Assembly (NCBI RefSeq): GCF_017875275.1
Contig: NZ_JAGGML010000001.1
Span: forward strand, 4,423,001 to 4,487,000
DNA length: 64,000 bases
DNA from: Xanthobacter flavus
Lineage (GTDB): Bacteria > Pseudomonadota > Alphaproteobacteria > Rhizobiales > Xanthobacteraceae
Direction: 5' to 3'
Shown one piece after another: positions 1 through 64,000 of this stretch. Position numbers and translations under genes: made by a program. How positions within the stretch are numbered: the first letter of the stretch is position 1; each line of letters opens with the position of its first letter. A model generated the notes under the pieces. The model saw only the letters and a list, made by a program, of their open reading frames with translations. It was not told the origin of the DNA and ran no database searches.

Positions 1-1798
1 GGCCCGGCGCGAACTGGATCAGGTCGGGCGAGGCGATGGGGCCGATCTCCCGGCGCACCCACGCCACCAGTTCCTTGCGCAACTCCTCGGTGGGTTCGAC
101 GCCGTCCATCAGGGTGACATAGGCATAGATGCCCTGGCCCTTGATGTCGTGCGGGAAGCCCACCACCGCCGCCTCGGACACCTTCGGATGGGCGACGAGG
201 GCGCTTTCCACCTCCGCCGTGCCCATGCGGTGGCCGGAGACGTTGATCACGTCGTCCACGCGGCCGGTGATCCAGTAGAAGCCGTCCGCGTCGCGGCGGC
301 AGCCGTCGCCCGTGAAGTACTTGCCGGGGTATGTGGCGAAGTAGGTCTGCTCGAAGCGCTCATGGTCGCCATAGACCGTGCGCATCTGGCCCGGCCAGCT
401 ATCGGCGATCACGAGGTTGCCCTCGCAGGCGCCGTCCAGCACCTGGCCGGCCGCATCCACCACTTCCGGCTGCACGCCGAAGAAGGGACGGGTGGCCGAG
501 CCGGGCTTGAGCTTCGTGGCGCCGGGCAGGGGGGTGATGAGGATGCCGCCGGTCTCGGTCTGCCACCACGTATCGACGATGGGGCAGCGCTCCTCGCCGA
601 CCACGCGGTAATACCACTCCCAGGCTTCCGGATTGATGGGCTCGCCCACCGAGCCCAGCAGGCGCAGGGAGGCGCGCGAGGTCTTCTTCACCGGGTCCTC
701 GCCCGCCTGCATCAGCGAGCGGATGGCGGTGGGGGCGGTGTAGAAGATCGACACCTGGTGCTTGTCGATCACGTCCCAGAAGCGGGACATGCTGGGATAG
801 TTGGGGATGCCCTCGAACATCAGCGTGGTGGCGCCGTTCGCGAGCGGGCCATAGACGATGTAGGAATGGCCCGTCACCCAGCCCACGTCGGCGGTGCACC
901 AGTAGATGTCGCCGGGGTGATAGTCGAACACGTACTGATGCGTCATGGACGCATAGACGAGATAGCCGCCGGTGGTGTGCAGCACGCCCTTCGGCTTGCC
1001 GGTGGAGCCGGAGGTATAGAGGATGAACAGCGGATCTTCCGCGTTCATGGGCTCGGCCGGGCACTCGTCCGTCACCATGGCGGCGGCTTCGTCGTAATAG
1101 ACGTCGCGGCCGGGAACCATGTCCACCTTGCCGCCGGTGCGGCGCACCACGATCACGTGGTCCACGCCGCCCTCGATCTGGTTCACGGCCGCGTCCACAT
1201 TGGCCTTCAGCGGCACCTTGCGGCCGCCGCGCAGGCCTTCGTCCGCGGTGATGACGACCTTCGAGCCGCAGTCGGCGATGCGCCCGCCGAGGCTGTCCGG
1301 GGAGAAGCCGCCGAACACGATGGAGTGAATGGCGCCGAGCCGCGCGCAGGCGAGCATGGCGAACGCCGCCTCGGGGATCATCGGCAGATAGATGGTGACG
1401 CGGTCGCCCTTCTCCACGCCGCGGTTGCGCAGCACGTTGGCGAGCTTGTTCACCTCGGAGGAGAGTTCGCGATAGGTGATCTTGCGGCTCTCGTCGGGGC
1501 TGTCGCCCTCCCAGATGATCGCCACCTGGTCGCCGCGGGTCTCGAGATGCCGGTCCACGCAATTGTAGGCGACGTTGGTGACGCCGTCCTCGAACCACTT
1601 GATGGAGACGTGGCCGGGATCATACGAGGTGTTCTTCACCTTCGTGTAGGGCGTGAACCAGTCGATCCGCTTGCCGTGCTCGCCCCAGAAGGCGTTCGGG
1701 TCGTTGACCGAGGCGGCATACATGGATTGATAGTGCGCGTCGTCCACATAGGCCTTCTGGGCCCACTGGGACGGAACGTCATAAACCTTGTCGGACAT
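1..1798 (-). CDS. acs: Acetyl-CoA synthetase (AMP-forming), 3' end outside window
   Basis: The gene makes acetyl-CoA from acetate, ATP and CoA through an acetyl-adenylate in the cytoplasm. The visible 599 codons contain the ANL-superfamily phosphate loop [11 protein letters not shown], the WWQTETGG motif of the adenylate site, and [10 protein letters not shown] with the hinge region. Acetyl-CoA synthetases are usually about 650 residues, so roughly the last 50 are missing beyond position 1, including the regulated catalytic lysine of the RSGK motif. The ATG start at 1796-1798 gives [14 protein letters not shown], a normal N-terminus for the family. It is transcribed leftward, divergently from the DUF423 gene. 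The 278 bp between the two starts must hold both promoters. No obvious regulatory motif was found there. Confidence 0.95.
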
Positions 1799-2076
1799 TT
1801 TCAAGCCTCCCTCGCGCGGACTGCTTCGTCCGCTGTCCATCGTTCACGGCGGTACCCGCCTTGGTTGGGGCGGATTATGCTGAGCGCCTCGACGCTCCAC
1901 AAGGCACCGCCCAGCCAGACTTTGGGCTCATAGCCCTTGGTTGGCCCCGGGCATTGCCGGGGAATCGTGACGGGCGCTGCAACACCCTGCGCCGCGATGT
2001 CATGCACCGCGACCCTTCCGGCGGGCGTATAGACGGGCTGCCCGCGATCGGCCGCGGCGCCTCAAGGAAACGCCCG

Positions 2077-2448
2077 ATGGACCTCTGGACCCGTCTTCTC
2101 GTCCTTCTTGCCGGCCTGTTCGGGGCGGCCGGCGTCGCCGCCTCGGCGGCTGCGGCCCATGTGGGCGGCGGACCCAATCTGGAAACCGCCGCGCACTTCC
2201 TGCTGTTCAACGCTGCCGCGCTGGCCGCGCTGGTGGCCCTTGCCCTTCAGCTCACCCGTGGCGGCGTGCTGCTGAAGGTGGGGGCAAGCGCCATCGCGCT
2301 CGGCACGCTTCTGTTTTCGGGCGATCTGGCGGCGCGGGCCTTGATGGATGTCAAGCTCCTGGGCGGCAGCGCGCCGTTCGGTGGCAGCCTGATGATCCTC
2401 GGCTGGCTGACGGTGGCGGCGACCGCGCTGCTGGCGCGGCGGCGCTGA
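2077..2448 (+). CDS. DUF423 family inner-membrane protein
   Basis: The gene encodes a 123-residue, very hydrophobic protein with about four predicted membrane segments (near residues 5-25, 40-60, 68-88 and 100-119). Length, an N-terminal helix rich in Gly/Ala followed by AAAAHVGG, and a C-terminal GWLTVAATALLARRR all fit the DUF423 (YgdD-like) family, whose function is unknown. The ATG at 2077 is preceded by an AAGGAA ribosome-binding site, which favours it over upstream in-frame starts. It converges on lpxK, with only 6 bp between the two stop codons. Confidence 0.8.
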   Translation: MDLWTRLLVLLAGLFGAAGVAASAAAAHVGGGPNLETAAHFLLFNAAALAALVALALQLTRGGVLLKVGASAIALGTLLFSGDLAARALMDVKLLGGSAPFGGSLMILGWLTVAATALLARRR

Positions 2449-2454
2449 GGCGCA

Positions 2455-3465
2455 TCAGGACGTTCGCGCGGCGGCGCGGGCCTCGGCGCGGTCGATCAGG
2501 ACATCCAGCGCGTCCGTGCCATCGAGGACGAGGCGGACGGGCAGGGAGGCGATGCCGTCCCCGACCTCGGGTGCCAGCCGCACGTGATCCTTCTGCGTCG
2601 TCACGAGCCGCGCCCCGCGCCGCACCGCGTCCGCCGCGAGGCGGGCGATCTCCTCGGGCCGGTAGGGATGGTGGTCGGCAAAGGCATGGCGGGCGACCAC
2701 CGTCAGGCCGCATGCCTCCAGCGTGGCGAAGAACTTCTCCGGCCGTCCGATGCCGGCGAAGGCGATGAGCGGCATGCCCTCCAGTGCTGCGATGGCCGCA
2801 GGCTCCGGCGCGAGATGCCCGCGCAATACGGGCAGCCCCGCCGCGCCCGCCGCGACGGCCACCCGCTCGCCTGGCGTGCCATCGCCGATCACCAGCACCG
2901 CATCGGCCTTGGCGAGCTGCGGCGCCAGCGGGGCGCGCAGGGGACCGGACGGGGTGACTTGGCCGTTGCCCACACCCACGCCGGCGTCGATGACCAGCAG
3001 CGCACTGTCCTTGCTGAGCGAGGGATTCTGGAACCCGTCGTCCATCACCACATGGCTCGCGCCCTGCGCCACCGCGAGCTGCGCCCCACCCAGGCGATCG
3101 CCACCGGCGACGATGGTGGGCGCGTGGCGGGCGAGCAGCAGGGCCTCGTCGCCCACGTCCGCCGCGCCGTGGGCGGCGGGATCGACGCGAAGGGGGGCCT
3201 TGGCCTTGCCGCCATGCCCGCGCAGCAGCGCGAACGGCCGCGCGCCGCGCGCCTTGAGCCGCTCGATGAGGGCGATGGCGGTGGGCGTCTTGCCCGCGCC
3301 GCCAACGGTGGGATTGCCGATGCAAATGACCGGCACGTCCACCGTGCCGCCGGCCTGCCCGAGCCGGCGCAGCGCGACGCCGCCGATCACCGCCGCCACC
3401 GGAGAGAGCAGGGCGGCGGCAAGGCCGGGCCGGTCGCGCCACCAGAAGGCGGGCGCGCGCAGCAT
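2455..3465 (-). CDS. lpxK: Tetraacyldisaccharide 4'-kinase LpxK
   Basis: LpxK phosphorylates the 4' position of the lipid A disaccharide precursor using ATP, at the inner face of the inner membrane. The 336-residue protein begins MLRAPAFWWRDRPG with a hydrophobic anchor, followed by GNPTVGGAGKTP, the Walker A P-loop typical of LpxK, and later GIGRPEKFF, HHPYRPEE and TTQKDHVRL motifs. The start ATG at 3463-3465 shares one base with the waaA stop (TGATG), so the two are probably translationally coupled. It is the last gene of the leftward lipid A/LPS-core block. An in-frame extension upstream to 3696 lies inside waaA and is not needed. Confidence 0.95.
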   Translation of the reverse strand: MLRAPAFWWRDRPGLAAALLSPVAAVIGGVALRRLGQAGGTVDVPVICIGNPTVGGAGKTPTAIALIERLKARGARPFALLRGHGGKAKAPLRVDPAAHGAADVGDEALLLARHAPTIVAGGDRLGGAQLAVAQGASHVVMDDGFQNPSLSKDSALLVIDAGVGVGNGQVTPSGPLRAPLAPQLAKADAVLVIGDGTPGERVAVAAGAAGLPVLRGHLAPEPAAIAALEGMPLIAFAGIGRPEKFFATLEACGLTVVARHAFADHHPYRPEEIARLAADAVRRGARLVTTQKDHVRLAPEVGDGIASLPVRLVLDGTDALDVLIDRAEARAAARTS

Positions 3466-4760
3466 CAGCGGGCCTGCAGGCGGATGTGGACCAGATAGGG
3501 CTCGATGGCGGCGAGCGTGCGGTCCAGCGCGCCGCCCAGCGATGTCACGGCCGCATGGGCGGCATCCGCCATCTCGCCGTGCAGTTGCGGATCCTTGATG
3601 AGGGCATAGGCGGCGCGGGCGATGCCCAGCGCGTCGGTCACTTCCGCCGCGCCTTCGTCGGCATCGAGCCGCTCGTAGATGTTGGCGAAGTTCCACACAT
3701 GTGGGCCATGCAGCACCACCGCCCCGAGCTTCGCGGGCTCGATGGGGTTCTGCCCGCCATGCTCCACCAGCGAGCCACCCATGAAGACCACGGGCGCCAT
3801 GCGGTAGAACAGGCCCAGTTCGCCGATGGTGTCGGCGATGTAGATGTCGGTCTCTTTGTCCGGCAGCTCGCCGAGGCTGCGCTGACGGGTGGCGAGGTCC
3901 GCCGCCTGGGCGAGCGCCGCCACATCCAGCCCGCGCTCGGGATGGCGGGGGGCGATGACGGTGACCAGCTCAGGGATCTTCGAGGTGAGGATCTCGTGCG
4001 CCTCGATCATCAGCGCCTCCTCGCCCTCATGGGTGGAGGCGGCCAGCAGGATCGGCCGCTTGCCGAGCGCCTTGTCCAGCCGCTGCAATTCGGCCGGGTC
4101 GGCGGAGGGGGCCGGCACGTCGAATTTCAGATTGCCGCACACTTCCACGCGCGGCGTGCCCAGCGCCCGGAAGCGCGCGCCATCCTCCTCGCTCTGGGCG
4201 AGGCACAAATCGACGCGGGAGAGCAGCGCCCGCGCGCTCTTGGGCAGCTTCCCCCAGCGCCTGGCGGAACGCTCGGAGAGCCGGCCGTTGATCAGCACGA
4301 TGGGCGTTCCCCGCCGGCCAAGCTCGGAGAGCAGGTTCGGCCAGAGTTCGGATTCGGCCAGCAACACGAGGTCCGGCGCCCAATGGTCGAGGAAGCGGGC
4401 GACGAAGGCCCGCGCATCCAGAGGCACGAACTGGTGGATGACGCCGGGCGGCGCCCGCCGCTCGGCCACCCGGCTGGAGGTGAGCGTGCCGGAGGTGAGC
4501 AGCACGCGGAAGCCGCGCTGGGTCAGCCGCTCGATCAGCGGCAGGACGGAAATGACCTCGCCGACGCTGGCGCCATGCACCCACACCATAGGGCCGGGGG
4601 GACGCTCGGTGCTGGCATAGCCGCGCCGCTCGGCGAGACGCGCGGGATCCTCCTTGCCCTTGCGGACACGGTAGGACAGCCAGGCCGGAGCCAGCAGCGA
4701 CGCCACGGAACTCGCCCGCCGGTAGGCGCGCAGAGTGATGGGCAGCTTGCGCCCCTTCAT
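3465..4760 (-). CDS. waaA: 3-deoxy-D-manno-octulosonic acid (Kdo) transferase
   Basis: WaaA (KdtA) adds Kdo from CMP-Kdo to the lipid A precursor. It is a 431-residue GT30/GT-B protein with an N-terminal hydrophobic anchor (about residues 12-30). The acceptor-domain motif VHGASVGEV contains the presumed catalytic Glu68. Other visible motifs are ESELWPNL, the GNLKFD region, and the C-terminal nucleotide-binding GGSLVEHGGQNPIEPA. It starts 10 bp after the end of the acyltransferase gene and overlaps lpxK by one base, so the three are very likely one transcript for lipid A and inner-core assembly. Confidence 0.95.
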   Translation of the reverse strand: MKGRKLPITLRAYRRASSVASLLAPAWLSYRVRKGKEDPARLAERRGYASTERPPGPMVWVHGASVGEVISVLPLIERLTQRGFRVLLTSGTLTSSRVAERRAPPGVIHQFVPLDARAFVARFLDHWAPDLVLLAESELWPNLLSELGRRGTPIVLINGRLSERSARRWGKLPKSARALLSRVDLCLAQSEEDGARFRALGTPRVEVCGNLKFDVPAPSADPAELQRLDKALGKRPILLAASTHEGEEALMIEAHEILTSKIPELVTVIAPRHPERGLDVAALAQAADLATRQRSLGELPDKETDIYIADTIGELGLFYRMAPVVFMGGSLVEHGGQNPIEPAKLGAVVLHGPHVWNFANIYERLDADEGAAEVTDALGIARAAYALIKDPQLHGEMADAAHAAVTSLGGALDRTLAAIEPYLVHIRLQAR

Positions 4761-4770
4761 GCCGGCGCCT

Positions 4771-5469
4771 TCATCGACGCGTGGTCCGCGCGGCCAGCGC
4801 CTCGGCCCGGCGGGTCACGTCCTCAAGGCTGGCCTGCACCTGATCGCGGGCCGCGAGGAGGCCGGCCTCGTCCACGTCACGGGCCACCCAGATGGGGGCT
4901 CCGGCGACGGCGGCGCCCTTCCCGAACGGCAGGTTCAGGCTGGCGCGGTCCCAGCTCTTCAGGGTGATGCGATTTCGGGTCGCCATGGCGATCGGGATGA
5001 TAGGGCGTCCCGAGTAGCGTGCAATGGTAACGACGCCCATGCCCACCTTGCGGGCGATCTTGGGGACATCGGCGGTCATCGCCACATTGATGCCTTCCGC
5101 AAGGGTATCGAGCATCTGATAGGTGGCGGAAACCGCCCCCTTGCGGTGGAAGTCGCGCCTGGAGGTGGCGCCGGAGCCGCGAATGGTCCCGACGCCGAGC
5201 TTCTCGGCGGCGATGGCGTTGATCTCCGCATCCGCATGGCGGGAGATCAGCACCTTGGCCTTGTGGTGGGGCTTCATGGCGAACGGCGTGAGGAAATGCT
5301 GCCCGTGCCAGAAGGTGACGATCACCGGCAGGTGCTCGTCGATGGTCTCGAAGACGTCTGGCGGCTCGATGACGAAGTCGCTCGTCCGCGCCACGAGCTT
5401 GAAATAGGACGCAAACGTCGTTCCCGCTGCCACCTTGAAGGCGCGGTTGGTCCTCAGTCGCCGCCACAT
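4771..5469 (-). CDS. Lysophospholipid acyltransferase-like protein (DUF374)
   Basis: The 232-residue protein matches the DUF374 branch of the LPLAT acyltransferase superfamily, often found beside waaA in alphaproteobacteria. The motif TFWHGQHF supplies the expected histidine near residue 55, followed by ISRHADAE and RGSGATSRR. Later TADVPKIARKVGMG and GRPIIPIA match the downstream acyltransferase blocks. The position between DUF4170 and waaA argues for a role in lipid A or another envelope lipid, for example acyl transfer to a late lipid A intermediate, but the substrate cannot be read from the sequence. Confidence 0.8.
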   Translation of the reverse strand: MWRRLRTNRAFKVAAGTTFASYFKLVARTSDFVIEPPDVFETIDEHLPVIVTFWHGQHFLTPFAMKPHHKAKVLISRHADAEINAIAAEKLGVGTIRGSGATSRRDFHRKGAVSATYQMLDTLAEGINVAMTADVPKIARKVGMGVVTIARYSGRPIIPIAMATRNRITLKSWDRASLNLPFGKGAAVAGAPIWVARDVDEAGLLAARDQVQASLEDVTRRAEALAARTTRR

Positions 5470-5528
5470 CTATGGTTTGCCCACTGTTGTTGCGTCCTGC
5501 CCGGTGGGCAGGACGAGGGACCCGATGC

Positions 5529-5774
5529 TCACCCGCCCTGAACCTTGCCGGTTTCCGGATCAAGGAGGCGGTGGAGATGTACCACGAAGTAGCGCATCAG
5601 GGCGTTGTCCACGGTCTGCTGCGCCTTCGCCTTCCAGGCGGCCGCGGCGCTGGCATAGTCGGGATAAATGCCGACGATGTCGAGCTTGGTGAGATCCTTG
5701 AATTCGGTGCTGTCGATCGCGGTCAATTCCCCGCCGAACACAAGGTGGGGCAACTGCTTCTTCGTCTCAGTCAT
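5529..5774 (-). CDS. DUF4170 domain protein
   Basis: This is an 81-residue soluble protein with the conserved pattern LVFGGELTAIDSTEFKDL followed by VGIYPDYASAAAAWKAKAQ, which fits DUF4170, a small alphaproteobacterial family of unknown function. Its ATG overlaps the stop of the upstream phosphatase gene by four bases (ATGA). It is therefore co-transcribed with that phosphatase and the LPS genes downstream. No catalytic motif or membrane segment is visible. Confidence 0.75.
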   Translation of the reverse strand: MTETKKQLPHLVFGGELTAIDSTEFKDLTKLDIVGIYPDYASAAAAWKAKAQQTVDNALMRYFVVHLHRLLDPETGKVQGG

Positions 5775-6622
5775 GGCGTATCCAATGCGGCTTTGAAAGA
5801 AACGGGTGCGCCCATGGCCTCAAGCGCGACCGGGTGCAGCGGAGCACCGGCGCAGACGAGGGGGGCGTGGCTCGGGACGGGCGCATTGTAGCGCAAGGGC
5901 GCCCCGTCATGGCCGGTGAGGCGGCCCTGGGCCTCGCTCACCACCAGATCGGCGGCGGCCAGATCCCAGTCGTTGGAATTGCCGCCGGCAAGGGCGACAT
6001 CGATCTCCGCCGTCGCCACCCGCGCGAGGCGCAGCGCCAGCGAGCGGATGCGCGGCAGGCGCTCGATGGGCGCGGCGCGGGCCATGCGGTCGAGATCGGC
6101 CGGCGGGCCGGCGACCCGTGCGCCGTCCAGCCGCGCACGGGGCGATACGGCGAGGGGGCGGCCGTTGCGGAAGGCGCCCGCGCCGGCAATGGCCGTGAAC
6201 ATCTCGTCGGTGGCGGGAGCGAACAAGGCGGCGGCGACAGGACGCCCCTCCACCACCAACGCCACGGACACCGCCCAGTCGCTGCCCGCCGCCATGAAGG
6301 CGCGGGTGCCGTCGATGGGGTCCACCACCCACAGCCGCCGGGCGGACAGGCGCGCCGGCGTATCGGCCGATTCCTCGGACAGCCAGCCGGCAGCCGGATC
6401 GAGCGCCGTCAGATGCTGCCGCAGGAAGGCGTCCACCGCCATGTCGGCCTCGGTGACGGGGGAATCGTTGCCCTTGGTCCAGGTCTTCACGCCGGCCGCG
6501 AACATGCCGCGCGCCATCTCGCCGGCCTCGGCCACGGTCGCGACCATACGGCGGGCAAAGGCATCGTCGATGGCGATCCGGGGATGATCCCCGCTGCCGG
6601 CGCGCGTCGGTTCGGTGCTCAT
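5771..6622 (-). CDS. Inositol monophosphatase family / CysQ-like phosphatase
   Basis: The 283-residue protein of the IMP/FBPase superfamily has the metal-binding signatures WLSEESAD (Glu-Glu), WVVDPIDGTRAF (DPxDGT) and the C-terminal NSNDWDLAAADLV. These residues bind Mg2+ and the phosphate. Family members hydrolyse inositol phosphates, 3'(2'),5'-bisphosphate nucleotides or sugar phosphates. Here the substrate is unclear. A second, more typical CysQ lies at 59264-60106, so this copy may serve another role, possibly in envelope sugar metabolism given its operon with DUF4170, an acyltransferase, waaA and lpxK. The ATG at 6620-6622 gives MSTEPTRAG. A longer in-frame reading to 6829 lacks support. 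Confidence 0.85.
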   Translation of the reverse strand: MSTEPTRAGSGDHPRIAIDDAFARRMVATVAEAGEMARGMFAAGVKTWTKGNDSPVTEADMAVDAFLRQHLTALDPAAGWLSEESADTPARLSARRLWVVDPIDGTRAFMAAGSDWAVSVALVVEGRPVAAALFAPATDEMFTAIAGAGAFRNGRPLAVSPRARLDGARVAGPPADLDRMARAAPIERLPRIRSLALRLARVATAEIDVALAGGNSNDWDLAAADLVVSEAQGRLTGHDGAPLRYNAPVPSHAPLVCAGAPLHPVALEAMGAPVSFKAALDTP

Positions 6623-6707
6623 TGCCCTGCCAAATAGGGGCGTAGACGCCGCGAGGCAAGCCACCTGATGCTGCACCGCGTCAATCGGACCGCCCTCCGG
6701 CTTGCCC

Positions 6708-7673
6708 TTACGGCAAGAGAGGCAGGATGGTGTTGGGCAGGAGGGTGTCGAGGGCGAGGCCCGCAAACAGGATGAGCCCGGCGTCGCGATTCGACTTGAA
6801 GACGGCGAGGCAGCGCTCGGGATCATCAATGTCGAGACGGCGCACCTGCATCCATAGGTGAAGGGCGAATCCGATCAGGCCGAGGTAGGCAAACGGCCCC
6901 ACCGGCACCGACATGAGCGCCCCCGCGAACAGGAACACCACCAGCACATAGCACAGGGAGACGGCGAGCCCCGTGCTGCGCCCGAACAGCAGGGCAGTGG
7001 AGCGGACGCCGACGATGGCGTCGTCCTCCTTGTCCTGATGGGCATAGATGGTGTCGTAGGCGAACACCCACAGCACCGAGCCGGCGAACAGCAGCAGCGC
7101 CGGGTCCGCGATGGTGCGCATCACGCTCGCCCAGCCCATCAGCGCGCCCCACGAGAAGGCGATGCCGAGAATGAGCTGCGGCACCGAGGTGACACGCTTC
7201 ATCAGCGGGTAGACCGCCACCACACCGAGGGAGGCGATGCCCGTGACGATGGCGAAATGCGGCAGGGACAGCAGCACCGCCAGCCCGATGAGGGCCTGAA
7301 CGACGAGAAAGGCGAAAGCCGCGGGAACGCTCACCTGGCCGGAGGCGATGGGCCGGCCGCGCGTGCGCGCCACCTGCCGGTCGATCTTGCGGTCGAGAAT
7401 ATCGTTCCAGGTGCAGCCCGCCCCGCGCATGGCGACGGCGCCGATGGCGAACAGCACCAGCAGCTTCACCGAAGGGTAGGGATCGTCATTGGCGATGGCG
7501 GCAAGCGCGGTGGACCACCAGCAGGGCAACAGCAGAAGCCAGGAGCCGATTGGGCGGTCCATCCGCGCGAGTCGCAGGTATGGACGCACCGGGCCTGGAG
7601 CGATGCGCTCCACCCAGTTACCGCGCGGGGCATCGGCAATCTGCGGGGCGGCAGCCCCTTCGCGGGCACTCAA
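6708..7673 (-). CDS. ubiA: 4-hydroxybenzoate polyprenyltransferase
   Basis: UbiA attaches the polyprenyl chain to 4-hydroxybenzoate, the first membrane-bound step of ubiquinone synthesis. The 321-residue polytopic protein has the two Asp-rich motifs that bind Mg2+-prenyl diphosphate: NDILDRKIDRQ within GAGCTWNDILDR, and YAHQDKEDD. About eight to nine hydrophobic helices follow the usual UbiA pattern. Its end lies 85 bp before the phosphatase start, so it may head the same leftward transcript. It follows the small periplasmic gene by 10 bp. Confidence 0.95.
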   Translation of the reverse strand: MSAREGAAAPQIADAPRGNWVERIAPGPVRPYLRLARMDRPIGSWLLLLPCWWSTALAAIANDDPYPSVKLLVLFAIGAVAMRGAGCTWNDILDRKIDRQVARTRGRPIASGQVSVPAAFAFLVVQALIGLAVLLSLPHFAIVTGIASLGVVAVYPLMKRVTSVPQLILGIAFSWGALMGWASVMRTIADPALLLFAGSVLWVFAYDTIYAHQDKEDDAIVGVRSTALLFGRSTGLAVSLCYVLVVFLFAGALMSVPVGPFAYLGLIGFALHLWMQVRRLDIDDPERCLAVFKSNRDAGLILFAGLALDTLLPNTILPLLP

Positions 7674-7683
7674 TACGGCAACC

Positions 7684-8166
7684 TCACTTCAGCGCGTTGC
7701 CGTTGAGCGTACCGAACACGCCGGAGTTCTTTTCCGCGTTGACGCTGTAGCCGGTGGTGATGCCGAGCGCGCTGGACATGGAGCCCTGCGGCGGGGGCTT
7801 GTTGGGTCCGCCGACGCCGGTCGCGCCATTGGCGGCGGCTTCGCAGATCTTGTTGCGCAGATCGGCGGTCTTTTTGTTGGAGGCGGCGGCCTGATCGATG
7901 GCCTGCTGGGGAACCTGACACCAGTCCTTGTTGTCGGTCAGGAACTTCACCCACTTCTGCTCGGCCGCGGCATAAGCGCGGAACGCGGGGCAGAGCACCT
8001 GCGGGTTCTTTTCCTTCTTGCTCACGACCGACTGCAGGGCCTTGCCCTTTTCCTCCAGTTCACCGCGAACCGACGCGACATCGCTCTGGCAGTCCGCCAG
8101 CGCGACGCCGGCAGACAGCGCAGTTGCGAGCAGAGTGGCCGAGATCGCGAGCGTGAACTTCTTCAT
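7684..8166 (-). CDS. Periplasmic protein of unknown function with conserved cysteines
   Basis: The gene encodes 160 residues with a clear Sec signal peptide (MKKFTLAISATLLATALSAG, cleavage after VALA). The mature part contains four cysteines (in ADCQSD, VLCPAF, DWCQVP, KICEAA), suggesting two disulfides in the periplasm, and a Gly/Pro-rich linker near VGGPNKPPPQG. I do not recognise the family. The ATG at 8164-8166 is preceded on the minus strand by an AGGAGGGG ribosome-binding site, which decides it against the longer frame starting at 8244. It sits 10 bp upstream of ubiA on the same strand. Confidence 0.75.
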   Translation of the reverse strand: MKKFTLAISATLLATALSAGVALADCQSDVASVRGELEEKGKALQSVVSKKEKNPQVLCPAFRAYAAAEQKWVKFLTDNKDWCQVPQQAIDQAAASNKKTADLRNKICEAAANGATGVGGPNKPPPQGSMSSALGITTGYSVNAEKNSGVFGTLNGNALK

Positions 8167-8355
8167 GAGGCAGCGCCCCTCCTCATCGGGGTCCTTCGGG
8201 ACCACAGGTTTGATATACAGACCCCCAACTTTGGGCAATATCACGGCGGAAGCTGCGGAAAGCTACAACACATTCCCTAACGGAGTGCATCGACGCTTGA
8301 CGGCCCTGCTCCTCATGGGTAATTTCGCGCAACTTTTGAAAGGGACGGCGCCGAC

Positions 8356-8412
8356 ATGCGCAAGATCGTTATTCTTCTCGTAGGGTGGTGCGCCACTTTC
8401 CGTCCGGCCTGA
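8356..8412 (+). CDS. ilvB leader peptide (attenuation)
   Basis: This is an 18-codon open frame encoding MRKIVILLVGWCATFRPA. Codons 4-9 are Ile-Val-Ile-Leu-Leu-Val, six branched-chain amino acid codons in a row, 182 bp before ilvB. A ribosome-binding site (GAAAGGGA) stands about 10 bases upstream of the ATG. The frame ends in TGA just before a GC-rich terminator hairpin. This is the classic layout of a ribosome-mediated attenuator: ribosome stalling at the regulatory codons when charged Ile/Val/Leu tRNA is scarce would alter RNA folding and let transcription continue into ilvB. Similar leaders are known for ilv operons in proteobacteria. The assignment is from sequence pattern only. Confidence 0.85.
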   Translation: MRKIVILLVGWCATFRPA

Positions 8413-8436
8413 GGCTGCGACGAACGAGGTGGCGCG
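8389..8436 (+). promoter_or_regulatory. Leader RNA stem preceding attenuator
   Basis: GCGCCAC at 8390-8396 is complementary to GTGGCGC at 8429-8435, and the helix can extend by wobble pairs to 8389-8399/8426-8436. The 5' arm lies over codons 12-15 of the leader peptide, directly downstream of the Ile/Val/Leu run, so a stalled ribosome would mask it. This would be the pause or protector stem of the attenuator. The competing antiterminator helix could not be assigned by eye. Confidence 0.5.
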
Positions 8437-8437
8437 T

Positions 8438-8468
8438 GACGAGGGGCCTTCGGGCCCCTTCGTCGTTT
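8438..8468 (+). terminator. Attenuator hairpin upstream of ilvB
   Basis: The 5' arm 8438-8448 pairs with 8453-8464 through an 11-bp stem with one bulged T, closed by a C(TTCG)G tetraloop, a particularly stable loop. A short T-containing stretch (8459-8468) follows. It lies between the leader peptide stop and the ilvB start, so it is best read as the conditional terminator of the attenuation system. The T-tract is weak, as is common in high-GC genomes. Confidence 0.65.
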
Positions 8469-8594
8469 CTGAGCCGGGGCGCCGGCGCGGAATTTTTGAG
8501 ATCGAGCCGGGCCGCAGGCCGGGTTGAGACAGCGACAGAAGTCCGGCGGAGCCCGCCGGCCGGGACCGGCAAGGATCCCGCAGGGAGTTGGGCC

Positions 8595-10355
8595 ATGAGC
8601 AAGCAGATGACCGGCGCCGAGATGGTGATCCAGGCCTTCGCCGACCAGGGCGTCGAGCACATCTTCGGCTATCCCGGCGGCGCGGTGCTGCCGATCTATG
8701 ACGCGCTGTTCCACCAGAACCATATCGAGCACATCCTGGTGCGCCACGAGCAGGCGGCGGTGCACTCGGCCGAGGGCTATGCCCGCTCCTCCGGCAAAGT
8801 TGGCGTGGTGCTCGTCACCTCCGGCCCCGGCGCGACCAACGCTGTCACCGGCCTCACCGACGCGCTGATGGATTCGATCCCGATCGTCTGTATCACCGGG
8901 CAGGTCGCGACCCACCTCATCGGCAACGACGCCTTCCAGGAATGCGACACGGTGGGCATCACCCGTCCCTGCACCAAGCACAATTATCTGGTGCGGGACG
9001 TGAATGATCTCGCGCGCACGCTGCATGAAGCCTTCTATGTCGCCCAGAACGGCCGGCCCGGACCGGTGGTGGTGGACATTCCGAAGGACGTGCAGTTCGC
9101 CACCGGCACCTATGTCGGCCGCGAGAACATCCAGCACAAGACCTACCGCCCCAAGCTCGACGCCGAGGCGCCGCAGATCGCGGCGGCGGTGGAGCTGATC
9201 GCCGGCGCGAAGAAGCCGATCTTCTATACCGGCGGCGGCGTCATCAATTCCGGGCCGGAGGCGAGCCGCATCCTGCGCGAGCTGGCCCGCCTCACCGGCG
9301 TGCCCGTGACCTCCACGCTGATGGGCCTCGGCGCCTATCCGGCGGCCGACCGCCAGTGGCTCGGCATGCTGGGCATGCACGGCACCTATGAAGCCAACAT
9401 GGCCATGCACGATTGCGACGTGATGGTCTGCATCGGCGCGCGCTTCGACGACCGCATCACCGGCCGCCTCGACGCTTTCGCGCCCTTCTCCAAGAAGATC
9501 CACATCGACATCGACCCCTCGTCCATCAACAAGAACGTCAAGGTGGACCTGCCCATCATCGGCGACTGCACCCGCGTGCTCGCCGACATGCTGGCCGCCT
9601 GGAAGGCGCGCAGCCTGAAGGTGGACAAGGCGGCGCTGGACGCCTGGTGGGCGCAGATCGACCGCTGGCGGGCGCGCAACTCGCTCGCCTACCGGCACTC
9701 GGACGAGATCATCAAGCCGCAATACGCCATCGAGCGGCTCTACAATCTCACCAAGGACAAGGACGTCTACATCTCCACCGAAGTGGGCCAGCACCAGATG
9801 TGGGCGGCGCAGTTCTTCCGCTTCGAGGAGCCGAACCGCTGGATGACCTCCGGCGGCCTCGGCACCATGGGCTACGGCCTGCCCGCCGCCATCGGCGCGC
9901 AGAAGGCGCATCCCGATGCCCTGTGCATCGACATCGCCGGCGAGGCCTCCATCCTCATGAACATGCAGGAGATGTCGACCGCCGTGCAGTTCGACCTGCC
10001 GGTGAAGATCTTCATCCTGAACAACAAGTACATGGGCATGGTGCGCCAGTGGCAGGAGCTGCTGCACGGCGGGCGCTACTCGCACTCCTATTCGGAGGCG
10101 CTGCCCGACTTCGTGAAGCTCGCCGACGCCTACGGCGGCGTGGGCATCCGCTGCGACAAGCCGGCCGACCTCGACGCGGCCATCGAGGAGATGATCGCCA
10201 TCAAGCGGCCGGTGATCTTCGACTGCATCGTGGACCAGCAGGAGAACTGCTTCCCCATGATCCCGTCGGGCCGCGCCCACAACGAGATGATCCTCGGCGA
10301 CATGGCGATCGATCTCGACGAGGCCATCACCGACGAGGGCAAGATGCTGGTGTGA
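8595..10355 (+). CDS. ilvB: Acetolactate synthase, large catalytic subunit
   Basis: The enzyme is ThDP-dependent. It condenses two pyruvates to acetolactate, or pyruvate with 2-ketobutyrate, as the first common step of Val/Leu/Ile synthesis. The protein has 586 residues. Its N-terminal Pyr domain has the catalytic glutamate in RHEQAAVHSAEGYAR (Glu52). A central FAD-binding domain follows, then a C-terminal PP domain with DIAGEASILMNMQEMST and LNNKYMGMVRQWQ, the ThDP/Mg2+ motif. The start ATG at 8595 gives MSKQMTGAEMVIQ. An open frame continues upstream but crosses the attenuator hairpin and is not used. It is followed by the regulatory subunit ilvN after 91 bp. Expression is probably controlled by the upstream leader. 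Confidence 0.97.
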   Translation: MSKQMTGAEMVIQAFADQGVEHIFGYPGGAVLPIYDALFHQNHIEHILVRHEQAAVHSAEGYARSSGKVGVVLVTSGPGATNAVTGLTDALMDSIPIVCITGQVATHLIGNDAFQECDTVGITRPCTKHNYLVRDVNDLARTLHEAFYVAQNGRPGPVVVDIPKDVQFATGTYVGRENIQHKTYRPKLDAEAPQIAAAVELIAGAKKPIFYTGGGVINSGPEASRILRELARLTGVPVTSTLMGLGAYPAADRQWLGMLGMHGTYEANMAMHDCDVMVCIGARFDDRITGRLDAFAPFSKKIHIDIDPSSINKNVKVDLPIIGDCTRVLADMLAAWKARSLKVDKAALDAWWAQIDRWRARNSLAYRHSDEIIKPQYAIERLYNLTKDKDVYISTEVGQHQMWAAQFFRFEEPNRWMTSGGLGTMGYGLPAAIGAQKAHPDALCIDIAGEASILMNMQEMSTAVQFDLPVKIFILNNKYMGMVRQWQELLHGGRYSHSYSEALPDFVKLADAYGGVGIRCDKPADLDAAIEEMIAIKRPVIFDCIVDQQENCFPMIPSGRAHNEMILGDMAIDLDEAITDEGKMLV

Positions 10356-10374
10356 GGCGGGCCCTCTCGCTTCC

Positions 10375-10400
10375 TCCCCTCTCCCGCAAGGGGAGAGGGA
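10375..10400. repeat. Short palindromic repeat in the ilvB-ilvN gap
   Basis: An imperfect hairpin of C/T-rich arm (10375-10385), GCAA-type loop and G/A-rich arm (10390-10400). Related elements (CCCTCTCC-ttgc-GGGAGAGGG type) occur at 34155-34182 and 48870-48894, so this is one copy of a dispersed palindromic family inside an operon. It may act as a processing or stability element between ilvB and ilvN. Confidence 0.6.
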
Positions 10401-10446
10401 GCCTCTTCTCGGCGCATCGCCGCCCCCATCTCCATTCGAGACTTCC

Positions 10447-10962
10447 ATGCCCAATTCCTCCGAGCCCATCGAGCGCCACACCCTCTCCGTCCTGGTCGAC
10501 AACGAGCCGGGCGTGCTGGCGCGCGTCATCGGCCTGTTCTCCGGCCGCGGCTACAATATCGACAGCCTCACGGTGTCCGAGGTGAGCCACGAGGGTCACC
10601 TCTCGCGCATCACCATCGTCACCACCGGCACGCCCATGGTGATCGAGCAGATCAAGAACCAGCTCGACCGCCTCGTGCCGGTGCACCGGGTGCGCGACCT
10701 CACCGTGGAGGCGTCCTCCCTGGAGCGGGAGCTGGCCATGGTGAAGGTGCGCGGCGTGGGCGAGGCCCGCGGCGAGGCGCTCCGGCTCGCCGAGGCTTTC
10801 CGCGCCCGCGTGATCGACGCGACCCGCGAGAGCTTCGTGTTCGAGATCACCGGCAAGTCGGACAAGATCGACCAGTTCGCTTGGCTCATGGAGCCGCTTG
10901 GCCTCGTGGAGGTGGCGCGCACCGGCGTGGTGGCCATCTCGCGCGGCCCCGAGGCCATGTGA
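10447..10962 (+). CDS. ilvN: Acetolactate synthase, small regulatory subunit
   Basis: The 171-residue protein has an N-terminal ACT domain (HTLSVLVDNEPGVLARVIGL, then GYNIDSLTVS) that binds valine for feedback inhibition, and a C-terminal ALS-SS domain (residues about 85-165). It pairs with IlvB to form the holoenzyme. The ATG at 10447 is 91 bp after ilvB, and no promoter is obvious between, so the two are probably one transcript. A strong hairpin follows the gene. Confidence 0.96.
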   Translation: MPNSSEPIERHTLSVLVDNEPGVLARVIGLFSGRGYNIDSLTVSEVSHEGHLSRITIVTTGTPMVIEQIKNQLDRLVPVHRVRDLTVEASSLERELAMVKVRGVGEARGEALRLAEAFRARVIDATRESFVFEITGKSDKIDQFAWLMEPLGLVEVARTGVVAISRGPEAM

Positions 10963-10984
10963 GGATCGCGGCCTGAGCATGTGA

Positions 10985-12130
<1,146 letters not shown>

Positions 12131-12150
12131 TCCTCATTCGCTGAGGCAGG

Positions 12151-12185
12151 CCCCGGAGCGGCGAAGGCTGCTCCGGGGTTTTTTT
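12151..12185 (+). terminator. Intrinsic terminator after ilvC
   Basis: A 12-bp GC-rich stem (12151-12162 with 12167-12178, one wobble) with a GAAG loop, followed directly by seven T residues (12179-12185). This is the clearest Rho-independent terminator in the window and ends the ilv region. Confidence 0.95.
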
Positions 12186-12210
12186 ATTGGCCAAGGATCA
12201 CGGCTCTCCG

Positions 12211-12693
12211 TCACTTGCCCTGAGCTGGCGCATCCTCTCCCGCCACAGGGAAAGCCATGTAGCGGGCGATGCGCCACATGCCGTCGCCTTCCCGGCGGAA
12301 GATGTCCATGCCTTCATCGCGGGACACCAGCCGGCCCTCCGGTCGCTCGGTGAGGATCCAGGTAAGGCGGACCATCGCGAGGTCGCCGGACACCATGATG
12401 TCCTTGATGTCGAACGCATAGGCGAGCCTGCCGGGCGATTTCGCCAAAGCCTTCGCGATGCGCGCGCAGACGGCGGCCTTGTCGCCCGCCGGCGCGCCCT
12501 GCATGTCCGACTGGAGGTCCTGGGCGAACAATTCGCAGGTGGCCGCGGCATCGCCCCGGTTGAAGGCCTCGGTCCAGGCGGCGAGGCGGGCGCGGATGGC
12601 GGTCTCGGCGGCGCGATCCGCGTTGGTGCGGTCCTCGGCCAGCGTGATCGTGGGCGAGAGCAGCAGAGCAAGGATCAGAACGGCCCGGCGCAT
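12211..12693 (-). CDS. Exported NTF2-like (SnoaL/DUF4440-type) protein
   Basis: The 160-residue protein has a signal peptide (MRRAVLILALLLSPTITLAE). The mature part starts with AIRARLAAWTEAFNRGDAAAT and ends with DIFRREGDGMWRIARYMAF, the typical first helix and last strands of an NTF2-like cone fold. Such proteins bind small ligands or act as accessory subunits. No specific catalytic residue set can be claimed. It is transcribed leftward toward the ilvC terminator and is probably periplasmic. Confidence 0.65.
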   Translation of the reverse strand: MRRAVLILALLLSPTITLAEDRTNADRAAETAIRARLAAWTEAFNRGDAAATCELFAQDLQSDMQGAPAGDKAAVCARIAKALAKSPGRLAYAFDIKDIMVSGDLAMVRLTWILTERPEGRLVSRDEGMDIFRREGDGMWRIARYMAFPVAGEDAPAQGK

Positions 12694-12755
12694 TTCGCAA
12701 GTCTCCGATCGGCGCGCCGGTGACTAGAACACCCGCACCCACAATCCGGCAACCG

Positions 12756-13403
12756 TCAGTCCACGATGCGGGCCTGAATGGTCAGAATGTCCCACGCGGG
12801 CATGTCCGGCGGGTTGGCATAGGCGGTGGTGAAGACGTCGCTGCGTCCATCCGGATCGACGGCGCGGCGCGCCATCCCACCGATCTCCGCGCCATGCACC
12901 TCGATGAGGATGGCCGGCGCGGTGGCGGAGCCGTTGGCGATGGCGAGGCCGTCGCCATCCTTCGCGACGAAGGCATCGACCATGCCCGCCATCAGCTGCT
13001 TCGCCGCCGCCCGTGCCGTCGGCGGCAAGCCTTCGGGAAGCGCGAAGCGCTGGCGCGCGACCTCACCCCGCAGCACCCCGGCCAACTCCCAGACCGGCTG
13101 CGCGCACAAGGGCAGGGCAGCGCCGGGGCCGAGCACGGTGGCGATCACCGTGAAGCGGGTCATCTGGTCTGCATAAAGCTGGTACTGGCGAAACGGCGCG
13201 CCGTCGAGGCGGGCGAAGGCGTCGGGCAGCCAGTCGTCCTGCGCCACCAGACGGGCCATGAGGTCGCGGCCTATCATCAGGATTTCGCGCGGATCGTCGG
13301 CCAGCTCCACCATGGACTGGATGTCCCAGCAAAAGCGCCGCAGCGGCTCGGGCGGGGCTCCCGCCTCAGTGGTCATGATCGTGGTCGCCGTGGTCATGGT
13401 CAT
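12756..13403 (-). CDS. Cupin-like metal-dependent enzyme (cysteine-dioxygenase superfamily)
   Basis: The protein is about 206-215 residues and resembles the predicted metal-dependent double-stranded beta-helix proteins related to cysteine dioxygenase. Supporting pieces are FRQYQLYADQMTRFTVIATV, GPGAALPLCAQPVWELAGV (where the usual metal-binding His-x-His would lie) and IEVHGAEIGG. The canonical metal His pair is not obvious, so function is uncertain. Two starts are possible: ATG at 13403 (MTMTTATT) or ATG at 13376 (MTTEAGAPPEP). Both overlap the 3' end of the upstream hydrolase gene, so the pair is translationally linked. The first residues from 13403 are merely the hydrolase His/Asp tail read in another frame, which makes 13376 attractive. 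Confidence 0.6.
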   Translation of the reverse strand: MTMTTATTIMTTEAGAPPEPLRRFCWDIQSMVELADDPREILMIGRDLMARLVAQDDWLPDAFARLDGAPFRQYQLYADQMTRFTVIATVLGPGAALPLCAQPVWELAGVLRGEVARQRFALPEGLPPTARAAAKQLMAGMVDAFVAKDGDGLAIANGSATAPAILIEVHGAEIGGMARRAVDPDGRSDVFTTAYANPPDMPAWDILTIQARIVD

Positions 13404-14064
13404 CGCTCGCTTTCTTCGGCTTCACGAGGGCGGCCGTCAGCACGCTGCCGGCAGCGATGATGCCGTCGTCGTCCTCCCCATGGCCGAGGCCGGGCCGGCG
13501 CATGCTCTTCACCGGCAGGCCGAGGGCCTTCAGGCGGTCGCGGGTGGCGATCATGTCGGCGAGCGGCACCACCGCATCGTCCTCGCCATGGATGAACACC
13601 ACCGGCGGCTGCGCGCGCGGCGCGCCGATGTCACGCGTCTCGGGCAGGGCACCGCCGAAGGCGATGATGACGGCGGGCGGCACGGCACGGCGCAGACCCA
13701 CGTCGAGCGCCAGCATGGCCCCCTGCGAGAAGCCCACGAGGGCGAGATGGTCGCCCGGCAGGCGCCGTGCTGACAGCATTTCGTCGAGAAAGGCGTCGAG
13801 CAGCGGCGCGCTGGTCGTGAGGCCGGCGACGATGGTCTCGCTGGAAAAGCCTTCGCCGGGAAACCAGCGGCGGCCCGTCGCGGCCGGGAACGGCGCCTCG
13901 GCGGCAAGGAAATCCGCCTTTGGCAGTTCGGGCGCGAAGTTCAGCGCGAGGTCGATCACCTCCTGCCCGGAACTGCCCTCGGCATGGAGCAGCACCACGA
14001 GATAGACCGGCTTGCCGCAAGAGAGCGCGGCGATCTTTGGCCCGGCGGCGATGGCGGCCGTCAT
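13366..14064 (-). CDS. Phospholipase/carboxylesterase-type alpha/beta hydrolase with His/Asp tail
   Basis: The serine hydrolase has the nucleophile motif GFSQGAML, acidic residue in HGEDDAVVP and the histidine in LGHGEDD, the order expected for the phospholipase/carboxylesterase (YpfH-like) family. The block LVVLLHAEGSSGQEVIDLA corresponds to the usual LHGYGADG oxyanion region but with HAEG. The C-terminus ends in the metal-binding-looking tail DDHDHGDHDHDH. The start is uncertain: ATG at 14064 (MTAAIAAGPK) fits the family best, and the frame stays open to 14145. It overlaps the cupin-like gene downstream. Confidence 0.7.
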   Translation of the reverse strand: MTAAIAAGPKIAALSCGKPVYLVVLLHAEGSSGQEVIDLALNFAPELPKADFLAAEAPFPAATGRRWFPGEGFSSETIVAGLTTSAPLLDAFLDEMLSARRLPGDHLALVGFSQGAMLALDVGLRRAVPPAVIIAFGGALPETRDIGAPRAQPPVVFIHGEDDAVVPLADMIATRDRLKALGLPVKSMRRPGLGHGEDDDGIIAAGSVLTAALVKPKKASDDHDHGDHDHDH

Positions 14065-14448
14065 CAGGCCGTTGCCCGGAAGCTGGGGCAAGAGGCGCCA
14101 TGTCGGGTTTGCGACGCGGTGCCAAGGCGTCCGGCCCGTTCGCATTCATCTTGTAAAACCAATGACATATTCACCTGCTGCGGCCGCGTGCCGGCGAACC
14201 CGGCCACCCAGCCGCAGCCGACGCAAGAACAGGGCCGGGAGAGCCTCAGCTTCCGGCGACCGCCAAGGGTGCGCCTGCGATGTCGCAATGCACAATATGT
14301 CCGTCCGAAGACAAAGATCGGTAAAAATGTCCTAATATCAATCGACTAATAATACTAATCGCGGCCACAAAATCGCCGTTGACAACCCCATGACCCAGAA
14401 ATAGCCTTTTGTCCGACAAAGCGTCCTTTCGTGGATTTCCCGGTGCTC
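14065..14448. other. Divergent intergenic region, relatively A/T-rich
   Basis: About 380 bp between the esterase gene and the GntR regulator. The part near 14290-14420 is much more A/T-rich than the surroundings and holds a TTGACA hexamer (near 14379) and the palindrome annotated at 14408-14420. It probably contains the promoters of both divergent units. No RNA gene was recognised. Confidence 0.5.
14408..14420. promoter_or_regulatory. FadR-type GntR operator candidate
   Basis: TTTGTCCGACAAA is a near-perfect palindrome that matches the FadR-subfamily consensus T-N-G-T-N3-A-C-N-A. It lies 41 bp upstream of the ATG of a FadR-type regulator, a position suited to autorepression. Confidence 0.6.
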
Positions 14449-15210
14449 ATGGAACGGTTCGACCGCATCAAGGTCCCCTCGGCCTACGAGATGGTTGCAG
14501 AGGCCATCGAGGCCGAGATCGTGTCCGGCCGGCTGCGGCCGGGGGACGAGATCGGCACCGAGGCGGCGCTGGTGCGGCAGTTCGGGGTGAACCGTTCCAC
14601 CGTGCGCGAGGGCATCCGCGTGCTGGAGCAGGGTGGCCTCGTGCGGCGGGAGGCGAGCCGCAAGCTGTTCGTGTGCGAGCCGCACCCGGCGGCGCTCTCC
14701 ACGCGCATCAGCCGCGCGCTGGTGCTGCAGGACGTGACCTTCCGCGAATTGTTCGACACCGCCATGGTGCTGGAGGTCGGCTCAGTCGAGGGCGCCGTCG
14801 TCCACGCGGATGAAGAGATGCTGGCCGCGCTGGAGGACAATCAGGAACGCCTTGAGGCAGCGGTGAACAATCCCGCCGTCATCGCGGAGCTGGATTCCGA
14901 ATTTCACGCGCTCCTCGCGCGCGCCTGTGGCAACCGCGTGCTCGAAATGGCGCGCGAGCCCGCCGCTTTGCTGTTCTTTCCGTCCACGGAGATGATCTGC
15001 CGGCGGGTGCCCGAGGGCGCGCGGCGCATGGCGGAGGCGCACCGCTTCATCATCGAGGCCGTCAAGGCGCGCGATCTCGAACTCTCCCGCACCTGGATGC
15101 GCCGCCACCTGAACGACTGGCGCAAGGGGTTCATTCGGGCAGGCCGCGAGATCGATGCGCCCGTGGAACGCATTTTCGCGCGTTATGCGCTGAGCAAGTC
15201 GCAAGTTTGA
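14449..15210 (+). CDS. GntR-family regulator, FadR subfamily
   Basis: The regulator is about 253 residues. The N-terminal winged HTH (residues about 8-75) has RLRPGDEIGTEAALVRQFGVNRSTVREGIRVLEQGGLV split over the recognition helix. The C-terminal all-helical FCD-type ligand domain has ELFDTAMVLEVGSVEGAV, ELDSEFHALLARACGN and EAHRFIIEAVKARD, including the Asp/His pattern that often binds a metal and a carboxylate. It heads the rightward transporter/acyl-CoA cluster, so its effector is probably the imported acid or its CoA ester. Start ATG 14449 (MERFDRIKVPSAYE). A GTG at 14431 in frame is the alternative. Confidence 0.88.
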   Translation: MERFDRIKVPSAYEMVAEAIEAEIVSGRLRPGDEIGTEAALVRQFGVNRSTVREGIRVLEQGGLVRREASRKLFVCEPHPAALSTRISRALVLQDVTFRELFDTAMVLEVGSVEGAVVHADEEMLAALEDNQERLEAAVNNPAVIAELDSEFHALLARACGNRVLEMAREPAALLFFPSTEMICRRVPEGARRMAEAHRFIIEAVKARDLELSRTWMRRHLNDWRKGFIRAGREIDAPVERIFARYALSKSQV

Positions 15211-15336
15211 GCTGAAGTAAAACCAAGACGATCGCCGGAAAACCGGCGGCTTTGGAGGGAATGCCTTGGAATACGTCAACTCGGTCCGCATGGCCGGGCG
15301 CCGCGGATGCGTCGGCTCGCGGCTGGGGAGGGCGGC

Positions 15337-16191
15337 ATGAGCGCCGCTCCCGCCTCCGCGGCAACGCATGCGCCCCCCGCCGCGCATCTGGCGGTGGATG
15401 GACTCGGCCTGTGGTTCGGCGGGCTGAAGGCGCTCACCGACGTGTCGTTCGAAGTGAAGCCCGGCACCATCACCGCCCTCATCGGCCCGAACGGGGCCGG
15501 CAAGACCTCGCTGTTCAACTGCATTTCGGGCTTCTACCGCCCGCGCGCCGGCGCCATCCGGCTCGACGGCGCGGACATCACCCACACTCATCCCCCCGCG
15601 CGCGCCAAGGCCGGGCTTGCCCGCACCTTCCAGAACATCGCGCTCTTCAAGGGCATGACCGTGCTCGACAACATCAAGCTCGGCCGGCACGCCCACATGA
15701 AGACCAACCTGTTGCAGGCGCTGACCTATTGGGGCGCGGCCCGGGCCGAGGAGATGGAGCTGCGCGCCGAGGTGGAGCGGCAGATCATCGACTTCCTGGA
15801 GATCGACCACATCCGCAACAAGCCGGTCGCCTCGCTCTCCTACGGCCTCCAGAAGCGCGTGGAACTCGCCCGCGCGCTCGCCATGCGCCCGCGCCTTTTG
15901 ATGCTGGACGAGCCCGTCGCCGGCATGAACCGGGAAGAGACCGAGGACATGGCCCGCTTCATCCTCGACGTGAAGGAAGAATGGGGCATCTCCATCCTCA
16001 TGGTGGAGCACGACATGGGCATGGTGATGGACATCTCCGACCATGTGGTGGTGCTGAATTTCGGCAAGGTCATCGCGCAGGGGCTGCCGGCGCAGGTGCA
16101 AGCCAATCCCGAGGTCGCCGCCGCCTATCTCGGCTCCGGCGATCCGGCCGAACTGATGCGGCGCCTCGCGGGCGTGGGGGAGGCGGCCTGA
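15337..16191 (+). CDS. Branched-chain amino acid-type ABC transporter ATP-binding protein (LivG-like)
   Basis: The 284-residue ATPase has Walker A GPNGAGKTSLFN, Q-loop region in LARTFQNIALFKGMT, signature LSYGLQKRVELARAL, Walker B RLLMLDEPVAGMN and the H-loop MVEHDMGMV. The LivG-like C-terminal extension is present. The signature is LSYGL rather than LSGGQ, as often seen in this subfamily. Start ATG 15337 follows a strong GGGGAGGG site. Its stop shares one base with the livH start. With the next two permeases, the binding protein and the second ATPase it forms one importer of the HAAT family. The cargo is probably an organic acid rather than an amino acid, given the CoA-ligase downstream. Confidence 0.92.
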   Translation: MSAAPASAATHAPPAAHLAVDGLGLWFGGLKALTDVSFEVKPGTITALIGPNGAGKTSLFNCISGFYRPRAGAIRLDGADITHTHPPARAKAGLARTFQNIALFKGMTVLDNIKLGRHAHMKTNLLQALTYWGAARAEEMELRAEVERQIIDFLEIDHIRNKPVASLSYGLQKRVELARALAMRPRLLMLDEPVAGMNREETEDMARFILDVKEEWGISILMVEHDMGMVMDISDHVVVLNFGKVIAQGLPAQVQANPEVAAAYLGSGDPAELMRRLAGVGEAA

Positions 16192-17069
16192 TGGATTGGC
16201 TCTTCTTCACCGAGGTGACGCTGGCGGGGCTCGGCTCCGGCGCTTTGCTGTCGCTCACCGCACTGTCCTTCGTGCTCATCTACAAGGCGACGCGCGTCAT
16301 CAATCTTGCGGTGGGCGAGATCTTGATGCTGGGCGGCTATCTCTTCTTCGCCTTCGTCACCGCATTCGGGCTTTCGACCTGGCTTGCCATTCCGCTCGCC
16401 ATCGCCGGGGGTGCGCTGTTCGGCTTCGTGGTGGAGCGCACCCTCATCCGCCCCATGCTGGGGGAAAGCTCCATCTCGGTGCTGATGCTCACGGTGGGGC
16501 TCGGCTCGGTGCTCATCGGCGCGACGGAATTGATCTGGAACACCGATCCGCGCGCGCTGCCGGACTTCATGGGGCAGGCGCCGGTGTTCATCGGCGAGGC
16601 GTATGTCTCGCGCAAGATCGCCATCGGCTTCGTGGTGTCGGCGCTGGTCATCGCCCTGTTCCTGCTGCTGTTCCGCTTCTGGCGCGGCGGCGTCGCCCTG
16701 CGCGCCACGGCGACCGACCAGGCGGCGGCCTATTCCTGCGGCATCAACGTGCCGGCGGTGTTCTCGCTGGCCTGGATGGTGGCCTGCGCCACCGCCGCCG
16801 GGGCGGGGCTGCTGGTGGGGGCCATCGGCGGCATCTCGCCCACCATGGGTGTGTTCGGCCTCTCGGCGCTGGTGGTGGTCATCATTGGCGGGCTGGACAG
16901 CGTGCTCGGCGCGCTCATCGGCGGCATCCTCATCGGCCTCGTGGAAGCCTGGGCCGGCACCTTCCTCGGCGGCGAGTACAAGCTCGTCACCACCTTCTCC
17001 ATCCTCATCGCGGCGCTGATGATCCGGCCCTACGGCCTGTTCGGCACCGTGGAGATCGAGCGGCTCTGA
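16191..17069 (+). CDS. HAAT-type ABC transporter permease (LivH-like)
   Basis: The 292-residue inner-membrane permease has about eight helices. It starts MDWLFFTEVTLAGLGSGALL, contains ATRVINLAVGEILMLGGY (the NxAxGE-type motif of LivH), and ends with GLFGTVEIERL. It forms the channel with the LivM-like subunit. It overlaps both neighbours by one base (TGATG), indicating coupled translation. Confidence 0.92.
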   Translation: MDWLFFTEVTLAGLGSGALLSLTALSFVLIYKATRVINLAVGEILMLGGYLFFAFVTAFGLSTWLAIPLAIAGGALFGFVVERTLIRPMLGESSISVLMLTVGLGSVLIGATELIWNTDPRALPDFMGQAPVFIGEAYVSRKIAIGFVVSALVIALFLLLFRFWRGGVALRATATDQAAAYSCGINVPAVFSLAWMVACATAAGAGLLVGAIGGISPTMGVFGLSALVVVIIGGLDSVLGALIGGILIGLVEAWAGTFLGGEYKLVTTFSILIAALMIRPYGLFGTVEIERL

Positions 17070-18112
17070 TGCGCATCGCAACCGCCAAGGAAACCTACAT
17101 CGCCGACGAGGGCCTGCTCGTCACCGCCACGCAGCGGGCGTGGCTGGGCATGCTCCTCGCGATGCTGCTGCTCGCGCCCTTCGTGCTCAACCAATACTGG
17201 CTTTATCTGGCCTGCCTCGTCGCCATCAATGTCGCGAGCGCGACAGGACTCAACATCCTCACCGGCTTTACTGGCCTCGTCAGCCTCGGGCAGGCGGCCT
17301 TCATGGCGGTGGGCGCCTATACGGTCGCCTTCTTCGAGGGGCAGGTGGGAACGCCGTTCCTCGTCAACATCATCGCCGCCGGCTTCGTGGCGGCTTTCGT
17401 GGGCGTGCTGGTCGGCATTCCGAGCCTCCGGGTTAAGGGGCTCTATCTTGCCATCGCCACCATCGCGGCCTCGGTGATCCTGCATTTCGTGTTCACCCAC
17501 TGGGTGTCGGTGACGGGCGGCGTGCGCGGCATCAATGTCGCGCCCGCGCGGCTCTTCGGGCTGGAGCTGGCGAGCCCGTTCGCGCTCTATTTCGTCATTG
17601 TGCCCATCACCTGCCTCATGGTGCTGGGCGCGGCCAACCTGTTCCGCACGCGCATCGGCCGCGCCTTCATCGCCATCCGCGACCGGGACATCTCGGCCGA
17701 GGTGCTGGGGATTCCGCTGCTCCGCTACAAGCTCATGAGCTTCGCCCTCTCGTCTTTCTACGCGGGCGTCGCGGGCGGCATGTGGGCCTATTTCTTCCGC
17801 GTGGTGACGCCGGAAAGCTTCCCCTTCGCCACCTCCATCTTCTTTCTCGCGGCGGTGATCGTGGGCGGGCTCGGCACCATCATCGGCTCGGTGCTGGGCG
17901 CGGCCTTCATGACGCTCATGCCGGAACTGCTGAAATATGTGGTGGAGTGGCTCGCGCCCATCTTCCCCAATGCGGGCGCGGCGCTCTCGCCGGTGCGCAC
18001 CATCGTGTTCGGCGCGCTCATCATCCTGTTCCTCGTTTTCGAGCCGCATGGACTGGCGGAAATGGTGCGCCGCGCGCGCCGCTTCTTTCATTTGTGGCCG
18101 TTCCGGACGTGA
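17069..18112 (+). CDS. HAAT-type ABC transporter permease (LivM-like)
   Basis: The 347-residue permease has about ten hydrophobic helices. The motif ATGLNILTGFTGLVSLGQAAFM is the LivM hallmark. IRDRDISAEVLGIPLLRYK is the cytoplasmic coupling loop, followed by AGVAGGMWAYFFRVVTPESF. The start ATG at 17069 overlaps the livH-like stop. The gene is followed by 208 bp carrying palindromic repeats before the binding-protein gene. Confidence 0.92.
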   Translation: MRIATAKETYIADEGLLVTATQRAWLGMLLAMLLLAPFVLNQYWLYLACLVAINVASATGLNILTGFTGLVSLGQAAFMAVGAYTVAFFEGQVGTPFLVNIIAAGFVAAFVGVLVGIPSLRVKGLYLAIATIAASVILHFVFTHWVSVTGGVRGINVAPARLFGLELASPFALYFVIVPITCLMVLGAANLFRTRIGRAFIAIRDRDISAEVLGIPLLRYKLMSFALSSFYAGVAGGMWAYFFRVVTPESFPFATSIFFLAAVIVGGLGTIIGSVLGAAFMTLMPELLKYVVEWLAPIFPNAGAALSPVRTIVFGALIILFLVFEPHGLAEMVRRARRFFHLWPFRT

Positions 18113-18141
18113 GGCGCACATGAAAAGCCGCTCGCATCACC

Positions 18142-18279
18142 GCCGTCATCCCCCGCCGTCATCCCCCGCCGTCATCCCCCGCCTTGTGCGGGGGATCCAC
18201 CCGGCCGCGTGGCGGGTGTTTGAAACGAAGAGTACAGCCCGGCCGGACCGTGGATGCCCCGGACGAGCCGGGGCATGAC
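18142..18279. repeat. Palindromic repeat pair plus 13-bp tandem repeat
   Basis: Three perfect tandem copies of GCCGTCATCCCCC (18142-18180) run into a hairpin (CCCCCGC...GCGGGGG, to about 18194). About 50 bp later a second, inverted element carries GCCCCGG-acgag-CCGGGGC ending in CATGACG (18252-18279). The same pair arrangement, in the same order, occurs at 24311-24422. This is a dispersed intergenic palindrome family (REP/BIME-like), lying here between the livM-like gene and the binding-protein gene, and could modulate relative expression. Confidence 0.75.
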
Positions 18280-18320
18280 GAAAAATAAGATCAAGTAGAA
18301 ATCCAAGGGAGAAAACGCCA

Positions 18321-19502
18321 ATGACCAGTCTCAACAGACGCCAGATCATGGGCCTCGCCGCCGGCGCCGGCCTCGCCTCGGCCTTTCCCGGCTTCACCGC
18401 CTATGCGCAGGAGAAGGAGATCGTCATCGGCGGCTCCATCCCGCTCACCGGCGTGTTCGCCTTCGCCGGCGTCGCCATCGAGGCGGGGATGTCCGACTAT
18501 GTGAAGCTCACCAACGAGGCCGGCGGCATCGCCGGGCGCAAGCTGCGCCTCGCCTATGAGGACACCGCCTACAAGGTGGATACCTCGGTGGCGGTGTTCA
18601 ACAAGCTCACCACGCAGAACGACATTCATCTCTATTATGGAGACTCCACCGGCTTCGCCAAGACCATCAACGAGGAGCTGAACCGCCGCGGCACCATCAT
18701 GATGGCCGGCGCCTCCTTCGGCAGCGAGCTGAACGATCCCGCGAAGTATCCGTTCCAGTTCATGGCCGGGCCGGACTATGTGGAGATGTTCGCCATCCTG
18801 CTCGAATACATCGCCAAGGCGCAGCCGGGCGCGAAGCTGGTGTTCGTGAATTCCGATACCGAGTTCGGCCGCGACCCCATCGAGGCGAGCGTGAAGCGGG
18901 CGAAGGCCATGGGCCTCGACGTGGTGGCCCAGATCGTCACCCCGCCCTCGGCGGTGGACGTCTCCACCGAGGTGCTGAAGCTGCGCCGGGCCAATCCGGA
19001 CTTCACCATCTTCCATGGCTATGTGCTGGCGCCGCTGCCGGAATTCATGTCTCAGGCCAAGCAACTCGGGCTCAAGACCAAGTTCATGGGCACCTTCTGG
19101 TCCATGGACAACTCGCTCTGGGCCAATGTCGGCGCGCCGGCGGACGGCTTCATGGGCGTGATGCCCTACCGCTATTACTACGATACGGCTCCCGACGCGC
19201 CGATCCTCGAGAAGATCCGCAAGCTCCGCCCCACCTATCAGGCGACAGGCTACATGCAGGGCTTCCTCACCGCCATGCTCATGGGCGAGGCGGCCAAGCG
19301 CACGCTCGCCGCCGGGCAGGAGCTGAACGGCAAGACGCTGAAGGCCGCCCTCAATTCCATCAAGGATTTCGACACCGGCGGCATCATCGGCGTTCCGATC
19401 TCGGTGCCCGGAAATTCCGTCCCTGTGGGCCGCATCTACCAGTTCAGCGCCGCTGACAAGCAGATGAAGCCGGCGTCCGACTGGATCAGCCTGAAGAAGT
19501 GA
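18321..19502 (+). CDS. HAAT-type ABC transporter substrate-binding protein
   Basis: The 393-residue periplasmic receptor has a Tat-like signal (MTSLNRRQIMGLAAGAGLAS). The mature protein starts at EKEIVIGGSIPLTGVFAFAG, the normal beginning of a Peripla_BP_6 (LivJ/LivK-type) fold. Later motifs are YYGDSTGFAKTINEELN and LVFVNSDTEFGRDPIEA. Placement between the livM-like permease and the LivF-like ATPase shows it serves this importer. The ligand is not evident. Members beside acyl-CoA ligases often bind aromatic or aliphatic acids. Confidence 0.92.
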   Translation: MTSLNRRQIMGLAAGAGLASAFPGFTAYAQEKEIVIGGSIPLTGVFAFAGVAIEAGMSDYVKLTNEAGGIAGRKLRLAYEDTAYKVDTSVAVFNKLTTQNDIHLYYGDSTGFAKTINEELNRRGTIMMAGASFGSELNDPAKYPFQFMAGPDYVEMFAILLEYIAKAQPGAKLVFVNSDTEFGRDPIEASVKRAKAMGLDVVAQIVTPPSAVDVSTEVLKLRRANPDFTIFHGYVLAPLPEFMSQAKQLGLKTKFMGTFWSMDNSLWANVGAPADGFMGVMPYRYYYDTAPDAPILEKIRKLRPTYQATGYMQGFLTAMLMGEAAKRTLAAGQELNGKTLKAALNSIKDFDTGGIIGVPISVPGNSVPVGRIYQFSAADKQMKPASDWISLKK

Positions 19503-20317
19503 TGGCGATGACCGCGCAACCCATCCTCGACATCTCCAACATCGAGGTCGTCTACAACAAGACGATCCAGGTGCTGCGCGGCCTGTCGCTCAAGGTGGAG
19601 GCCGGCAAGGTGGTGGCGTTGCTCGGCTCCAACGGGGCCGGCAAGTCCACCACGCTCAAGGCCATCTCCGGCCTTCTCGCGCTGGAGGACGGCGACGTCA
19701 CCTCCGGCGCCATCACCTTCGACGGGGTGGCGAGTGGCGAAGCCAAGCCGCACGACCTCGTGCGCCGGGGCCTGTTCCACGTCATGGAGGGGCGGCGTAT
19801 CTTCGAGGATCTCTCTGTGGAGGAGAACCTCGTCGCCGCCACTTATGCCCTCACCGGGCGGGCGGCGAAGCCCTCCTCCTTCGATGCGGTGTACGAGTAT
19901 TTCCCTCGCCTGCACGAGCGGCGCACCGGCCGCGCCGGCTATCTCTCCGGCGGCGAGCAGCAGATGCTCGCCATCGGCCGCGCTTTGGTGGCGGAGCCGA
20001 AGCTGATCCTGCTGGACGAGCCCTCCCTCGGCCTGTCGCCCAAGCTGGTGGAGGAGATCTTCACCATCATCGCCCGCATCAATCGCGAGCGGGGCGTCTC
20101 CATGCTGCTGGTGGAGCAGAATGCGGCGGTGGCGCTCGCCGTCTCCCACTACGGCTACATCATGGAGACCGGCAAGATCGTGCTGGATGGTCCCACCGAG
20201 CGCCTCATGGCGGACCAGGACGTGCGCGAATTCTACCTCGGCATGGCCGGGGAGGCGGGGGCGAAGAGCTACCGCGACATCAAGCATTACAAGCGCCGCA
20301 AGCGCTGGCTTTCGTGA
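19502..20317 (+). CDS. HAAT-type ABC transporter ATP-binding protein (LivF-like)
   Basis: The 271-residue ATPase has Walker A GSNGAGKSTTLKAI, signature YLSGGEQQMLAIGRAL, Walker B LILLDEPSLGLSP and LVEQNAAVALAVS, diagnostic of LivF. The start ATG at 19502 overlaps the binding-protein stop (TGATG). An alternative in-frame ATG lies at 19508. The C-terminal tail KSYRDIKHYKRRKRW is longer and more basic than in typical LivF, as in homologues that sit beside CoA ligases. The CoA-ligase gene begins 10 bp after the stop. Confidence 0.93.
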   Translation: MAMTAQPILDISNIEVVYNKTIQVLRGLSLKVEAGKVVALLGSNGAGKSTTLKAISGLLALEDGDVTSGAITFDGVASGEAKPHDLVRRGLFHVMEGRRIFEDLSVEENLVAATYALTGRAAKPSSFDAVYEYFPRLHERRTGRAGYLSGGEQQMLAIGRALVAEPKLILLDEPSLGLSPKLVEEIFTIIARINRERGVSMLLVEQNAAVALAVSHYGYIMETGKIVLDGPTERLMADQDVREFYLGMAGEAGAKSYRDIKHYKRRKRWLS

Positions 20318-20327
20318 GCGCGCGACC

Positions 20328-22133
20328 ATGACCGCACCCCAATTCCCCGACCTCACCCTGCCGCAGATGCTGCGCCTGAATGCGGAGCGCATCGCCACCC
20401 GCACGGCCATTCGCCAGAAGGATTTCGGCATCTGGAATCCGGTGTCCTGGCAGGCGTATTTCGAGCGCGCTGCCCTGGCCGGGCATGGTCTCAGAGCGCT
20501 CGGCCTGCCTGAGGGCGGGCATGTGGCGGTACTCTCGGAAAACCGTATCGAATGGGTGCTGACCCAGCTCGGCGCCGGCCTCCTCGGCGCGGTCACGGTG
20601 GGTGTATATCCCACCAGCCCGGCGAACGAGGTGGCCTATGTGCTCGGCCATGCGGAGGCGGAGATCGTCGTCTGCGAGGACCAGGAGCAGGTGGACAAGG
20701 TGCTGGAGCGGCGGGACGAACTGCCGAAGCTCCGGCGCATCGTGGTGGTGGAGAAGAAGGGCCTGCGCACCTATGCGGGCGGCGAGGTGATCGCCTTCGA
20801 TCAGCTCGTGGAGATGGGCGCCGCCCATCGCGCCGCCCACCCCCGCCTCATCGACGCGGCGCTGGCGCGCCAGTCGCTCACCGACGTGGCGCTGATGATC
20901 TACACCTCCGGCTCCACCGGAAAGCCCAAGGGCGCGATGCTCACCTATCGCAACCTGCGCGCCGAGGCGATCGCGCTCGCCGAGCGCCTTCGACTCGACG
21001 AGACCACCACCCACGTCTCTTACCTGCCGCTCTGCCACGTGGCCGAGCAGATGCTCACCACCATGGCGCCCATCTATCTGGGCTCGCAGGTGAATTTCGG
21101 CGAGAGCATCCGCACGATCCAGGAGGACCTGCGGGAGGTGGCGCCCTCCATGTTCCTCGGCGTGCCGCGCATCTGGGAAAAGCTCGCGGCGTCCATCACC
21201 ATCAAGATGATGGAGGCGGGAGGCCTGCGCCGCACGCTCTACGAACGCCTCGTGAAGGCGTGCGAGCCGTTCGCCGAGAAGCATCCTTCCGCGCGGACGC
21301 TGAAGGAGCGGGCGCTTTTCTTCGTGGCCTACCTGCTCTACTTCCGCGCGCTGCAGAACTTCATCGGCCTCAGGCGCGCGAAGGTGGCGATGACCGGCGC
21401 GGCGCCCATCTCGCCCAACATTGTGCGCTTCTTCCGCACGCTCGGCGTGCCTCTGGTGGAAGTCTATGGCGCCACCGAGACCACCGGCATGTGCACCGGC
21501 CAGCGGCTCGACGACCTGCGCCCCGGCTGTGTCGGGCCGGCTGCGGAGGGCGTCGAGGTGAAACTCGGCCCGCACAACGAATTGCTGGTGAAGGGCGATC
21601 TGGTCTTCGCCGGCTATTACCGCAGCGAGGAGGCGACGGCCGCCGCCCTGCGCGACGGCTGGCTGCACACCGGCGACGTGGTGGAGATGGTGGGCGATCA
21701 GGTGAAGATCGTCGATCGCCTGAAGGACATCATGATTACCGCGGGCGGCAAGAATCTGAGCCCGTCGGAGATCGAGAACGTCGCGAAATCGAGCGTCTTC
21801 ATCAAGGAGTGCATCGTCATCGGCGAGGCGCGCAAATATGTCTCCGCCCTCATCCAGATCGATTTCGAGACGGTGGGCAAATGGGCGGAGGAGAAGTCTC
21901 TTGCCTACACCAATTTCCGCAACCTCGTGGAAAACCCGCAGGTGCGCGCGCTGATCGAGGGGGAGATCGCCAAGGCCAATGCGGAGCTGGCGCAGGTGTC
22001 CCACATCCGTCGCTTCCACCTCCTCACCAAGGAGCTGGACCATGACGACGACGAGGTGACGGCAACCATGAAGATCCGTCGCTCCAACATCCAGAAGAAA
22101 TACGCCTCCGAGATCGAAAGCCTCTACGCCTGA
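20328..22133 (+). CDS. AMP-dependent long-chain-type acyl-CoA synthetase
   Basis: The 601-residue ANL enzyme activates a carboxylic acid as acyl-AMP and then acyl-CoA. Motifs are [14 protein letters not shown] (phosphate loop), VYGATETTG (adenine/carboxylate site), GWLHTGDVV, DRLKDIMITAGGKNLSP (hinge) and, near the C-terminus, a lysine-containing MKIRRSN. The overall length and the SFLPLCHV-like block (SYLPLCHVAEQ) match the long-chain FadD15-like subfamily. It follows the transporter with 10 bp spacing, so it probably activates the imported acid for beta-oxidation by the next genes. Confidence 0.9.
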   Translation: MTAPQFPDLTLPQMLRLNAERIATRTAIRQKDFGIWNPVSWQAYFERAALAGHGLRALGLPEGGHVAVLSENRIEWVLTQLGAGLLGAVTVGVYPTSPANEVAYVLGHAEAEIVVCEDQEQVDKVLERRDELPKLRRIVVVEKKGLRTYAGGEVIAFDQLVEMGAAHRAAHPRLIDAALARQSLTDVALMIYTSGSTGKPKGAMLTYRNLRAEAIALAERLRLDETTTHVSYLPLCHVAEQMLTTMAPIYLGSQVNFGESIRTIQEDLREVAPSMFLGVPRIWEKLAASITIKMMEAGGLRRTLYERLVKACEPFAEKHPSARTLKERALFFVAYLLYFRALQNFIGLRRAKVAMTGAAPISPNIVRFFRTLGVPLVEVYGATETTGMCTGQRLDDLRPGCVGPAAEGVEVKLGPHNELLVKGDLVFAGYYRSEEATAAALRDGWLHTGDVVEMVGDQVKIVDRLKDIMITAGGKNLSPSEIENVAKSSVFIKECIVIGEARKYVSALIQIDFETVGKWAEEKSLAYTNFRNLVENPQVRALIEGEIAKANAELAQVSHIRRFHLLTKELDHDDDEVTATMKIRRSNIQKKYASEIESLYA

Positions 22134-22175
22134 GCGGCGCGGCTGAAAGACCTTTGGGGGCTGCAAGGATATTTT

Positions 22176-23384
<1,209 letters not shown>

Positions 23385-23387
23385 GCC

Positions 23388-24305
23388 ATGCTGCGCACCG
23401 AGATCGACGGCGACGGCATCGCCACCCTCATCCTCGACCAGCCCGGCCGATCGGTGAACACGCTCGGCTGGGCGCTGGTGGACGCGCTGGAGGCCGAGGT
23501 GGAGCGGCTGGCGGCGGATGGCGTCGTTGCCGGCATCGTCGTCACGTCCGCCAAGTCCTCCTTCCTCGCCGGGGCCGACCTCGCCATCATGGGCGACCTC
23601 GCGGCGCCGGATGTGAGCCTGCCTGAGGCGGCGCGGCGCATCGGCCGCATGGGCGCGCTGTTCCGCCGGCTGGAGACCTGCGGCAAGCCGGTGGTCGCCG
23701 CAGCGCCGGGCACCGCGCTGGGGGCGGGGCTGGAACTGATGCTCGCCTGCCATCACCGGTTGGCAGCAGACAATCCGAAAGGCCTGTTCGGCCTTCCGGA
23801 GGTGACGCTCGGCATCCTCCCCGGCGCCGGCGGCACCCAGCGCGTGCTGCGCCGCCTCGGCATCGCCGCCGCCTTGCCGATCCTGCTGGAGGGGTGCCCC
23901 ATGAGCGCCGCCGAGGCGCAGGGGGCGGGGCTGATCGATGCGGTCGTGGCGCCGGACGATCTCGTTCCCGCCGCCAAGGCCGCCCTGCGCGAGGGCCGGG
24001 TCAGCCCGGTTGCGCCGTGGGATGTGAAGGGCTTCCGCCTGCCGGGCCTCGCGCCCACCAGCATCGCCGCGGGCGACCTCTTCGCTTTGTGGAACGCCCG
24101 GGTGCTGGCGCGCACCAGGGGGGAGGACCCTGCCCAGCGCGCCATCCTCTCGTGTGTGTTCGAGGGCGCACGCCTGCCCATCGACAAGGCGCTCAGGGTG
24201 GAGCGCGATTATTGCGCCAGCCTCATTCAGAGCCCCCAGGCGCAGGAGAAGATCGCCGTCTTCTTCGCCCGCCAGGCCGCGAAGGCGGGCGGAGCGGCAT
24301 CGTAA
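23388..24305 (+). CDS. Enoyl-CoA hydratase, FadB/FadJ-type N-terminal half only
   Basis: The 305-residue crotonase-fold protein has oxyanion and acid/base motifs as in FadB/Fad[26 protein letters not shown] (Glu116) and [19 protein letters not shown] (Glu138). The C-terminal part ([20 protein letters not shown] then EKIAVFF) matches the linker that in FadB/FadJ precedes the NAD-dependent 3-hydroxyacyl-CoA dehydrogenase domain, but the protein stops there. It is thus a hydratase without its dehydrogenase half. The missing activity must come from elsewhere in the genome. Palindromic repeats follow the stop immediately. Confidence 0.85.
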
Positions 24306-24310
24306 GCGGT

Positions 24311-24422
24311 CGTCATCCCCCGGCTCGTCCGGGGGATCCACTTGGCCGCAAGAGGAGCGCCGGAACGCGTAGCACCGCCCCCCGGCGGCGTCGTGGATGC
24401 CCCGGACGAGCCGGGGCATGAC
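24311..24422. repeat. Inverted pair of palindromic repeats
   Basis: A GTCATCCCCCGG-ctcgt-CCGGGGGATCCA element is followed about 60 bp on by its inverted partner GTGGATGCCCCGG-acgag-CCGGGGCATGACG. It is the same two-element arrangement as at 18142-18279. It separates the hydratase from the nitronate-monooxygenase-like gene. Confidence 0.75.
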
Positions 24423-24479
24423 GGTTCACAATATGCCAATGAGACGGCGGCTCAGCCGCCCCAGAACAAGGACCACCCC

Positions 24480-25424
24480 ATGCCGCTTCCCGCCGCCTTC
24501 GAGGGCCGCCTGAAAATCCCCGCCGTGGCCGCGCCCATGTTCCTCACCTCCGGCCCCGATCTCGTGGTGGAAGTGTCGCGCTCGGGGCTCGTGGGCACCT
24601 TTCCGGCGCTGAACGCCCGCACGAGCGACGGCTTCCGCGACTGGGTGCGCGAGATCAAGGCGCGCCTCGCCGAGACGGCGGATGCGGCGCCGTTCGGCGT
24701 CAATCTCATCGTTCACAAGTCCAACCCGCGCCTTGAGGCGGACCTCGCCATCTGCGTCGAGGAGAAGGTGCCGCTCATCATCACCTCCCTCGGCGCGGTG
24801 CCGGATCTCGTGAAGGCGGTGCATGCCTATGGCGGCATCGTGTTCCACGATGTCATCGGCCGCCGCCATGCGGAGAAGGCGGCTGAAGCCGGCGTGGACG
24901 GGATCATCGCGGTGTCCGCCGGCGCGGGCGGCCATGCGGGGCAGATCAGCCCGTTCGCCCTCGTCACCGAGATCCGCCAGGTGTTCGCCGGCACCATCCT
25001 GATGGCCGGCGCCATCAACACCGGCGCGCAGATCCTCGCCGCCCGCGCGGCCGGGGCGGACCTCGCCTACATGGGCACGCGCTTCATCGCCACGCGCGAG
25101 GCCATGGTGCAGCAGGAATTCAAGGACATGATCCTGTCCTCCTCGGCGGCGGATATCCTCTACACCCCGGCCATCAGTGGCGTGAACGCCAATTTCATGA
25201 AGCCCAGCATCCGCGCGGCAGGGCTCGATCCGGACAATCTCCAGGGCCACGCCAAGCTCGACATGTCCAACGAGGCGAAGGCGTGGAAGACCGTATGGTC
25301 AGCCGGGCAGGGGGTGGGCGGCATCGCAGACTTGCCCGGCGCGGCGGAGCTGTGCGCGCGGCTGGGCGATGAATATCGCGCGGCGCTCAAGGCCCTGTCC
25401 TCGGATGCGTTCGCCGGGGTCTGA
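24480..25424 (+). CDS. Nitronate monooxygenase / 2-nitropropane dioxygenase-like flavoprotein
   Basis: The 314-residue FMN-dependent TIM-barrel protein has AAPMFLTSGPDLVVEVSRSG at the N-terminus, PFGVNLIVHKSN, and VSAGAGGHAGQISPFAL, which contains the GGHxG flavin/substrate motif. AGADLAYMGTRFIAT is the C-terminal FMN-binding stretch. Family members oxidise nitronates, but many homologues in fatty-acid or aromatic-acid clusters have unknown or enoyl-reductase-like roles. The ATG at 24480 follows AAGGA with 7-base spacing. The frame remains open upstream through the repeat pair, which is not translated in this view. Confidence 0.88.
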   Translation: MPLPAAFEGRLKIPAVAAPMFLTSGPDLVVEVSRSGLVGTFPALNARTSDGFRDWVREIKARLAETADAAPFGVNLIVHKSNPRLEADLAICVEEKVPLIITSLGAVPDLVKAVHAYGGIVFHDVIGRRHAEKAAEAGVDGIIAVSAGAGGHAGQISPFALVTEIRQVFAGTILMAGAINTGAQILAARAAGADLAYMGTRFIATREAMVQQEFKDMILSSSAADILYTPAISGVNANFMKPSIRAAGLDPDNLQGHAKLDMSNEAKAWKTVWSAGQGVGGIADLPGAAELCARLGDEYRAALKALSSDAFAGV

Positions 25425-25448
25425 CCGGCAAGGGGCTTATCAGTACAG

Positions 25449-25477
25449 CGTCGCCCTCCGGCTCGACCGGAGGGATC
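25449..25477. repeat. Short palindromic repeat (CCCTCCGG type)
   Basis: CCCTCCGG-ctcga-CCGGAGGG, an 8-bp perfect stem. The identical core recurs at 45612-45632 and a variant at 45672-45694, so this is a second dispersed family related to the GTCATCCCCCGG elements. Confidence 0.7.
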
Positions 25478-25608
25478 ATGCGTGCGGCGGGCCGCGCGGC
25501 GGAAATGCGGGCTCGGTTCGAGCCGGGCGCACGGCGGAGCTGGCGATGGACCGGCACCCGCCGCGGCGCTACGGTCCGGCTCCCGCTTGCTGCCCCGATG
25601 CCCGCCTT

Positions 25609-26772
25609 ATGCCCGTTTCCGGAACCCATTTCATCGATCCGCCCCACGCCGCGCCGCCCCTCGGGCGTGTGACGAGCCTCGACGGCCTGCGCGGCTTCGC
25701 ATCCTGCACGGTCGCGATCTTCCATTTCTTCTACGCCTTCGTGCCCGGCCCCTTCCGGTCCTGGGGGCGCGAGGGGTTTTCGGTGTCCGACACGCCGCTG
25801 GCGGTGCTGTGGAACGGGCATTTCTCGGTCGCCGTCTTCTTCGCCTTGAGCGGCTTCGTGCTGGCCGCCTCGGCGCCGCGCACGCTGAAGGAAGCGCCGC
25901 TGCTGATCGGCCTCAGGTATTTCCGCCTCGCCTTGCCCGCGCTGGCCGGCTCGCTCATCGCCTGGTTCTGGATCGCCGGCTTTCCCGATGCCGGGAAGGC
26001 GGCGCAGGCGCTCTCCGGCAGCTCCTGGTTCCGCTGGACCCACCAGCCGCCCATCCCGCCTTTATGGCAGGCGGTGTGGGAAGGTGCGGTGCAGGTGTTC
26101 GTGGCAACGGGCAGGCCGCTGTTCGACAATCCGTTGTGGACCATGCGCATCGAGCTTATGGGCTCGATCCTCATCTATGGCGGCTATGCCCTCGTGCGTG
26201 GACGGGCGCGGGTTCCGGCGCTGGTCGCGGGGCTGGTCGCCTTGGGGGTGGCCGGCAACTTTTCCCTCGCCGCCTTCTGCGGCGGGGCGCTGGTGTTCGA
26301 GTTGCGCGGCTGGCTGAGGCCCATTCCGGTGGCGGGCACGCTGCTCGCGCTCCTCGGCCTCGTGCTGGGCGCGACCTATCCCGGCCATGCGGCCGGGCCG
26401 GGACTTGCCGATGCCGTGCTCTCCCGCCTCGGCGGCGACGGATGGCGGGAGGCGGGGGCGCTCCTCGTCATCATCGCCTTCCTCACCACGCCCTGGCTGC
26501 GCGACCTGTTCGAGCGGCCGGCGCTGCAGCATCTGGGCGCGCTCTCCTTCCCGCTCTATCTGGTGCATGTGCCGCTGATCGTCGGGCCGGCGGCCTGGGC
26601 CTTCGTACACTTCGCGCCGATGGGCGTGGGAGGGCTCGCGCTCCTGTTCGCGCTGACCGCGCTGGCGACGTTCGCGCTCGCCAGCCTGTTCCTCGTCGCC
26701 GTGGAGCGTCCGGTGCTGGATGGCCTGCACGCCGTGCGCAAATGGGGGCGGGCGCGGCTGGCCGCTGCGTAA
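25609..26772 (+). CDS. Acyltransferase 3 family membrane protein
   Basis: The 387-residue polytopic membrane protein of the acyltransferase-3 (OafA/YrhL) family starts with VTSLDGLRGFASCTVAIFHF, the signature DGLRG block with its catalytic-type His. It also has GHFSVAVFFALSGFVLA and about ten predicted helices, ending with PLYLVHVPLIV near the C-terminus. Such proteins transfer acyl groups to extracellular polysaccharides or lipids. No glycosyltransferase neighbours are present, so the acceptor is unknown. The ATG at 25609 gives MPVSGTHFID. The gene stands alone between the acyl-CoA cluster and the convergent ureide operon. Confidence 0.85.
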   Translation: MPVSGTHFIDPPHAAPPLGRVTSLDGLRGFASCTVAIFHFFYAFVPGPFRSWGREGFSVSDTPLAVLWNGHFSVAVFFALSGFVLAASAPRTLKEAPLLIGLRYFRLALPALAGSLIAWFWIAGFPDAGKAAQALSGSSWFRWTHQPPIPPLWQAVWEGAVQVFVATGRPLFDNPLWTMRIELMGSILIYGGYALVRGRARVPALVAGLVALGVAGNFSLAAFCGGALVFELRGWLRPIPVAGTLLALLGLVLGATYPGHAAGPGLADAVLSRLGGDGWREAGALLVIIAFLTTPWLRDLFERPALQHLGALSFPLYLVHVPLIVGPAAWAFVHFAPMGVGGLALLFALTALATFALASLFLVAVERPVLDGLHAVRKWGRARLAAA

Positions 26773-26774
26773 AC

Positions 26775-26838
26775 GTTGCCTCCGCTCAGGCGCCGCGCGG
26801 GCTTGTCCGTTGCCTCCGCTCAAGCGCCGCGCGGGCTT
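26775..26838. repeat. Tandem duplication of a 30-bp intergenic unit
   Basis: The 30-base unit starting GTTGCCTCCGCTC and ending GCGCGGGCTT occurs twice (26775-26804 and 26809-26838) with period 34 and a single G/A difference. The second copy runs into the stop codon of allA on the other strand. It lies between converging genes, and both copies contain a GC-rich core that could fold, so a terminator role is possible. Confidence 0.8.
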
Positions 26839-27307
26839 AGAGGGCCACTGCTATCGCCGGCATGGCGATCACCTCTTCATCCTCCGACCCGTAGTCGCGC
26901 CACATGAGGAGCGCGAAGGGGCACGGCGCATCGAGCACCGTCAGCGGCGCATGCCATGTGCCCGGGGCGAGCGTGATGCCCTGTCCCGGCGCGGGCAGGA
27001 AGGCTTCCGCCGCCGCAAGGTCCGGCCTGTCCTCGGCGGTGCCCGGCGCCACCACGATCACCCAGCGCGCCGCCGCCATGGGCACGAAGCTCTGGGAGGT
27101 GAAGACGTGCCGCTCGATCACCTCCACCACCACCGGCTGGGGCACCGGCGCGGCGAGGATGATGGAGAGGCTGGCCGGCACATGGGGCTTCAGGTTGGCG
27201 AGGCCTCTGTCGAACGAGGTGCGCACGCCCACCGCCTCCGGCACCGCGAACACCTCGCCATAGGGCGCGAAGGCCTCGGCCGTCAGCGGACGCGGAACCA
27301 GCGCCAT
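26837..27307 (-). CDS. allA: Ureidoglycolate lyase
   Basis: AllA splits (S)-ureidoglycolate into glyoxylate and urea, the last step of the allantoin pathway. The 156-residue cupin-like protein has LTAEAFAPYGEVFAVPEA at the N-terminus and the family blocks TFDRG-like TSFDRGLANLK, FVPMAAARWVIVVAPG and LAPGTWHAPLTVL, which carries the active-site His. The ATG at 27305-27307 shares a base with the stop of the M20 gene (TGATG). It is the last gene of a nine-gene leftward operon, and the clearest pointer to ureide metabolism. Confidence 0.85.
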   Translation of the reverse strand: MALVPRPLTAEAFAPYGEVFAVPEAVGVRTSFDRGLANLKPHVPASLSIILAAPVPQPVVVEVIERHVFTSQSFVPMAAARWVIVVAPGTAEDRPDLAAAEAFLPAPGQGITLAPGTWHAPLTVLDAPCPFALLMWRDYGSEDEEVIAMPAIAVAL

Positions 27308-28557
27308 CAAGCCCCGCCGCCCGCCACTGCGAGCACCGCATGCAGCAGCACGTTGGCCCCGGCGGCGCAGTCGTCCGGCTTGGCGGACTCCAGCTCGTTG
27401 TGGCTCACACCGTCCTTGCACGGCACGAAGATCATGGCCGTGGGCACCATTGTGGCGAGGTGGAAGCTGTCATGCCCCGCCCCCGAGACGATGGGCCGAT
27501 GCGGCAGGCCTAGCCGGTCGGCGGCGGCGGCGATGGCGCCGGTCATCACGGGATCGAAATGGGTCGGCTCCTTGCGCCAGATGGTGTCGAGCCGGACGTC
27601 CACCTTCCGCCGGGCGGCGATCTCCTTCACCTGCACCTGAAGCGCCTTGTCCAGCGCATCGAGGATGCCGGCGTCCGGCGTGCGGAACTCGCCGGAAAAG
27701 GCGATCTCGCCGGGGATCACATTGCGCGAGGGCCGCGCGATCACCGCCTCGCCGACGCTGCCCACCGCATTCGGCCCATGGGCCTTGGCGAGCGCCTCGA
27801 TGGCGAGCACGATCTCGGAGAGGGTCGCCAGCGCATCCTTGCGCAGATGCATGGGCGTGGAGCCCGTATGGCTCTCGAAGCCGGTAATGCGGCCGTCGTA
27901 CCAGATGATCCCCTGGCCGTGCTCCACCACGCCGATGGGAAGCCCCTCCGCCTCCAGGATCGGCCCCTGCTCGATGTGGACTTCGAGGAAGCCCGAAAGT
28001 TTCTGCGCGCCCACCTCTTCCGGTCCGCGATAGCCGATGGCGTCCAGCGCCGCGCCGACGCTTACGCCCTCCGCATCGGTGCGGGCGAGGATGTCCGCGA
28101 CCGGCAGGTCCGCCACATAGCCCGCAGAGCCCATCATGGCGGGGGCGAAGCGGGAGCCTTCCTCGTTGGTCCAGTTGCAGATGCAGAGCGGCGCGTCGGT
28201 CTCGATGCCGGCGTCGTTCAGCGTGCGCACCACCTCCAGCGCCGCCATCACGCCAAGAACGCCGTCGAACTTGCCGCCGGTGGGCTGGGTGTCGAGGTGG
28301 GAGCCGATGCCGAGGGGCGGCTTCGTCATGTCCTTGCCCGGCCGCAAGGCGAACATGTTGCCGAGGCCGTCCACGGTCACGGTGCAGCCGGCTGCCTCGC
28401 AGGCGGCGCGGAACCAGTCGCGCACCTGCCGGTCTTCCTCGCTCAGGGTCAGGCGGCGCACGCCGCCCTTCTCTGTGCCGCCGAAGCGGGCGGTCTCGAT
28501 GATGGTGCTCCACAGGCGTTCGGCGTTGATCGTGAGGTTGGAGGCGGGCGCGGACAT
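27307..28557 (-). CDS. M20-family Zn-dependent hydrolase (allantoate amidohydrolase / N-carbamoyl-amino-acid hydrolase type)
   Basis: The 416-residue dizinc hydrolase has GSHLDTQPTGGKFDG (zinc His and Asp), WTNEEGSRF (catalytic Glu pair), FLEVHIEQGPILE, a lid-domain TGSTPMHLRKDA and SGAGHDSFHLA with the C-terminal metal His. These are the motifs of the HyuC/AmaB/AllC group, which removes a carbamoyl group from N-carbamoyl amino acids, beta-ureidopropionate or allantoate. The adjacent ureidoglycolate lyase favours allantoate or ureidoglycolate-forming chemistry, but the substrate cannot be fixed from sequence. It overlaps both neighbours by one base. Confidence 0.88.
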   Translation of the reverse strand: MSAPASNLTINAERLWSTIIETARFGGTEKGGVRRLTLSEEDRQVRDWFRAACEAAGCTVTVDGLGNMFALRPGKDMTKPPLGIGSHLDTQPTGGKFDGVLGVMAALEVVRTLNDAGIETDAPLCICNWTNEEGSRFAPAMMGSAGYVADLPVADILARTDAEGVSVGAALDAIGYRGPEEVGAQKLSGFLEVHIEQGPILEAEGLPIGVVEHGQGIIWYDGRITGFESHTGSTPMHLRKDALATLSEIVLAIEALAKAHGPNAVGSVGEAVIARPSRNVIPGEIAFSGEFRTPDAGILDALDKALQVQVKEIAARRKVDVRLDTIWRKEPTHFDPVMTGAIAAAADRLGLPHRPIVSGAGHDSFHLATMVPTAMIFVPCKDGVSHNELESAKPDDCAAGANVLLHAVLAVAGGGA

Positions 28558-29546
28558 CAATTCACCGGGACGGGGGTTTCAGCCAGAATGCAGCGCACGT
28601 CGCGCCCGGGTCCGAGATGGACGTAAGGCGGCGGCGCGGCGGTGCATCGCGGCTGCGCAGAGGCGCAGCGCGGCGCAAAGGAGCAGGCGACGGGCGCCTT
28701 GTCGAGGGAGGGCGGCGTGCCGGGAATGGTCTCCAGCCTCGCCCCGCGCGCCGCGCCGTGGACGGTGGAGGCGAGCAGCCCGCGCGGATAGGGATGGCGC
28801 GGCGTGCGGACGATCTCGCCCAGCGTGCCCGTCTCCACGATCTGGCCGGCATACATCACCGCCACCTTGTCGCAGATCTCGATGGCGACGCCGATGTCGT
28901 GGGTGACGAAGATCACCGACATGCCCATCTCCCGCTGCAACTCGCGCAGCAAAAGCAGGATCTGGATCTGCACGGTGGCATCGAGCGCGGTGGTGGGCTC
29001 GTCCGCCAGCAGGATCTTGGGGCGGCAGGCCAAGGCGAGGGCGATCATGGCGCGCTGGCGCATGCCGCCGCTCATCTCGTGGGGATAGGCATCCAGCCGT
29101 CGCTTCGCCGAGGGAATACGCACCAGCTCCAGCATCTCGAGCGCGCGGGCGGTGGCGTCGCGCTGGCTCGCCCCCTCGTGGCGCATCACCGATTCCGAAA
29201 TCTGCCGGCCGATGGTGTAGACCGGGTCCAGCGCCAGCGCCGGCTCCTGAAAGATCATCGAGACGGTGCGGCCGCGGAAGTCGGAAAGGGTGGCGTCGTC
29301 CATGGCGAGCACATTCTGCCCCGCCACATGCACGCTGCCGGAGATCACCGAGCGGCGTTTGGGCAGGAGGCGCATGAGCGCGCGCATGGTGACGCTCTTG
29401 CCGGAGCCGGACTCGCCCAGCAAGCCCAGCACCTCGCCCTCGCCGAGGGAAAGGGACACGCCGTTCACCGCGTGAACGGTTCGCTCGCCGGTAAAGCGGA
29501 TGGTGAGGTCGCGGATGTCGACGAGGGGGGCGGGGGCGTCGGCCAT
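28557..29546 (-). CDS. Oligopeptide-type ABC transporter ATP-binding protein (DppD-like)
   Basis: The 329-residue ATPase has Walker A GESGSGKSVTMRAL, LDPVYTIGRQISE, signature MSGGMRQRAMIALALAC, Walker B ILLADEPTTALD and FVTHDIGVAIEICD. The C-terminal oligo-HPY extension (APVACSFAPRCASAQPRC) has clustered cysteines as in the DppD/OppD branch. It lies between the amidase and M20 hydrolase genes rather than beside the permeases, showing how transport and catabolism are interleaved. The TAATG overlap with the amidase gene indicates coupled translation. Confidence 0.92.
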   Translation of the reverse strand: MADAPAPLVDIRDLTIRFTGERTVHAVNGVSLSLGEGEVLGLLGESGSGKSVTMRALMRLLPKRRSVISGSVHVAGQNVLAMDDATLSDFRGRTVSMIFQEPALALDPVYTIGRQISESVMRHEGASQRDATARALEMLELVRIPSAKRRLDAYPHEMSGGMRQRAMIALALACRPKILLADEPTTALDATVQIQILLLLRELQREMGMSVIFVTHDIGVAIEICDKVAVMYAGQIVETGTLGEIVRTPRHPYPRGLLASTVHGAARGARLETIPGTPPSLDKAPVACSFAPRCASAQPRCTAAPPPYVHLGPGRDVRCILAETPVPVN

Positions 29547-30988
29547 TATGCCTCCTCCGGCATCTGTTCGTGGAAATCGGTCTCACGCTGGAAAGCGGCG
29601 CCGATGCGGATCAGCGTCGCCTCGGCGAACGGCCGGCCGATGACCTGAAATCCGATGGGAAGCCCCGTGCCGGTGAAGCCGCAGGGCAGGCTCACGGTGG
29701 GCAGGCCGAGATAGTTCACCGGACGGGTGAAGCGGGTGATGCGCTGGATCATCGCCTCGGCGCCCGGCCCACCGTCCGTGACGGTCTCGGCGATGGTGGG
29801 GGCGGGCATGGGGGCGGTGGGGGCGAGCACGGCATCCACCTCCGCGACTGCGGCCAGATGCTCCGCCAGCGCCGGCCCGCGCCAGCGCAGCGCTTCCAGA
29901 TAGGTCACGGCGGGGATGGCGAAGCCGTTCTCCAGCCGGGAGCGGATCTGCGGGCCATAATCCTGCGGACGCTCCAGAAGCCACGCCTTGTGGCTGGCAG
30001 AGGCCTCGCAGTTCAGCACCACCTGCGAGGCGCCGGAGAGCTTCGTCTGGTCGGGCAACGAGACGCCGACGATGCGCGCGCCGCCGCGCTTCAGGGTGGC
30101 GATGGTCTCGTCCAGCACGCGGGCGACCTCGGGGTCGAGATCGTCCACATAGAACGCATCGGGGATGCCGATGGTGAGGCCCTTGAGGCGACCTTCGGCG
30201 GCGGCGAGATAGTCCGGCACCGGCGCGGTAGCGGTGGTGGGGTCGAACGGGTCGTGGCCGGCCATCAGCTGGAGCAGGATGGCGCAATCCTCCACCGTTC
30301 GCGCCAGCGGGCCGATGGTGTCGAGGGAGAAGGACAGCGGCATGGCGCCGTAGCGGCTCACGAGCCCGACCGTGGTCTTCAGCCCCGTGACGCCGCAGAA
30401 ATTGGCCGGCATGCGGATGGAGCCGCCGGTGTCCGAGCCGAGCGCGCCATAGGTGAGCCGCGCCGCCACCGCCGCCCCCGAGCCGGAGGAGGAGCCGCCC
30501 GTCACATGGGCGGTGTTCCACGGGTTTCGCGCCGCGCCGAAATGGGCGTTGTGTCCGGTGGGGCCATACGCGAACTCCACCATGTGCAGCGTGCCGAGCC
30601 GCACCGTTCCCGCCGCCTTGATGCGGGCGAGGGCCGTGGAGTTCGTGGTCGCCACCTTGTCCCGCAGGATCTTCGAGCCGCAGGTGGAGACGCGACCCTC
30701 CTCGTAGAACATGTCCTTGTGGGCGAGCGGCAGGCCGTGGAGCAGGCCCTTCTCCTCGCCCCGCGCCAGCGCCGCGTCGGCCGCGTCTGCGGCGGCGAGG
30801 GCCGCCTCCGGCTCGATGGCGATGAAGGCGTTGATGGTCGGCTGGAGCCGCGCGATGCGGGCGAGGCACGCCTCCGTCGCCTCGCGGGAGGAGAGAACTC
30901 CGGCGCGGATGGCCATGGCGGCTTCCGCGAGCGTCATCAGCGCCGGATCGGCCGGGCCACCGGCGGAGGGGCGGAGCGACAGGCTCAT
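29546..30988 (-). CDS. Amidase-signature enzyme, AtzE-like
   Basis: The 480-residue amidase-signature hydrolase has the Ser-cisSer-Lys triad: Lys91 in LAHKDMFYEEG, Ser167 in GGSSSGSGAAVAARL and the nucleophile Ser190 in GSDTGGSIRMPANFCGV. The preceding gene encodes a 71-residue AtzG-like partner, the pairing seen for AtzE (1-carboxybiuret hydrolase) and, more distantly, GatA with GatC. The substrate is inferred to be an amide or carboxamide of the imported compound. A GatA role is unlikely because no gatB/gatC genes are nearby. Its start overlaps the small gene by four bases (ATGA). Confidence 0.88.
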   Translation of the reverse strand: MSLSLRPSAGGPADPALMTLAEAAMAIRAGVLSSREATEACLARIARLQPTINAFIAIEPEAALAAADAADAALARGEEKGLLHGLPLAHKDMFYEEGRVSTCGSKILRDKVATTNSTALARIKAAGTVRLGTLHMVEFAYGPTGHNAHFGAARNPWNTAHVTGGSSSGSGAAVAARLTYGALGSDTGGSIRMPANFCGVTGLKTTVGLVSRYGAMPLSFSLDTIGPLARTVEDCAILLQLMAGHDPFDPTTATAPVPDYLAAAEGRLKGLTIGIPDAFYVDDLDPEVARVLDETIATLKRGGARIVGVSLPDQTKLSGASQVVLNCEASASHKAWLLERPQDYGPQIRSRLENGFAIPAVTYLEALRWRGPALAEHLAAVAEVDAVLAPTAPMPAPTIAETVTDGGPGAEAMIQRITRFTRPVNYLGLPTVSLPCGFTGTGLPIGFQVIGRPFAEATLIRIGAAFQRETDFHEQMPEEA

Positions 30989-31200
30989 TGGCCGCCCTCC
31001 TTCGGCTCCGCGCAGGGCCGCTGCACCGCGAGGAAGGTCGCCGGTTCGAGATCGAACGGCAGGGTTCCGGCGATGGCCGAGAAGGCTGTGAGGCCGGGCG
31101 AAATGCCGGAAGCGATGCGTGCGGCATCACTGGCGGGAAGATCGAGGCCGGCGGCGCGGATGATGGCGGCGGCGTCTTCTGTTGAGAGATGCTGGCTCAT
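30985..31200 (-). CDS. AtzG-like small amidase partner (DUF4089-type)
   Basis: This is a 71-residue protein with a helical N-terminus (STEDAAAIIRAAGLDLP) and the C-terminal pattern PFDLEPATFL, resembling the LPpdlEPApvF end of AtzG-like/DUF4089 proteins. Those wrap around an amidase much as GatC wraps GatA. Four-base overlaps on both sides, with the ABC ATPase and with the amidase, support a fixed-ratio complex with the amidase. The family assignment is by length, pattern and context, not by a clear catalytic motif. Confidence 0.65.
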   Translation of the reverse strand: MSQHLSTEDAAAIIRAAGLDLPASDAARIASGISPGLTAFSAIAGTLPFDLEPATFLAVQRPCAEPKEGGQ

Positions 31201-32258
31201 GCGGCGACCTCCGTCGCGGCGGGCGCGCGGCTATGGCCGGAGCCCGGAATCACCATGTGGCAGGCGGCGAGATGCACATCGGGCGCCGTATCGCCCGGCG
31301 TCGCCGGGGAGAGCGCCGGGCCGACGCGGCCGCACACCTCTTCGGCGAAGGAACAACGGGTGTGGAAGCGGCAGCCGGCGGGCGGATCGATGGGGTTGGG
31401 CGGATCGCCCGAGAGCGGCGGCGTCTGCGTGCGCTTGTCCGGATCGAGGGCCGGCATGGCGGCGAGCAGAGCGCGCGTATAGGGGTGGGCGGGGGCCTCC
31501 CACACCTGATCCACCGGCCCGACTTCCACCACCTGACCGAGATACATCACCAGCACGCGGTCGGAGATGTAGCGGACCACGTTGAGGTCGTGGCTGATGA
31601 AGACATAGGTGAGGCCGAACTCGCGCTTGAGGTCGGTGAGCAGGTTCAGCACCTGCGCTTCCACCGACTTGTCGAGCGCCGAGACCGCCTCGTCGAGGAT
31701 CACGAGCCGGGGATTCAGCGCGAGGGCGCGGGCGATGTTGACGCGCTGGCGCTGGCCGCCGGAGACCTCGTGGGGATAGCGGTTGGCGAAGACCTCGGGG
31801 CGCAGGCCCACCTTGCCCATCAGCTCGCGGGCGAGCGCCCGCGCCTCCTTGTCGGAGACGCCGTGGACCTTGGGGCCGAAGGCGATGCTGTCCTCGATGG
31901 TGAGGCGCGGGTTCAGCGACGCATAACTGTCCTGGAACACCATCTGCATCCCGCGCCGGAACTCGCGCAGGGAGAGGCTGTAGCCGACGACCTGCCCGTC
32001 GAAGAGGATTTCGCCTGATGTGCGCGGCATGAGGTGCATCAGCAGCCGCGCGGTGGTGGACTTGCCGCATCCGCTCTCGCCCACGATGCCCAGCGTCTCG
32101 CCCTTGGCGACGGCGAAGGACACGTCGTCCACCGCCCGCACCGTCTTCTTCTCGGCGAACAGGCCGCCGCCGATGGGGAAGTGCTTGGTGAGGCTGTTGA
32201 CGGCGAGCAGCGGCTGGGCCGGTCCGCCGAGATCCTCAAGAGGTTCGATGGTGCTCAA
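31197..32258 (-). CDS. Oligopeptide-type ABC transporter ATP-binding protein (DppF-like)
   Basis: The 353-residue ATPase has Walker A GESGCGKSTTARLLMHL, MVFQDSYASLNPRLT (Q-loop), signature VSGGQRQRVNIARAL, Walker B LVILDEAVSALD and FISHDLNVVRYIS. The C-terminal oligo-HPY motif CRFHTRCSFAEEVC is present. The start is a TTG (32258) whose bases overlap the dppC-like stop (TTGA). No in-frame ATG fits as well. It partners the DppD-like ATPase to energise the importer. Confidence 0.9.
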   Translation of the reverse strand: MSTIEPLEDLGGPAQPLLAVNSLTKHFPIGGGLFAEKKTVRAVDDVSFAVAKGETLGIVGESGCGKSTTARLLMHLMPRTSGEILFDGQVVGYSLSLREFRRGMQMVFQDSYASLNPRLTIEDSIAFGPKVHGVSDKEARALARELMGKVGLRPEVFANRYPHEVSGGQRQRVNIARALALNPRLVILDEAVSALDKSVEAQVLNLLTDLKREFGLTYVFISHDLNVVRYISDRVLVMYLGQVVEVGPVDQVWEAPAHPYTRALLAAMPALDPDKRTQTPPLSGDPPNPIDPPAGCRFHTRCSFAEEVCGRVGPALSPATPGDTAPDVHLAACHMVIPGSGHSRAPAATEVAA

Positions 32259-33142
32259 TTGCGGATGTCCATGGCGCTGCGCAGCCCGTCGCTGAGCATG
32301 TTGAAGCAGATGGAGACGGCGAAGATCATCACGCCCGGCAGCGCCGCGACGCCCGGATTGACGTAGATGGCGGTGCGCAGCGTGTTCAGCATCAGGCCCC
32401 ATTCGGGCTCGGGCGGCCGCGTGCCGAGACCGAGGAAGGAGAGGCCCGCCGCGAGGATCATGGAGACGGAGATAAGGCCCGTCGCATAGACGAAGATGGG
32501 TCCCAGCACGTTGCCCAGCATGTGCACGCGCATGATGGTGAAGGCCGAGGCGCCCGACGCCCGCGCGGCGTCCACGAAGTCCAGCGAGCGCACCGAGGTG
32601 GTCACGCTCTCCGCCACGCGGGTGATCTGCGGCACGAACACCACGGTGAGTGAGACGATGGAATTGACGATGCCCGCCCCGAGCACGCCGGAGATGGCGA
32701 TGGCCAGCAGCACGGAGGGGAAGGCGTAGAACACGTCGATCGTGCGCATGATGAGCGTGTTGACCTTGCCGCCCAGATAGCCCGCCAGCAGCCCGAGGCT
32801 GGTTCCGATGCCGAAGGCGAGGATGACCGGCAATATGCCGATGAGCAGCGACAGCCGTCCGCCATAGACGAGGCGGGAGAGCATGTCGCGCCCGAGCTCG
32901 TCGGTGCCCAGCGGGTAGTTGGGCGTGCCGATGGGGCGCAGCCGGCGGATCATGGAGCCCTGATAGGGATCGGCGAGGCCGAGCCAGGGGGCGAAGATGG
33001 CCGCCAGCACGATGAGGATGAGGATGGCCGCGCAGGCCATGCTCACCTTGTCGCGGGAGAGGCGTCGGGCCACCGTCGCCCAGTAGCCGCGGGCCTTCTC
33101 GATGGGGGCCGCCTCGAGGGCGGCGTCGCTTGTAGCGGTCAC
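32255..33142 (-). CDS. Oligopeptide-type ABC transporter permease (DppC-like)
   Basis: The 295-residue permease has an N-terminal OppC-N helix (MACAAILILIVLAAIFAPWLG) followed by the periplasmic YPLGTDELGRDMLSRLVYGGR signature, five further helices and the coupling motif VDAARASGASAFTIMRVHML. The GTG start at 33142 lies 2 bp after the dppB-like stop. The frame stays open far upstream inside dppB, but that reading is not the gene. Confidence 0.92.
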   Translation of the reverse strand: MTATSDAALEAAPIEKARGYWATVARRLSRDKVSMACAAILILIVLAAIFAPWLGLADPYQGSMIRRLRPIGTPNYPLGTDELGRDMLSRLVYGGRLSLLIGILPVILAFGIGTSLGLLAGYLGGKVNTLIMRTIDVFYAFPSVLLAIAISGVLGAGIVNSIVSLTVVFVPQITRVAESVTTSVRSLDFVDAARASGASAFTIMRVHMLGNVLGPIFVYATGLISVSMILAAGLSFLGLGTRPPEPEWGLMLNTLRTAIYVNPGVAALPGVMIFAVSICFNMLSDGLRSAMDIRN

Positions 33143-33144
33143 GC

Positions 33145-34089
33145 TCAGGCCCTCTTGATGCGCGGGTCGATCGCCGCCTGGGCGATGTCCACGATGAGGT
33201 TGAGGAAGACGAAGAACAGCGCCAGCACCAGGATCGTGCCCTGCAGCAGCGGCAGGTCGCGCTGGAAGATCGCCGAGTTCAGGAGAAAGCCCGTGCCGGG
33301 CCAGGAAAACACCGTCTCGATGAGGATCGAGCCGCCGAGCAGATAGCCGAGCTGGAGGCCCATCACGGCGATGGCGGTGGGCAGAGCGTTCTTCACCACG
33401 TGGCGGAACACCTGCGTCTCGCGCAGGCCCTTGGAGCGCAGCGCCTCGACGAAGTCCTGGGAAAGGATGTCGCCGGTGAGCGCGCGCACCGTTCGCGTTA
33501 TGATGCCCATGGGGATCACCGACATGGTGACGGCCGGCAGGATGAGGAAGCGCAGGTGCTCCCAGTCCCACGACCAGCCGCCCGGCCCCATGCCCACGGC
33601 TGGCAGCCAGTTGAGCCACACCGAGAAGATGATGACGAGCACCATGCCGAGCCAGTAGTGCGGCACCGAAACGCCGGCCACCGCGATGGAGGTCGCGAGC
33701 TTGTCCACCCAGGTGTTGCGGAAATAGCCGGCGATGAGGCCGAAGAAGGAGCCCAGCACAAAGCCGATGCAAGCGGCGGTCACCGCGAGGATGAAGGTGT
33801 TGCCCACCGCAGCCGTCACTTCGCTGAGCACCGGCCGGCCGGTGGCGATGGAGGTGCCGAGATTGCCGTGCAGGGCCTTCCAGATCCAGATGCCGAACTG
33901 CACCGGCAATGGCTGGTCGAAGCCGTAGGCCGCGCGCATCTGCGCCGCGAGTTCGGCGGAGGCGTCCGGCGGCAGCACCGCCACCAGCGGATCGCCGGGG
34001 GTCATGTGCACCAGCAGGAAGCACACCAGCGCCACCGAGACGACGATGGGGATCACATAGACGATGCGCCGCAGGATATAGAGGAGCAC
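33145..34089 (-). CDS. Oligopeptide-type ABC transporter permease (DppB-like)
   Basis: The 314-residue permease has the N-terminal helix MLLYILRRIVYVIPIVVS, a periplasmic loop with MTPGDPLVAVLPPDAS and a transmembrane core. The EAA-type coupling motif is DFVEALRSKGLRETQVFRHVVKN, and the C-terminus has ILIETVFSWPGTGFLL, as in DppB/GsiC. It forms the pore with the DppC-like subunit. A repeat-rich gap of 279 bp separates it from the binding-protein gene upstream. Confidence 0.92.
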   Translation of the reverse strand: MLLYILRRIVYVIPIVVSVALVCFLLVHMTPGDPLVAVLPPDASAELAAQMRAAYGFDQPLPVQFGIWIWKALHGNLGTSIATGRPVLSEVTAAVGNTFILAVTAACIGFVLGSFFGLIAGYFRNTWVDKLATSIAVAGVSVPHYWLGMVLVIIFSVWLNWLPAVGMGPGGWSWDWEHLRFLILPAVTMSVIPMGIITRTVRALTGDILSQDFVEALRSKGLRETQVFRHVVKNALPTAIAVMGLQLGYLLGGSILIETVFSWPGTGFLLNSAIFQRDLPLLQGTILVLALFFVFLNLIVDIAQAAIDPRIKRA

Positions 34090-34154
34090 GGGGCCACCTT
34101 GCTTGTGTCGGAAGAGCGCGGGGCGGCGGCTCCGCGCTTAGGTCGCTTCTGTTC

Positions 34155-34350
34155 TCTCCCCTCTTCCCTTGCGGGAGAGGGGCGGGGGTGAGGGGTGAAA
34201 GCGCCTCGGCCTACGGGCACCTTCCGGCCCGCGACAGCCCCCTCATCCGTCTCGCGGCTGCGCCGCGGTCCACCTTCTCCCGCGAGGGGAGAAGGAAGCC
34301 CTCCGGCCTGCTCCGCCCCGTCGCCGATGCCCGGGACAAGCTCGGGCATC
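34155..34350. repeat. Three different palindromes between binding-protein and permease genes
   Basis: Three hairpins lie in the gap: CCCTCTTCCC-ttgc-GGGAGAGGGG (34155-34182), CCTTCTCC-cgcga-GGGGAGAAGG (34273-34295) and GATGCCCG...CGGGCATC (34326-34350). The first belongs to the family at 10375 and 48870. The third is close to the GATGCCCCGG elements at 18252 and 24396. Placed after a binding-protein gene, such hairpins commonly protect the upstream mRNA and lower downstream expression. Confidence 0.7.
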
Positions 34351-34368
34351 CGGGCCGTTTGAGGAACT

Positions 34369-36063
34369 TCACTGCCCGATGGACACCGGCGAGAAGTCCA
34401 CGAACCAGCTCTTGGGCTGCACGAAGCCCTTGATCTTCGGGCTCAGCGCGCGCGGACCCACGTCATGGGCGACCCACAGGAAGGCGGCATCGTCCACCGA
34501 GGCGGCGTGCAGTTCGGCGAGGGCAGCATCGCGCGCGGCAGGCTCGAAGGAATTGCGCGCCTTCTTCACCAGCTCGTCGAACTTCGGGTTGTTGATGAAG
34601 CCCCAGTTGTTGGACACCGGCGGCGCCATGCCGGACTGGAGGAACCGCACCATGGCGAAGAACGGATCCATGGCCGCATAGGTCACGTTGGTCGCGTTCG
34701 AGCCGTTGGCGGAGGGGTCCTTGGCGCCCTTGCGCCAGTTGGTGAACAGCGTGTTCCACTCGATGACGTCGAGCTGCACGTCGAAATAGCACTCGGCGAG
34801 CGCCTGCTGCAGGTATTCGTTCATGGGCAGCGGCAGCATCTGGCCCGAGCCGGAGGCCGATGTCTGCGTCTTCACCTTCAGCTTCTTGTCGGGGCCGAAG
34901 CCGGCCTCCTTCATCAGCTTCTGGCCCTCCTTCACATCATACTTGATCTGGAAGGTGGGGCTGCCGCGCCAGGGGTGGCCGGGCTCCACGGTGCCGGTGG
35001 CCGGAGCCATGAGGCCGCCGAGCAGCCCGTCCTTCATGCCCTCCCGGTCGATGCACAGGTTCGCCGCCTTGCGGACGCGGATGTCGTTCCAGGGCGACCC
35101 CTCGATGCGCGAGAACTGCCACGGCCAGACGTGCGGCTGCTCGTTGCTCTCGATCTTGAAGCCGCGCGACTTCAGCTGCGGCAGCGCATCGGGGGCGGGC
35201 GCCTCGATCCAGTCCACCTGTCCGGCGAGGAGCGCGGCGGTGCGGGCGTTGGCCTCCGGCATGGGCAGAAGCACCATGCGGTCAGTCTTGGGGATGCGGT
35301 TCTTGTCCCAATAGACCGGGTTCTTGACCAGCTCCAGCCGCTCGCGCGGCACGAAGGCGGCCATCTTCCACGGGCCGGTGCCGGAGGCGCTGCGGGCGAA
35401 GATGGTCCAGGCCGCCGCGGCCTTCGCCTTGGCGTCGGCGCCCTCGGCGGTCTCATAGAGCTTCTGCCAGTGGGCGGGGCTCGCCATGAACAGGTTGGTG
35501 AGGTTGTAGGGCAGGAAGGAGTCCGGCTCCGAGGTGGTCAGCTCCACCGTCAAATCGTCGATCTTCTTGGCAGAGCGCAGGGTGGGCATGCGCGAGGCAG
35601 TGACGCCCACCTGGCTGGCATCAAACTGGGGTGCCTCCTTGTTGAGCACCTTGTCCACGTTCCACACCACGGCATCGGCGTTGAACGGCGAGCCGTCATG
35701 GAAGGTCACGCCGGGGCGCAGCTTGAAGGTCCATTTGGTCTTGTCGCTCTCGTCCACCTTCCACTCGGTAGCGAGGCCGGGGAGGAGGACGCTGGGCTTG
35801 GTGGCGGAGGACAGGTCCCACAGCACCAGCGCGTCATACATGGTGAGGCCGGTGAAGCGGTTGCCCTCGAAGCCCTGGTCGGGCTGGCCGAGGGTGCGCG
35901 GAATATCAGCCGCCGTCATGCCGATGCGCAGCGTGGTCTCGGCGGCGGCAAAGCCCGGTGCCAGAAGGGCTGGGGCGGTGATGGCACCCCCGGTGGCCAC
36001 AAGGAAGGCGGCCGTCCGCAGGAGGCGGCGGGCGGGGCTGTTGCGCAGATCGTTGGTGAGCAT
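34369..36063 (-). CDS. ABC transporter substrate-binding protein, family 5
   Basis: The 564-residue periplasmic receptor of the SBP-bac-5 (DppA/OppA) class has a signal peptide (ARRLLRTAAFLVATGGAITA). The mature start ETTLRIGMTAADIPRTLGQPD and the FKLRPGVTFHDGSPFNADAVVW block are diagnostic. Family members bind peptides, nickel, glutathione or small amides. Context with an amidase, carbamoylase and ureidoglycolate lyase suggests a ureide or amide ligand. It is the first gene of the leftward operon, divergent from the racemase-like gene. Confidence 0.92.
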   Translation of the reverse strand: MLTNDLRNSPARRLLRTAAFLVATGGAITAPALLAPGFAAAETTLRIGMTAADIPRTLGQPDQGFEGNRFTGLTMYDALVLWDLSSATKPSVLLPGLATEWKVDESDKTKWTFKLRPGVTFHDGSPFNADAVVWNVDKVLNKEAPQFDASQVGVTASRMPTLRSAKKIDDLTVELTTSEPDSFLPYNLTNLFMASPAHWQKLYETAEGADAKAKAAAAWTIFARSASGTGPWKMAAFVPRERLELVKNPVYWDKNRIPKTDRMVLLPMPEANARTAALLAGQVDWIEAPAPDALPQLKSRGFKIESNEQPHVWPWQFSRIEGSPWNDIRVRKAANLCIDREGMKDGLLGGLMAPATGTVEPGHPWRGSPTFQIKYDVKEGQKLMKEAGFGPDKKLKVKTQTSASGSGQMLPLPMNEYLQQALAECYFDVQLDVIEWNTLFTNWRKGAKDPSANGSNATNVTYAAMDPFFAMVRFLQSGMAPPVSNNWGFINNPKFDELVKKARNSFEPAARDAALAELHAASVDDAAFLWVAHDVGPRALSPKIKGFVQPKSWFVDFSPVSIGQ

Positions 36064-36157
36064 CGTCGAGTCCTCTTCGGCGAGATGCCCCGGTGGCTAG
36101 CAACCCCTGTGCCACCCGACCGGAACCGGCCGCGAACCTTTGTGCCGCTAGGTAATG

Positions 36158-36204
36158 AGGCAAACAATTCATCTTTAAATCATCAACGATTTGTATATTT
36201 GCCT
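36158..36204. promoter_or_regulatory. Inverted repeat in divergent promoter region
   Basis: AGGCAAA (36158-36164) and TTTGCCT (36198-36204) form a perfect inverted repeat with centres 40 bp apart, flanking the most A/T-rich stretch of the divergent gap (36064-36315). It could be a regulator site controlling both the ABC operon and the racemase-like gene. No regulator gene is adjacent. Confidence 0.35.
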
Positions 36205-36315
36205 ATCGATTGGGCATCTCTGGCTCATCGCATGCATTTCAGGTGGGAGACGGCCCGTGCCGCTTTTCAGTGCGGCCCGAGGATGCTTCCCTTGGTGCGG
36301 GCAGGGGAGGGGGCT

Positions 36316-37023
36316 GTGAAGATTCTTGTTCTGAACGCGAACACCAGCGAGGCCGTCACCGACCGGATGGTCGCGGCCCTGAGGCGCCGCGCGCCTGGGG
36401 AGGTCGAACTCGCCGGCATCACCGCTACCTTCGGCCAGCCCTACGTCACAACGCGCCAATCCGCGGTGGTGGCGGGCCATGCGGCGCTTGAGGCGGTGGC
36501 GGCGGCTGTCACGAAAGAGGAAGAGGCCGGGCGCCCGCCGTTCGATGCCGCCCTCTATGCCTGCTTCGGTGAGCCGGGGCTGGAGGCCCTGCGCGCCAAT
36601 TTCGCCTTTCCCTTCGCGGGTATGGCCGAGGCGAGCATCCTCGCCGCGCTCCAGCTGGGCGAACGATTCTCCATCGTGGTGCCGCACGGCGAGTGGCCTG
36701 CCATGCTGCGTGAACTGATGCGCCGCACCCATCTGGAGGGGCGCTGCGCGGGCATCGCCATGGTTCCGGGCGATGCCCTCGGCCTCTCCACGCGCCATCC
36801 CGACGGTTCCTCGGACAAGACCTGGGCCGTGGCGCGGGTGGTGGAGGAGACCATCGCGGCGCAGGCACCGGACGTGCTCATCCTCGGCGGCGCCGCCCTC
36901 GCCGGCTATGCGGCCGAGATCGAGGTCGAAGCACCCGTTCCGGTGATCGATTCCCTCGAAGCCGGCTTCGAGCAGGCGCTGGCCCTCGCGCGGCTCGGCC
37001 CATGCCGCAGGAAAAGGCGGTGA
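36316..37023 (+). CDS. Asp/Glu/hydantoin racemase superfamily protein, single-cysteine variant
   Basis: The 235-residue protein starts MKILVLNANTSEAVTDRM, the NxNTS pattern of hydantoin/allantoin racemases, and has LYACFGEPGLEALR with Cys83 at the first catalytic position. At the second position, where racemases have LGCAGM, it has LILGGAALAG (Gly192), so the two-cysteine acid/base pair is incomplete. This suggests a decarboxylase, isomerase or other single-thiol activity rather than classic racemisation. The GTG start at 36316 follows GGGGAGGGGG. It is divergent from the amidase/ABC operon and is presumably part of the same pathway, where an allantoin- or hydantoin-like substrate would be logical. 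Confidence 0.75.
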   Translation: MKILVLNANTSEAVTDRMVAALRRRAPGEVELAGITATFGQPYVTTRQSAVVAGHAALEAVAAAVTKEEEAGRPPFDAALYACFGEPGLEALRANFAFPFAGMAEASILAALQLGERFSIVVPHGEWPAMLRELMRRTHLEGRCAGIAMVPGDALGLSTRHPDGSSDKTWAVARVVEETIAAQAPDVLILGGAALAGYAAEIEVEAPVPVIDSLEAGFEQALALARLGPCRRKRR

Positions 37024-37160
37024 GGATCCTGCTGGAGCTTGGCCTTCAAGGGTAATTTCTGTCGTGCCGGGTCCGCCGGGCTGCTATAGGCGGCGGGCCG
37101 GCGCTTGCCTGTGACCGGCGCCCGCTCCCGCGTGAGGGCGGCTGCCGCAGCGAGTTCCCC

Positions 37161-37910
37161 TTGATCGTCGATCCCGCCTTCTACGCCGCCGCCGTGCCTG
37201 CCACCATTCTGGTGGGCCTCTCCAAGGGCGGCTTCACCGGCCTCTCCGTGCTGGGCCAGCCCATTCTGGCACTGGTGATGTCGCCCATCCAGGCGGCCGC
37301 CATCATCCTGCCGGTGCTCATCGTGCAGGACGTGGTGAGCCTCTACGCCTATTGGCGCCGCTGGAGCCGGAGCGAATTGCTGCGCACCCTGCCCGGCGCC
37401 GTCGCCGGCATCGTGCTGGGCTATCTCCTCGCCGCCTCGGTGTCGGATGCGGCGGTGGCCTTCGGCATCGGCGTGCTCTCGGTGGTGGAGGCCACGCGCG
37501 CTTTCCTGTCCCGCCGGCTGAAGCGCGAGCCGGGAGAGGCGGGCCCGGTCTCGGGCGCGGTGTGGAGCGCGGTCTCGGGCTTCACCAGCATGATCGCCAA
37601 CGCGGGCGGGCCGCCGCTGATGATCTACCTGCTCCGGCGCTCGCTTCCCGTCCAGCAGTTCGCGGCGACGGCGACTGCCTTCTTCGCGGTGGTGAACTGG
37701 GTGAAGCTGCCCTTCTTCCTCGCGCTCGGCCAGGTCTCCTTCGAGAACCTCGCCACCTCGGCCGTGCTGTTTCCCATCGCCGTGGTGTCGACCATGGCCG
37801 GCGTCTGGCTGGTGCGGCGGGTCTCGCCGAAGCGCTTCTTCGGTTTCGTCTATACGATCCTCGCCGTGGTCGGCCTGAAGCTCATCTACGACGGGCTGAC
37901 GCACTTCTGA
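37161..37910 (+). CDS. TSUP family (TauE/SafE) membrane transporter
   Basis: The 249-residue protein has about eight hydrophobic helices and the two internal repeats typical of the sulfite exporter TauE/SafE family: ILVGLSKGGFTGLSVLGQPI near the start and GFTSMIANAGGPPLMIYLL in the second half. These proteins move sulfonates, sulfite or other small organosulfur anions, but specificity is not readable. The start is TTG at 37161. No in-frame ATG occurs nearby. It converges on the GST gene and may be co-transcribed with the racemase-like gene 137 bp upstream. Confidence 0.85.
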   Translation: MIVDPAFYAAAVPATILVGLSKGGFTGLSVLGQPILALVMSPIQAAAIILPVLIVQDVVSLYAYWRRWSRSELLRTLPGAVAGIVLGYLLAASVSDAAVAFGIGVLSVVEATRAFLSRRLKREPGEAGPVSGAVWSAVSGFTSMIANAGGPPLMIYLLRRSLPVQQFAATATAFFAVVNWVKLPFFLALGQVSFENLATSAVLFPIAVVSTMAGVWLVRRVSPKRFFGFVYTILAVVGLKLIYDGLTHF

Positions 37911-37927
37911 GAGGCGCCCCGCCTGCT

Positions 37928-38563
37928 TTAGGTCAATGGCGTCGGCATGAGCCCCTGAACTGCCGGCCGGGCCTTCAGCCGTCCGTACCACGCGGCGAGG
38001 TTGGGCAGGTCCGGCCGCTCCAGCCCGGTGCCCTCCAGCGGCAGGTTGAACCAGCGGTGGGCGCAGCAGGCGAGGGGGATGTCCGCGACGGTCAGGGCCT
38101 CGCCCACCAGGAATGCGCGGCCGGCCAGCGCCGTGTCCACGAGCGCCAGCGCCGCACCGAGGTTCGCGAAGGCCGGAGCGACAGCCTTGATATCCCGCTT
38201 CTCCGGTGCCGTGCGAACGATGCCCCACGTCAGCGCGCTCAGTGGCGCGGCCACTGTCCCGAGCTGGAAATCCATCCAGCGTCCGGCCTCGGCCTGCGCG
38301 CGCGGATCGGCGGGCATCAGCGTGCCGAGCCCGTGGCGGGTGGCGAGGTAGCGCACGATGGCGTTGGATTCCCACAGCACGAAGCCGTCATCCTCGATCA
38401 CCGGCACCCGGCCCACCGGGTTCATGGCGCGGAACGCGGGCGTATCCACCACCCCGAAGGCGCCGCCCGCCTCGATCCGCTCGAAGGGTAGACCGAGCTC
38501 CTGGAGGGTCCAGATCACCTTCTCCACATTCACCGAATTGATGCGGCCCCAGACCTTCAGCAT
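37928..38563 (-). CDS. Glutathione S-transferase
   Basis: The 211-residue protein has an N-terminal thioredoxin-like domain (LKVWGRINSVNVEKVIWTLQ, then NPVGRVPVIEDDG with the cis-proline and LWESNAIVRYLA) and a C-terminal helical domain ending in FLVGEALTVADIPLACC. Ser10 or Asn11 in GRINSVNV would be the glutathione-activating residue. The type with WGR...SVNV resembles many alphaproteobacterial GSTs involved in detoxification. It is a single gene with no obvious operon partner. Confidence 0.92.
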   Translation of the reverse strand: MLKVWGRINSVNVEKVIWTLQELGLPFERIEAGGAFGVVDTPAFRAMNPVGRVPVIEDDGFVLWESNAIVRYLATRHGLGTLMPADPRAQAEAGRWMDFQLGTVAAPLSALTWGIVRTAPEKRDIKAVAPAFANLGAALALVDTALAGRAFLVGEALTVADIPLACCAHRWFNLPLEGTGLERPDLPNLAAWYGRLKARPAVQGLMPTPLT

Positions 38564-38624
38564 GGTCGTGTCCTGTCGTCGTTCGCGGCTCTTCTAGTCC
38601 GGTTGGCGTCACCGCGCGAGGGCG

Positions 38625-39977
38625 TCAGCGCTCGGTGAAGGAGCGGGCCATGGCGTCCGAGAGGGGGCGCAGCAGATAGCTCAGCACCGTGCGCGAGCCG
38701 GTATGGAAGGCGACTTCCGCATCCATGCCCGGCTGGAGCCGGCCGCGCAGGTCGGCGGGAACATCCGTTTCGTCCACCCCCACGCGGGCGAGGAAGTAGG
38801 GCTGGTGGGTGGTCTCGTCCACCAGCCGGTCGCGGGACACCGAGCCGAGATGGCCGAGCACCATGGGGGTGGTGCGGCCGTGGAAGGCGGGAAAGCGCAC
38901 CTCCACCGCCTGATGAAGATCGAGGCGGTCGATGTCCTGCACGGGCACGCGCGCCTCCACCACCAGGGGGGCGTCCAGGGGCACGATCTCCAGCAGCGTG
39001 TCGCCGGGGCGCACGACTGCGCCCACCGTGTAGATGCGCGGATTGATGTTCTGCACGATGCCGCCGCTCGGAGCGCGGATCTCGATGCGCTCCAGCACGC
39101 TGCGGGTGACCTGCACTTTCTCCTTCAGCTCCGCGAGCTTTTCGCGCACCTCAAGCAACTGGGAGCCGACATCCTCGGCCCGCTGCTGGCTGAGCTGGAC
39201 CATCTGCATCTTCTGCTCGCCGATGGAGCCCCGCGCCTTGGCCTCGTCGGCGATGTTGCGGCCGACGAGGCCCTCGAGGCGCGCCTTCTCCCGTTCCAGC
39301 GATGAGACGCGGGACTTGTTGACGAGGCGCTTGCGCTCCAGCTCGCGCACGGCGGTCAGCTCGTCCTCGATGAAATCGAGCTGCTGGCGGGCAGACGCGC
39401 GTTCCTGGGCGAGGCCCTCCAGTTCGTGGCCGAGCTGGATGATGCGGCCGTTCAATATGTCGATCTGGCTCTGGAAGGCGGCGCGGCGGTCGCGGAACTG
39501 GGCGATCTGGTCGGCCATGGCCTCGCGCACGGCTGGCACGCGGGCGAGATCCATCAACTCCGGCGGGAAGGTGATCGTCGGGGCGTCGTCCCGCTCGGCG
39601 ACGAGACGGGCCTCCAGCGCCAGAGCGGCGCGGCGCTGGGCCAGGGCGGCCTCGTCGTTGGCCCGCGACTGGGTGGGGTCGAGCCGGAACAGCACGGCGT
39701 CGCGGACCACCCTCTGCCCCTCCTGCACCAGAATGGCAGCGACGATGCCGCCCTCCAGGTGCTGAACCACCTGCCGCTTGCTCTCCACGCCGATGACGCC
39801 GGGCGCCACCACGGCACCGTCGACGCGCGCCGTCGCCGCCCATCCGCCAAGGCCTAGGAAGGTGACGGCGATCAGCGCGTAGCCGACGAGCGCGACGCTG
39901 CGATAGCCCGAGGGCGGCCGCGGCGCGGTGCCGATGACGGGACGCTCAGTCAAAGCGGGTGAGGCGGGAAAGGTCAC
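38625..39977 (-). CDS. Type I secretion periplasmic adaptor (HlyD/PrtE family)
   Basis: The 450-residue membrane-fusion protein has one transmembrane helix near residues 27-48 (SVALVGYALIAVTFLGLGGW), a lipoyl half-motif VESKRQVVQHLEGGIVAAILV, and a long coiled-coil hairpin (about residues 100-280). The returning lipoyl/beta-barrel half contains IRAPSGGIVQN and LLEIVPLDAPLVVEARV. This layout is that of HlyD, PrtE and AprE adaptors which link an ABC exporter to TolC. It follows the exporter gene with 7 bp spacing. Confidence 0.93.
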   Translation of the reverse strand: MTFPASPALTERPVIGTAPRPPSGYRSVALVGYALIAVTFLGLGGWAATARVDGAVVAPGVIGVESKRQVVQHLEGGIVAAILVQEGQRVVRDAVLFRLDPTQSRANDEAALAQRRAALALEARLVAERDDAPTITFPPELMDLARVPAVREAMADQIAQFRDRRAAFQSQIDILNGRIIQLGHELEGLAQERASARQQLDFIEDELTAVRELERKRLVNKSRVSSLEREKARLEGLVGRNIADEAKARGSIGEQKMQMVQLSQQRAEDVGSQLLEVREKLAELKEKVQVTRSVLERIEIRAPSGGIVQNINPRIYTVGAVVRPGDTLLEIVPLDAPLVVEARVPVQDIDRLDLHQAVEVRFPAFHGRTTPMVLGHLGSVSRDRLVDETTHQPYFLARVGVDETDVPADLRGRLQPGMDAEVAFHTGSRTVLSYLLRPLSDAMARSFTER

Positions 39978-39984
39978 GGGCGCC

Positions 39985-41817
39985 TCACGGCTGGTTCGCC
40001 GGATCGCCGGACGGTGCGGGGCGCGTGGCCCCGAGGCCGGCGACGGATTTTCGCACCCGGACAGAGGGCGCGGCGGGCGCCGGCGAGGGCGCCGCCCCGG
40101 CCGGGGCGCCTTGAGCCGCCTCTGCGACGCGTTTCATCACCTCGTCGCGGGCGCCGAAGGCGAGGGCGACGCCGTCCTTCAGGGCCAGCACGAGGTCGCA
40201 CTGGGCGAGGGCGGCCGGCCGGTGGGTGATGAGCACCACCGTGCGGCGCGCCGCCTTCAGTTGCTTCAGCGCCTCGGTCAGCGCGGCCTCGCCGGCCGGG
40301 TCGAGGCTCGCGTTGGGCTCGTCGAGCACGATCAGCGCCGGCAGGCCGAAGACCGCCCGCGCGAGGCCGATGCGCTGGCGCTGCCCGCCGGACAGGGCGA
40401 GGCCGCCGTCGCCGATCTCGGTATTGTAGCCCTGCGGGAGCTGCTGGATCATTTCGTGGACCCCGGCAAGCCGCGCCGCCGCCACGACGGCCTCCGACTC
40501 GGCCGTCGTGAAGCGGGCGATGTTCTCGGCGATGGTGCCGGCGAACAGCTCCACGTCCTGCGGCAGGTAGCCCACATGCCGGCCGAGCTGCTCCTCGTCC
40601 CAGTGGGCAAGGTCGGAGCCGTCGAGCCGCACCGCGCCGGTGGCGGCCGGCCATACGCCGACCAGCGCCCGCGCAAGGGTGGATTTCCCCGCCGCCGTCG
40701 GCCCGATGACGCCGAGCACGCTGCCGGCATCGAGGCGGAACGACACTTGGCGCAGCACCGCGGCCTCGCGGCCCGGTGCCCGCACGAACAGGTTCTCCAC
40801 GCTCACCGCGCCCGAGGGCTCGGGCAGGCGCAGCCGTTCGGCGGGGGGCGGGGCGGCGCGCAGCAGCAGCTGGATGCGGCCATAGGCGGTGCGCATGTTC
40901 ACCACCGATTTCCAGTTGCTCACCGCCTGCTCGATGGGCTGGATGCAGCGGCCCACGAGGATGGAGCCGGCGATGATCATGCCCGGGGAGATCTGCTTCT
41001 GAATGGCAAGCCACGCGCCCAGCCCGAGCACGATGCTCTGCACCAGCGCCCGGTTGAACTTGGTGATGCCGATGAGGAGCGCCCCCCGGTCGCCCGCCCG
41101 GCTCTGCCAGCCCATGGCGGCCTCGTGCGCCTCACTCCAGCGCGCGCGCAGCGCTTTCGACATGCCCATGGCCTTGAGCACTTCCGCATTGCGCAGGGTG
41201 GCCGTGGCAAGAGCATTCGCCTTGATGCCGGCGCGGCTCGCCTCGGCGAGGCTCTGTCGGGTCGCGCGGTTGTTCAGCACGGCGAGAAAGCCGGAGAACA
41301 GACAGCTCGCCACCGCCAGCACGCCATAATAGGGGTGCAGCAGCGTGGCGCAGATCATGTAGATGGGCACCCACGGCACGTCGCACAGAGCGGCGAGGCC
41401 GGCGCCGGCGTAGAAGTCGCGCACGGTGTCGAGATCGCGCAGGGCCTGGGCCTGTCCGTTGCCCGGCGCGCGCAGCGCCATGCGGCGCACGGCGTCGAAC
41501 ACGTCCGCCGCTACCTTGGTATCGAAGGCGATGCCGGCCCGCTCCAGCAGGCGCGAGCGCAGCCCCTCCAGCGCCGCCCACACCAGATAGAGGAAGCCGG
41601 TGATGAGGGTGAGCAGCACCAGCGTCTCGATGCTGCGGCTGCCGAGCACCCGGTCGTAGACCTGCATCATGTAGATGGAGGCGTTGAGGCCGAGCAGGTT
41701 GATGAAGAAGCTGAACACCACGACGCTCACGAAGGCCGGCCGGATCGTCCTCAGAGCCTGGTCCAGTGCCGTCGGCGCGCCCGCGGCGGCTGGTTCTCTC
41801 GATCCCGTAACGCTCAT
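39985..41817 (-). CDS. Type I secretion ABC transporter/ATPase (PrtD family)
   Basis: The 610-residue fused permease-ATPase has an N-terminal exporter domain of about six helices (ASIYMMQVYDRVLGSRSIETL is a PrtD signature). The nucleotide-binding domain has Walker A GPTAAGKSTLARAL, YLPQDVELFAGTIAENIAR (Q-loop and downstream), signature LSGGQRQRIGLARA and Walker B LIVLDEPNASLD. The start ATG at 41817 gives MSVTGSREPAA. The C-terminal tail is Ala/Pro-rich. Together with the adaptor it should export an RTX-type protein directly to the outside, but no substrate or TolC homologue lies in the window. Confidence 0.93.
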   Translation of the reverse strand: MSVTGSREPAAAGAPTALDQALRTIRPAFVSVVVFSFFINLLGLNASIYMMQVYDRVLGSRSIETLVLLTLITGFLYLVWAALEGLRSRLLERAGIAFDTKVAADVFDAVRRMALRAPGNGQAQALRDLDTVRDFYAGAGLAALCDVPWVPIYMICATLLHPYYGVLAVASCLFSGFLAVLNNRATRQSLAEASRAGIKANALATATLRNAEVLKAMGMSKALRARWSEAHEAAMGWQSRAGDRGALLIGITKFNRALVQSIVLGLGAWLAIQKQISPGMIIAGSILVGRCIQPIEQAVSNWKSVVNMRTAYGRIQLLLRAAPPPAERLRLPEPSGAVSVENLFVRAPGREAAVLRQVSFRLDAGSVLGVIGPTAAGKSTLARALVGVWPAATGAVRLDGSDLAHWDEEQLGRHVGYLPQDVELFAGTIAENIARFTTAESEAVVAAARLAGVHEMIQQLPQGYNTEIGDGGLALSGGQRQRIGLARAVFGLPALIVLDEPNASLDPAGEAALTEALKQLKAARRTVVLITHRPAALAQCDLVLALKDGVALAFGARDEVMKRVAEAAQGAPAGAAPSPAPAAPSVRVRKSVAGLGATRPAPSGDPANQP

Positions 41818-42013
41818 GCCCCGGCGTCTCCGGCCCGGCTTCGGGCCTGTGCTCGTCTCGCGCGCGACGGCGCTCCTCCCTTGTATGCGGGCGAAGCGGC
41901 CGGCGGAAGCCGCGCAGCGACACGGCGCGACGGCAATCTGCCGTATCCTTGCGGCAGGTGGACGTCTTCGACTTCGCCACAATGCGGTGCGAGGATGACG
42001 GCACGGAAAGACC

Positions 42014-43426
42014 ATGGCCCGCATCTTCGCCTTCCTCGTCGTCTTCATCTCGCTGCTCGGCGCGGCGCCCTGGCTCGTGCCCGTGGCGAAGGAGAGCGCG
42101 AAGCTCATCGCCGCGCGGGATGACCCCGCCGCGCTCGCCGACCTCGGCCTTCAGGGCTTCAGCGGGGCGGACGCGGCGCGCGCCATCGAGGCGGCATTGG
42201 CGGAGGACGATGCGGCGCTGGCCAGCTCCTATCTCGCGCTGGCCGACGCCCGGCACCTCGAAGTCCCGGCCGATCTGCGCGCGCGGGTGGAGACGGCCAA
42301 CGGCGCGGCGGCGCAGGCGCTTCACTCCGCCAAGGCGTTCGGCATGGGCTTCGTCACCGGCCAGCCGACGGATCTCGCGGGTCTTGCCGGCGCGGCGACC
42401 AGCGACCTCATGGTCTGGGGCGACATCCGCGATGCCGGCCGCGAGGGTCTGAAGATCGCGCGCGGCGAGGAGCCGGACCAGCTGATTCTCGGCCTGTCCG
42501 CCGTGGGCATCGCGGTGACCGCCGGCACATATGCCACCGTGGGCGCGAGCCTGCCGGTGCGCATGGGCATTTCCCTGGTGAAGGTGGCGAAGCGCACCGG
42601 CCGCCTCTCCGCAGGGCTGCTGCGCAGCTTCACCCGTGCCGCTCGGGAAAGCGTGGACTTCATCGCCCTGCGCCGCCTCCTCTCCGGCTCGGCGGCGGTA
42701 GATGGAGCGGCGGTGAAGAGCGTGGTGCGCACCGATCGTGTCGCCACCCTCACGCGGATGCTGGACGACACCGCGCGGGTACAGGCCAAGGCTGGCACCC
42801 GCGCCGCGCTGGAGGGCCTCAAAGTGGCGGAAGGCGGCCGCGATCTCTCCCGCGTCGCCCGCCTCGCCGATGCCAAGGGCGCGCAGACGCTGGCCATCCT
42901 GAAGACGCTGGGGCGCGGCGCCATCGCCATCACCAGCCTGCTGTTCCACCTCATCTGGTGGGCTTTTCTGGCGGCCTTCTACCTCTTCGCTCTCGTATCG
43001 AGCTTCAATTCCTTCTGCGTCGCCTGCGCCCGGCGGACATGGCGGCACAAGCGGCGCAAGAACAGCGTCCCGCGTAACGTCCCCCGCGCCGCCCCGCGCG
43101 CGAAGCTGTTCGTGCGCCGCGCGCCGACCCTCGCGCCGGTGGCGGAACGCACCGTTCCGGCCGCCAGCGCCGGCGATGTCATCGCCGCCGCGACGCGGGA
43201 CGTGCTCGCGGCCACGGAAGCGGTGCGTGCGCTTGGACGGGAGCAAGGAGCGGGCGGGGAGTTGGCAGGCGGGGAGGGACCTTCTAGTTTCCCGGCCCGC
43301 GCGCCCGAGCGGCGCGAGGCTCCCCCGCTTGTCGTTCCCCGCGAAGGTCCCTCATGCCCCATTTCTCCTCCGATGGCGTCGATATCGCCTATCTCGATCA
43401 GGGTGCCGGCGAGCCGGTCCTCCTGA
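42014..43426 (+). CDS. Unrecognised membrane protein, 470 residues
   Basis: I do not recognise the family. The sequence has an N-terminal membrane segment (ARIFAFLVVFISLLGAAPWL), a Gly/Ala-rich hydrophobic stretch near residues 155-178 (LGLSAVGIAVTAGTYATVGA) and a third, strong hydrophobic segment near residues 300-330 (SLLFHLIWWAFLAAFYLFAL), followed by a very basic region (RRTWRHKRRKNS). Between are amphipathic Ala-rich helices. The reading frame runs 73 bases into the next gene. Its last 40 residues simply read through that gene's ribosome-binding site and start, so the natural stop may have been lost. It is divergent from the type I exporter gene. Confidence 0.7.
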   Translation: MARIFAFLVVFISLLGAAPWLVPVAKESAKLIAARDDPAALADLGLQGFSGADAARAIEAALAEDDAALASSYLALADARHLEVPADLRARVETANGAAAQALHSAKAFGMGFVTGQPTDLAGLAGAATSDLMVWGDIRDAGREGLKIARGEEPDQLILGLSAVGIAVTAGTYATVGASLPVRMGISLVKVAKRTGRLSAGLLRSFTRAARESVDFIALRRLLSGSAAVDGAAVKSVVRTDRVATLTRMLDDTARVQAKAGTRAALEGLKVAEGGRDLSRVARLADAKGAQTLAILKTLGRGAIAITSLLFHLIWWAFLAAFYLFALVSSFNSFCVACARRTWRHKRRKNSVPRNVPRAAPRAKLFVRRAPTLAPVAERTVPAASAGDVIAAATRDVLAATEAVRALGREQGAGGELAGGEGPSSFPARAPERREAPPLVVPREGPSCPISPPMASISPISIRVPASRSS

Positions 43427-44106
43427 TCCACGGCTTCGCCTCCACCAAGGAGATCAACTGGGTCGGTCCCTCCTGGACGAAGACGCTCTCCGAGGCCGGC
43501 TACCGCGTGATCGCCTTCGACCATCGCGGTCACGGGGAATCCGAAAAGCTCTACGATCCCGCGCTCTACGACACGCGCCTGATGGCGGAGGACGCGCACC
43601 GCCTGATCCGACACCTCGGCCTCGAGCGGGCGGACGTAATCGGATACTCCATGGGCGCGCGGGTCGCGGCCCAGATGGCGCTCCACTTCCCCCACGCCGT
43701 ACGCTCGGCCATCTTCGGCGGGCTGGGCATCCATCTGGTGGAAGGCGCGGGCCTGCCGCAGACGGTGGCGGACGCGCTGGAGGCGCCCAGCCTCGATGAC
43801 GTGAAGGATGCCATGGGCCGCATGTTCCGCGCCTTCGCCGATGCCAACAAGGCGGACCTCAAGGCGCTCGCCGCCTGCATCCGGGGGTCCCGGCAGGTGC
43901 TGACGCGGGAGGAGGTGGGCCGCATCTACCAGCCGGTGATGGTGGCCATCGGCACCCGCGACACGGTTGCGGGCGCCGCCGCGCCGCTCGTGGCCCTGCT
44001 GCCGGACGGCACCCAGCTCGACATTCCGAACCGCGACCACAATCCCGCCGTGGGCGACAAGGTGTTCAAGCAGGGCGCTCTCGACTTCCTGAAGGCCCGC
44101 CCCTGA
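43354..44106 (+). CDS. Alpha/beta hydrolase
   Basis: The 250-residue alpha/beta hydrolase has LLIHGFAS (oxyanion region), FDHRGHGESEK, nucleophile motif GYSMGARVAAQ, GTRDTVAG with the acid and NRDHNPAVGD with the catalytic histidine. Substrate is unknown; the short lid suggests a small-ester hydrolase. The ATG at 43354 gives MPHFSSDGVDIAYLD, a normal family N-terminus. It overlaps the upstream membrane protein in a different frame and precedes cysE by 78 bp. Confidence 0.88.
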   Translation: MPHFSSDGVDIAYLDQGAGEPVLLIHGFASTKEINWVGPSWTKTLSEAGYRVIAFDHRGHGESEKLYDPALYDTRLMAEDAHRLIRHLGLERADVIGYSMGARVAAQMALHFPHAVRSAIFGGLGIHLVEGAGLPQTVADALEAPSLDDVKDAMGRMFRAFADANKADLKALAACIRGSRQVLTREEVGRIYQPVMVAIGTRDTVAGAAAPLVALLPDGTQLDIPNRDHNPAVGDKVFKQGALDFLKARP

Positions 44107-44184
44107 CGCCGGCCGGCGGGAACCTCTCGCCTTGCCGCAGCATGTGCTAGAACAGAGGCAAGTCTGATCCCCGAGGAGGCAGAG

Positions 44185-45084
44185 ATGCCGCAAGTGCCGA
44201 TGGTTTCGCCCCTGCCGGTTTCGTCCGCGCCGGACATTGCCGCGCCGCGCGTCACGCGCCTTGGCACCGAGCGCTGGCACGACGTGGTGGACCCGGTCTG
44301 GGCGCGCCTGCGCAACGAGGCCGAGGAGGCCGCCGAGCGCGAGCCTCTGCTCGCCGGCTTCTTCACCAGCGCCATCCTCGGCCAGCCGAGCCTGGAAGCC
44401 GTGATCGGCGAGCGCATCGCCGCCCGTCTCGGCGACACCGATCTGCCGGGCTCAGCCATCCGCGCCGCCTGGCTCGATGCGGTCGCCCGCGACAAGGACA
44501 TCTCCCAGGCCCTGCGCGCCGACGTGATGGCGGTGGTGGACCGCGATCCCGCCGCCGACCGCACGCTGGAGCCGGTGCTGTATTTCAAGGGCTTCCACGC
44601 CATCCAGTCGCACCGGCTGGCCCATTCCCTGTGGAACAACGGGCACAAGGATTTCGCGCTCTATCTCCAGAGCCGGGCCTCTTCCGTCTTCGCCGTGGAC
44701 ATCCATCCGCAGGTACCGATCGGGCGGGGCGTGTTCTTTGACCATGCGACCGGTATCGTCATCGGCGCGACGGCGGTGATCGAGGATGACGTTTCCATCC
44801 TCCAGGGCGTCACGCTCGGCGGCACCGGCAAGGAGAGCGGCGACCGGCATCCCAAGATCCGCCGCGGCGTGCTCATCGGCGCCGGGGCCAAGGTGCTGGG
44901 CAACATCGAGGTGGGCCGCTGCGCCCGCGTCGCCGCCGGCTCGGTGGTGCTGAAGCCGGTGCCGCGCAACTCAACCGTGGCCGGGATCCCGGCCAAGGTT
45001 GTGGGCGAGGCCGGCTGCGCCGAGCCCTCGCGCTCCATGGACCAGATGTTCGAGGACAACATCTGGTCCGGTGCGGACATCTGA
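44185..45084 (+). CDS. cysE: Serine O-acetyltransferase
   Basis: CysE makes O-acetylserine from serine and acetyl-CoA, committing serine to cysteine synthesis. The 299-residue protein has an N-terminal helical domain with DPAADRTLEPVLYFKGFHAIQ and a left-handed beta-helix. The active-site segments are FAVDIHPQVPIGRGVFFDHA and GVTLGGTGKESGDRHPKI. The C-terminus ends in NIWSGADI, the Ile-terminated tail that docks into CysK to form the cysteine synthase complex. About 30 extra residues precede the usual start. No cysK is nearby. Confidence 0.95.
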   Translation: MPQVPMVSPLPVSSAPDIAAPRVTRLGTERWHDVVDPVWARLRNEAEEAAEREPLLAGFFTSAILGQPSLEAVIGERIAARLGDTDLPGSAIRAAWLDAVARDKDISQALRADVMAVVDRDPAADRTLEPVLYFKGFHAIQSHRLAHSLWNNGHKDFALYLQSRASSVFAVDIHPQVPIGRGVFFDHATGIVIGATAVIEDDVSILQGVTLGGTGKESGDRHPKIRRGVLIGAGAKVLGNIEVGRCARVAAGSVVLKPVPRNSTVAGIPAKVVGEAGCAEPSRSMDQMFEDNIWSGADI

Positions 45085-45152
45085 CCCGGCCGGCTTGAAC
45101 GCGCGCCCGATGGCGGCCATAAGGCGGCCATCCGCTCTCAGGAGGACACCCC

Positions 45153-45539
45153 TTGGACAAGACCGAGATCGAGCAGGTGCAGCGTTATATGCGGAACCTC
45201 TTCAACAATCCGCAGATCAACGTGGCGGCCCGCGCGAAGCCGAAGGGCAGCGCCGAGGTGTTCCTCGGCGAGGAAGCCATCGGCACTCTGGACAAGGACG
45301 AGGAGGACGGCGAGCTTTCCTACCATTTCCGCATGCCGGTTCTGGATAAGGACGCTCCGAGCTACCTCCGCACCAAGTTCGGCAATCCGAAGTTCAAGGT
45401 GGTTGCCTTCGCCAAGTCGAAGGACACGGCCGAGGTCTATCTCGGCGATGATGCCATCGGCACCCTCACCAAGGACGAGGAAAAGGGGAAGGCCACGCAG
45501 AACTTTCGCATGGCCATCTTCGAGACCGATCTGGAGTGA
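45153..45539 (+). CDS. Tandemly duplicated DUF3126 protein
   Basis: This is a 128-residue acidic cytoplasmic protein made of two copies of the DUF3126 unit, a roughly 65-residue alphaproteobacterial family of unknown function. Copy 1 (residues 1-65) contains GSAEVFLGEEAIGTLDKDEE and copy 2 (66-128) contains DTAEVYLGDDAIGTLTKDEE. Most family members are single-unit proteins of about 70 residues, so this is an internal duplication with divergence. The start is TTG at 45153, about 8 bases after an AGGAGG site. It lies 68 bp after cysE and may be in the same transcript. Confidence 0.85.
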   Translation: MDKTEIEQVQRYMRNLFNNPQINVAARAKPKGSAEVFLGEEAIGTLDKDEEDGELSYHFRMPVLDKDAPSYLRTKFGNPKFKVVAFAKSKDTAEVYLGDDAIGTLTKDEEKGKATQNFRMAIFETDLE

Positions 45540-45606
45540 GCGCGCGGTAAGGGTTTCTCCCTCGAACCGTCCACGTCCTTTTTCCCTCGCTCTCCCCTTC
45601 TGCCGC

Positions 45607-45694
45607 CGTCGCCCTCCGGCTCGACCGGAGGGCCATGGTCTGGCCCGGCGCCGGTGCGGGAGGAGAGGTGGGTCCTCCGGTCGAGCCGGAGGAC
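45607..45694. repeat. Two palindromes of the CCCTCCGG family
   Basis: CCCTCCGG-ctcga-CCGGAGGG (45612-45632) matches the element at 25454-25474 exactly in its core. GTCCTCCGG-tcgag-CCGGAGGAC (45672-45694) is the inverted relative 40 bp on. They fill the gap before the enol-lactonase-like gene. Confidence 0.7.
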
Positions 45695-45802
45695 GACGGT
45701 GGGCTACAGCCCGCTCCGGCGGTCACACTTTCCACCATACGCTTGCGCCTTCCCCTGAACGCGCTACACCTCTGGCATACTGAATCCGGAGGGGAGGGCG
45801 CC

Positions 45803-46576
45803 GTGGCGCTGCTGGAGGTTTCGGGCGAGCGGTTCAGGGTGGAGGTGACCGGGCCGGTGGGCGCGCCGCCGCTCATTCTCTCCCACTCCCTCGGCTGCAC
45901 GCTCGGCATGTGGGACGAGGTGGTGCCCCTGTTCCCCGGCCGCCGCCTCATCCGCTACGACGCCCGGGGCCATGGCGAGAGCGCCGCGCCGGATCAGGTC
46001 TATGCCATGGGCGATCTCGGCCGGGATGTGCTGGCCATCATGGACCGCCTCAGTCTCTCCACCGCCGATTTCTGCGGCCTGTCGCTCGGCGGCATGGTGG
46101 GCCAGTGGCTGGCGCTGAACGCGCCGCAGCGCCTCACCCGCCTTGTGATCGCCAACACCACCGCCCATGCTGGGCCGGCGCGCTTCTGGGATCATCGCAT
46201 CAAGGCGGTGCGCAAGGACGGCACCGGGCCGATTGCCGATTCCGTCATCGACAGCTGGTTCACGCCGCAGTTCAAGGCCCAGCGTCCGGCGCGGGTGGCG
46301 GAGGTCCGCGCCATGGTCACGGGCACGAAGCCCGCCGGCTACATGGGCACCAGCGCCGCCATGCGCGATATGGATTTCCGCGCCGACCTTCCGCGCATCG
46401 CCACGCAGACGCTGGTCATCGTCTCGGACGGCGACCGCTCCACGCCGCCGGCCTGGGGCGAGACCATCGCGGGCGCCATTCCCGGCGCGAAGCTGGCGCG
46501 GCTGCCCGGCGGGCATCTCTCCGCCATCGAGCAGCCTGAGGCTTTCGCGCGGACCGTCTCCACGTTCCTGGAATAG
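45803..46576 (+). CDS. 3-oxoadipate enol-lactonase-like alpha/beta hydrolase
   Basis: The 257-residue hydrolase is of PcaD type, which opens 3-oxoadipate enol-lactone in protocatechuate degradation. It has ILSHSLGCTLGMWDEVVPLF, the RYDARGHGES block, nucleophile motif GLSLGGMVGQWLAL, SDGDRSTPP with the acid and GGHLSAIEQPEAFA with the histidine. The GTG start at 45803 is preceded by a GGAGGGGAGGG site. A longer frame upstream crosses the palindromes. No other pca genes are present, so the pathway assignment is tentative. Confidence 0.75.
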   Translation: MALLEVSGERFRVEVTGPVGAPPLILSHSLGCTLGMWDEVVPLFPGRRLIRYDARGHGESAAPDQVYAMGDLGRDVLAIMDRLSLSTADFCGLSLGGMVGQWLALNAPQRLTRLVIANTTAHAGPARFWDHRIKAVRKDGTGPIADSVIDSWFTPQFKAQRPARVAEVRAMVTGTKPAGYMGTSAAMRDMDFRADLPRIATQTLVIVSDGDRSTPPAWGETIAGAIPGAKLARLPGGHLSAIEQPEAFARTVSTFLE

Positions 46577-46658
46577 CCGCGCGCCTGCGCCGCGCCCGCC
46601 GGACGTGACATCGCACGGCGCTTGTGGAAGATGCCGCGCAAAGGCATGGAGGCGCGGC

Positions 46659-47708
46659 ATGGCATCCCTTCACGGCGGTCCGGACCACGATCACGATCAT
46701 GGCGGCCAAGGCCTAGGGTCCCACGACCACGGCTCCCACGACCACGCGGGTCACGACCATGGCGGACATGCGCACGCCGGACGTGCGCACGGTGGCCATG
46801 CCCACGGCCACGGCGGTCACGGCCATTCCCATGCCCCGCCGGATTCGCTCCGCGCCTTCGCCATCGGGGCCGGGCTGAATCTCGGCTTCGTCATCATCGA
46901 GGCGGGGTTCGGCTTCTGGTCCGGCTCGCTCGCCCTGCTGGCGGATGCGGGGCACAATCTCTCCGACGTGCTCGGCCTGCTGCTCGCCTGGGGCGCCGCC
47001 TGGCTGTCGCGCCGCGCGCCGACGGCGAAGCGCACCTACGGCTATGGCCGCTCGTCCATCCTCGCCGCGCTCGCCAATGCGATGCTCCTGCTGGTCGCCA
47101 CCGGCGGCATCATTCTGGAAGCCTTCGGCCGCATCTCCCACCCCGAGCCGATCCAGACCGGGATTGTGATGGTGGTGGCGCTGGTGGGCGTCGGCGTGAA
47201 CATCGGCACGGCGCTGCTGTTCATGGCGGGGCGCAAGGGCGACCTGAACGTCCGTGGCGCCTTCGTCCACATGGTGGCCGATGGCGCGATCTCGCTCGGC
47301 GTGGTGGTCGCGGGCGCGGTGATCGCGCTCACCGGCTGGCTGTGGCTCGACCCGGTGGTGTCGCTGGCGATCTCCGTCGCCATCATCGCCGGCACCTGGG
47401 GGCTGCTGAAGGACAGCGTGAACCTCGCCATGGACATGGTGCCCGAGGGCATCGACCCTGCAGCGGTGGAGGCCTATCTCGCCGGGCGTCCCGGCGTCAG
47501 CGAGGTCCACGATCTCCACATCTGGGGCCTCAGCACCACGTCCGTGGCGCTCAGCGCGCATCTGGTCCGGCCGGGCGCCGACCTCGACGACGATTTCCTG
47601 TCGGCGACCTGCGAGGGGCTGAAGGCGCGTTTCGGGATCGTCCACCCGGTGCTTCAGGTGGAGCAAGGGCGCATGCAGTGCGCCCTCGCGCCGAAGGACG
47701 TGGTGTAG
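46659..47708 (+). CDS. Cation diffusion facilitator with long His-rich N-terminus
   Basis: The 349-residue CDF metal exporter (Zn/Co/Ni type) has six helices (about residues 64-260) and the metal site DAGHNLSD (Asp96, His99, Asp103) in helix 2, and HMVADGAISLGVV for helix 5. It ends in a C-terminal cytoplasmic domain with VHDLHIWGLSTTSVALSAH. The first 58 residues are dominated by His-Asp and His-Gly repeats, giving about 20 histidines, a likely metal sensor or chaperone segment. The start ATG at 46659 follows GGAGG. Confidence 0.92.
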   Translation: MASLHGGPDHDHDHGGQGLGSHDHGSHDHAGHDHGGHAHAGRAHGGHAHGHGGHGHSHAPPDSLRAFAIGAGLNLGFVIIEAGFGFWSGSLALLADAGHNLSDVLGLLLAWGAAWLSRRAPTAKRTYGYGRSSILAALANAMLLLVATGGIILEAFGRISHPEPIQTGIVMVVALVGVGVNIGTALLFMAGRKGDLNVRGAFVHMVADGAISLGVVVAGAVIALTGWLWLDPVVSLAISVAIIAGTWGLLKDSVNLAMDMVPEGIDPAAVEAYLAGRPGVSEVHDLHIWGLSTTSVALSAHLVRPGADLDDDFLSATCEGLKARFGIVHPVLQVEQGRMQCALAPKDVV

Positions 47709-47723
47709 GGGAGGGCGCGGGGA

Positions 47724-47954
47724 TCAGGCGGCCTTCGGCGCCTGCAATCCTTCCAGCGCCTCGCGGGCGATGGGCAGAAGGCCCTCGCCGCCGTGAGCCA
47801 CATGCTCGGCAATCTTGGTGCGCATGCGCGGGTCCCAGAACTTCCGGATGTGGGTGCGCGTCGCCTCCACCGCCGCCTCGTGCTTCTGCGCGGCGAAGGC
47901 GGTGGCGATCTGGTTGGCCATGTAGACGAGCTTTTCGGTCGAGTTATGCGACAT
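47724..47954 (-). CDS. fdsD: NAD-dependent formate dehydrogenase delta subunit
   Basis: FdsD is a small (76-residue) accessory subunit needed for assembly of the molybdenum Fds formate dehydrogenase. The motif KLVYMANQIATAFAAQ at the start and HIRKFWDPRMRTKIAEHV in the middle match FdsD. It is the last gene of the fdsGBA-fdhD-fdsD operon. The ATG at 47952-47954 overlaps the end of fdhD by 11 bases. Confidence 0.88.
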   Translation of the reverse strand: MSHNSTEKLVYMANQIATAFAAQKHEAAVEATRTHIRKFWDPRMRTKIAEHVAHGGEGLLPIAREALEGLQAPKAA

Positions 47955-48810
47955 GGTCCCGTTCCGATGACGCGGGCGCGATGCGCCCGGGATGGGTGAA
48001 AATCTCGAAGCCGTCGTCGCGCACGATGGCGGCAAGGGTGATGCCCGCCGCATCCGCCGTGCGGATGGCGAGTGAGGTGGGTGCAGACACCGCCGCGATC
48101 ACACCCACGCCCAGCACCGCCGCCTTCTGCACCATCTCGATGGAGACGCGGCTGGTGAGCAGGAGGAGCCCACGGGCGGTGTCGAAGCCCGCGTCGGAGG
48201 CCATCCCGACGAGCTTGTCCAGGGCGTTGTGGCGGCCTACATCCTCGGCGAGGGCGAGGATGCCGCGTCCGGGCTCGAAATAGGCAGCGGCATGGACCGC
48301 CCGCGTCTCCCGGTTCAGCGCCTGGAGGGGGCCGAGGGCGGCCATGGCGCCCAGCACCACGTCGGGCGCGAAGGAAGTCGTGGTCGTGACATGGGCCGCG
48401 GGCTTCACCGCCTCGGCCAGGCTCTCCACTCCGCACAGGCCGCAGCCGGTGGGGCCGGCGAGCGCGCGCCGCCGGGCGGAGAGATGCTTCATCTTCTCCT
48501 CGGCGATCCACATGCGCGCCTCGATGCCCTCATCGACGACGATCACGTCGCGGGAGAAAATCTCCTCCTTCGCCGCGACGATGCCCTCGGTGAGCGCAAA
48601 TCCCAGCGCGAAGGCGGCGATGTCGGTCGGGCTCGCCATCATCACAGCATGTGTGGTGCCGTTGAAGGTGAGGGCCACCGGCACTTCCTCCGGCACCGCG
48701 CGGGTGCCGGAGGAGAGCGCACCATCCCTGATCTGCACACGCTCCACCCGCCGCGCCGGAGGGGGCGCGGGGAGGTCTGAGGGGAGCGGGCAGGTGGGTT
48801 CGTCGGTCAT
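47944..48810 (-). CDS. fdhD: Formate dehydrogenase sulfurtransferase FdhD (FdsC)
   Basis: FdhD/FdsC carries sulfur to the molybdenum cofactor so the formate dehydrogenase becomes active. The 288-residue protein has LTFNGTTHAVMMASPTDIAA, the GCGLCGVES motif with the sulfur-transfer cysteine pair, and VGRHNALDKLVG and LLTSRVSIEMVQKAA. The start at 48810 (MTDEPTC) is preferred to an upstream ATG at 48858. It follows fdsA, separated by a palindromic repeat. Confidence 0.94.
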   Translation of the reverse strand: MTDEPTCPLPSDLPAPPPARRVERVQIRDGALSSGTRAVPEEVPVALTFNGTTHAVMMASPTDIAAFALGFALTEGIVAAKEEIFSRDVIVVDEGIEARMWIAEEKMKHLSARRRALAGPTGCGLCGVESLAEAVKPAAHVTTTTSFAPDVVLGAMAALGPLQALNRETRAVHAAAYFEPGRGILALAEDVGRHNALDKLVGMASDAGFDTARGLLLLTSRVSIEMVQKAAVLGVGVIAAVSAPTSLAIRTADAAGITLAAIVRDDGFEIFTHPGRIAPASSERDHVA

Positions 48811-48869
48811 GGTTTCATTCAGATGGGGGCACCTGAGGGCGGCGGGAAGGGGTTGCACTCCGCTTAGCT

Positions 48870-48894
48870 CCCCTCTCCCCTTGCGGGAGAGGGG
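48870..48894. repeat. Palindromic repeat between fdsA and fdhD
   Basis: A perfect 10-bp stem CCCCTCTCCC / GGGAGAGGGG around CTTGC. It is the same family as the elements at 10375 and 34155. Located inside the fds operon it may lower expression of the assembly genes relative to the structural genes. Confidence 0.75.
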
Positions 48895-48940
48895 GCGCGA
48901 ACGTATGGGGCGGCTCCCTCCCCGGATGGGCGCTGACCTC

Positions 48941-51772
48941 TCACTCCGCCGCGATGCGGCGGCTCTTGCGGCTGAGGTCCTCGTATTCCTCCTGCCACTG
49001 GGTCGGGCCGTTGGAGGGCGAGATCTGCACCGCCGTCACCTTGTATTCCGGGCAGTTGGTGGCCCAGTCGGAATAGTCGGTGGTCACCACGTTGGCCTGC
49101 GTCACCGGGTGATGGAAGGTGGTGTAGACCACGCCGGGCGAGACGCGATCGGAGATCACCGCGCGCAGCGAGGTGGAGCCGGCGCGGCTGTCCAGCTTCA
49201 CGAAATCGCCGTCGCGGATGCCCCGCAGCTCGGCATCGTGCGGATGGACTTCCAGCACGTCCTCCGAATGCCAGACGGAGTTCTCGGTGCGCCGGGTCTG
49301 GGCGCCCACATTGTACTGGCTGAGGATGCGGCCGGTGGTGAGCAGCAGCGGGAAGCGCGGCCCGGTCTTCTCATCGGTGGGCACGTACTCGGTGAGCATG
49401 AACTTGCCCTTGCCGCGCACGAAGCCGCCGATGTGCATGATGGGCGTGCCTTCCGGCGCCTTCTCGTTGCAGGGCCACTGCACCGAGCCCAACTCGTCGA
49501 GCAGCTTGTAGTTGACGCCGGCGAACGAGGGGGTCAGCGCCGCGATCTCGTCCATGATCTCGGACGGATGCTGGTAGTTCATGGGGAAGCCCAGCGCGTT
49601 GGAGAGCATCTGGGTGACCTCCCAGTCCGCGTAGCCGTTCTTCGGCGCCATCACCTTGCGGATGCGCTGGATGCGGCGCTCGGCATTGGTGAAGGTGCCG
49701 TCCTTCTCGAGGAAGGAGCAGCCCGGCAGGAAGACGTGGGCGTAGTTGGCGGTCTCGTTCAGGAACAGGTCCTGCACCACCAGGCACTCCAGCGCGGCAA
49801 GGCCGGCCGAGACGTGCTTGGTGTCGGGGTCGGACTGGAGGATGTCCTCGCCCTGCACATACATGCCCTTGTAGGTGCCTTCGACCGCCGCATCGAACAT
49901 GTTGGGGATGCGCAGGCCCGGCTCCTCATCGAGCCCGACGCCCCATAGGGCCTCGAACGCGGCGCGGGTGGCGTCGTCCGAGATGTGGCGGTAGCCCGGC
50001 AGCTCGTGCGGGAACGAGCCCATGTCGCACGAGCCCTGCACGTTGTTCTGGCCGCGGAGCGGGTTCACGCCCACGCCGTTGCGGCCGATGTTGCCGGTGG
50101 CCATGGCGAGGTTGGCGATGGCGATGACGGTGGTCGAGCCCTGCGAATGCTCGGTCACGCCCAGCCCGTAATAGATCGCGCCGTTGCCGCCGGTGGCATA
50201 GAGCCGCGCCGCGCCGCGCACCGCCTCGGCGGAAACGCCGGTATACTTCTCCACCGCCTCGGGGGAGTGGCGCTCCTCGGCAACGAAGGCGGCCCATTCC
50301 TGGAACTCGTCCCAGTCGCAGCGCTCGCGCACGAACTGCTCGTTCACCAGCCCTTCGGTGACGATGACATGGGCCATGGCGGTCACGATCGCCACGTTGG
50401 TACCCGGGCGCAGCGGCAGGTGGTAGGCCGCCTCGATATGGGGCGAGCGCACCACGTCGGTGCGGCGGGGATCCACCACGATCAGCTTGGCGCCCTGGCG
50501 CAGCCGCTTCTTTAGGCGCGAGCCGAACACCGGGTGGCCGTCGGTCGGGTTGGCACCGATGATGAGCACCACGTCGGTTTCTTCGACGCTGTCGAAGTCC
50601 TGCGTGCCGGCCGAGGTGCCGTAGGTCACGGAGAGGCCGTAGCCGGTGGGCGAGTGGCAGACGCGGGCGCAGGTGTCGACGTTGTTGTTGCCGAAGCCGC
50701 CGCGGATCAGCTTCTGGACGAGGTATGTCTCCTCGTTGGTGCAGCGCGAGGAGGTGATGCCACCCACCGAGCGCTTGCCATACTTCTCCTGGATGCGCTT
50801 GAACTCGGAGGCGGCGTAGGCGATGGCCTCCTCATAGCTCACTTCCTTCCACGGCTCGTGGATGGAGGAGCGGATCATGGGCTTCAGGATGCGGTCCTGA
50901 TGGACCGCATAGCCATAGGCGAAGCGGCCCTTCACGCAGGAATGGCCACGGTTCGCCTTGCCGTCCTTGTAGGGCACCATGCGCACCAGCTCGTCGCCGC
51001 GCATCTCTGCCTTGAAGGTGCAGCCGACGCCACAATAGGCGCACGTCGTCACCACCGAATGCTCGGGGGTGCCGATGTTGTACATGGCCTTCTCGTTCAG
51101 CGTCGCGGTCGGGCAGGACTGCACGCAGGCGCCGCAGGAGACGCACTCCGAGGTGAGGAAGCTCTCGTCCATGCCCGGCGAGACGCGGCTGTCGAAGCCA
51201 CGTCCGGAGATGGTGAGCGCGAACGTGCCCTGCACTTCCTCGCAGGCGCGGACGCAGCGGTTGCAGACGATGCACTTCGACTTTTCATAGGTGAAGTAGG
51301 GGTTGGACTCGTCCTTCCCGAGCTTCGTGTGGTTCTCGCCCTCGTAGCCATAGCGCACGTCGCGCAGGCCGACGACGCCGGCCATATCCTGCAGCTCGCA
51401 ATCGCCATTGGCGGAGCAGGTCAGGCAGTCCAGCGGGTGGTCGGAGATGTAGAGCTCCATCACCCCCTTGCGGATCTTCTTGAGCCGCTCGGTCTGGGTC
51501 TTCACCACAATGCCGTCCATAACCGGCGTGGTGCAGGAGGCGGGCGTGCCGTTGCGGCCCTCGATCTCGACGAGGCAGAGCCGGCAGGAGCCGAAGGCGT
51601 CGAGCATGTCGGTGGCGCAGAGCTTGGGGATCTGGTTCCCCACCTCCATGGCGGCGCGCATGATGGAGGTGCCTTCCGGCACCTGCACCTTCATGCCGTC
51701 GATGGTGAGCGTGACCAGCTTCTCCGACTTGGAAGCCGGCGTGCCGTAGTCGATTTCATGGACGAGGGACAT
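48941..51772 (-). CDS. fdsA: NAD-dependent formate dehydrogenase alpha subunit (Mo-bis-PGD)
   Basis: This catalytic subunit oxidises formate to CO2. It has 943 residues. The N-terminal [2Fe-2S] ligands are Cys52, 63, 66 and 80. HPLDCLTCSANGDC (112-125) is the His/Cys3 cluster. CIVCNRCVRAC and CVSCGACVQSC are two [4Fe-4S] clusters, and CAYCGVGC (from 244) with Cys279 is a further one near the cofactor. The molybdopterin domain carries the active-site cysteine Cys372 in VCHSPT (not selenocysteine) next to His373. Length and cluster order match the oxygen-tolerant soluble FdsABG enzymes. Upstream fdsB ends 13 bp away. Confidence 0.97.
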   Translation of the reverse strand: MSLVHEIDYGTPASKSEKLVTLTIDGMKVQVPEGTSIMRAAMEVGNQIPKLCATDMLDAFGSCRLCLVEIEGRNGTPASCTTPVMDGIVVKTQTERLKKIRKGVMELYISDHPLDCLTCSANGDCELQDMAGVVGLRDVRYGYEGENHTKLGKDESNPYFTYEKSKCIVCNRCVRACEEVQGTFALTISGRGFDSRVSPGMDESFLTSECVSCGACVQSCPTATLNEKAMYNIGTPEHSVVTTCAYCGVGCTFKAEMRGDELVRMVPYKDGKANRGHSCVKGRFAYGYAVHQDRILKPMIRSSIHEPWKEVSYEEAIAYAASEFKRIQEKYGKRSVGGITSSRCTNEETYLVQKLIRGGFGNNNVDTCARVCHSPTGYGLSVTYGTSAGTQDFDSVEETDVVLIIGANPTDGHPVFGSRLKKRLRQGAKLIVVDPRRTDVVRSPHIEAAYHLPLRPGTNVAIVTAMAHVIVTEGLVNEQFVRERCDWDEFQEWAAFVAEERHSPEAVEKYTGVSAEAVRGAARLYATGGNGAIYYGLGVTEHSQGSTTVIAIANLAMATGNIGRNGVGVNPLRGQNNVQGSCDMGSFPHELPGYRHISDDATRAAFEALWGVGLDEEPGLRIPNMFDAAVEGTYKGMYVQGEDILQSDPDTKHVSAGLAALECLVVQDLFLNETANYAHVFLPGCSFLEKDGTFTNAERRIQRIRKVMAPKNGYADWEVTQMLSNALGFPMNYQHPSEIMDEIAALTPSFAGVNYKLLDELGSVQWPCNEKAPEGTPIMHIGGFVRGKGKFMLTEYVPTDEKTGPRFPLLLTTGRILSQYNVGAQTRRTENSVWHSEDVLEVHPHDAELRGIRDGDFVKLDSRAGSTSLRAVISDRVSPGVVYTTFHHPVTQANVVTTDYSDWATNCPEYKVTAVQISPSNGPTQWQEEYEDLSRKSRRIAAE

Positions 51773-51785
51773 GTCGTTCCTCCAA

Positions 51786-53348
51786 TTATTCTGCGGCGGC
51801 CGGCAGCTTCGGCGTGGCGCCGAAGTCTTCCGGGAAATGGGTGAGGGCGCTGACGACGGGGTAGGGCGTGAAGCCGCCGAGCGCGCAGAGCGAGCCGAGC
51901 TTCATGGTGTGGCAGAGGTCTTCCAGCAGGGCGAGATTCTGCTCGCGCTTCTCGCCGGCGACGATCTTGTCGATGGTCTCGACGCCACGGGTGGAGCCGA
52001 TGCGGCAGGGGGTGCACTTGCCGCAGCTTTCGTGGGCACAGAACTCCATGGCGAACTTGGCCATGTGGGCCATGTCCACCGTGTCGTCGAACACCACGAT
52101 GCCGCCGTGGCCGATGAGCGCGTCCTTGGCCGCGAAGGCCTCGTAGTCGAACGGCGTGTCGAACTGGTGGACCGGCAGATAGGCGCCGAGCGGCCCGCCC
52201 GCCTGGACCGCCTTCACCGGACGGCCGGAGGCCGTGCCGCCGCCGATCTCGTTCACCAGATCGCCCAGCGAGATGCCGAACGCGGTCTCGAACAGGCCGC
52301 CATGCTTGATGTTGCCGGCAAGCTGGATGGGCATGGTGCCGCGCGAGCGGCCCATGCCGAAGTCGCGATAGAACTTGCCGCCCTTGTCGAGGATGATCGG
52401 CACGGTGGCGAGGGAGACGAGGTTGTTGATGACCGTGGGCTTGCCGAACAGGCCCACATGGGCCGGCAGCGGCGGCTTGGCGCGCACGAGGCCGCGCTTG
52501 CCCTCAAGGCTCTCCAGCAGCGAGGTCTCCTCGCCGCACACATAGGCGCCCGCGCCCATGCGCATTTCCATGTCGAAGGAGAGGCCCGAGCCCATGATGT
52601 TGTCGCCGAGCAGGCCCGCCATGCGCGCCTTCTCGATGGCCTTCTCCATCACCACGAAGGCGATGGGATATTCCGAGCGGCAATAGACGAAGCCCTTGGT
52701 CGCGCCCACGGCGAGGCCGGCAATCGTCATGCCCTCGATGAGGCAGTAGGGGTCCGCCTCCATGATGAGGCGGTCGGCGAAGGTGCCGCTGTCGCCCTCG
52801 TCGGCGTTGCAGACGATGTACTTCTGGTCGGCCGGGGCAGCCGCCACCGTGCGCCACTTGATGCCGGTCGGGAAGCCGGCGCCGCCACGGCCGCGCAGGC
52901 CGCTCTCGAACACCTCTTCCACGGTTCCGGACGGTCCAAGATCGATGGCGCGCTTCAGGCCACGGTAGCCGCCGTGCGCCTCGTATTCGGTGAGGGAGAG
53001 CGGATCGATGATGCCGATGCGGGCGAAGGTGAGGCGCGTCTGCTTCTTCAGCCAGGGCAGCTCATCCACCACGCCGATGCACTTGGGGTGATCGGCGCCG
53101 TGCAGGAAGCCGGCGTGCAGCAGCTCATCCACCTCGGCGGGCGTCACCGGGCCATAGCCAATGCGGCCACGCTCGGTCTCGACTTCCACCAGCGGCTCCA
53201 GCCAGAACATGCCGCGCGAGCCGTTGCGGGTGATGTCGGCGGTGATGCCGCGGGCGAGGAGGCCGGCCTCAAGTCGCTTGGCGACGCGGTCGGCACCGCA
53301 TGCGATGGCGGTGGCGTCGTTGGGAACGAAGATGCGGGGGGACTTCAT
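51786..53348 (-). CDS. fdsB: NAD-dependent formate dehydrogenase beta subunit (NADH/FMN)
   Basis: The 520-residue diaphorase subunit passes electrons from FdsA to NAD+. The first part is thioredoxin-like; then GLRGRGGAGFPTGIKW and AYVCGEETSLLESLEG bind NAD and FMN. SCGKCTPCRIG with LCALGG at the end holds a [4Fe-4S] cluster, as in NuoF. Start ATG 53348 shares a base with the fdsG stop. A 12-codon upstream extension is not needed. Confidence 0.96.
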   Translation of the reverse strand: MKSPRIFVPNDATAIACGADRVAKRLEAGLLARGITADITRNGSRGMFWLEPLVEVETERGRIGYGPVTPAEVDELLHAGFLHGADHPKCIGVVDELPWLKKQTRLTFARIGIIDPLSLTEYEAHGGYRGLKRAIDLGPSGTVEEVFESGLRGRGGAGFPTGIKWRTVAAAPADQKYIVCNADEGDSGTFADRLIMEADPYCLIEGMTIAGLAVGATKGFVYCRSEYPIAFVVMEKAIEKARMAGLLGDNIMGSGLSFDMEMRMGAGAYVCGEETSLLESLEGKRGLVRAKPPLPAHVGLFGKPTVINNLVSLATVPIILDKGGKFYRDFGMGRSRGTMPIQLAGNIKHGGLFETAFGISLGDLVNEIGGGTASGRPVKAVQAGGPLGAYLPVHQFDTPFDYEAFAAKDALIGHGGIVVFDDTVDMAHMAKFAMEFCAHESCGKCTPCRIGSTRGVETIDKIVAGEKREQNLALLEDLCHTMKLGSLCALGGFTPYPVVSALTHFPEDFGATPKLPAAAE

Positions 53349-53842
53349 CACACCTCTCCGAAGTGCTTGCCGGCGGCGACGCACTCGGCGATTTCATCGA
53401 CGGTGGCGCGGTCGAGGCGGCCGACCAACTGCCCGTCCACCAGAGCAGAGGGGGCGCAGGCGCACAGGCCGAGGCAATAGATGGGTTCGAGCGTCACGCG
53501 CCCGTCGGCCGAGGTCTCGCCCATGGCGACGCCCAGCTTCTCTTCCGCATAGGCGGTGAGGGCGGTGCTGCCCATGGCCTGGCAGGCCTCGGCGGCGCAC
53601 AGCTTCACCACTGTGCGGCCCGGCGGCTCGCGGCGGAAGTCGTGATAGAAGGTGAGGACGCCATAGACCTCGGCGCGGGAGAGGTTGAGCGTCTCCGCGA
53701 TCATCGGCACCACCGGATCGGGCACGAAACCGAACGTCTCCTGCATGGCGTGCAGGATCGGCATGGTGGCGCCGTCGAGATGCTTGTGCTCCGCGATCAC
53801 CTGCGCTGCGCGCTCGGTGTTCCAATCCTCATAGACCGCCAT
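53348..53842 (-). CDS. fdsG: NAD-dependent formate dehydrogenase gamma subunit
   Basis: The 164-residue NuoE-like subunit has [2Fe-2S] ligands Cys82, Cys87, Cys123 and Cys127 in LCAAEACQAM and YCLGLCACAP. It accepts electrons within the FdsABG complex. It is the first gene of the leftward fds operon. The 269-bp gap upstream holds the promoter and a palindrome. Confidence 0.96.
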   Translation of the reverse strand: MAVYEDWNTERAAQVIAEHKHLDGATMPILHAMQETFGFVPDPVVPMIAETLNLSRAEVYGVLTFYHDFRREPPGRTVVKLCAAEACQAMGSTALTAYAEEKLGVAMGETSADGRVTLEPIYCLGLCACAPSALVDGQLVGRLDRATVDEIAECVAAGKHFGEV

Positions 53843-53907
53843 GGACGTCTCGCTTTCCCCAACTGTCCGAGGCCGCGTTGCCGCCGCTTCGTATTGCTTG
53901 GAGGAAA

Positions 53908-53970
53908 GTGTGTCACACGCGGGCCTTCAATCAAGGCAGCTGTGGGATGTTGCGATAGAACATTTCTATC
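53908..53970. promoter_or_regulatory. Palindromes in the fdsG upstream region
   Basis: GATAGAA-CAT-TTCTATC (53954-53970) is a perfect 7-bp inverted repeat about 112 bp upstream of fdsG and fits the LysR T-N11-A motif within ATAG-N7-CTAT. A second palindrome GTGTG-T-CACAC lies at 53908-53918, nearer the gene. Since a LysR regulator precedes the operon, the first is the likely activator site. Confidence 0.6.
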
Positions 53971-54111
53971 AAGAGGCTTGCGTTCAAGACCGTCCCTGAC
54001 CGCATTTCAACGCGCTGGCCTGCGTCAATCCGGTCAGTCTGGGATGGTTCTTGGTATATTGATCGTGTTTTTCTATGCGGACACGATTTTGGGAGCGGCG
54101 ATTGCCGTCCC

Positions 54112-55044
54112 TTATTGTTGCATTGCAGCAATGGCTGGATCGGCCAATGTGGCCTGCTCCAGCTTCGGCGCGATGCGGCGGGCTTCCGCAACGAGAGCAG
54201 CGGTAATGGGCGTCGTCGGCTCGCGATGGGGCACCACAAGGCCGATGGAATGGGAAATGTCCGGCTCCAGGATCGGGATGGAGCGCACCGTGGAGGTCAG
54301 CCCCAGCGAATCCGCCAGCATGGCGGGCATCACGCTCGACCACAGTCCCGTGCGCACGTGGGTGAACAGCACGATCATGGAGTTGGATTCCAGCGTCGGC
54401 TTGTGGCTGGCGCCGGCGGCGGCGAGGAGATTGTCCACGATCCGTCGGTTCTGCATGTCAGGGGTGAGAAGGGCGAGCTGCAACTCGGCCACCTCCGCCC
54501 AGGTGACGCTCTCACGGTCCCCGTATTTGGCATCGGCGGCGGTGACGAGGCGGTAGCGCTCGCGATAGAGCGGCACGGTGTTCACCCGGCCGAGCGGCTC
54601 GTTGTCGAGATAGGTGAGGCCGGCGTCGATCTCCAAATTCTCGAGGTGGTTCAGGATCTCGATGGAGGTGCGCGAGATCACCGTGAAGCGCACATCCGGA
54701 TGGCGCGCGCGGAACGGGGTCGTCAGCGCCGCCACCATGGGCAGAGCGGTGGGAATGGCGGCGATGCGCAGGGGGCCGGCGAGGCCGCGTTTCAGCGCAT
54801 CGATGTCCTGACGCATGGCGCGGGAATCGGCCACGATCCGCCGCGCCCATTCCAGCGTCCGCTCGCCCTCGGGCGTGAAGCCCATGAAGCGGGAGCCGCG
54901 CTGCACCAGCAGCACGCCGAGCGTGTCCTCCAGCTGTTTAATCCCGGCGGAGAGCGTGGGCTGGGTGACGCCGCAGGCCTCGGCCGCCCGGCCGAAGTGG
55001 CGTTCACGCGCAAGTGCGATCAGGTATTCGAGCTTGTCTATCAT
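54112..55044 (-). CDS. LysR-family regulator upstream of the fds operon
   Basis: The 310-residue LysR regulator has an N-terminal HTH (LEYLIALARERHFGRAAEAC, then GVTQPTLSAGIKQLEDTLGV) and a C-terminal co-inducer domain from about residue 90 (LAGPLRIAAIPTALPMVAAL). Regulators of this type next to fds genes (FdsR) activate formate dehydrogenase in response to formate. It is on the same strand as the operon and is not divergent, with 269 bp between its end and fdsG. A palindrome matching a LysR site lies in that gap. Confidence 0.88.
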   Translation of the reverse strand: MIDKLEYLIALARERHFGRAAEACGVTQPTLSAGIKQLEDTLGVLLVQRGSRFMGFTPEGERTLEWARRIVADSRAMRQDIDALKRGLAGPLRIAAIPTALPMVAALTTPFRARHPDVRFTVISRTSIEILNHLENLEIDAGLTYLDNEPLGRVNTVPLYRERYRLVTAADAKYGDRESVTWAEVAELQLALLTPDMQNRRIVDNLLAAAGASHKPTLESNSMIVLFTHVRTGLWSSVMPAMLADSLGLTSTVRSIPILEPDISHSIGLVVPHREPTTPITAALVAEARRIAPKLEQATLADPAIAAMQQ

Positions 55045-55328
55045 GCCGCCATATCAGTGCGGCGCGGGGGCGTGCGCAAGGCGCCATCGTTGCCGCACCG
55101 CAGCGGCTCGACATCTCATCCACTTCAATCGAACACCACCGGCATGGTCGGGGAAGCGGAGCTGCTCTGTCCGGCGGTAACCCGGAGGTGCATTAGATGA
55201 TTCGCGCAACCCTACTCTCGCGAACGTGACCTTGAGCAGAGGAACCGTCCCCAGCCAATTAAGGTTATATTAGGGATGGCGATGGTGCGGCGGACCATCA
55301 GCCGGAATCGGGGAAAGGGAGTCCCGCG

Positions 55329-55490
55329 ATGCCCCGCGTTGCCAATGGTTCCGTTCTGATTTCCGTGGTCGTGATGATGCTTGCCGCGCTGCTGGTGGCG
55401 ACGCCTACCCTCGCGGTGTTGACGCAGCCGCACGAGCGCCCGGCCGAGACGCCGAGGCCGCCTGTTCAGCACGTGTCCGCCTTCGCTTGA
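55329..55490 (+). CDS. Small single-membrane-segment protein, 53 residues
   Basis: A short open frame encodes MPRVANGSVL followed by a hydrophobic run (LISVVVMMLAALLVATPTLA) that looks like a signal peptide or membrane anchor, then a Pro-rich tail (ERPAETPRPP). AGGGAG precedes the ATG by about 8 bases. No family is recognised, so it is supported only by the ribosome-binding site and its sensible composition. Confidence 0.45.
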   Translation: MPRVANGSVLISVVVMMLAALLVATPTLAVLTQPHERPAETPRPPVQHVSAFA

Positions 55491-55730
55491 GATCGTACTG
55501 CGCTGATGCTTGGCTGAGGCTTGCGGGGCCGCTTTCTTCGGCGCTGCGCCTCAAGCCCGCGAGACAGCCTTGGAGCTGGCGAAGGTGGGGGGTGCCTGCG
55601 GCTTCGCGCGCGTCACGCTCCATTCTTTCCCGCGAATGCTGAAATGCGCACGCGGCGCCGTTCTGCGGGGGCCGCGTGACAGAGGGCTTGTGACGCGCTG
55701 TCGGGGGCTAGCTGCCGGGCGTTCCTGAAA

Positions 55731-56495
55731 ATGGGTGGAGACATGGCGGTGCGATTGGGGCAAGGCGTACAGCATGTCGGGCTGGCTTGCGCGGGGAAGG
55801 GGCCGCGAGCGCTGCTTTCCGCCGTCGCGGTCGGGCTGATGCTGGTTCTGGCTCCGCTCGGCAACGACGCATGGGCTCAGTCGCGCGGGCTGTTCCCGTC
55901 CCACGGCGGCTCACCGCTCGGCGACTTCTTCTCAGCCCTGTTCGGCGGACGGCCCTCCTATCGTCCTGTGGAGCAGCCCCGCATCATCGTGACGCCCCGC
56001 ATCATCTACGGTTCGCCCAGCTATAGCGGCGGCGGCCATGGCTATTGCGTGCGGACCTGCGACGGACGCTATTTCCCGCTTCCCGGTCGCGCGGGGGCGG
56101 AGAAGAGCGATCTCGCGCAATGCGCCGCCTTCTGTCCCGCCGCCAACATGACCGTGGTGAGCACGTCTGACCCCGCGCGCGGCATCGATGGCGCCGTCAC
56201 CCGCGACGGCAAGCCCTATTCGGAGCTGCCCAATGCCTATGTCTTCCGCCAGCGTCTGGTGGAGGGGTGCACCTGCAACGGCAAGGTCGGCGGCCTCACC
56301 CATGTCGATGTGATGGCGGATCCCACCCTGAAGCGCGGCGATGTGGTGATGACATCCGAAGGCAGCCGCGTCTTCACCGGCAAAACCAAGGCGCCGCCCT
56401 ATCGCGCCGCGGATTTCGTCGAGCCGTCCCGCTTCCCCGAGCTCCCGCGCTCCATGCGGGCGCGCCTCGACGAACTGACGGTGGCCTCGCGATAG
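55731..56495 (+). CDS. DUF2865 exported protein
   Basis: The 254-residue protein has an N-terminal hydrophobic export segment (LLSAVAVGLMLVLAPLG). Its mature part carries the DUF2865 blocks GYCVRTCDGRYFPLPG, LAQCAAFCPAANM and GCTCNG, so there are at least six conserved cysteines. It is probably periplasmic; function unknown. An ATG at 55743 (MAVRLGQG) with a nearby GGAG is an alternative start. Confidence 0.75.
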   Translation: MGGDMAVRLGQGVQHVGLACAGKGPRALLSAVAVGLMLVLAPLGNDAWAQSRGLFPSHGGSPLGDFFSALFGGRPSYRPVEQPRIIVTPRIIYGSPSYSGGGHGYCVRTCDGRYFPLPGRAGAEKSDLAQCAAFCPAANMTVVSTSDPARGIDGAVTRDGKPYSELPNAYVFRQRLVEGCTCNGKVGGLTHVDVMADPTLKRGDVVMTSEGSRVFTGKTKAPPYRAADFVEPSRFPELPRSMRARLDELTVASR

Positions 56496-56504
56496 GCGCT
56501 GCCG

Positions 56505-56912
56505 CTAGCTCTTGGGCCGCTGGCGTTCGAGGTTCAAGGCGACCGCGGCGCGGATGAGGGCCTTGAACGCTTCGGCATCCACCTCATCGCCCTGCCGGAT
56601 ATCGATAGCCCGGCGCGTCCCGCCGCCAAGGCTGGCATTGAAGAGCCCGGCGGGATCATCCAGCGCCGCGCCTCTGGCGAAGGTCAGCTTCACATAGGCC
56701 TTGTAGACCTCGCCCGTACACAGGATGCCGGCATGTTCCCATGTGGGCACGCCGGCCGGATTGGTGGGCTTCACCCACTTCACCGCTTCGGTCACCTCGG
56801 GATCGGCCTCGTGGATCAGGGCGCGCACGCGGGCGAGGACATCGCCGCGCCAGTCCGCGAGCCCGGCGATCTTCTCGTCGATCCGGCCGGTGGGGGAAGC
56901 GGCATCACCCAT
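56505..56912 (-). CDS. DUF1801 domain protein
   Basis: The 135-residue cytoplasmic protein has LARVRALIHEADPEVTEAVKW and GILCTGEVYKAYVKLTFA, the core of the DUF1801 (YdhG-like) family, whose biochemical role is unsettled. The start ATG at 56912 follows AGGAAG with 6-base spacing, preferred over 56933. It converges on the DUF2865 gene. Confidence 0.75.
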   Translation of the reverse strand: MGDAASPTGRIDEKIAGLADWRGDVLARVRALIHEADPEVTEAVKWVKPTNPAGVPTWEHAGILCTGEVYKAYVKLTFARGAALDDPAGLFNASLGGGTRRAIDIRQGDEVDAEAFKALIRAAVALNLERQRPKS

Positions 56913-56957
56913 GCGTTCTTCCTGGCTGCCCAAGCGCCGGCCTTGCCGCCCTGACGT

Positions 56958-58304
56958 TCAGACGGCGGCCCGGCTGCGCGACGATTTGCGATTGCGGCGG
57001 ACGGCGCCGCCCGCCGAAGCGCTCTCGGCCGCGGCGTCGGCCATGTCGGCGTCGGTTATGTCGGCGTCGGGGGCCTCTTCCTCGTCTGCGGGCGCGTCTG
57101 TCTGGTCCAGAAGCGAACGAATGCGCGCGGCGAGATCGCCGGCGGCACCGTCGGCCACTGCCTGGCGGATGGGCGACCCGTCGCCCTCCATCCGGGCGGT
57201 CAAAGCGGCGAGGCGTGCGGCGAGGTCGGCCATGCTTTCGCGCAGGAGCGCGTTGTCTGCCGCGTTGGCAGGAGCAATTTCGCTCGCGAGGGGGGCGGGA
57301 GCCGGCGGGCCGCTATCGGCGCTGCGACGCTGCACCGCTTCTTCCATGAGGGCATGGTCGGCCTTGAGCATGCGCAAGGCATCTTCCAGCCGCCGGTTCT
57401 CGGCCTCGGCCGCGACGAACTCGCTGGCGCGGCGCTGCTCGAAGGCGTGGACCACGGCGCGGTTGGCGTCGAGATCGGTCTCGGCCGTCGCAAGCGACTG
57501 GGCCAGCCGGTCGCGTTCGGCCTCAAGCGCGGCGATGGCCTGAGCGCGCGCCTCGCTTTCCGCCACCTTCAGGGCGAGGGCTTCCTGCGCCTCGGTGAGA
57601 TCGGTCGAAAGTTCGGTCGCCGCCTGGGCGGCGATGGCGCGGGCTTCAAGGGTCGCGGCGCGCTCGGCGTCCAGGGTGGCAGAGGTCTCCTCCAGCCGGC
57701 GCGTGGTGTCGGAAAGGCGGGCGCCCAGGCTCGCCACGTCCGCTTCCAGGGCGGTGATGCGCGTGCGGGCGGCGGCAAGAGCCTCCTCGCGCGCCTTCAA
57801 CGCCTCGGCCTGCGCGCGCGCATCGCCGGTGAGCGTGCCGTGCGCGGCTTCCAGCGCGGCAAGGGCGGCGACACGATCGGCCAGCGCCTCTTCCAGACGG
57901 GCGACCGTCGCCGTGCGGTCGGTGAGCTGGTCCTGCGTCTCGCCCAGCAGCACGTCGCGCTCGGCGCTGGTTGCCTGCAGTAGGGCGTGCTGGGCCTGGA
58001 GGGTCTTCAGCTCGCCCTCCAGCTCGAAAGTGCGTTGACGCTGGGTCTCGATGGTGGCGGCATTGGCGACGATGGTGTCGCGCATGGCGTCGGATTGCAG
58101 CTCCAGCCGCCGCTGATTGAGCGCGAAGAAGGCGCGCTGCTGGTCCTTGTCGGCCTGCACCTCGAAGATCGAGATGGGAACCGCCGCCTCCACCCGCTTG
58201 GTGGTGAGCCGGACGGCCCGGTGCCAAACGGCGGGCAGCACGAGCAGAGCCACGAGCGTCGCGATCAGCACGCCCAGCATGAAGTACATGATCTGCTCGA
58301 TCAC
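56958..58304 (-). CDS. Membrane-anchored coiled-coil protein
   Basis: The 448-residue protein has one N-terminal transmembrane helix (residues about 5-26, MYFMLGVLIATLVALLVLPA). A coiled coil of nearly 300 residues follows (about 80-330) rich in Ala, Glu, Arg and Leu heptads, and then a low-complexity acidic/Ala tail with basic end (VRRNRKSSRSRAAV). It probably faces the cytoplasm and could act in envelope or cell-division organisation, but no family was recognised. It lies next to eipA on the same strand. Confidence 0.75.
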   Translation of the reverse strand: MIEQIMYFMLGVLIATLVALLVLPAVWHRAVRLTTKRVEAAVPISIFEVQADKDQQRAFFALNQRRLELQSDAMRDTIVANAATIETQRQRTFELEGELKTLQAQHALLQATSAERDVLLGETQDQLTDRTATVARLEEALADRVAALAALEAAHGTLTGDARAQAEALKAREEALAAARTRITALEADVASLGARLSDTTRRLEETSATLDAERAATLEARAIAAQAATELSTDLTEAQEALALKVAESEARAQAIAALEAERDRLAQSLATAETDLDANRAVVHAFEQRRASEFVAAEAENRRLEDALRMLKADHALMEEAVQRRSADSGPPAPAPLASEIAPANAADNALLRESMADLAARLAALTARMEGDGSPIRQAVADGAAGDLAARIRSLLDQTDAPADEEEAPDADITDADMADAAAESASAGGAVRRNRKSSRSRAAV

Positions 58305-58444
58305 GCGCGCACTCGCCCTTCGCCTAGAGGCACGCCGGCAAGGACACCGCCGTCACCTGAGCCGCGCCTGCCTGTCGGCGGGCGCCAGCGCCATTCATGC
58401 CATGGCCCGCGCGCCCGTGCCAGCGCCGTGCGCGGGGGAACTGC

Positions 58445-59080
58445 TCAGAAGGGGTTCCAGGTGGGGTTGGGGGTGAACTTGAGGTAGCCGAGGTTGGCGC
58501 CGAGGCGCACGCCCACGCCCGAGCGGATCGGAACCACCACGATGCCGTCGGCGCCGAGCGCGGTCATGCCGAATCCCGCCACCAGATAGGCCGAGCCGGA
58601 GATGCCGCCGAAGCGGCGGAAAATGTCATCGACGCTCTTCAGATTGTAGACGAGGATCATGGTGCGGGCGCCGTCGCCGCCGAAATCCCACCCCACCGAG
58701 GGACCCTGCCAGTAGATCTTCAGGTCACCGGCGTTGCGGGTATAGAGCACGCCCTCGCCGTAGCGCAGGCCGCCGATGAAGGCGCCGGCGCCTTCCTGGC
58801 CCAGGATGTAGCCGTTGGGCTGGCCCCACTGGCCCACCGCCTTCTCGATGGACAGCGCCAGCCCGCGGGAGACGCTGCCGAAGAACGAGTGGCCCTTGCT
58901 CACCAGTTCGTTGGTTGAATAGTTCTGTGGCGCCGTCCCCTGTTGTGCGGCGGCCGGGGTGAGCCCGGCGGCGAGCGGCAGGCCAGAGACAACGCCCATG
59001 GCGACCGCGAGCGCGCGGGCGGTCTTCAGGAGGCGTGAAGAGAAGCGCACGGAAGCAAAGCGCAAGGGAGAAAAGCGCAT
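58445..59080 (-). CDS. eipA: EipA-like envelope integrity protein (DUF1134)
   Basis: The 211-residue protein has a signal peptide and the DUF1134 fold. Conserved segments include KAVGQWGQPNGYILGQEG, YGEGVLYTRNAG, VGWDFGGDGARTMILVYNL and YLKFTPNPTWNPF. EipA is a periplasmic protein of alphaproteobacteria needed for envelope stress resistance in Brucella, where it lies beside chpT and ctrA. Start ATG 59080 gives MRFSPLRFAS. Two GANTC sites lie upstream, consistent with cell-cycle control. Confidence 0.8.
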   Translation of the reverse strand: MRFSPLRFASVRFSSRLLKTARALAVAMGVVSGLPLAAGLTPAAAQQGTAPQNYSTNELVSKGHSFFGSVSRGLALSIEKAVGQWGQPNGYILGQEGAGAFIGGLRYGEGVLYTRNAGDLKIYWQGPSVGWDFGGDGARTMILVYNLKSVDDIFRRFGGISGSAYLVAGFGMTALGADGIVVVPIRSGVGVRLGANLGYLKFTPNPTWNPF

Positions 59081-59263
59081 GGGGTCTCTCGCGGTGGGCT
59101 TCGGCCGAAGGGCTTCAGCAGGCGGGCGGGCGGCGGACTCGCAAACGACGGACATTCGAATCGGCCCGATTATGGCGAGCAGTGTGACCGGGCAAAGGCG
59201 CTCGGTCGCTTGTCCCGCGCCGTTGCGCCACAATCACCATCGTCGCTGCGTGTTATCGCGACG

Positions 59264-60106
59264 TTAATCGGCGGAGTTCGCCCGCGCCGGGCCGCCGGCG
59301 CCCCAGGCAATGAAGCCGTGGACCTTGTAGCCGTTTTCTTGATGCCCATAGGTGAGCGGGCTGCCATCCGGGCGGGTCACGCTGCCGCCGGCCGCCGCCA
59401 CCAAAGCGTGGCCGGCCGCGCTGTCCCATTCCATCACGGTCCCGAGGCGGGGATAAAGGTCCACCTTGCCCTCGGCGAGCAGCCCGAACTTCAGCGCCGA
59501 GCCGGCGGGAATGCGCTCGGCCACCGCGTAGCGGCCGATCAGGGCGTCGGTCGCGGGATCGCCATGGGAACGGCTCGCCGCCACCACGATCGGACCTTCG
59601 GGCACCCTGCGGCAGCCGATGGGCGTCCAGTCCTGCGCATCCACCGCGGCGCCCGGCGCGCGGATGGCGCGGAAAGCGGCGCCCGGCCGGCCGGCGAACA
59701 GCAGCGCCCGCGCCGGGGCATAGACGACGCCGAGCACCGGCGTGCCATCCTCCACCAAAGCGATGTTCACCGTGTACTCGCCGTTGCCGGAGATGAATTC
59801 CTTGGTGCCGTCGAGGGGGTCCACCAGCACGAAGCGGTTGCCGCAGTTCACCTGCGCCCCCAGCGCCATGGCCTCCTCTGCCACCACGGGAACGCCGGGC
59901 AGGAGGCGGGCCAGCGCGGCGCAGATGATCGCCTCCGCCGCATGGTCGGCCGCCGTCACCGGGCTGAGGTCCGCCTTGTGGCTGGGGTCGATGCCCTCGG
60001 CCTCGATGCGCCGGATGGCAACGCCGGCCTCAAGCGCCGCCTCCGCCAGCCCCGCGAGGATGGCGGCATCGGTGGGCGCGGGGGAGCGGGGAGGGCGCTG
60101 GGTCAT
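59264..60106 (-). CDS. cysQ: 3'(2'),5'-bisphosphate nucleotidase CysQ
   Basis: CysQ hydrolyses PAP to AMP, clearing a by-product of sulfate assimilation. The 280-residue IMP-superfamily protein has VVAEEAMALG, FVLVDPLDGTKEFISGNGEYTV split across the metal motif, and VMEWDSAAGHALVAAAGG, as in CysQ. It is the second IMP-family protein in the window and the better match to CysQ. It lies between eipA and chpT. Confidence 0.92.
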   Translation of the reverse strand: MTQRPPRSPAPTDAAILAGLAEAALEAGVAIRRIEAEGIDPSHKADLSPVTAADHAAEAIICAALARLLPGVPVVAEEAMALGAQVNCGNRFVLVDPLDGTKEFISGNGEYTVNIALVEDGTPVLGVVYAPARALLFAGRPGAAFRAIRAPGAAVDAQDWTPIGCRRVPEGPIVVAASRSHGDPATDALIGRYAVAERIPAGSALKFGLLAEGKVDLYPRLGTVMEWDSAAGHALVAAAGGSVTRPDGSPLTYGHQENGYKVHGFIAWGAGGPARANSAD

Positions 60107-60327
60107 GATGGGTCTCGATCGTCTCGCTTCAGGCGTCTCTAGACGGGCGCGGACCCCATGTCGATGCGGGGCGGCGATGCGGGGGGGCGATGCGGCGGGC
60201 GGGCCGGCGCCGCTTGTGGCCCTTCCCGGCAGCGGTGTATCAGGGCCGGCCGTCCTTCGAGACGGATTCGCTGTTCGAGACGCATGCGGTGCCCGGCGCC
60301 GTCTCCGTCGCCGCCCCGGGAAACGTC

Positions 60328-60981
60328 ATGTCCGCCGACGCCCCCCGCATTCCGCTTGCCGTTTCCGCCCTCGATCTCGGCGCGCTCCTGTGCTCGCGGG
60401 TCTGCCACGACGTCATCAGCCCGGTGGGCGCCATCGTCAACGGCCTCGAGGTGCTCGAGGATGAGAACGCCGCCGACATGCGCGACGTCGCCCTCGACCT
60501 CATCGCCAAGAGCGCCCGGCAGGCCTCGGCCCGGCTTCAGTTCACCCGGCTCGCCTTCGGCGCGGCGGGCTCGGCCGGTGCGCGGCTTGATACCGGGGAT
60601 GCCGAGCAGGTGGTGCGCGGTGTCATCGAGGATCAGCGCACGGCGCTGGAATGGACGCTGCCGCGTGTGCTGCTGCCCAAGAACCGGGTGAAGCTGCTGC
60701 TCAACCTCGTGCTGCTGGCCGGCACCACCGTGCCCCGCGGCGGCGTCATCCGCGTCACCGGGGCGGGGGAGGGGGACGACGTGACGTTCGCCCTCGTCTC
60801 CACCGGCCAAAGCGCCCGCATTCCGCAGGGGATCGAGGCACTGGCCAACGGCACCCTGCCCGAGGGCGGGCTCGACGCCCATTCCGTGCAGCCCTTCTAT
60901 GCCGGCCTGCTGGCCAGCGACTGCGGCCTTTCCATCGGCTTCACCCAGGACGGCGATACGGTTACCCTGACCGCTGCCTGA
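60328..60981 (+). CDS. chpT: Histidine phosphotransferase ChpT
   Basis: ChpT relays phosphate from the CckA receiver to CtrA and CpdR, a core step in the alphaproteobacterial cell cycle. The 217-residue protein begins with the dimerisation/phosphotransfer helix containing SRVCHDVISPVGAIVNGLE, whose His27 is the phospho-acceptor, and ends in a degenerate ATPase-like domain. Its response-regulator target ctrA lies 1.1 kb downstream on the other strand. Start ATG 60328 gives MSADAPRIPL. A longer upstream reading is not needed. Confidence 0.9.
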   Translation: MSADAPRIPLAVSALDLGALLCSRVCHDVISPVGAIVNGLEVLEDENAADMRDVALDLIAKSARQASARLQFTRLAFGAAGSAGARLDTGDAEQVVRGVIEDQRTALEWTLPRVLLPKNRVKLLLNLVLLAGTTVPRGGVIRVTGAGEGDDVTFALVSTGQSARIPQGIEALANGTLPEGGLDAHSVQPFYAGLLASDCGLSIGFTQDGDTVTLTAA

Positions 60982-61000
60982 TCCTATCCGAGGACGTGGC

Positions 61001-61177
61001 ATGAGCGTTGCCGCCCGGCTTCTCCTGCTTGTCGCGCTGCTCTGCGGCGCGCTGGGGCTGGTGGCTGCGGTGACGGTGGCAGCGACCGGCGTCGCCATGG
61101 CCCACGCCGGTTGCCCGCATGAAACGGCGCGGGCGGCTCCGGCGGCGGGGAAGCGCGCACACGACCGGTGCCGGTGA
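61001..61177 (+). CDS. Small exported protein, 58 residues
   Basis: The open frame encodes MSVAARLLLLVALLCGALGL then a signal-like run ending near VAMAHAG, leaving a short mature piece GCPHETARAAPAAGKRAHDRCR with two Cys and two His. GAGGA precedes the ATG. It follows chpT by 19 bp. The family is unknown, and the stop overlaps a perfect 8-bp hairpin (61176-61198). Confidence 0.45.
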   Translation: MSVAARLLLLVALLCGALGLVAAVTVAATGVAMAHAGCPHETARAAPAAGKRAHDRCR

Positions 61178-61545
61178 CGCGACGGTCCATGTCGCGTCGG
61201 GACCGTCAGTGGCATCCGCGACGCATCATCCGTCGCCCGCAAAGGCGCGACTGGCTTCGACGGCTGAATTTCCGATCCATTCCCACGCAGGCGGCCCGTC
61301 GATGCCTTCCGGCCCGTCCTGCTGCTAGGGTTCGGGTTGTCTGATGACCTGCCACTGGGTCGTGCCGACGCTTGACCTCGCGCCCGGACCGGACGGTCCC
61401 GGCCAACGCGTCGGCTTTGCCCTGTCGGGCGAACGGCCGGCTGTTGGACCCGAGGTCCAGCTCCCGCCCCCGCGACACCAGGCCTGACGGCCACGGTGCC
61501 GGCCCCAGGGCGCCGAACACGTGTTCCATCTATGAGGAGAGACCC
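61178..61545. other. Intergenic region before DUF305 gene
   Basis: This 368-bp stretch starts with a hairpin (GACGCGAC, 61176-61183, with GTCGCGTC, 61191-61198) that could end the small upstream transcript. The rest has no convincing gene: a short frame at 61343 has neither ribosome-binding site nor recognisable product. The promoter of the DUF305 gene must lie here. Confidence 0.5.
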
Positions 61546-61989
61546 ATGCGGTCCCGCATCTTCGCGGCGCGCCTTGGCGCGGCCGTGCCTTTCACCCTCG
61601 TTGCCGCCGTCTGCGCCGGCATCCTGTCCATCGCCCCGGCGGCGGCCCAGTCGGCCATGCCCGGCGGGCACGACATGCACAACATGTCCCCTGCCATCGG
61701 CACCCCGGCTGCCGCCGACACGCCCTCCACCGCCGCGTTCAAGGCGGCCGGGGCGCGGATGCACAAGGATATGGACATCGCCTATTCCGGCAACGCCGAC
61801 GTGGATTTCGTGCGCGGCATGATCCCCCACCACGAGGGCGCCGTGGCCATGGCGAAGGTCGAGCTCGCCTTCGGCAAGGATCCCGAGATCCGCAAGCTCG
61901 CGGAGGGCATCATCAAGGCGCAGGAGGAGGAGATCGTCTTCATGAAGGCCTGGCTCGCCCGCGCCGAGGCGCGTGCCCCCTCGAAGTAG
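61546..61989 (+). CDS. DUF305 exported protein, probable copper-binding
   Basis: The 147-residue periplasmic protein has a signal peptide (ending near APAAAQS) and a Met/His-rich stretch [13 protein letters not shown]. The DUF305 domain has [20 protein letters not shown], then [18 protein letters not shown], whose HH pair is the family hallmark. DUF305 proteins often accompany copper resistance systems. The ATG at 61546 follows TGAGGAG. It ends near the ctrA stop, with a 12-bp hairpin between. Confidence 0.88.
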
Positions 61990-62003
61990 CCGGCCCCAAA
62001 CGC

Positions 62004-62031
62004 ATGAGGCCCCGCCGGAGCGGGGCCTCAT
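62004..62031. terminator. Bidirectional hairpin between DUF305 gene and ctrA
   Basis: ATGAGGCCCCGC-cgga-GCGGGGCCTCAT is a perfect 12-bp inverted repeat between the converging DUF305 and ctrA genes. T-tracts are absent on both sides, so termination may be only partly intrinsic. Confidence 0.65.
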
Positions 62032-62056
62032 GTCGAAGCGGGAAGGGGAAAGGGGA

Positions 62057-62758
<702 letters not shown>

Positions 62759-62826
62759 GGCTATCCCTTTCCTCGCAACTAGCCGAAAGGCGGCGGCGCC
62801 GACTTTCGTTGCTCGGCCATCGGGGT

Positions 62827-62922
62827 GATTCGCGTTACGTGTGTAGAATCGTTAACAGAACTCGATTCCTGACCACAAGAGTCTGCGCAAAAATCTTTGT
62901 GCATGGGAGTCAAGACTGACTC
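62827..62922. promoter_or_regulatory. Cluster of six GANTC sites upstream of ctrA
   Basis: GANTC, the recognition sequence of the cell-cycle methylase CcrM, occurs at 62827-62831, 62846-62850, 62864-62868, 62879-62883, 62907-62911 and 62918-62922. The last two are inside a small inverted repeat (GGAGTC...GACTCC, 62906-62923). GTTAAC, a CtrA-like half site, lies at 62851-62856. In Caulobacter the ctrA P1 promoter is controlled by GANTC methylation, so this is a likely methylation-sensitive ctrA promoter region. The remaining gap to fliJ has no further GANTC. Confidence 0.75.
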
Positions 62923-63186
62923 CGTTTCAGGCACTTAAGGTTTTTCCACAGGCTCACGCAAACGCCCGACCACCCCTGACCCGAGCCCCTTGATCCGGCG
63001 TCCAGCTGATGGCGCGGCGGCGCATCACCCGAACCGTAGCGTCATCATTAACGAAGGCGGTAAACGATTGGTTGCCGCCGGGGCGGTTCGTGCGATTTTC
63101 CTGCAACAGCGACGCCGCAGGTAAGGAAAGGGCAACCAGCACAGGACATTCTCATCACCCGGAGGCCCCGGCGCACATGGGCGGGC

Positions 63187-63230
63187 AGCCTGGCAGAAGC
63201 TTGGCAGAAAGCTTGGCATTCAGCTTGGCA
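63187..63230 (+). repeat. Helically phased direct repeats upstream of fliJ
   Basis: Four copies of AGCYTGGCA begin at 63187, 63198, 63210 and 63222, that is with 11, 12 and 12 bp periods. They lie 55-98 bp upstream of the fliJ start. Phasing near one helical turn suggests cooperative protein binding on one face of DNA. The core TTGGCA also resembles half of a sigma-54 promoter. Confidence 0.7.
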
Positions 63231-63284
63231 GGCAACATGGGCAATGACCGAAGGGCAGCGTCATAAGTACCGGAGTAGACGCCG

Positions 63285-63680
63285 ATGAAGTCGCGTGACC
63301 CCCTGATCCGTGCCAAGCGGTTCCAGATCGACGATGCGCGCCGGCGCCTCGCCCAGATCGACACGATGATTGCCGAGTTCGAGCGCATGGCCCAGGAACT
63401 CGACCGCGACATCGCCGCCGAGGAGGCGCGGTCCGGCATCACCGACCCGCGCCATTTCGCCTACCCGCCGCTGGCCCTCGCCGCCCGCAACCGCCGCGAC
63501 AACCTGCGCCGCTCGGCCGACGACCTCAAGGTGCAGCAGGACGAGGCCAAGGCCACGCTCGCCGAGGCGGAAGCCGACCTCGCCCTCGTGGAGGCGGCCG
63601 GCGAGATGGACCGTTCGTCCCGTGTGGACAACGCAACCCGCCGTCCCCCCTTGCGGCCCACCGCGCCGGTGCGGCTCTGA
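63285..63680 (+). CDS. fliJ: Flagellar export protein FliJ-like
   Basis: The 131-residue, highly charged, helical protein (KSRDPLIRAKRFQIDDARRR at the N-terminus, then two long coiled helices with KVQQDEAKATLAEAEADLAL) fits FliJ, the coiled-coil stalk of the flagellar export ATPase complex. Identification rests on length, start pattern, coiled coil and its position divergent from ctrA, as in related genomes. No other flagellar gene is in the window. The ATG at 63285 is preceded by GGAG. Confidence 0.75.
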   Translation: MKSRDPLIRAKRFQIDDARRRLAQIDTMIAEFERMAQELDRDIAAEEARSGITDPRHFAYPPLALAARNRRDNLRRSADDLKVQQDEAKATLAEAEADLALVEAAGEMDRSSRVDNATRRPPLRPTAPVRL

Positions 63681-63843
63681 GCGCAGTCCAGCTTGCGTTT
63701 CAAGGGGGTAGTGGGGTAACCGTCGCTGCGGTGCGGGAGACGGTTTTTGCCTCCCGCGGCGGATTCCTGCAACCTTAAGGCTTCCATTGGGGACGACCGC
63801 TCCGGTAGCTTCTGCACGGCCAAACCCCGAGCACGAGCACTCC

Positions 63844-64000
63844 GTGACTCCCCACCGCAAAGTCCATGCCCTCGTCGAGGCGGTCGCCGCCGGCGATCTG
63901 CGCGCGTTCGAAGAGCTTTACCGGCTGACCAGCCCGAAGCTCTACGGCATCGTGCTGCGCCTGCTGCGCCGGCCGGAACTGGCTGCCGATGCCATGCGGC
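63844..64000 (+). CDS. ECF-type RNA polymerase sigma factor, 3' end outside window
   Basis: The 52 visible codons (after a GTG start) contain the region 2 start of an ECF sigma factor: LVEAVAAGDLRAFEELYRLT and SPKLYGIVLRLLRRPELAA. The remainder lies beyond position 64000. An alternative in-frame TTG at 63787 has an AAGG ribosome-binding site 6 bases upstream and would add 19 residues. The hairpin GCGGGAG...CTCCCGC (63733-63757) lies in its leader. Confidence 0.8.
   Translation, partial: MTPHRKVHALVEAVAAGDLRAFEELYRLTSPKLYGIVLRLLRRPELAADAMR

Follow-up and report, generated by a model that had tools for sequence, protein, structure and literature searches.

Six GANTC sites upstream of ctrA in Xanthobacter flavus include a core layout that recurs across the order and points to a probable P1-type, methylation-controlled promoter

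The window, a 64-kb stretch of Xanthobacter flavus DNA from a genome of 5.35 Mb in one contig, carries ctrA, which is known from other bacteria as a master switch of the cell cycle. Searched against its own genome, the ctrA product has itself as best match and the next match at 40% identity; among the named loci, the closest CtrA is that of Xanthobacter autotrophicus (98%). A gap of 526 bp (62759-63284) separates ctrA from a divergent fliJ-like gene, whose TIGR02473 score of 25.6 bits is below the cut-off of 50.45 and for which no Pfam family over the cut-off was obtained. An open frame (61372-61989, plus strand) lies between chpT and ctrA. The genes of the locus are as follows.

60190-60981, plus strand: chpT, CtrA-phosphorelay histidine phosphotransferase (NCBIfam ChpT equivalog, 288 bits, cut-off 240)
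62057-62758, minus strand: ctrA, 233 amino acids (NCBIfam CtrA equivalog, 420.9 bits, cut-off 350)
63285-63680, plus strand: divergent fliJ-like gene at the far end of the 526-bp gap (TIGR02473, E 1.4e-5)

Within the gap, all six GANTC sites are confined to 96 bp (62827-62922). They are listed here with the other elements of the region; distances are given from the ctrA ATG, and the conservation of each GANTC site is given for a clade of 11 related genomes that includes the present one.

62827-62831, minus strand: GAATC at -73, about +14 to +18 relative to the predicted start; kept in all 11 clade members
62846-62850, minus strand: GATTC at -92, directly after GTTAAC, fitting YGAKTCK; 10 of 11 clade members
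62848-62855, minus strand: putative CtrA half-site TTAACGAT, one mismatch from TTAACCAT, which is commoner in the order
62851-62856, minus strand: inferred -10 element GTTAAC, 16 bp from TTGTGG and overlapping the CtrA half-site
62864-62868, minus strand: GAATC at -110 (the core site), in the -35/-10 spacer of the predicted promoter and in a position like that of Caulobacter P1; kept in all 11 clade members
62873-62878, minus strand: inferred -35 element TTGTGG; TTG stands at this place in each of 98 loci with the core
62879-62883, minus strand: GACTC at -125, immediately next to the predicted -35 element; kept in 10 of the 11 clade members
62907-62911, minus strand: GACTC at -153; 3 of 11 clade members, namely the present genome and two Xanthobacter autotrophicus
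62918-62922, minus strand: GAGTC at -164; 9 of 11 clade members
62906-62923, no strand: inverted repeat GGAGTCA-AGAC-TGACTCC with arms at 62906-62912 and 62917-62923, spanning the -164 and -153 sites

An earlier sequence-only reading had held that fewer than one GANTC would be expected in these 96 bp and that the rest of the gap contains none. Both statements proved correct: the expectation is 0.095 at the genome rate (Poisson probability of at least six, about 9e-10), and recounting yielded no site in the remainder of the gap. A cluster arising by chance or from base composition had to be considered here, as the stretch is 46% GC in a genome of 68% GC and this AT-richer composition raises the expectation to 0.38, the mean of 20,000 shuffles of the stretch itself. 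None of these shuffles reached the observed count (maximum 4), however, and in none of 5,000 sequences from a Markov model of the 526 bp were even five GANTC found within 96 bp. These results and the conservation of the sites in the clade led us to reject chance or composition as the origin, a possibility to which we attach practically no weight.

The 64-kb window contains 57 GANTC compared with a mean of 267.9 in 100 shuffles, showing that the background is depleted in this motif; genome-wide depletion of GANTC and its enrichment in intergenic DNA have been described before (PMC3973325). A 400-kb sample of the same genome, 7.5% of the 5.35 Mb, contains 395 GANTC, compared with 428-874 for each of seven other palindromic pentamers of the same letters. 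When this sample and the window (464 kb) were taken together, at least three GANTC per 100 bp occurred at seven places (six in the sample and one in the window) and at least four at the ctrA-upstream cluster alone. Judged by the shuffles, the genome rate and these density counts, the cluster is real and unique within 464 kb, and the comparable density elsewhere that would have spoken against its significance was not encountered within these 464 kb of the 5.35 Mb. A stretch at L145:4313-4410 (G000:C1:1184313-1184410), with three GANTC and 29% GC, lies inside a 209-codon open frame and is perhaps foreign DNA.

The enzymes and regulators that would be needed to use such sites have counterparts in the genome. 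A CcrM homologue, on whose presence the sequence-only reading depended, is encoded by a 407-amino-acid open reading frame with N6_N4_Mtase and RAMA domains; it matches the CcrMI structure 6pbd with E 1.3e-156 and scores 613 bits with the NCBIfam CcrM model, below the cut-off of 830. A GcrA homologue exceeds the cut-off of PF07750 and matches the GcrA structure 7ye1 (E 5e-38), with 159 bits in the NCBIfam GcrA model, below the cut-off of 280. Two MucR homologues are also present. A second gene of the GcrA family is located at G000:C1:676297-676857 (L011); its score of 66.2 bits exceeds the Pfam cut-off. Unexpectedly for an alphaproteobacterial regulator, the Pfam model of GcrA gave a match over its cut-off in the control genome of Sulfolobus acidocaldarius as well.

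When ctrA upstream regions were aligned, the string CTTGC-N6-GAATC-AG-N5-GTTAACCAT proved to be conserved. Of the 126 unique upstreams of near relatives (130 minus 4 duplicates), 98 have a GANTC and, 7 bp after it, GTTAAC or a variant close to it; all 98 also have TTG at a constant offset. The resulting core, TTG-N7-GANTC-N7-GTTA, is present in 110 members of an order-wide set of 169 unique ctrA upstreams and once, at ctrA, in 464 kb of the own genome. The layout in the window is TTGTGG-N4-GAATC-N7-GTTAAC; the 16-bp spacing between TTGTGG and GTTAAC suits a sigma-70 promoter, whose transcript would start near 62844. We consider it likely that this element is a P1-type promoter under the control of CcrM methylation and GcrA, a cofactor of sigma-70.

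At the -92 position the window has GTTAACGATTC in place of GTTAACCAT, the commoner form in the order, a change from C to G (C in 77 and G in 21 of 98 loci), and a CtrA half-site may thereby have been traded for a methylation site in the window. No full CtrA box (TTAA-N7-TTAA with at most one mismatch) was found in 62701-63300. For GcrA, the extended motif YGAKTCK has been proposed (PMC7987155, PMC8725594). Two of the six window sites fit it in full (-92, and -73 on the other strand) and the core site fits at six of seven positions; for Brevundimonas, an extended motif is reported to show no base preference (PMC7987155). Two DnaA-box-like sequences are also present, TTTTCCACA at 62942-62950 (plus strand) and TTCTACACA at 62840-62848 (minus strand), each one mismatch from TTATNCACA. 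The former was seen by eye in X. autotrophicus (L092) and not in the other clade members shown.

The high number of GANTC sites upstream of ctrA is not restricted to this genome. Near relatives average 4.39 GANTC per 300 bp over their 126 unique upstreams, compared with 1.28 in the Markov model, and 125 of these upstreams carry one or more. A draw spread evenly over the order (44 of its 128 ctrA-bearing genomes, one, and in one case two, per family, from 43 families) gave 3.48 per 350 bp where 1.35 were expected, with at least three sites in 29, at least one in 39 and none in 5 of the 44. A further set of 80 loci comprises the best 80 of 585 and is therefore biased towards near relatives; in 60 of them, no other window is as dense in GANTC as the 300 bp ahead of ctrA. 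Four or more sites per 300 bp occurred in 44 of these 80 upstreams and five or more in 31 of them, compared with 5 and 0, respectively, of 1,617 other windows. Exceptions within the order are four of ten Methylobacterium/Methylorubrum isolate loci with a single GANTC in 320 bp, and Beijerinckia mobilis with none.

Outside the order, the class shows no such enrichment. A search of 193 genomes yielded a ctrA match in 123; the sample drawn from these comprised all 27 genomes in which no ccrM match reached E 1e-40, that is, those absent from the list of 147 genomes with a ccrM match, and 33 of 93 with a strong match, one of which (L181) belongs to the order, while three genomes with weak or partial ccrM matches (G068, G142, G204) were left out. 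The mean was 1.06 GANTC in the 32 outside genomes with ctrA and ccrM (1.06 compared with 0.97 expected when the order member was added) and 0.67, with 0.85 expected, in the 27 without a ccrM match. The array is thus a habit of the order and not of all bearers of CcrM. Since ccrM-bearing outsiders lack the enrichment, the presence of CcrM alone does not predict it, and because it is missing both with and without ccrM, comparison across the class cannot on its own link the array to CcrM. The unusual number of sites noted in the sequence-only reading stands, but it is not peculiar to this genome; a link to control by CcrM and GcrA gains from the order-wide conservation and from the likeness to ctrA P1 of Caulobacter.

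The flanking sites also recur at fixed places. Relative to the core GAATC, the other window sites lie at -54, -43, -15, +18 and +37. In the 110 loci with the core, the preferred GANTC positions are -128 (47 loci), -119 (48), -38 (43) and +36/+37 (60), with minor ones at -104 (12) and -15 (11), and 74 of the 110 have a GANTC at +33 to +40. A 9-bp-spaced pair, GANTC-N4-GANTC, often followed by GGTTA, was counted in 92 of the 169 upstreams; among the 44 family representatives 15 have it, with 0.26 expected. A distal module of the form GAGTC-N4-GAGTCGGTTAg...TTCTTAA.GTG, about -250 to -190 from the ATG (for example L051, L061, L101), was seen in 92 of the 169 upstreams, far from the core, and is possibly a second promoter or a CtrA box. 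The Xanthobacter clade lacks this module and the distal pair and has a compact proximal set of GANTC sites. Although its ten other members share 59-82% identity with the window across 200 bp, five of the six window sites are kept in 9-11 of the 11 members.

These sites might be by-products of conserved protein-binding motifs, for sigma-70, CtrA or another factor, with methylation being incidental. The core is indeed wedged between conserved -35 and -10 elements, and at most positions one middle base is preferred (A in 108 of 110 loci at the core, T in 42 of 43 at -38). Column conservation in the clade points the same way, at 0.92 for the N columns, 0.87 for the fixed columns, a value lowered by the -153 site, and 0.68 for the others. 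We rejected the notion that the middle base drifts freely and that only methylation matters, as middle bases are mostly fixed per position; with N columns no more variable than the fixed ones, constraints beyond methylation must act. On the other hand, the conserved positions share GANTC and differ in their flanks and in the middle base, and outside the core these loci contain 372 GANTC in total, compared with totals of 38-134 for eleven pentamers built from the same letters, some of them overlapping GANTC. Genomes with and without ccrM outside the order, both lacking the enrichment, favour neither view. On balance we regard a by-product origin as unlikely, and a P1-type promoter under CcrM and GcrA control remains the reading that we favour.

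The inverted repeat noticed in the sequence-only reading is present, with perfect 7-bp arms (GGAGTCA and TGACTCC) and a 4-bp loop, and might be thought the working element, for instance an operator dyad or, for the divergent gene, a terminator. It is not conserved. The second site, at -153, is missing in 8 of the 11 clade members, which makes a working element improbable, and a GAGTC/GACTC pair is already complementary over 5 bp by itself. With the -153 site in only 3 of 11 members, the repeat as a working part was rejected, and we give it very little credence.

The base composition and the two MucR homologues raise another explanation, namely that the AT-richer stretch is bound by MucR and its GANTC sites are shielded from CcrM and stay unmethylated, so that occlusion and not activation by GcrA would be at work. 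In Caulobacter, MucR and CtrA can occlude GANTC (PMC5172544), and no MucR consensus motif is reported to have been identified there (PMC7987155). The 46% GC of the 96 bp within a 68% GC genome fits such binding, yet occlusion would not explain why a conserved site lies within the spacer between -35 and -10. Although it is compatible with a P1-type promoter, we judge MucR occlusion to be improbable, more so than a by-product origin.

If the favoured reading of a P1-type promoter is correct, passage of the replication fork would leave the GANTC sites of the ctrA promoter hemimethylated, GcrA would read the m6A mark and recruit RNA polymerase, and transcription of ctrA would start; binding of CtrA near the -10 element and remethylation would later change the output. 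GcrA is reported to bind m6A and to help the sigma-70 polymerase to open the promoter (PMC7403470). The flanking GANTC sites, next to the -35 element, after the -10 element, about 15 bp past the start and further upstream, would then act as extra marks around the polymerase footprint. Most likely they would raise the occupancy by GcrA, and the state of the promoter would come to depend on several sites. In Caulobacter, cell-cycle starts whose GANTC lies inside the -35/-10 spacer show activity at 40-60 min, when those with a GANTC outside are lowest (PMC4287350); by analogy, a promoter with sites both inside and outside could combine the two time courses. A switch more elaborate than a single site, as the sequence-only reading proposed, may be regarded as plausible. 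A further step, on which we are doubtful, would be to regard the ctrA promoter of the order as a multi-mark element in which the joint methylation state of the array sets the output and acts as a cooperative timer, the places of the array being the spacer, a position just downstream of the start, and either the 9-bp distal pair or the compact proximal set of Xanthobacter.

The time of hemimethylation would depend on the position of ctrA on the chromosome. The hemE gene lies near oriC in the bacterial group of Xanthobacter. In the 5.35-Mb genome the uroporphyrinogen decarboxylase gene (URO-D, hemE) is located at 2.39 Mb, dnaA at 2.56 Mb and ctrA at 4.49 Mb. The polarity of GGGNAGGG, which we take to be a KOPS-like signal, was followed in 21 stretches with small counts and changes at 2.8-3.07 Mb and at 4.98-5.23 Mb; the signs of GC skew were mixed. 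These data, with their small counts and mixed skew, suggest that replication begins at about 2.4-3.0 Mb and ends near 5.0-5.2 Mb; ctrA would then seem to belong to the half of the chromosome around the terminus, unlike in Caulobacter. If this placement holds, ctrA is replicated late and would be hemimethylated only briefly, again unlike in Caulobacter. A larger number of sites might compensate for this, by higher occupancy of GcrA or by slower remethylation.

The timing of ctrA by methylation has been worked out mainly on one Caulobacter site. The similar clusters found in related bacteria suggest that several methyl marks, rather than a single one, may switch ctrA. If members of the order, which are associates of plants, soil and animals, commonly keep three to six sites at recurrent positions of this promoter, they would be better suited to studying whether the cell cycle is timed by hemimethylation, and the sites of the ctrA array can be altered one by one.

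Counting GANTC upstream of ctrA is not new, and a ctrA promoter of the CcrM/GcrA type is known. In PMC8116508, up to five or six GANTC per 300 bp upstream of ctrA are given for Sphingomonadales and Caulobacterales, and for Rhizobiales only 50% of the ctrA promoters (300 bp) are listed as having any. The latter value disagrees with the 39 of 44 obtained here (350 bp). Promoters were also scanned in PMC2877005, with no conclusion on methylation control. In open-licence papers we found no report of a recurrent multi-site layout upstream of ctrA. Enrichment of GANTC by 4.4-4.7-fold in GcrA ChIP peaks has been reported for Brucella, a member of the same order (PMC6813329).

The closest known system is ctrA P1 of Caulobacter, whose GANTC lies at -29/-28 and whose CtrA half-site, TTAA, lies at -14 (PMC4287350; the sequence is given in Table 2 of PMC3751295). 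Both species have ccrM and gcrA homologues, the target gene ctrA, and a GANTC near a CtrA half-site by the -10 element. The window site that most resembles the Caulobacter site is, on the predicted promoter, 62864-62868. From the start of GANTC to the start of TTAA there are 13 bp in X. flavus and about 15 bp in Caulobacter P1, and the X. flavus GAATC lies in the middle of the spacer of the inferred promoter, unlike that of Caulobacter P1. Caulobacter has one GANTC at P1 and another after the P2 start (PMC3667746), whereas X. flavus has six. An unmethylatable ctrA promoter is reported to have caused no abnormal phenotype in Caulobacter (PMC3973325).

Sinorhizobium meliloti, of the same order, has ctrA promoters P1 and P2 with two mapped starts and four to five CtrA sites (PMC4433202); in the main text of that paper the word GANTC does not occur. 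Rhizobium and Ensifer loci (L069, L087) have the 9-bp pair together with the core GAATC, whereas Xanthobacter is without the distal pair. A multi-site arrangement is also known from Agrobacterium, where the promoters PA and PE of repABC Ch2 contain three GANTC each, with site-specific effects and a link to GcrA (PMC11514494). These promoters drive replication genes, whereas the array of X. flavus sits at ctrA.
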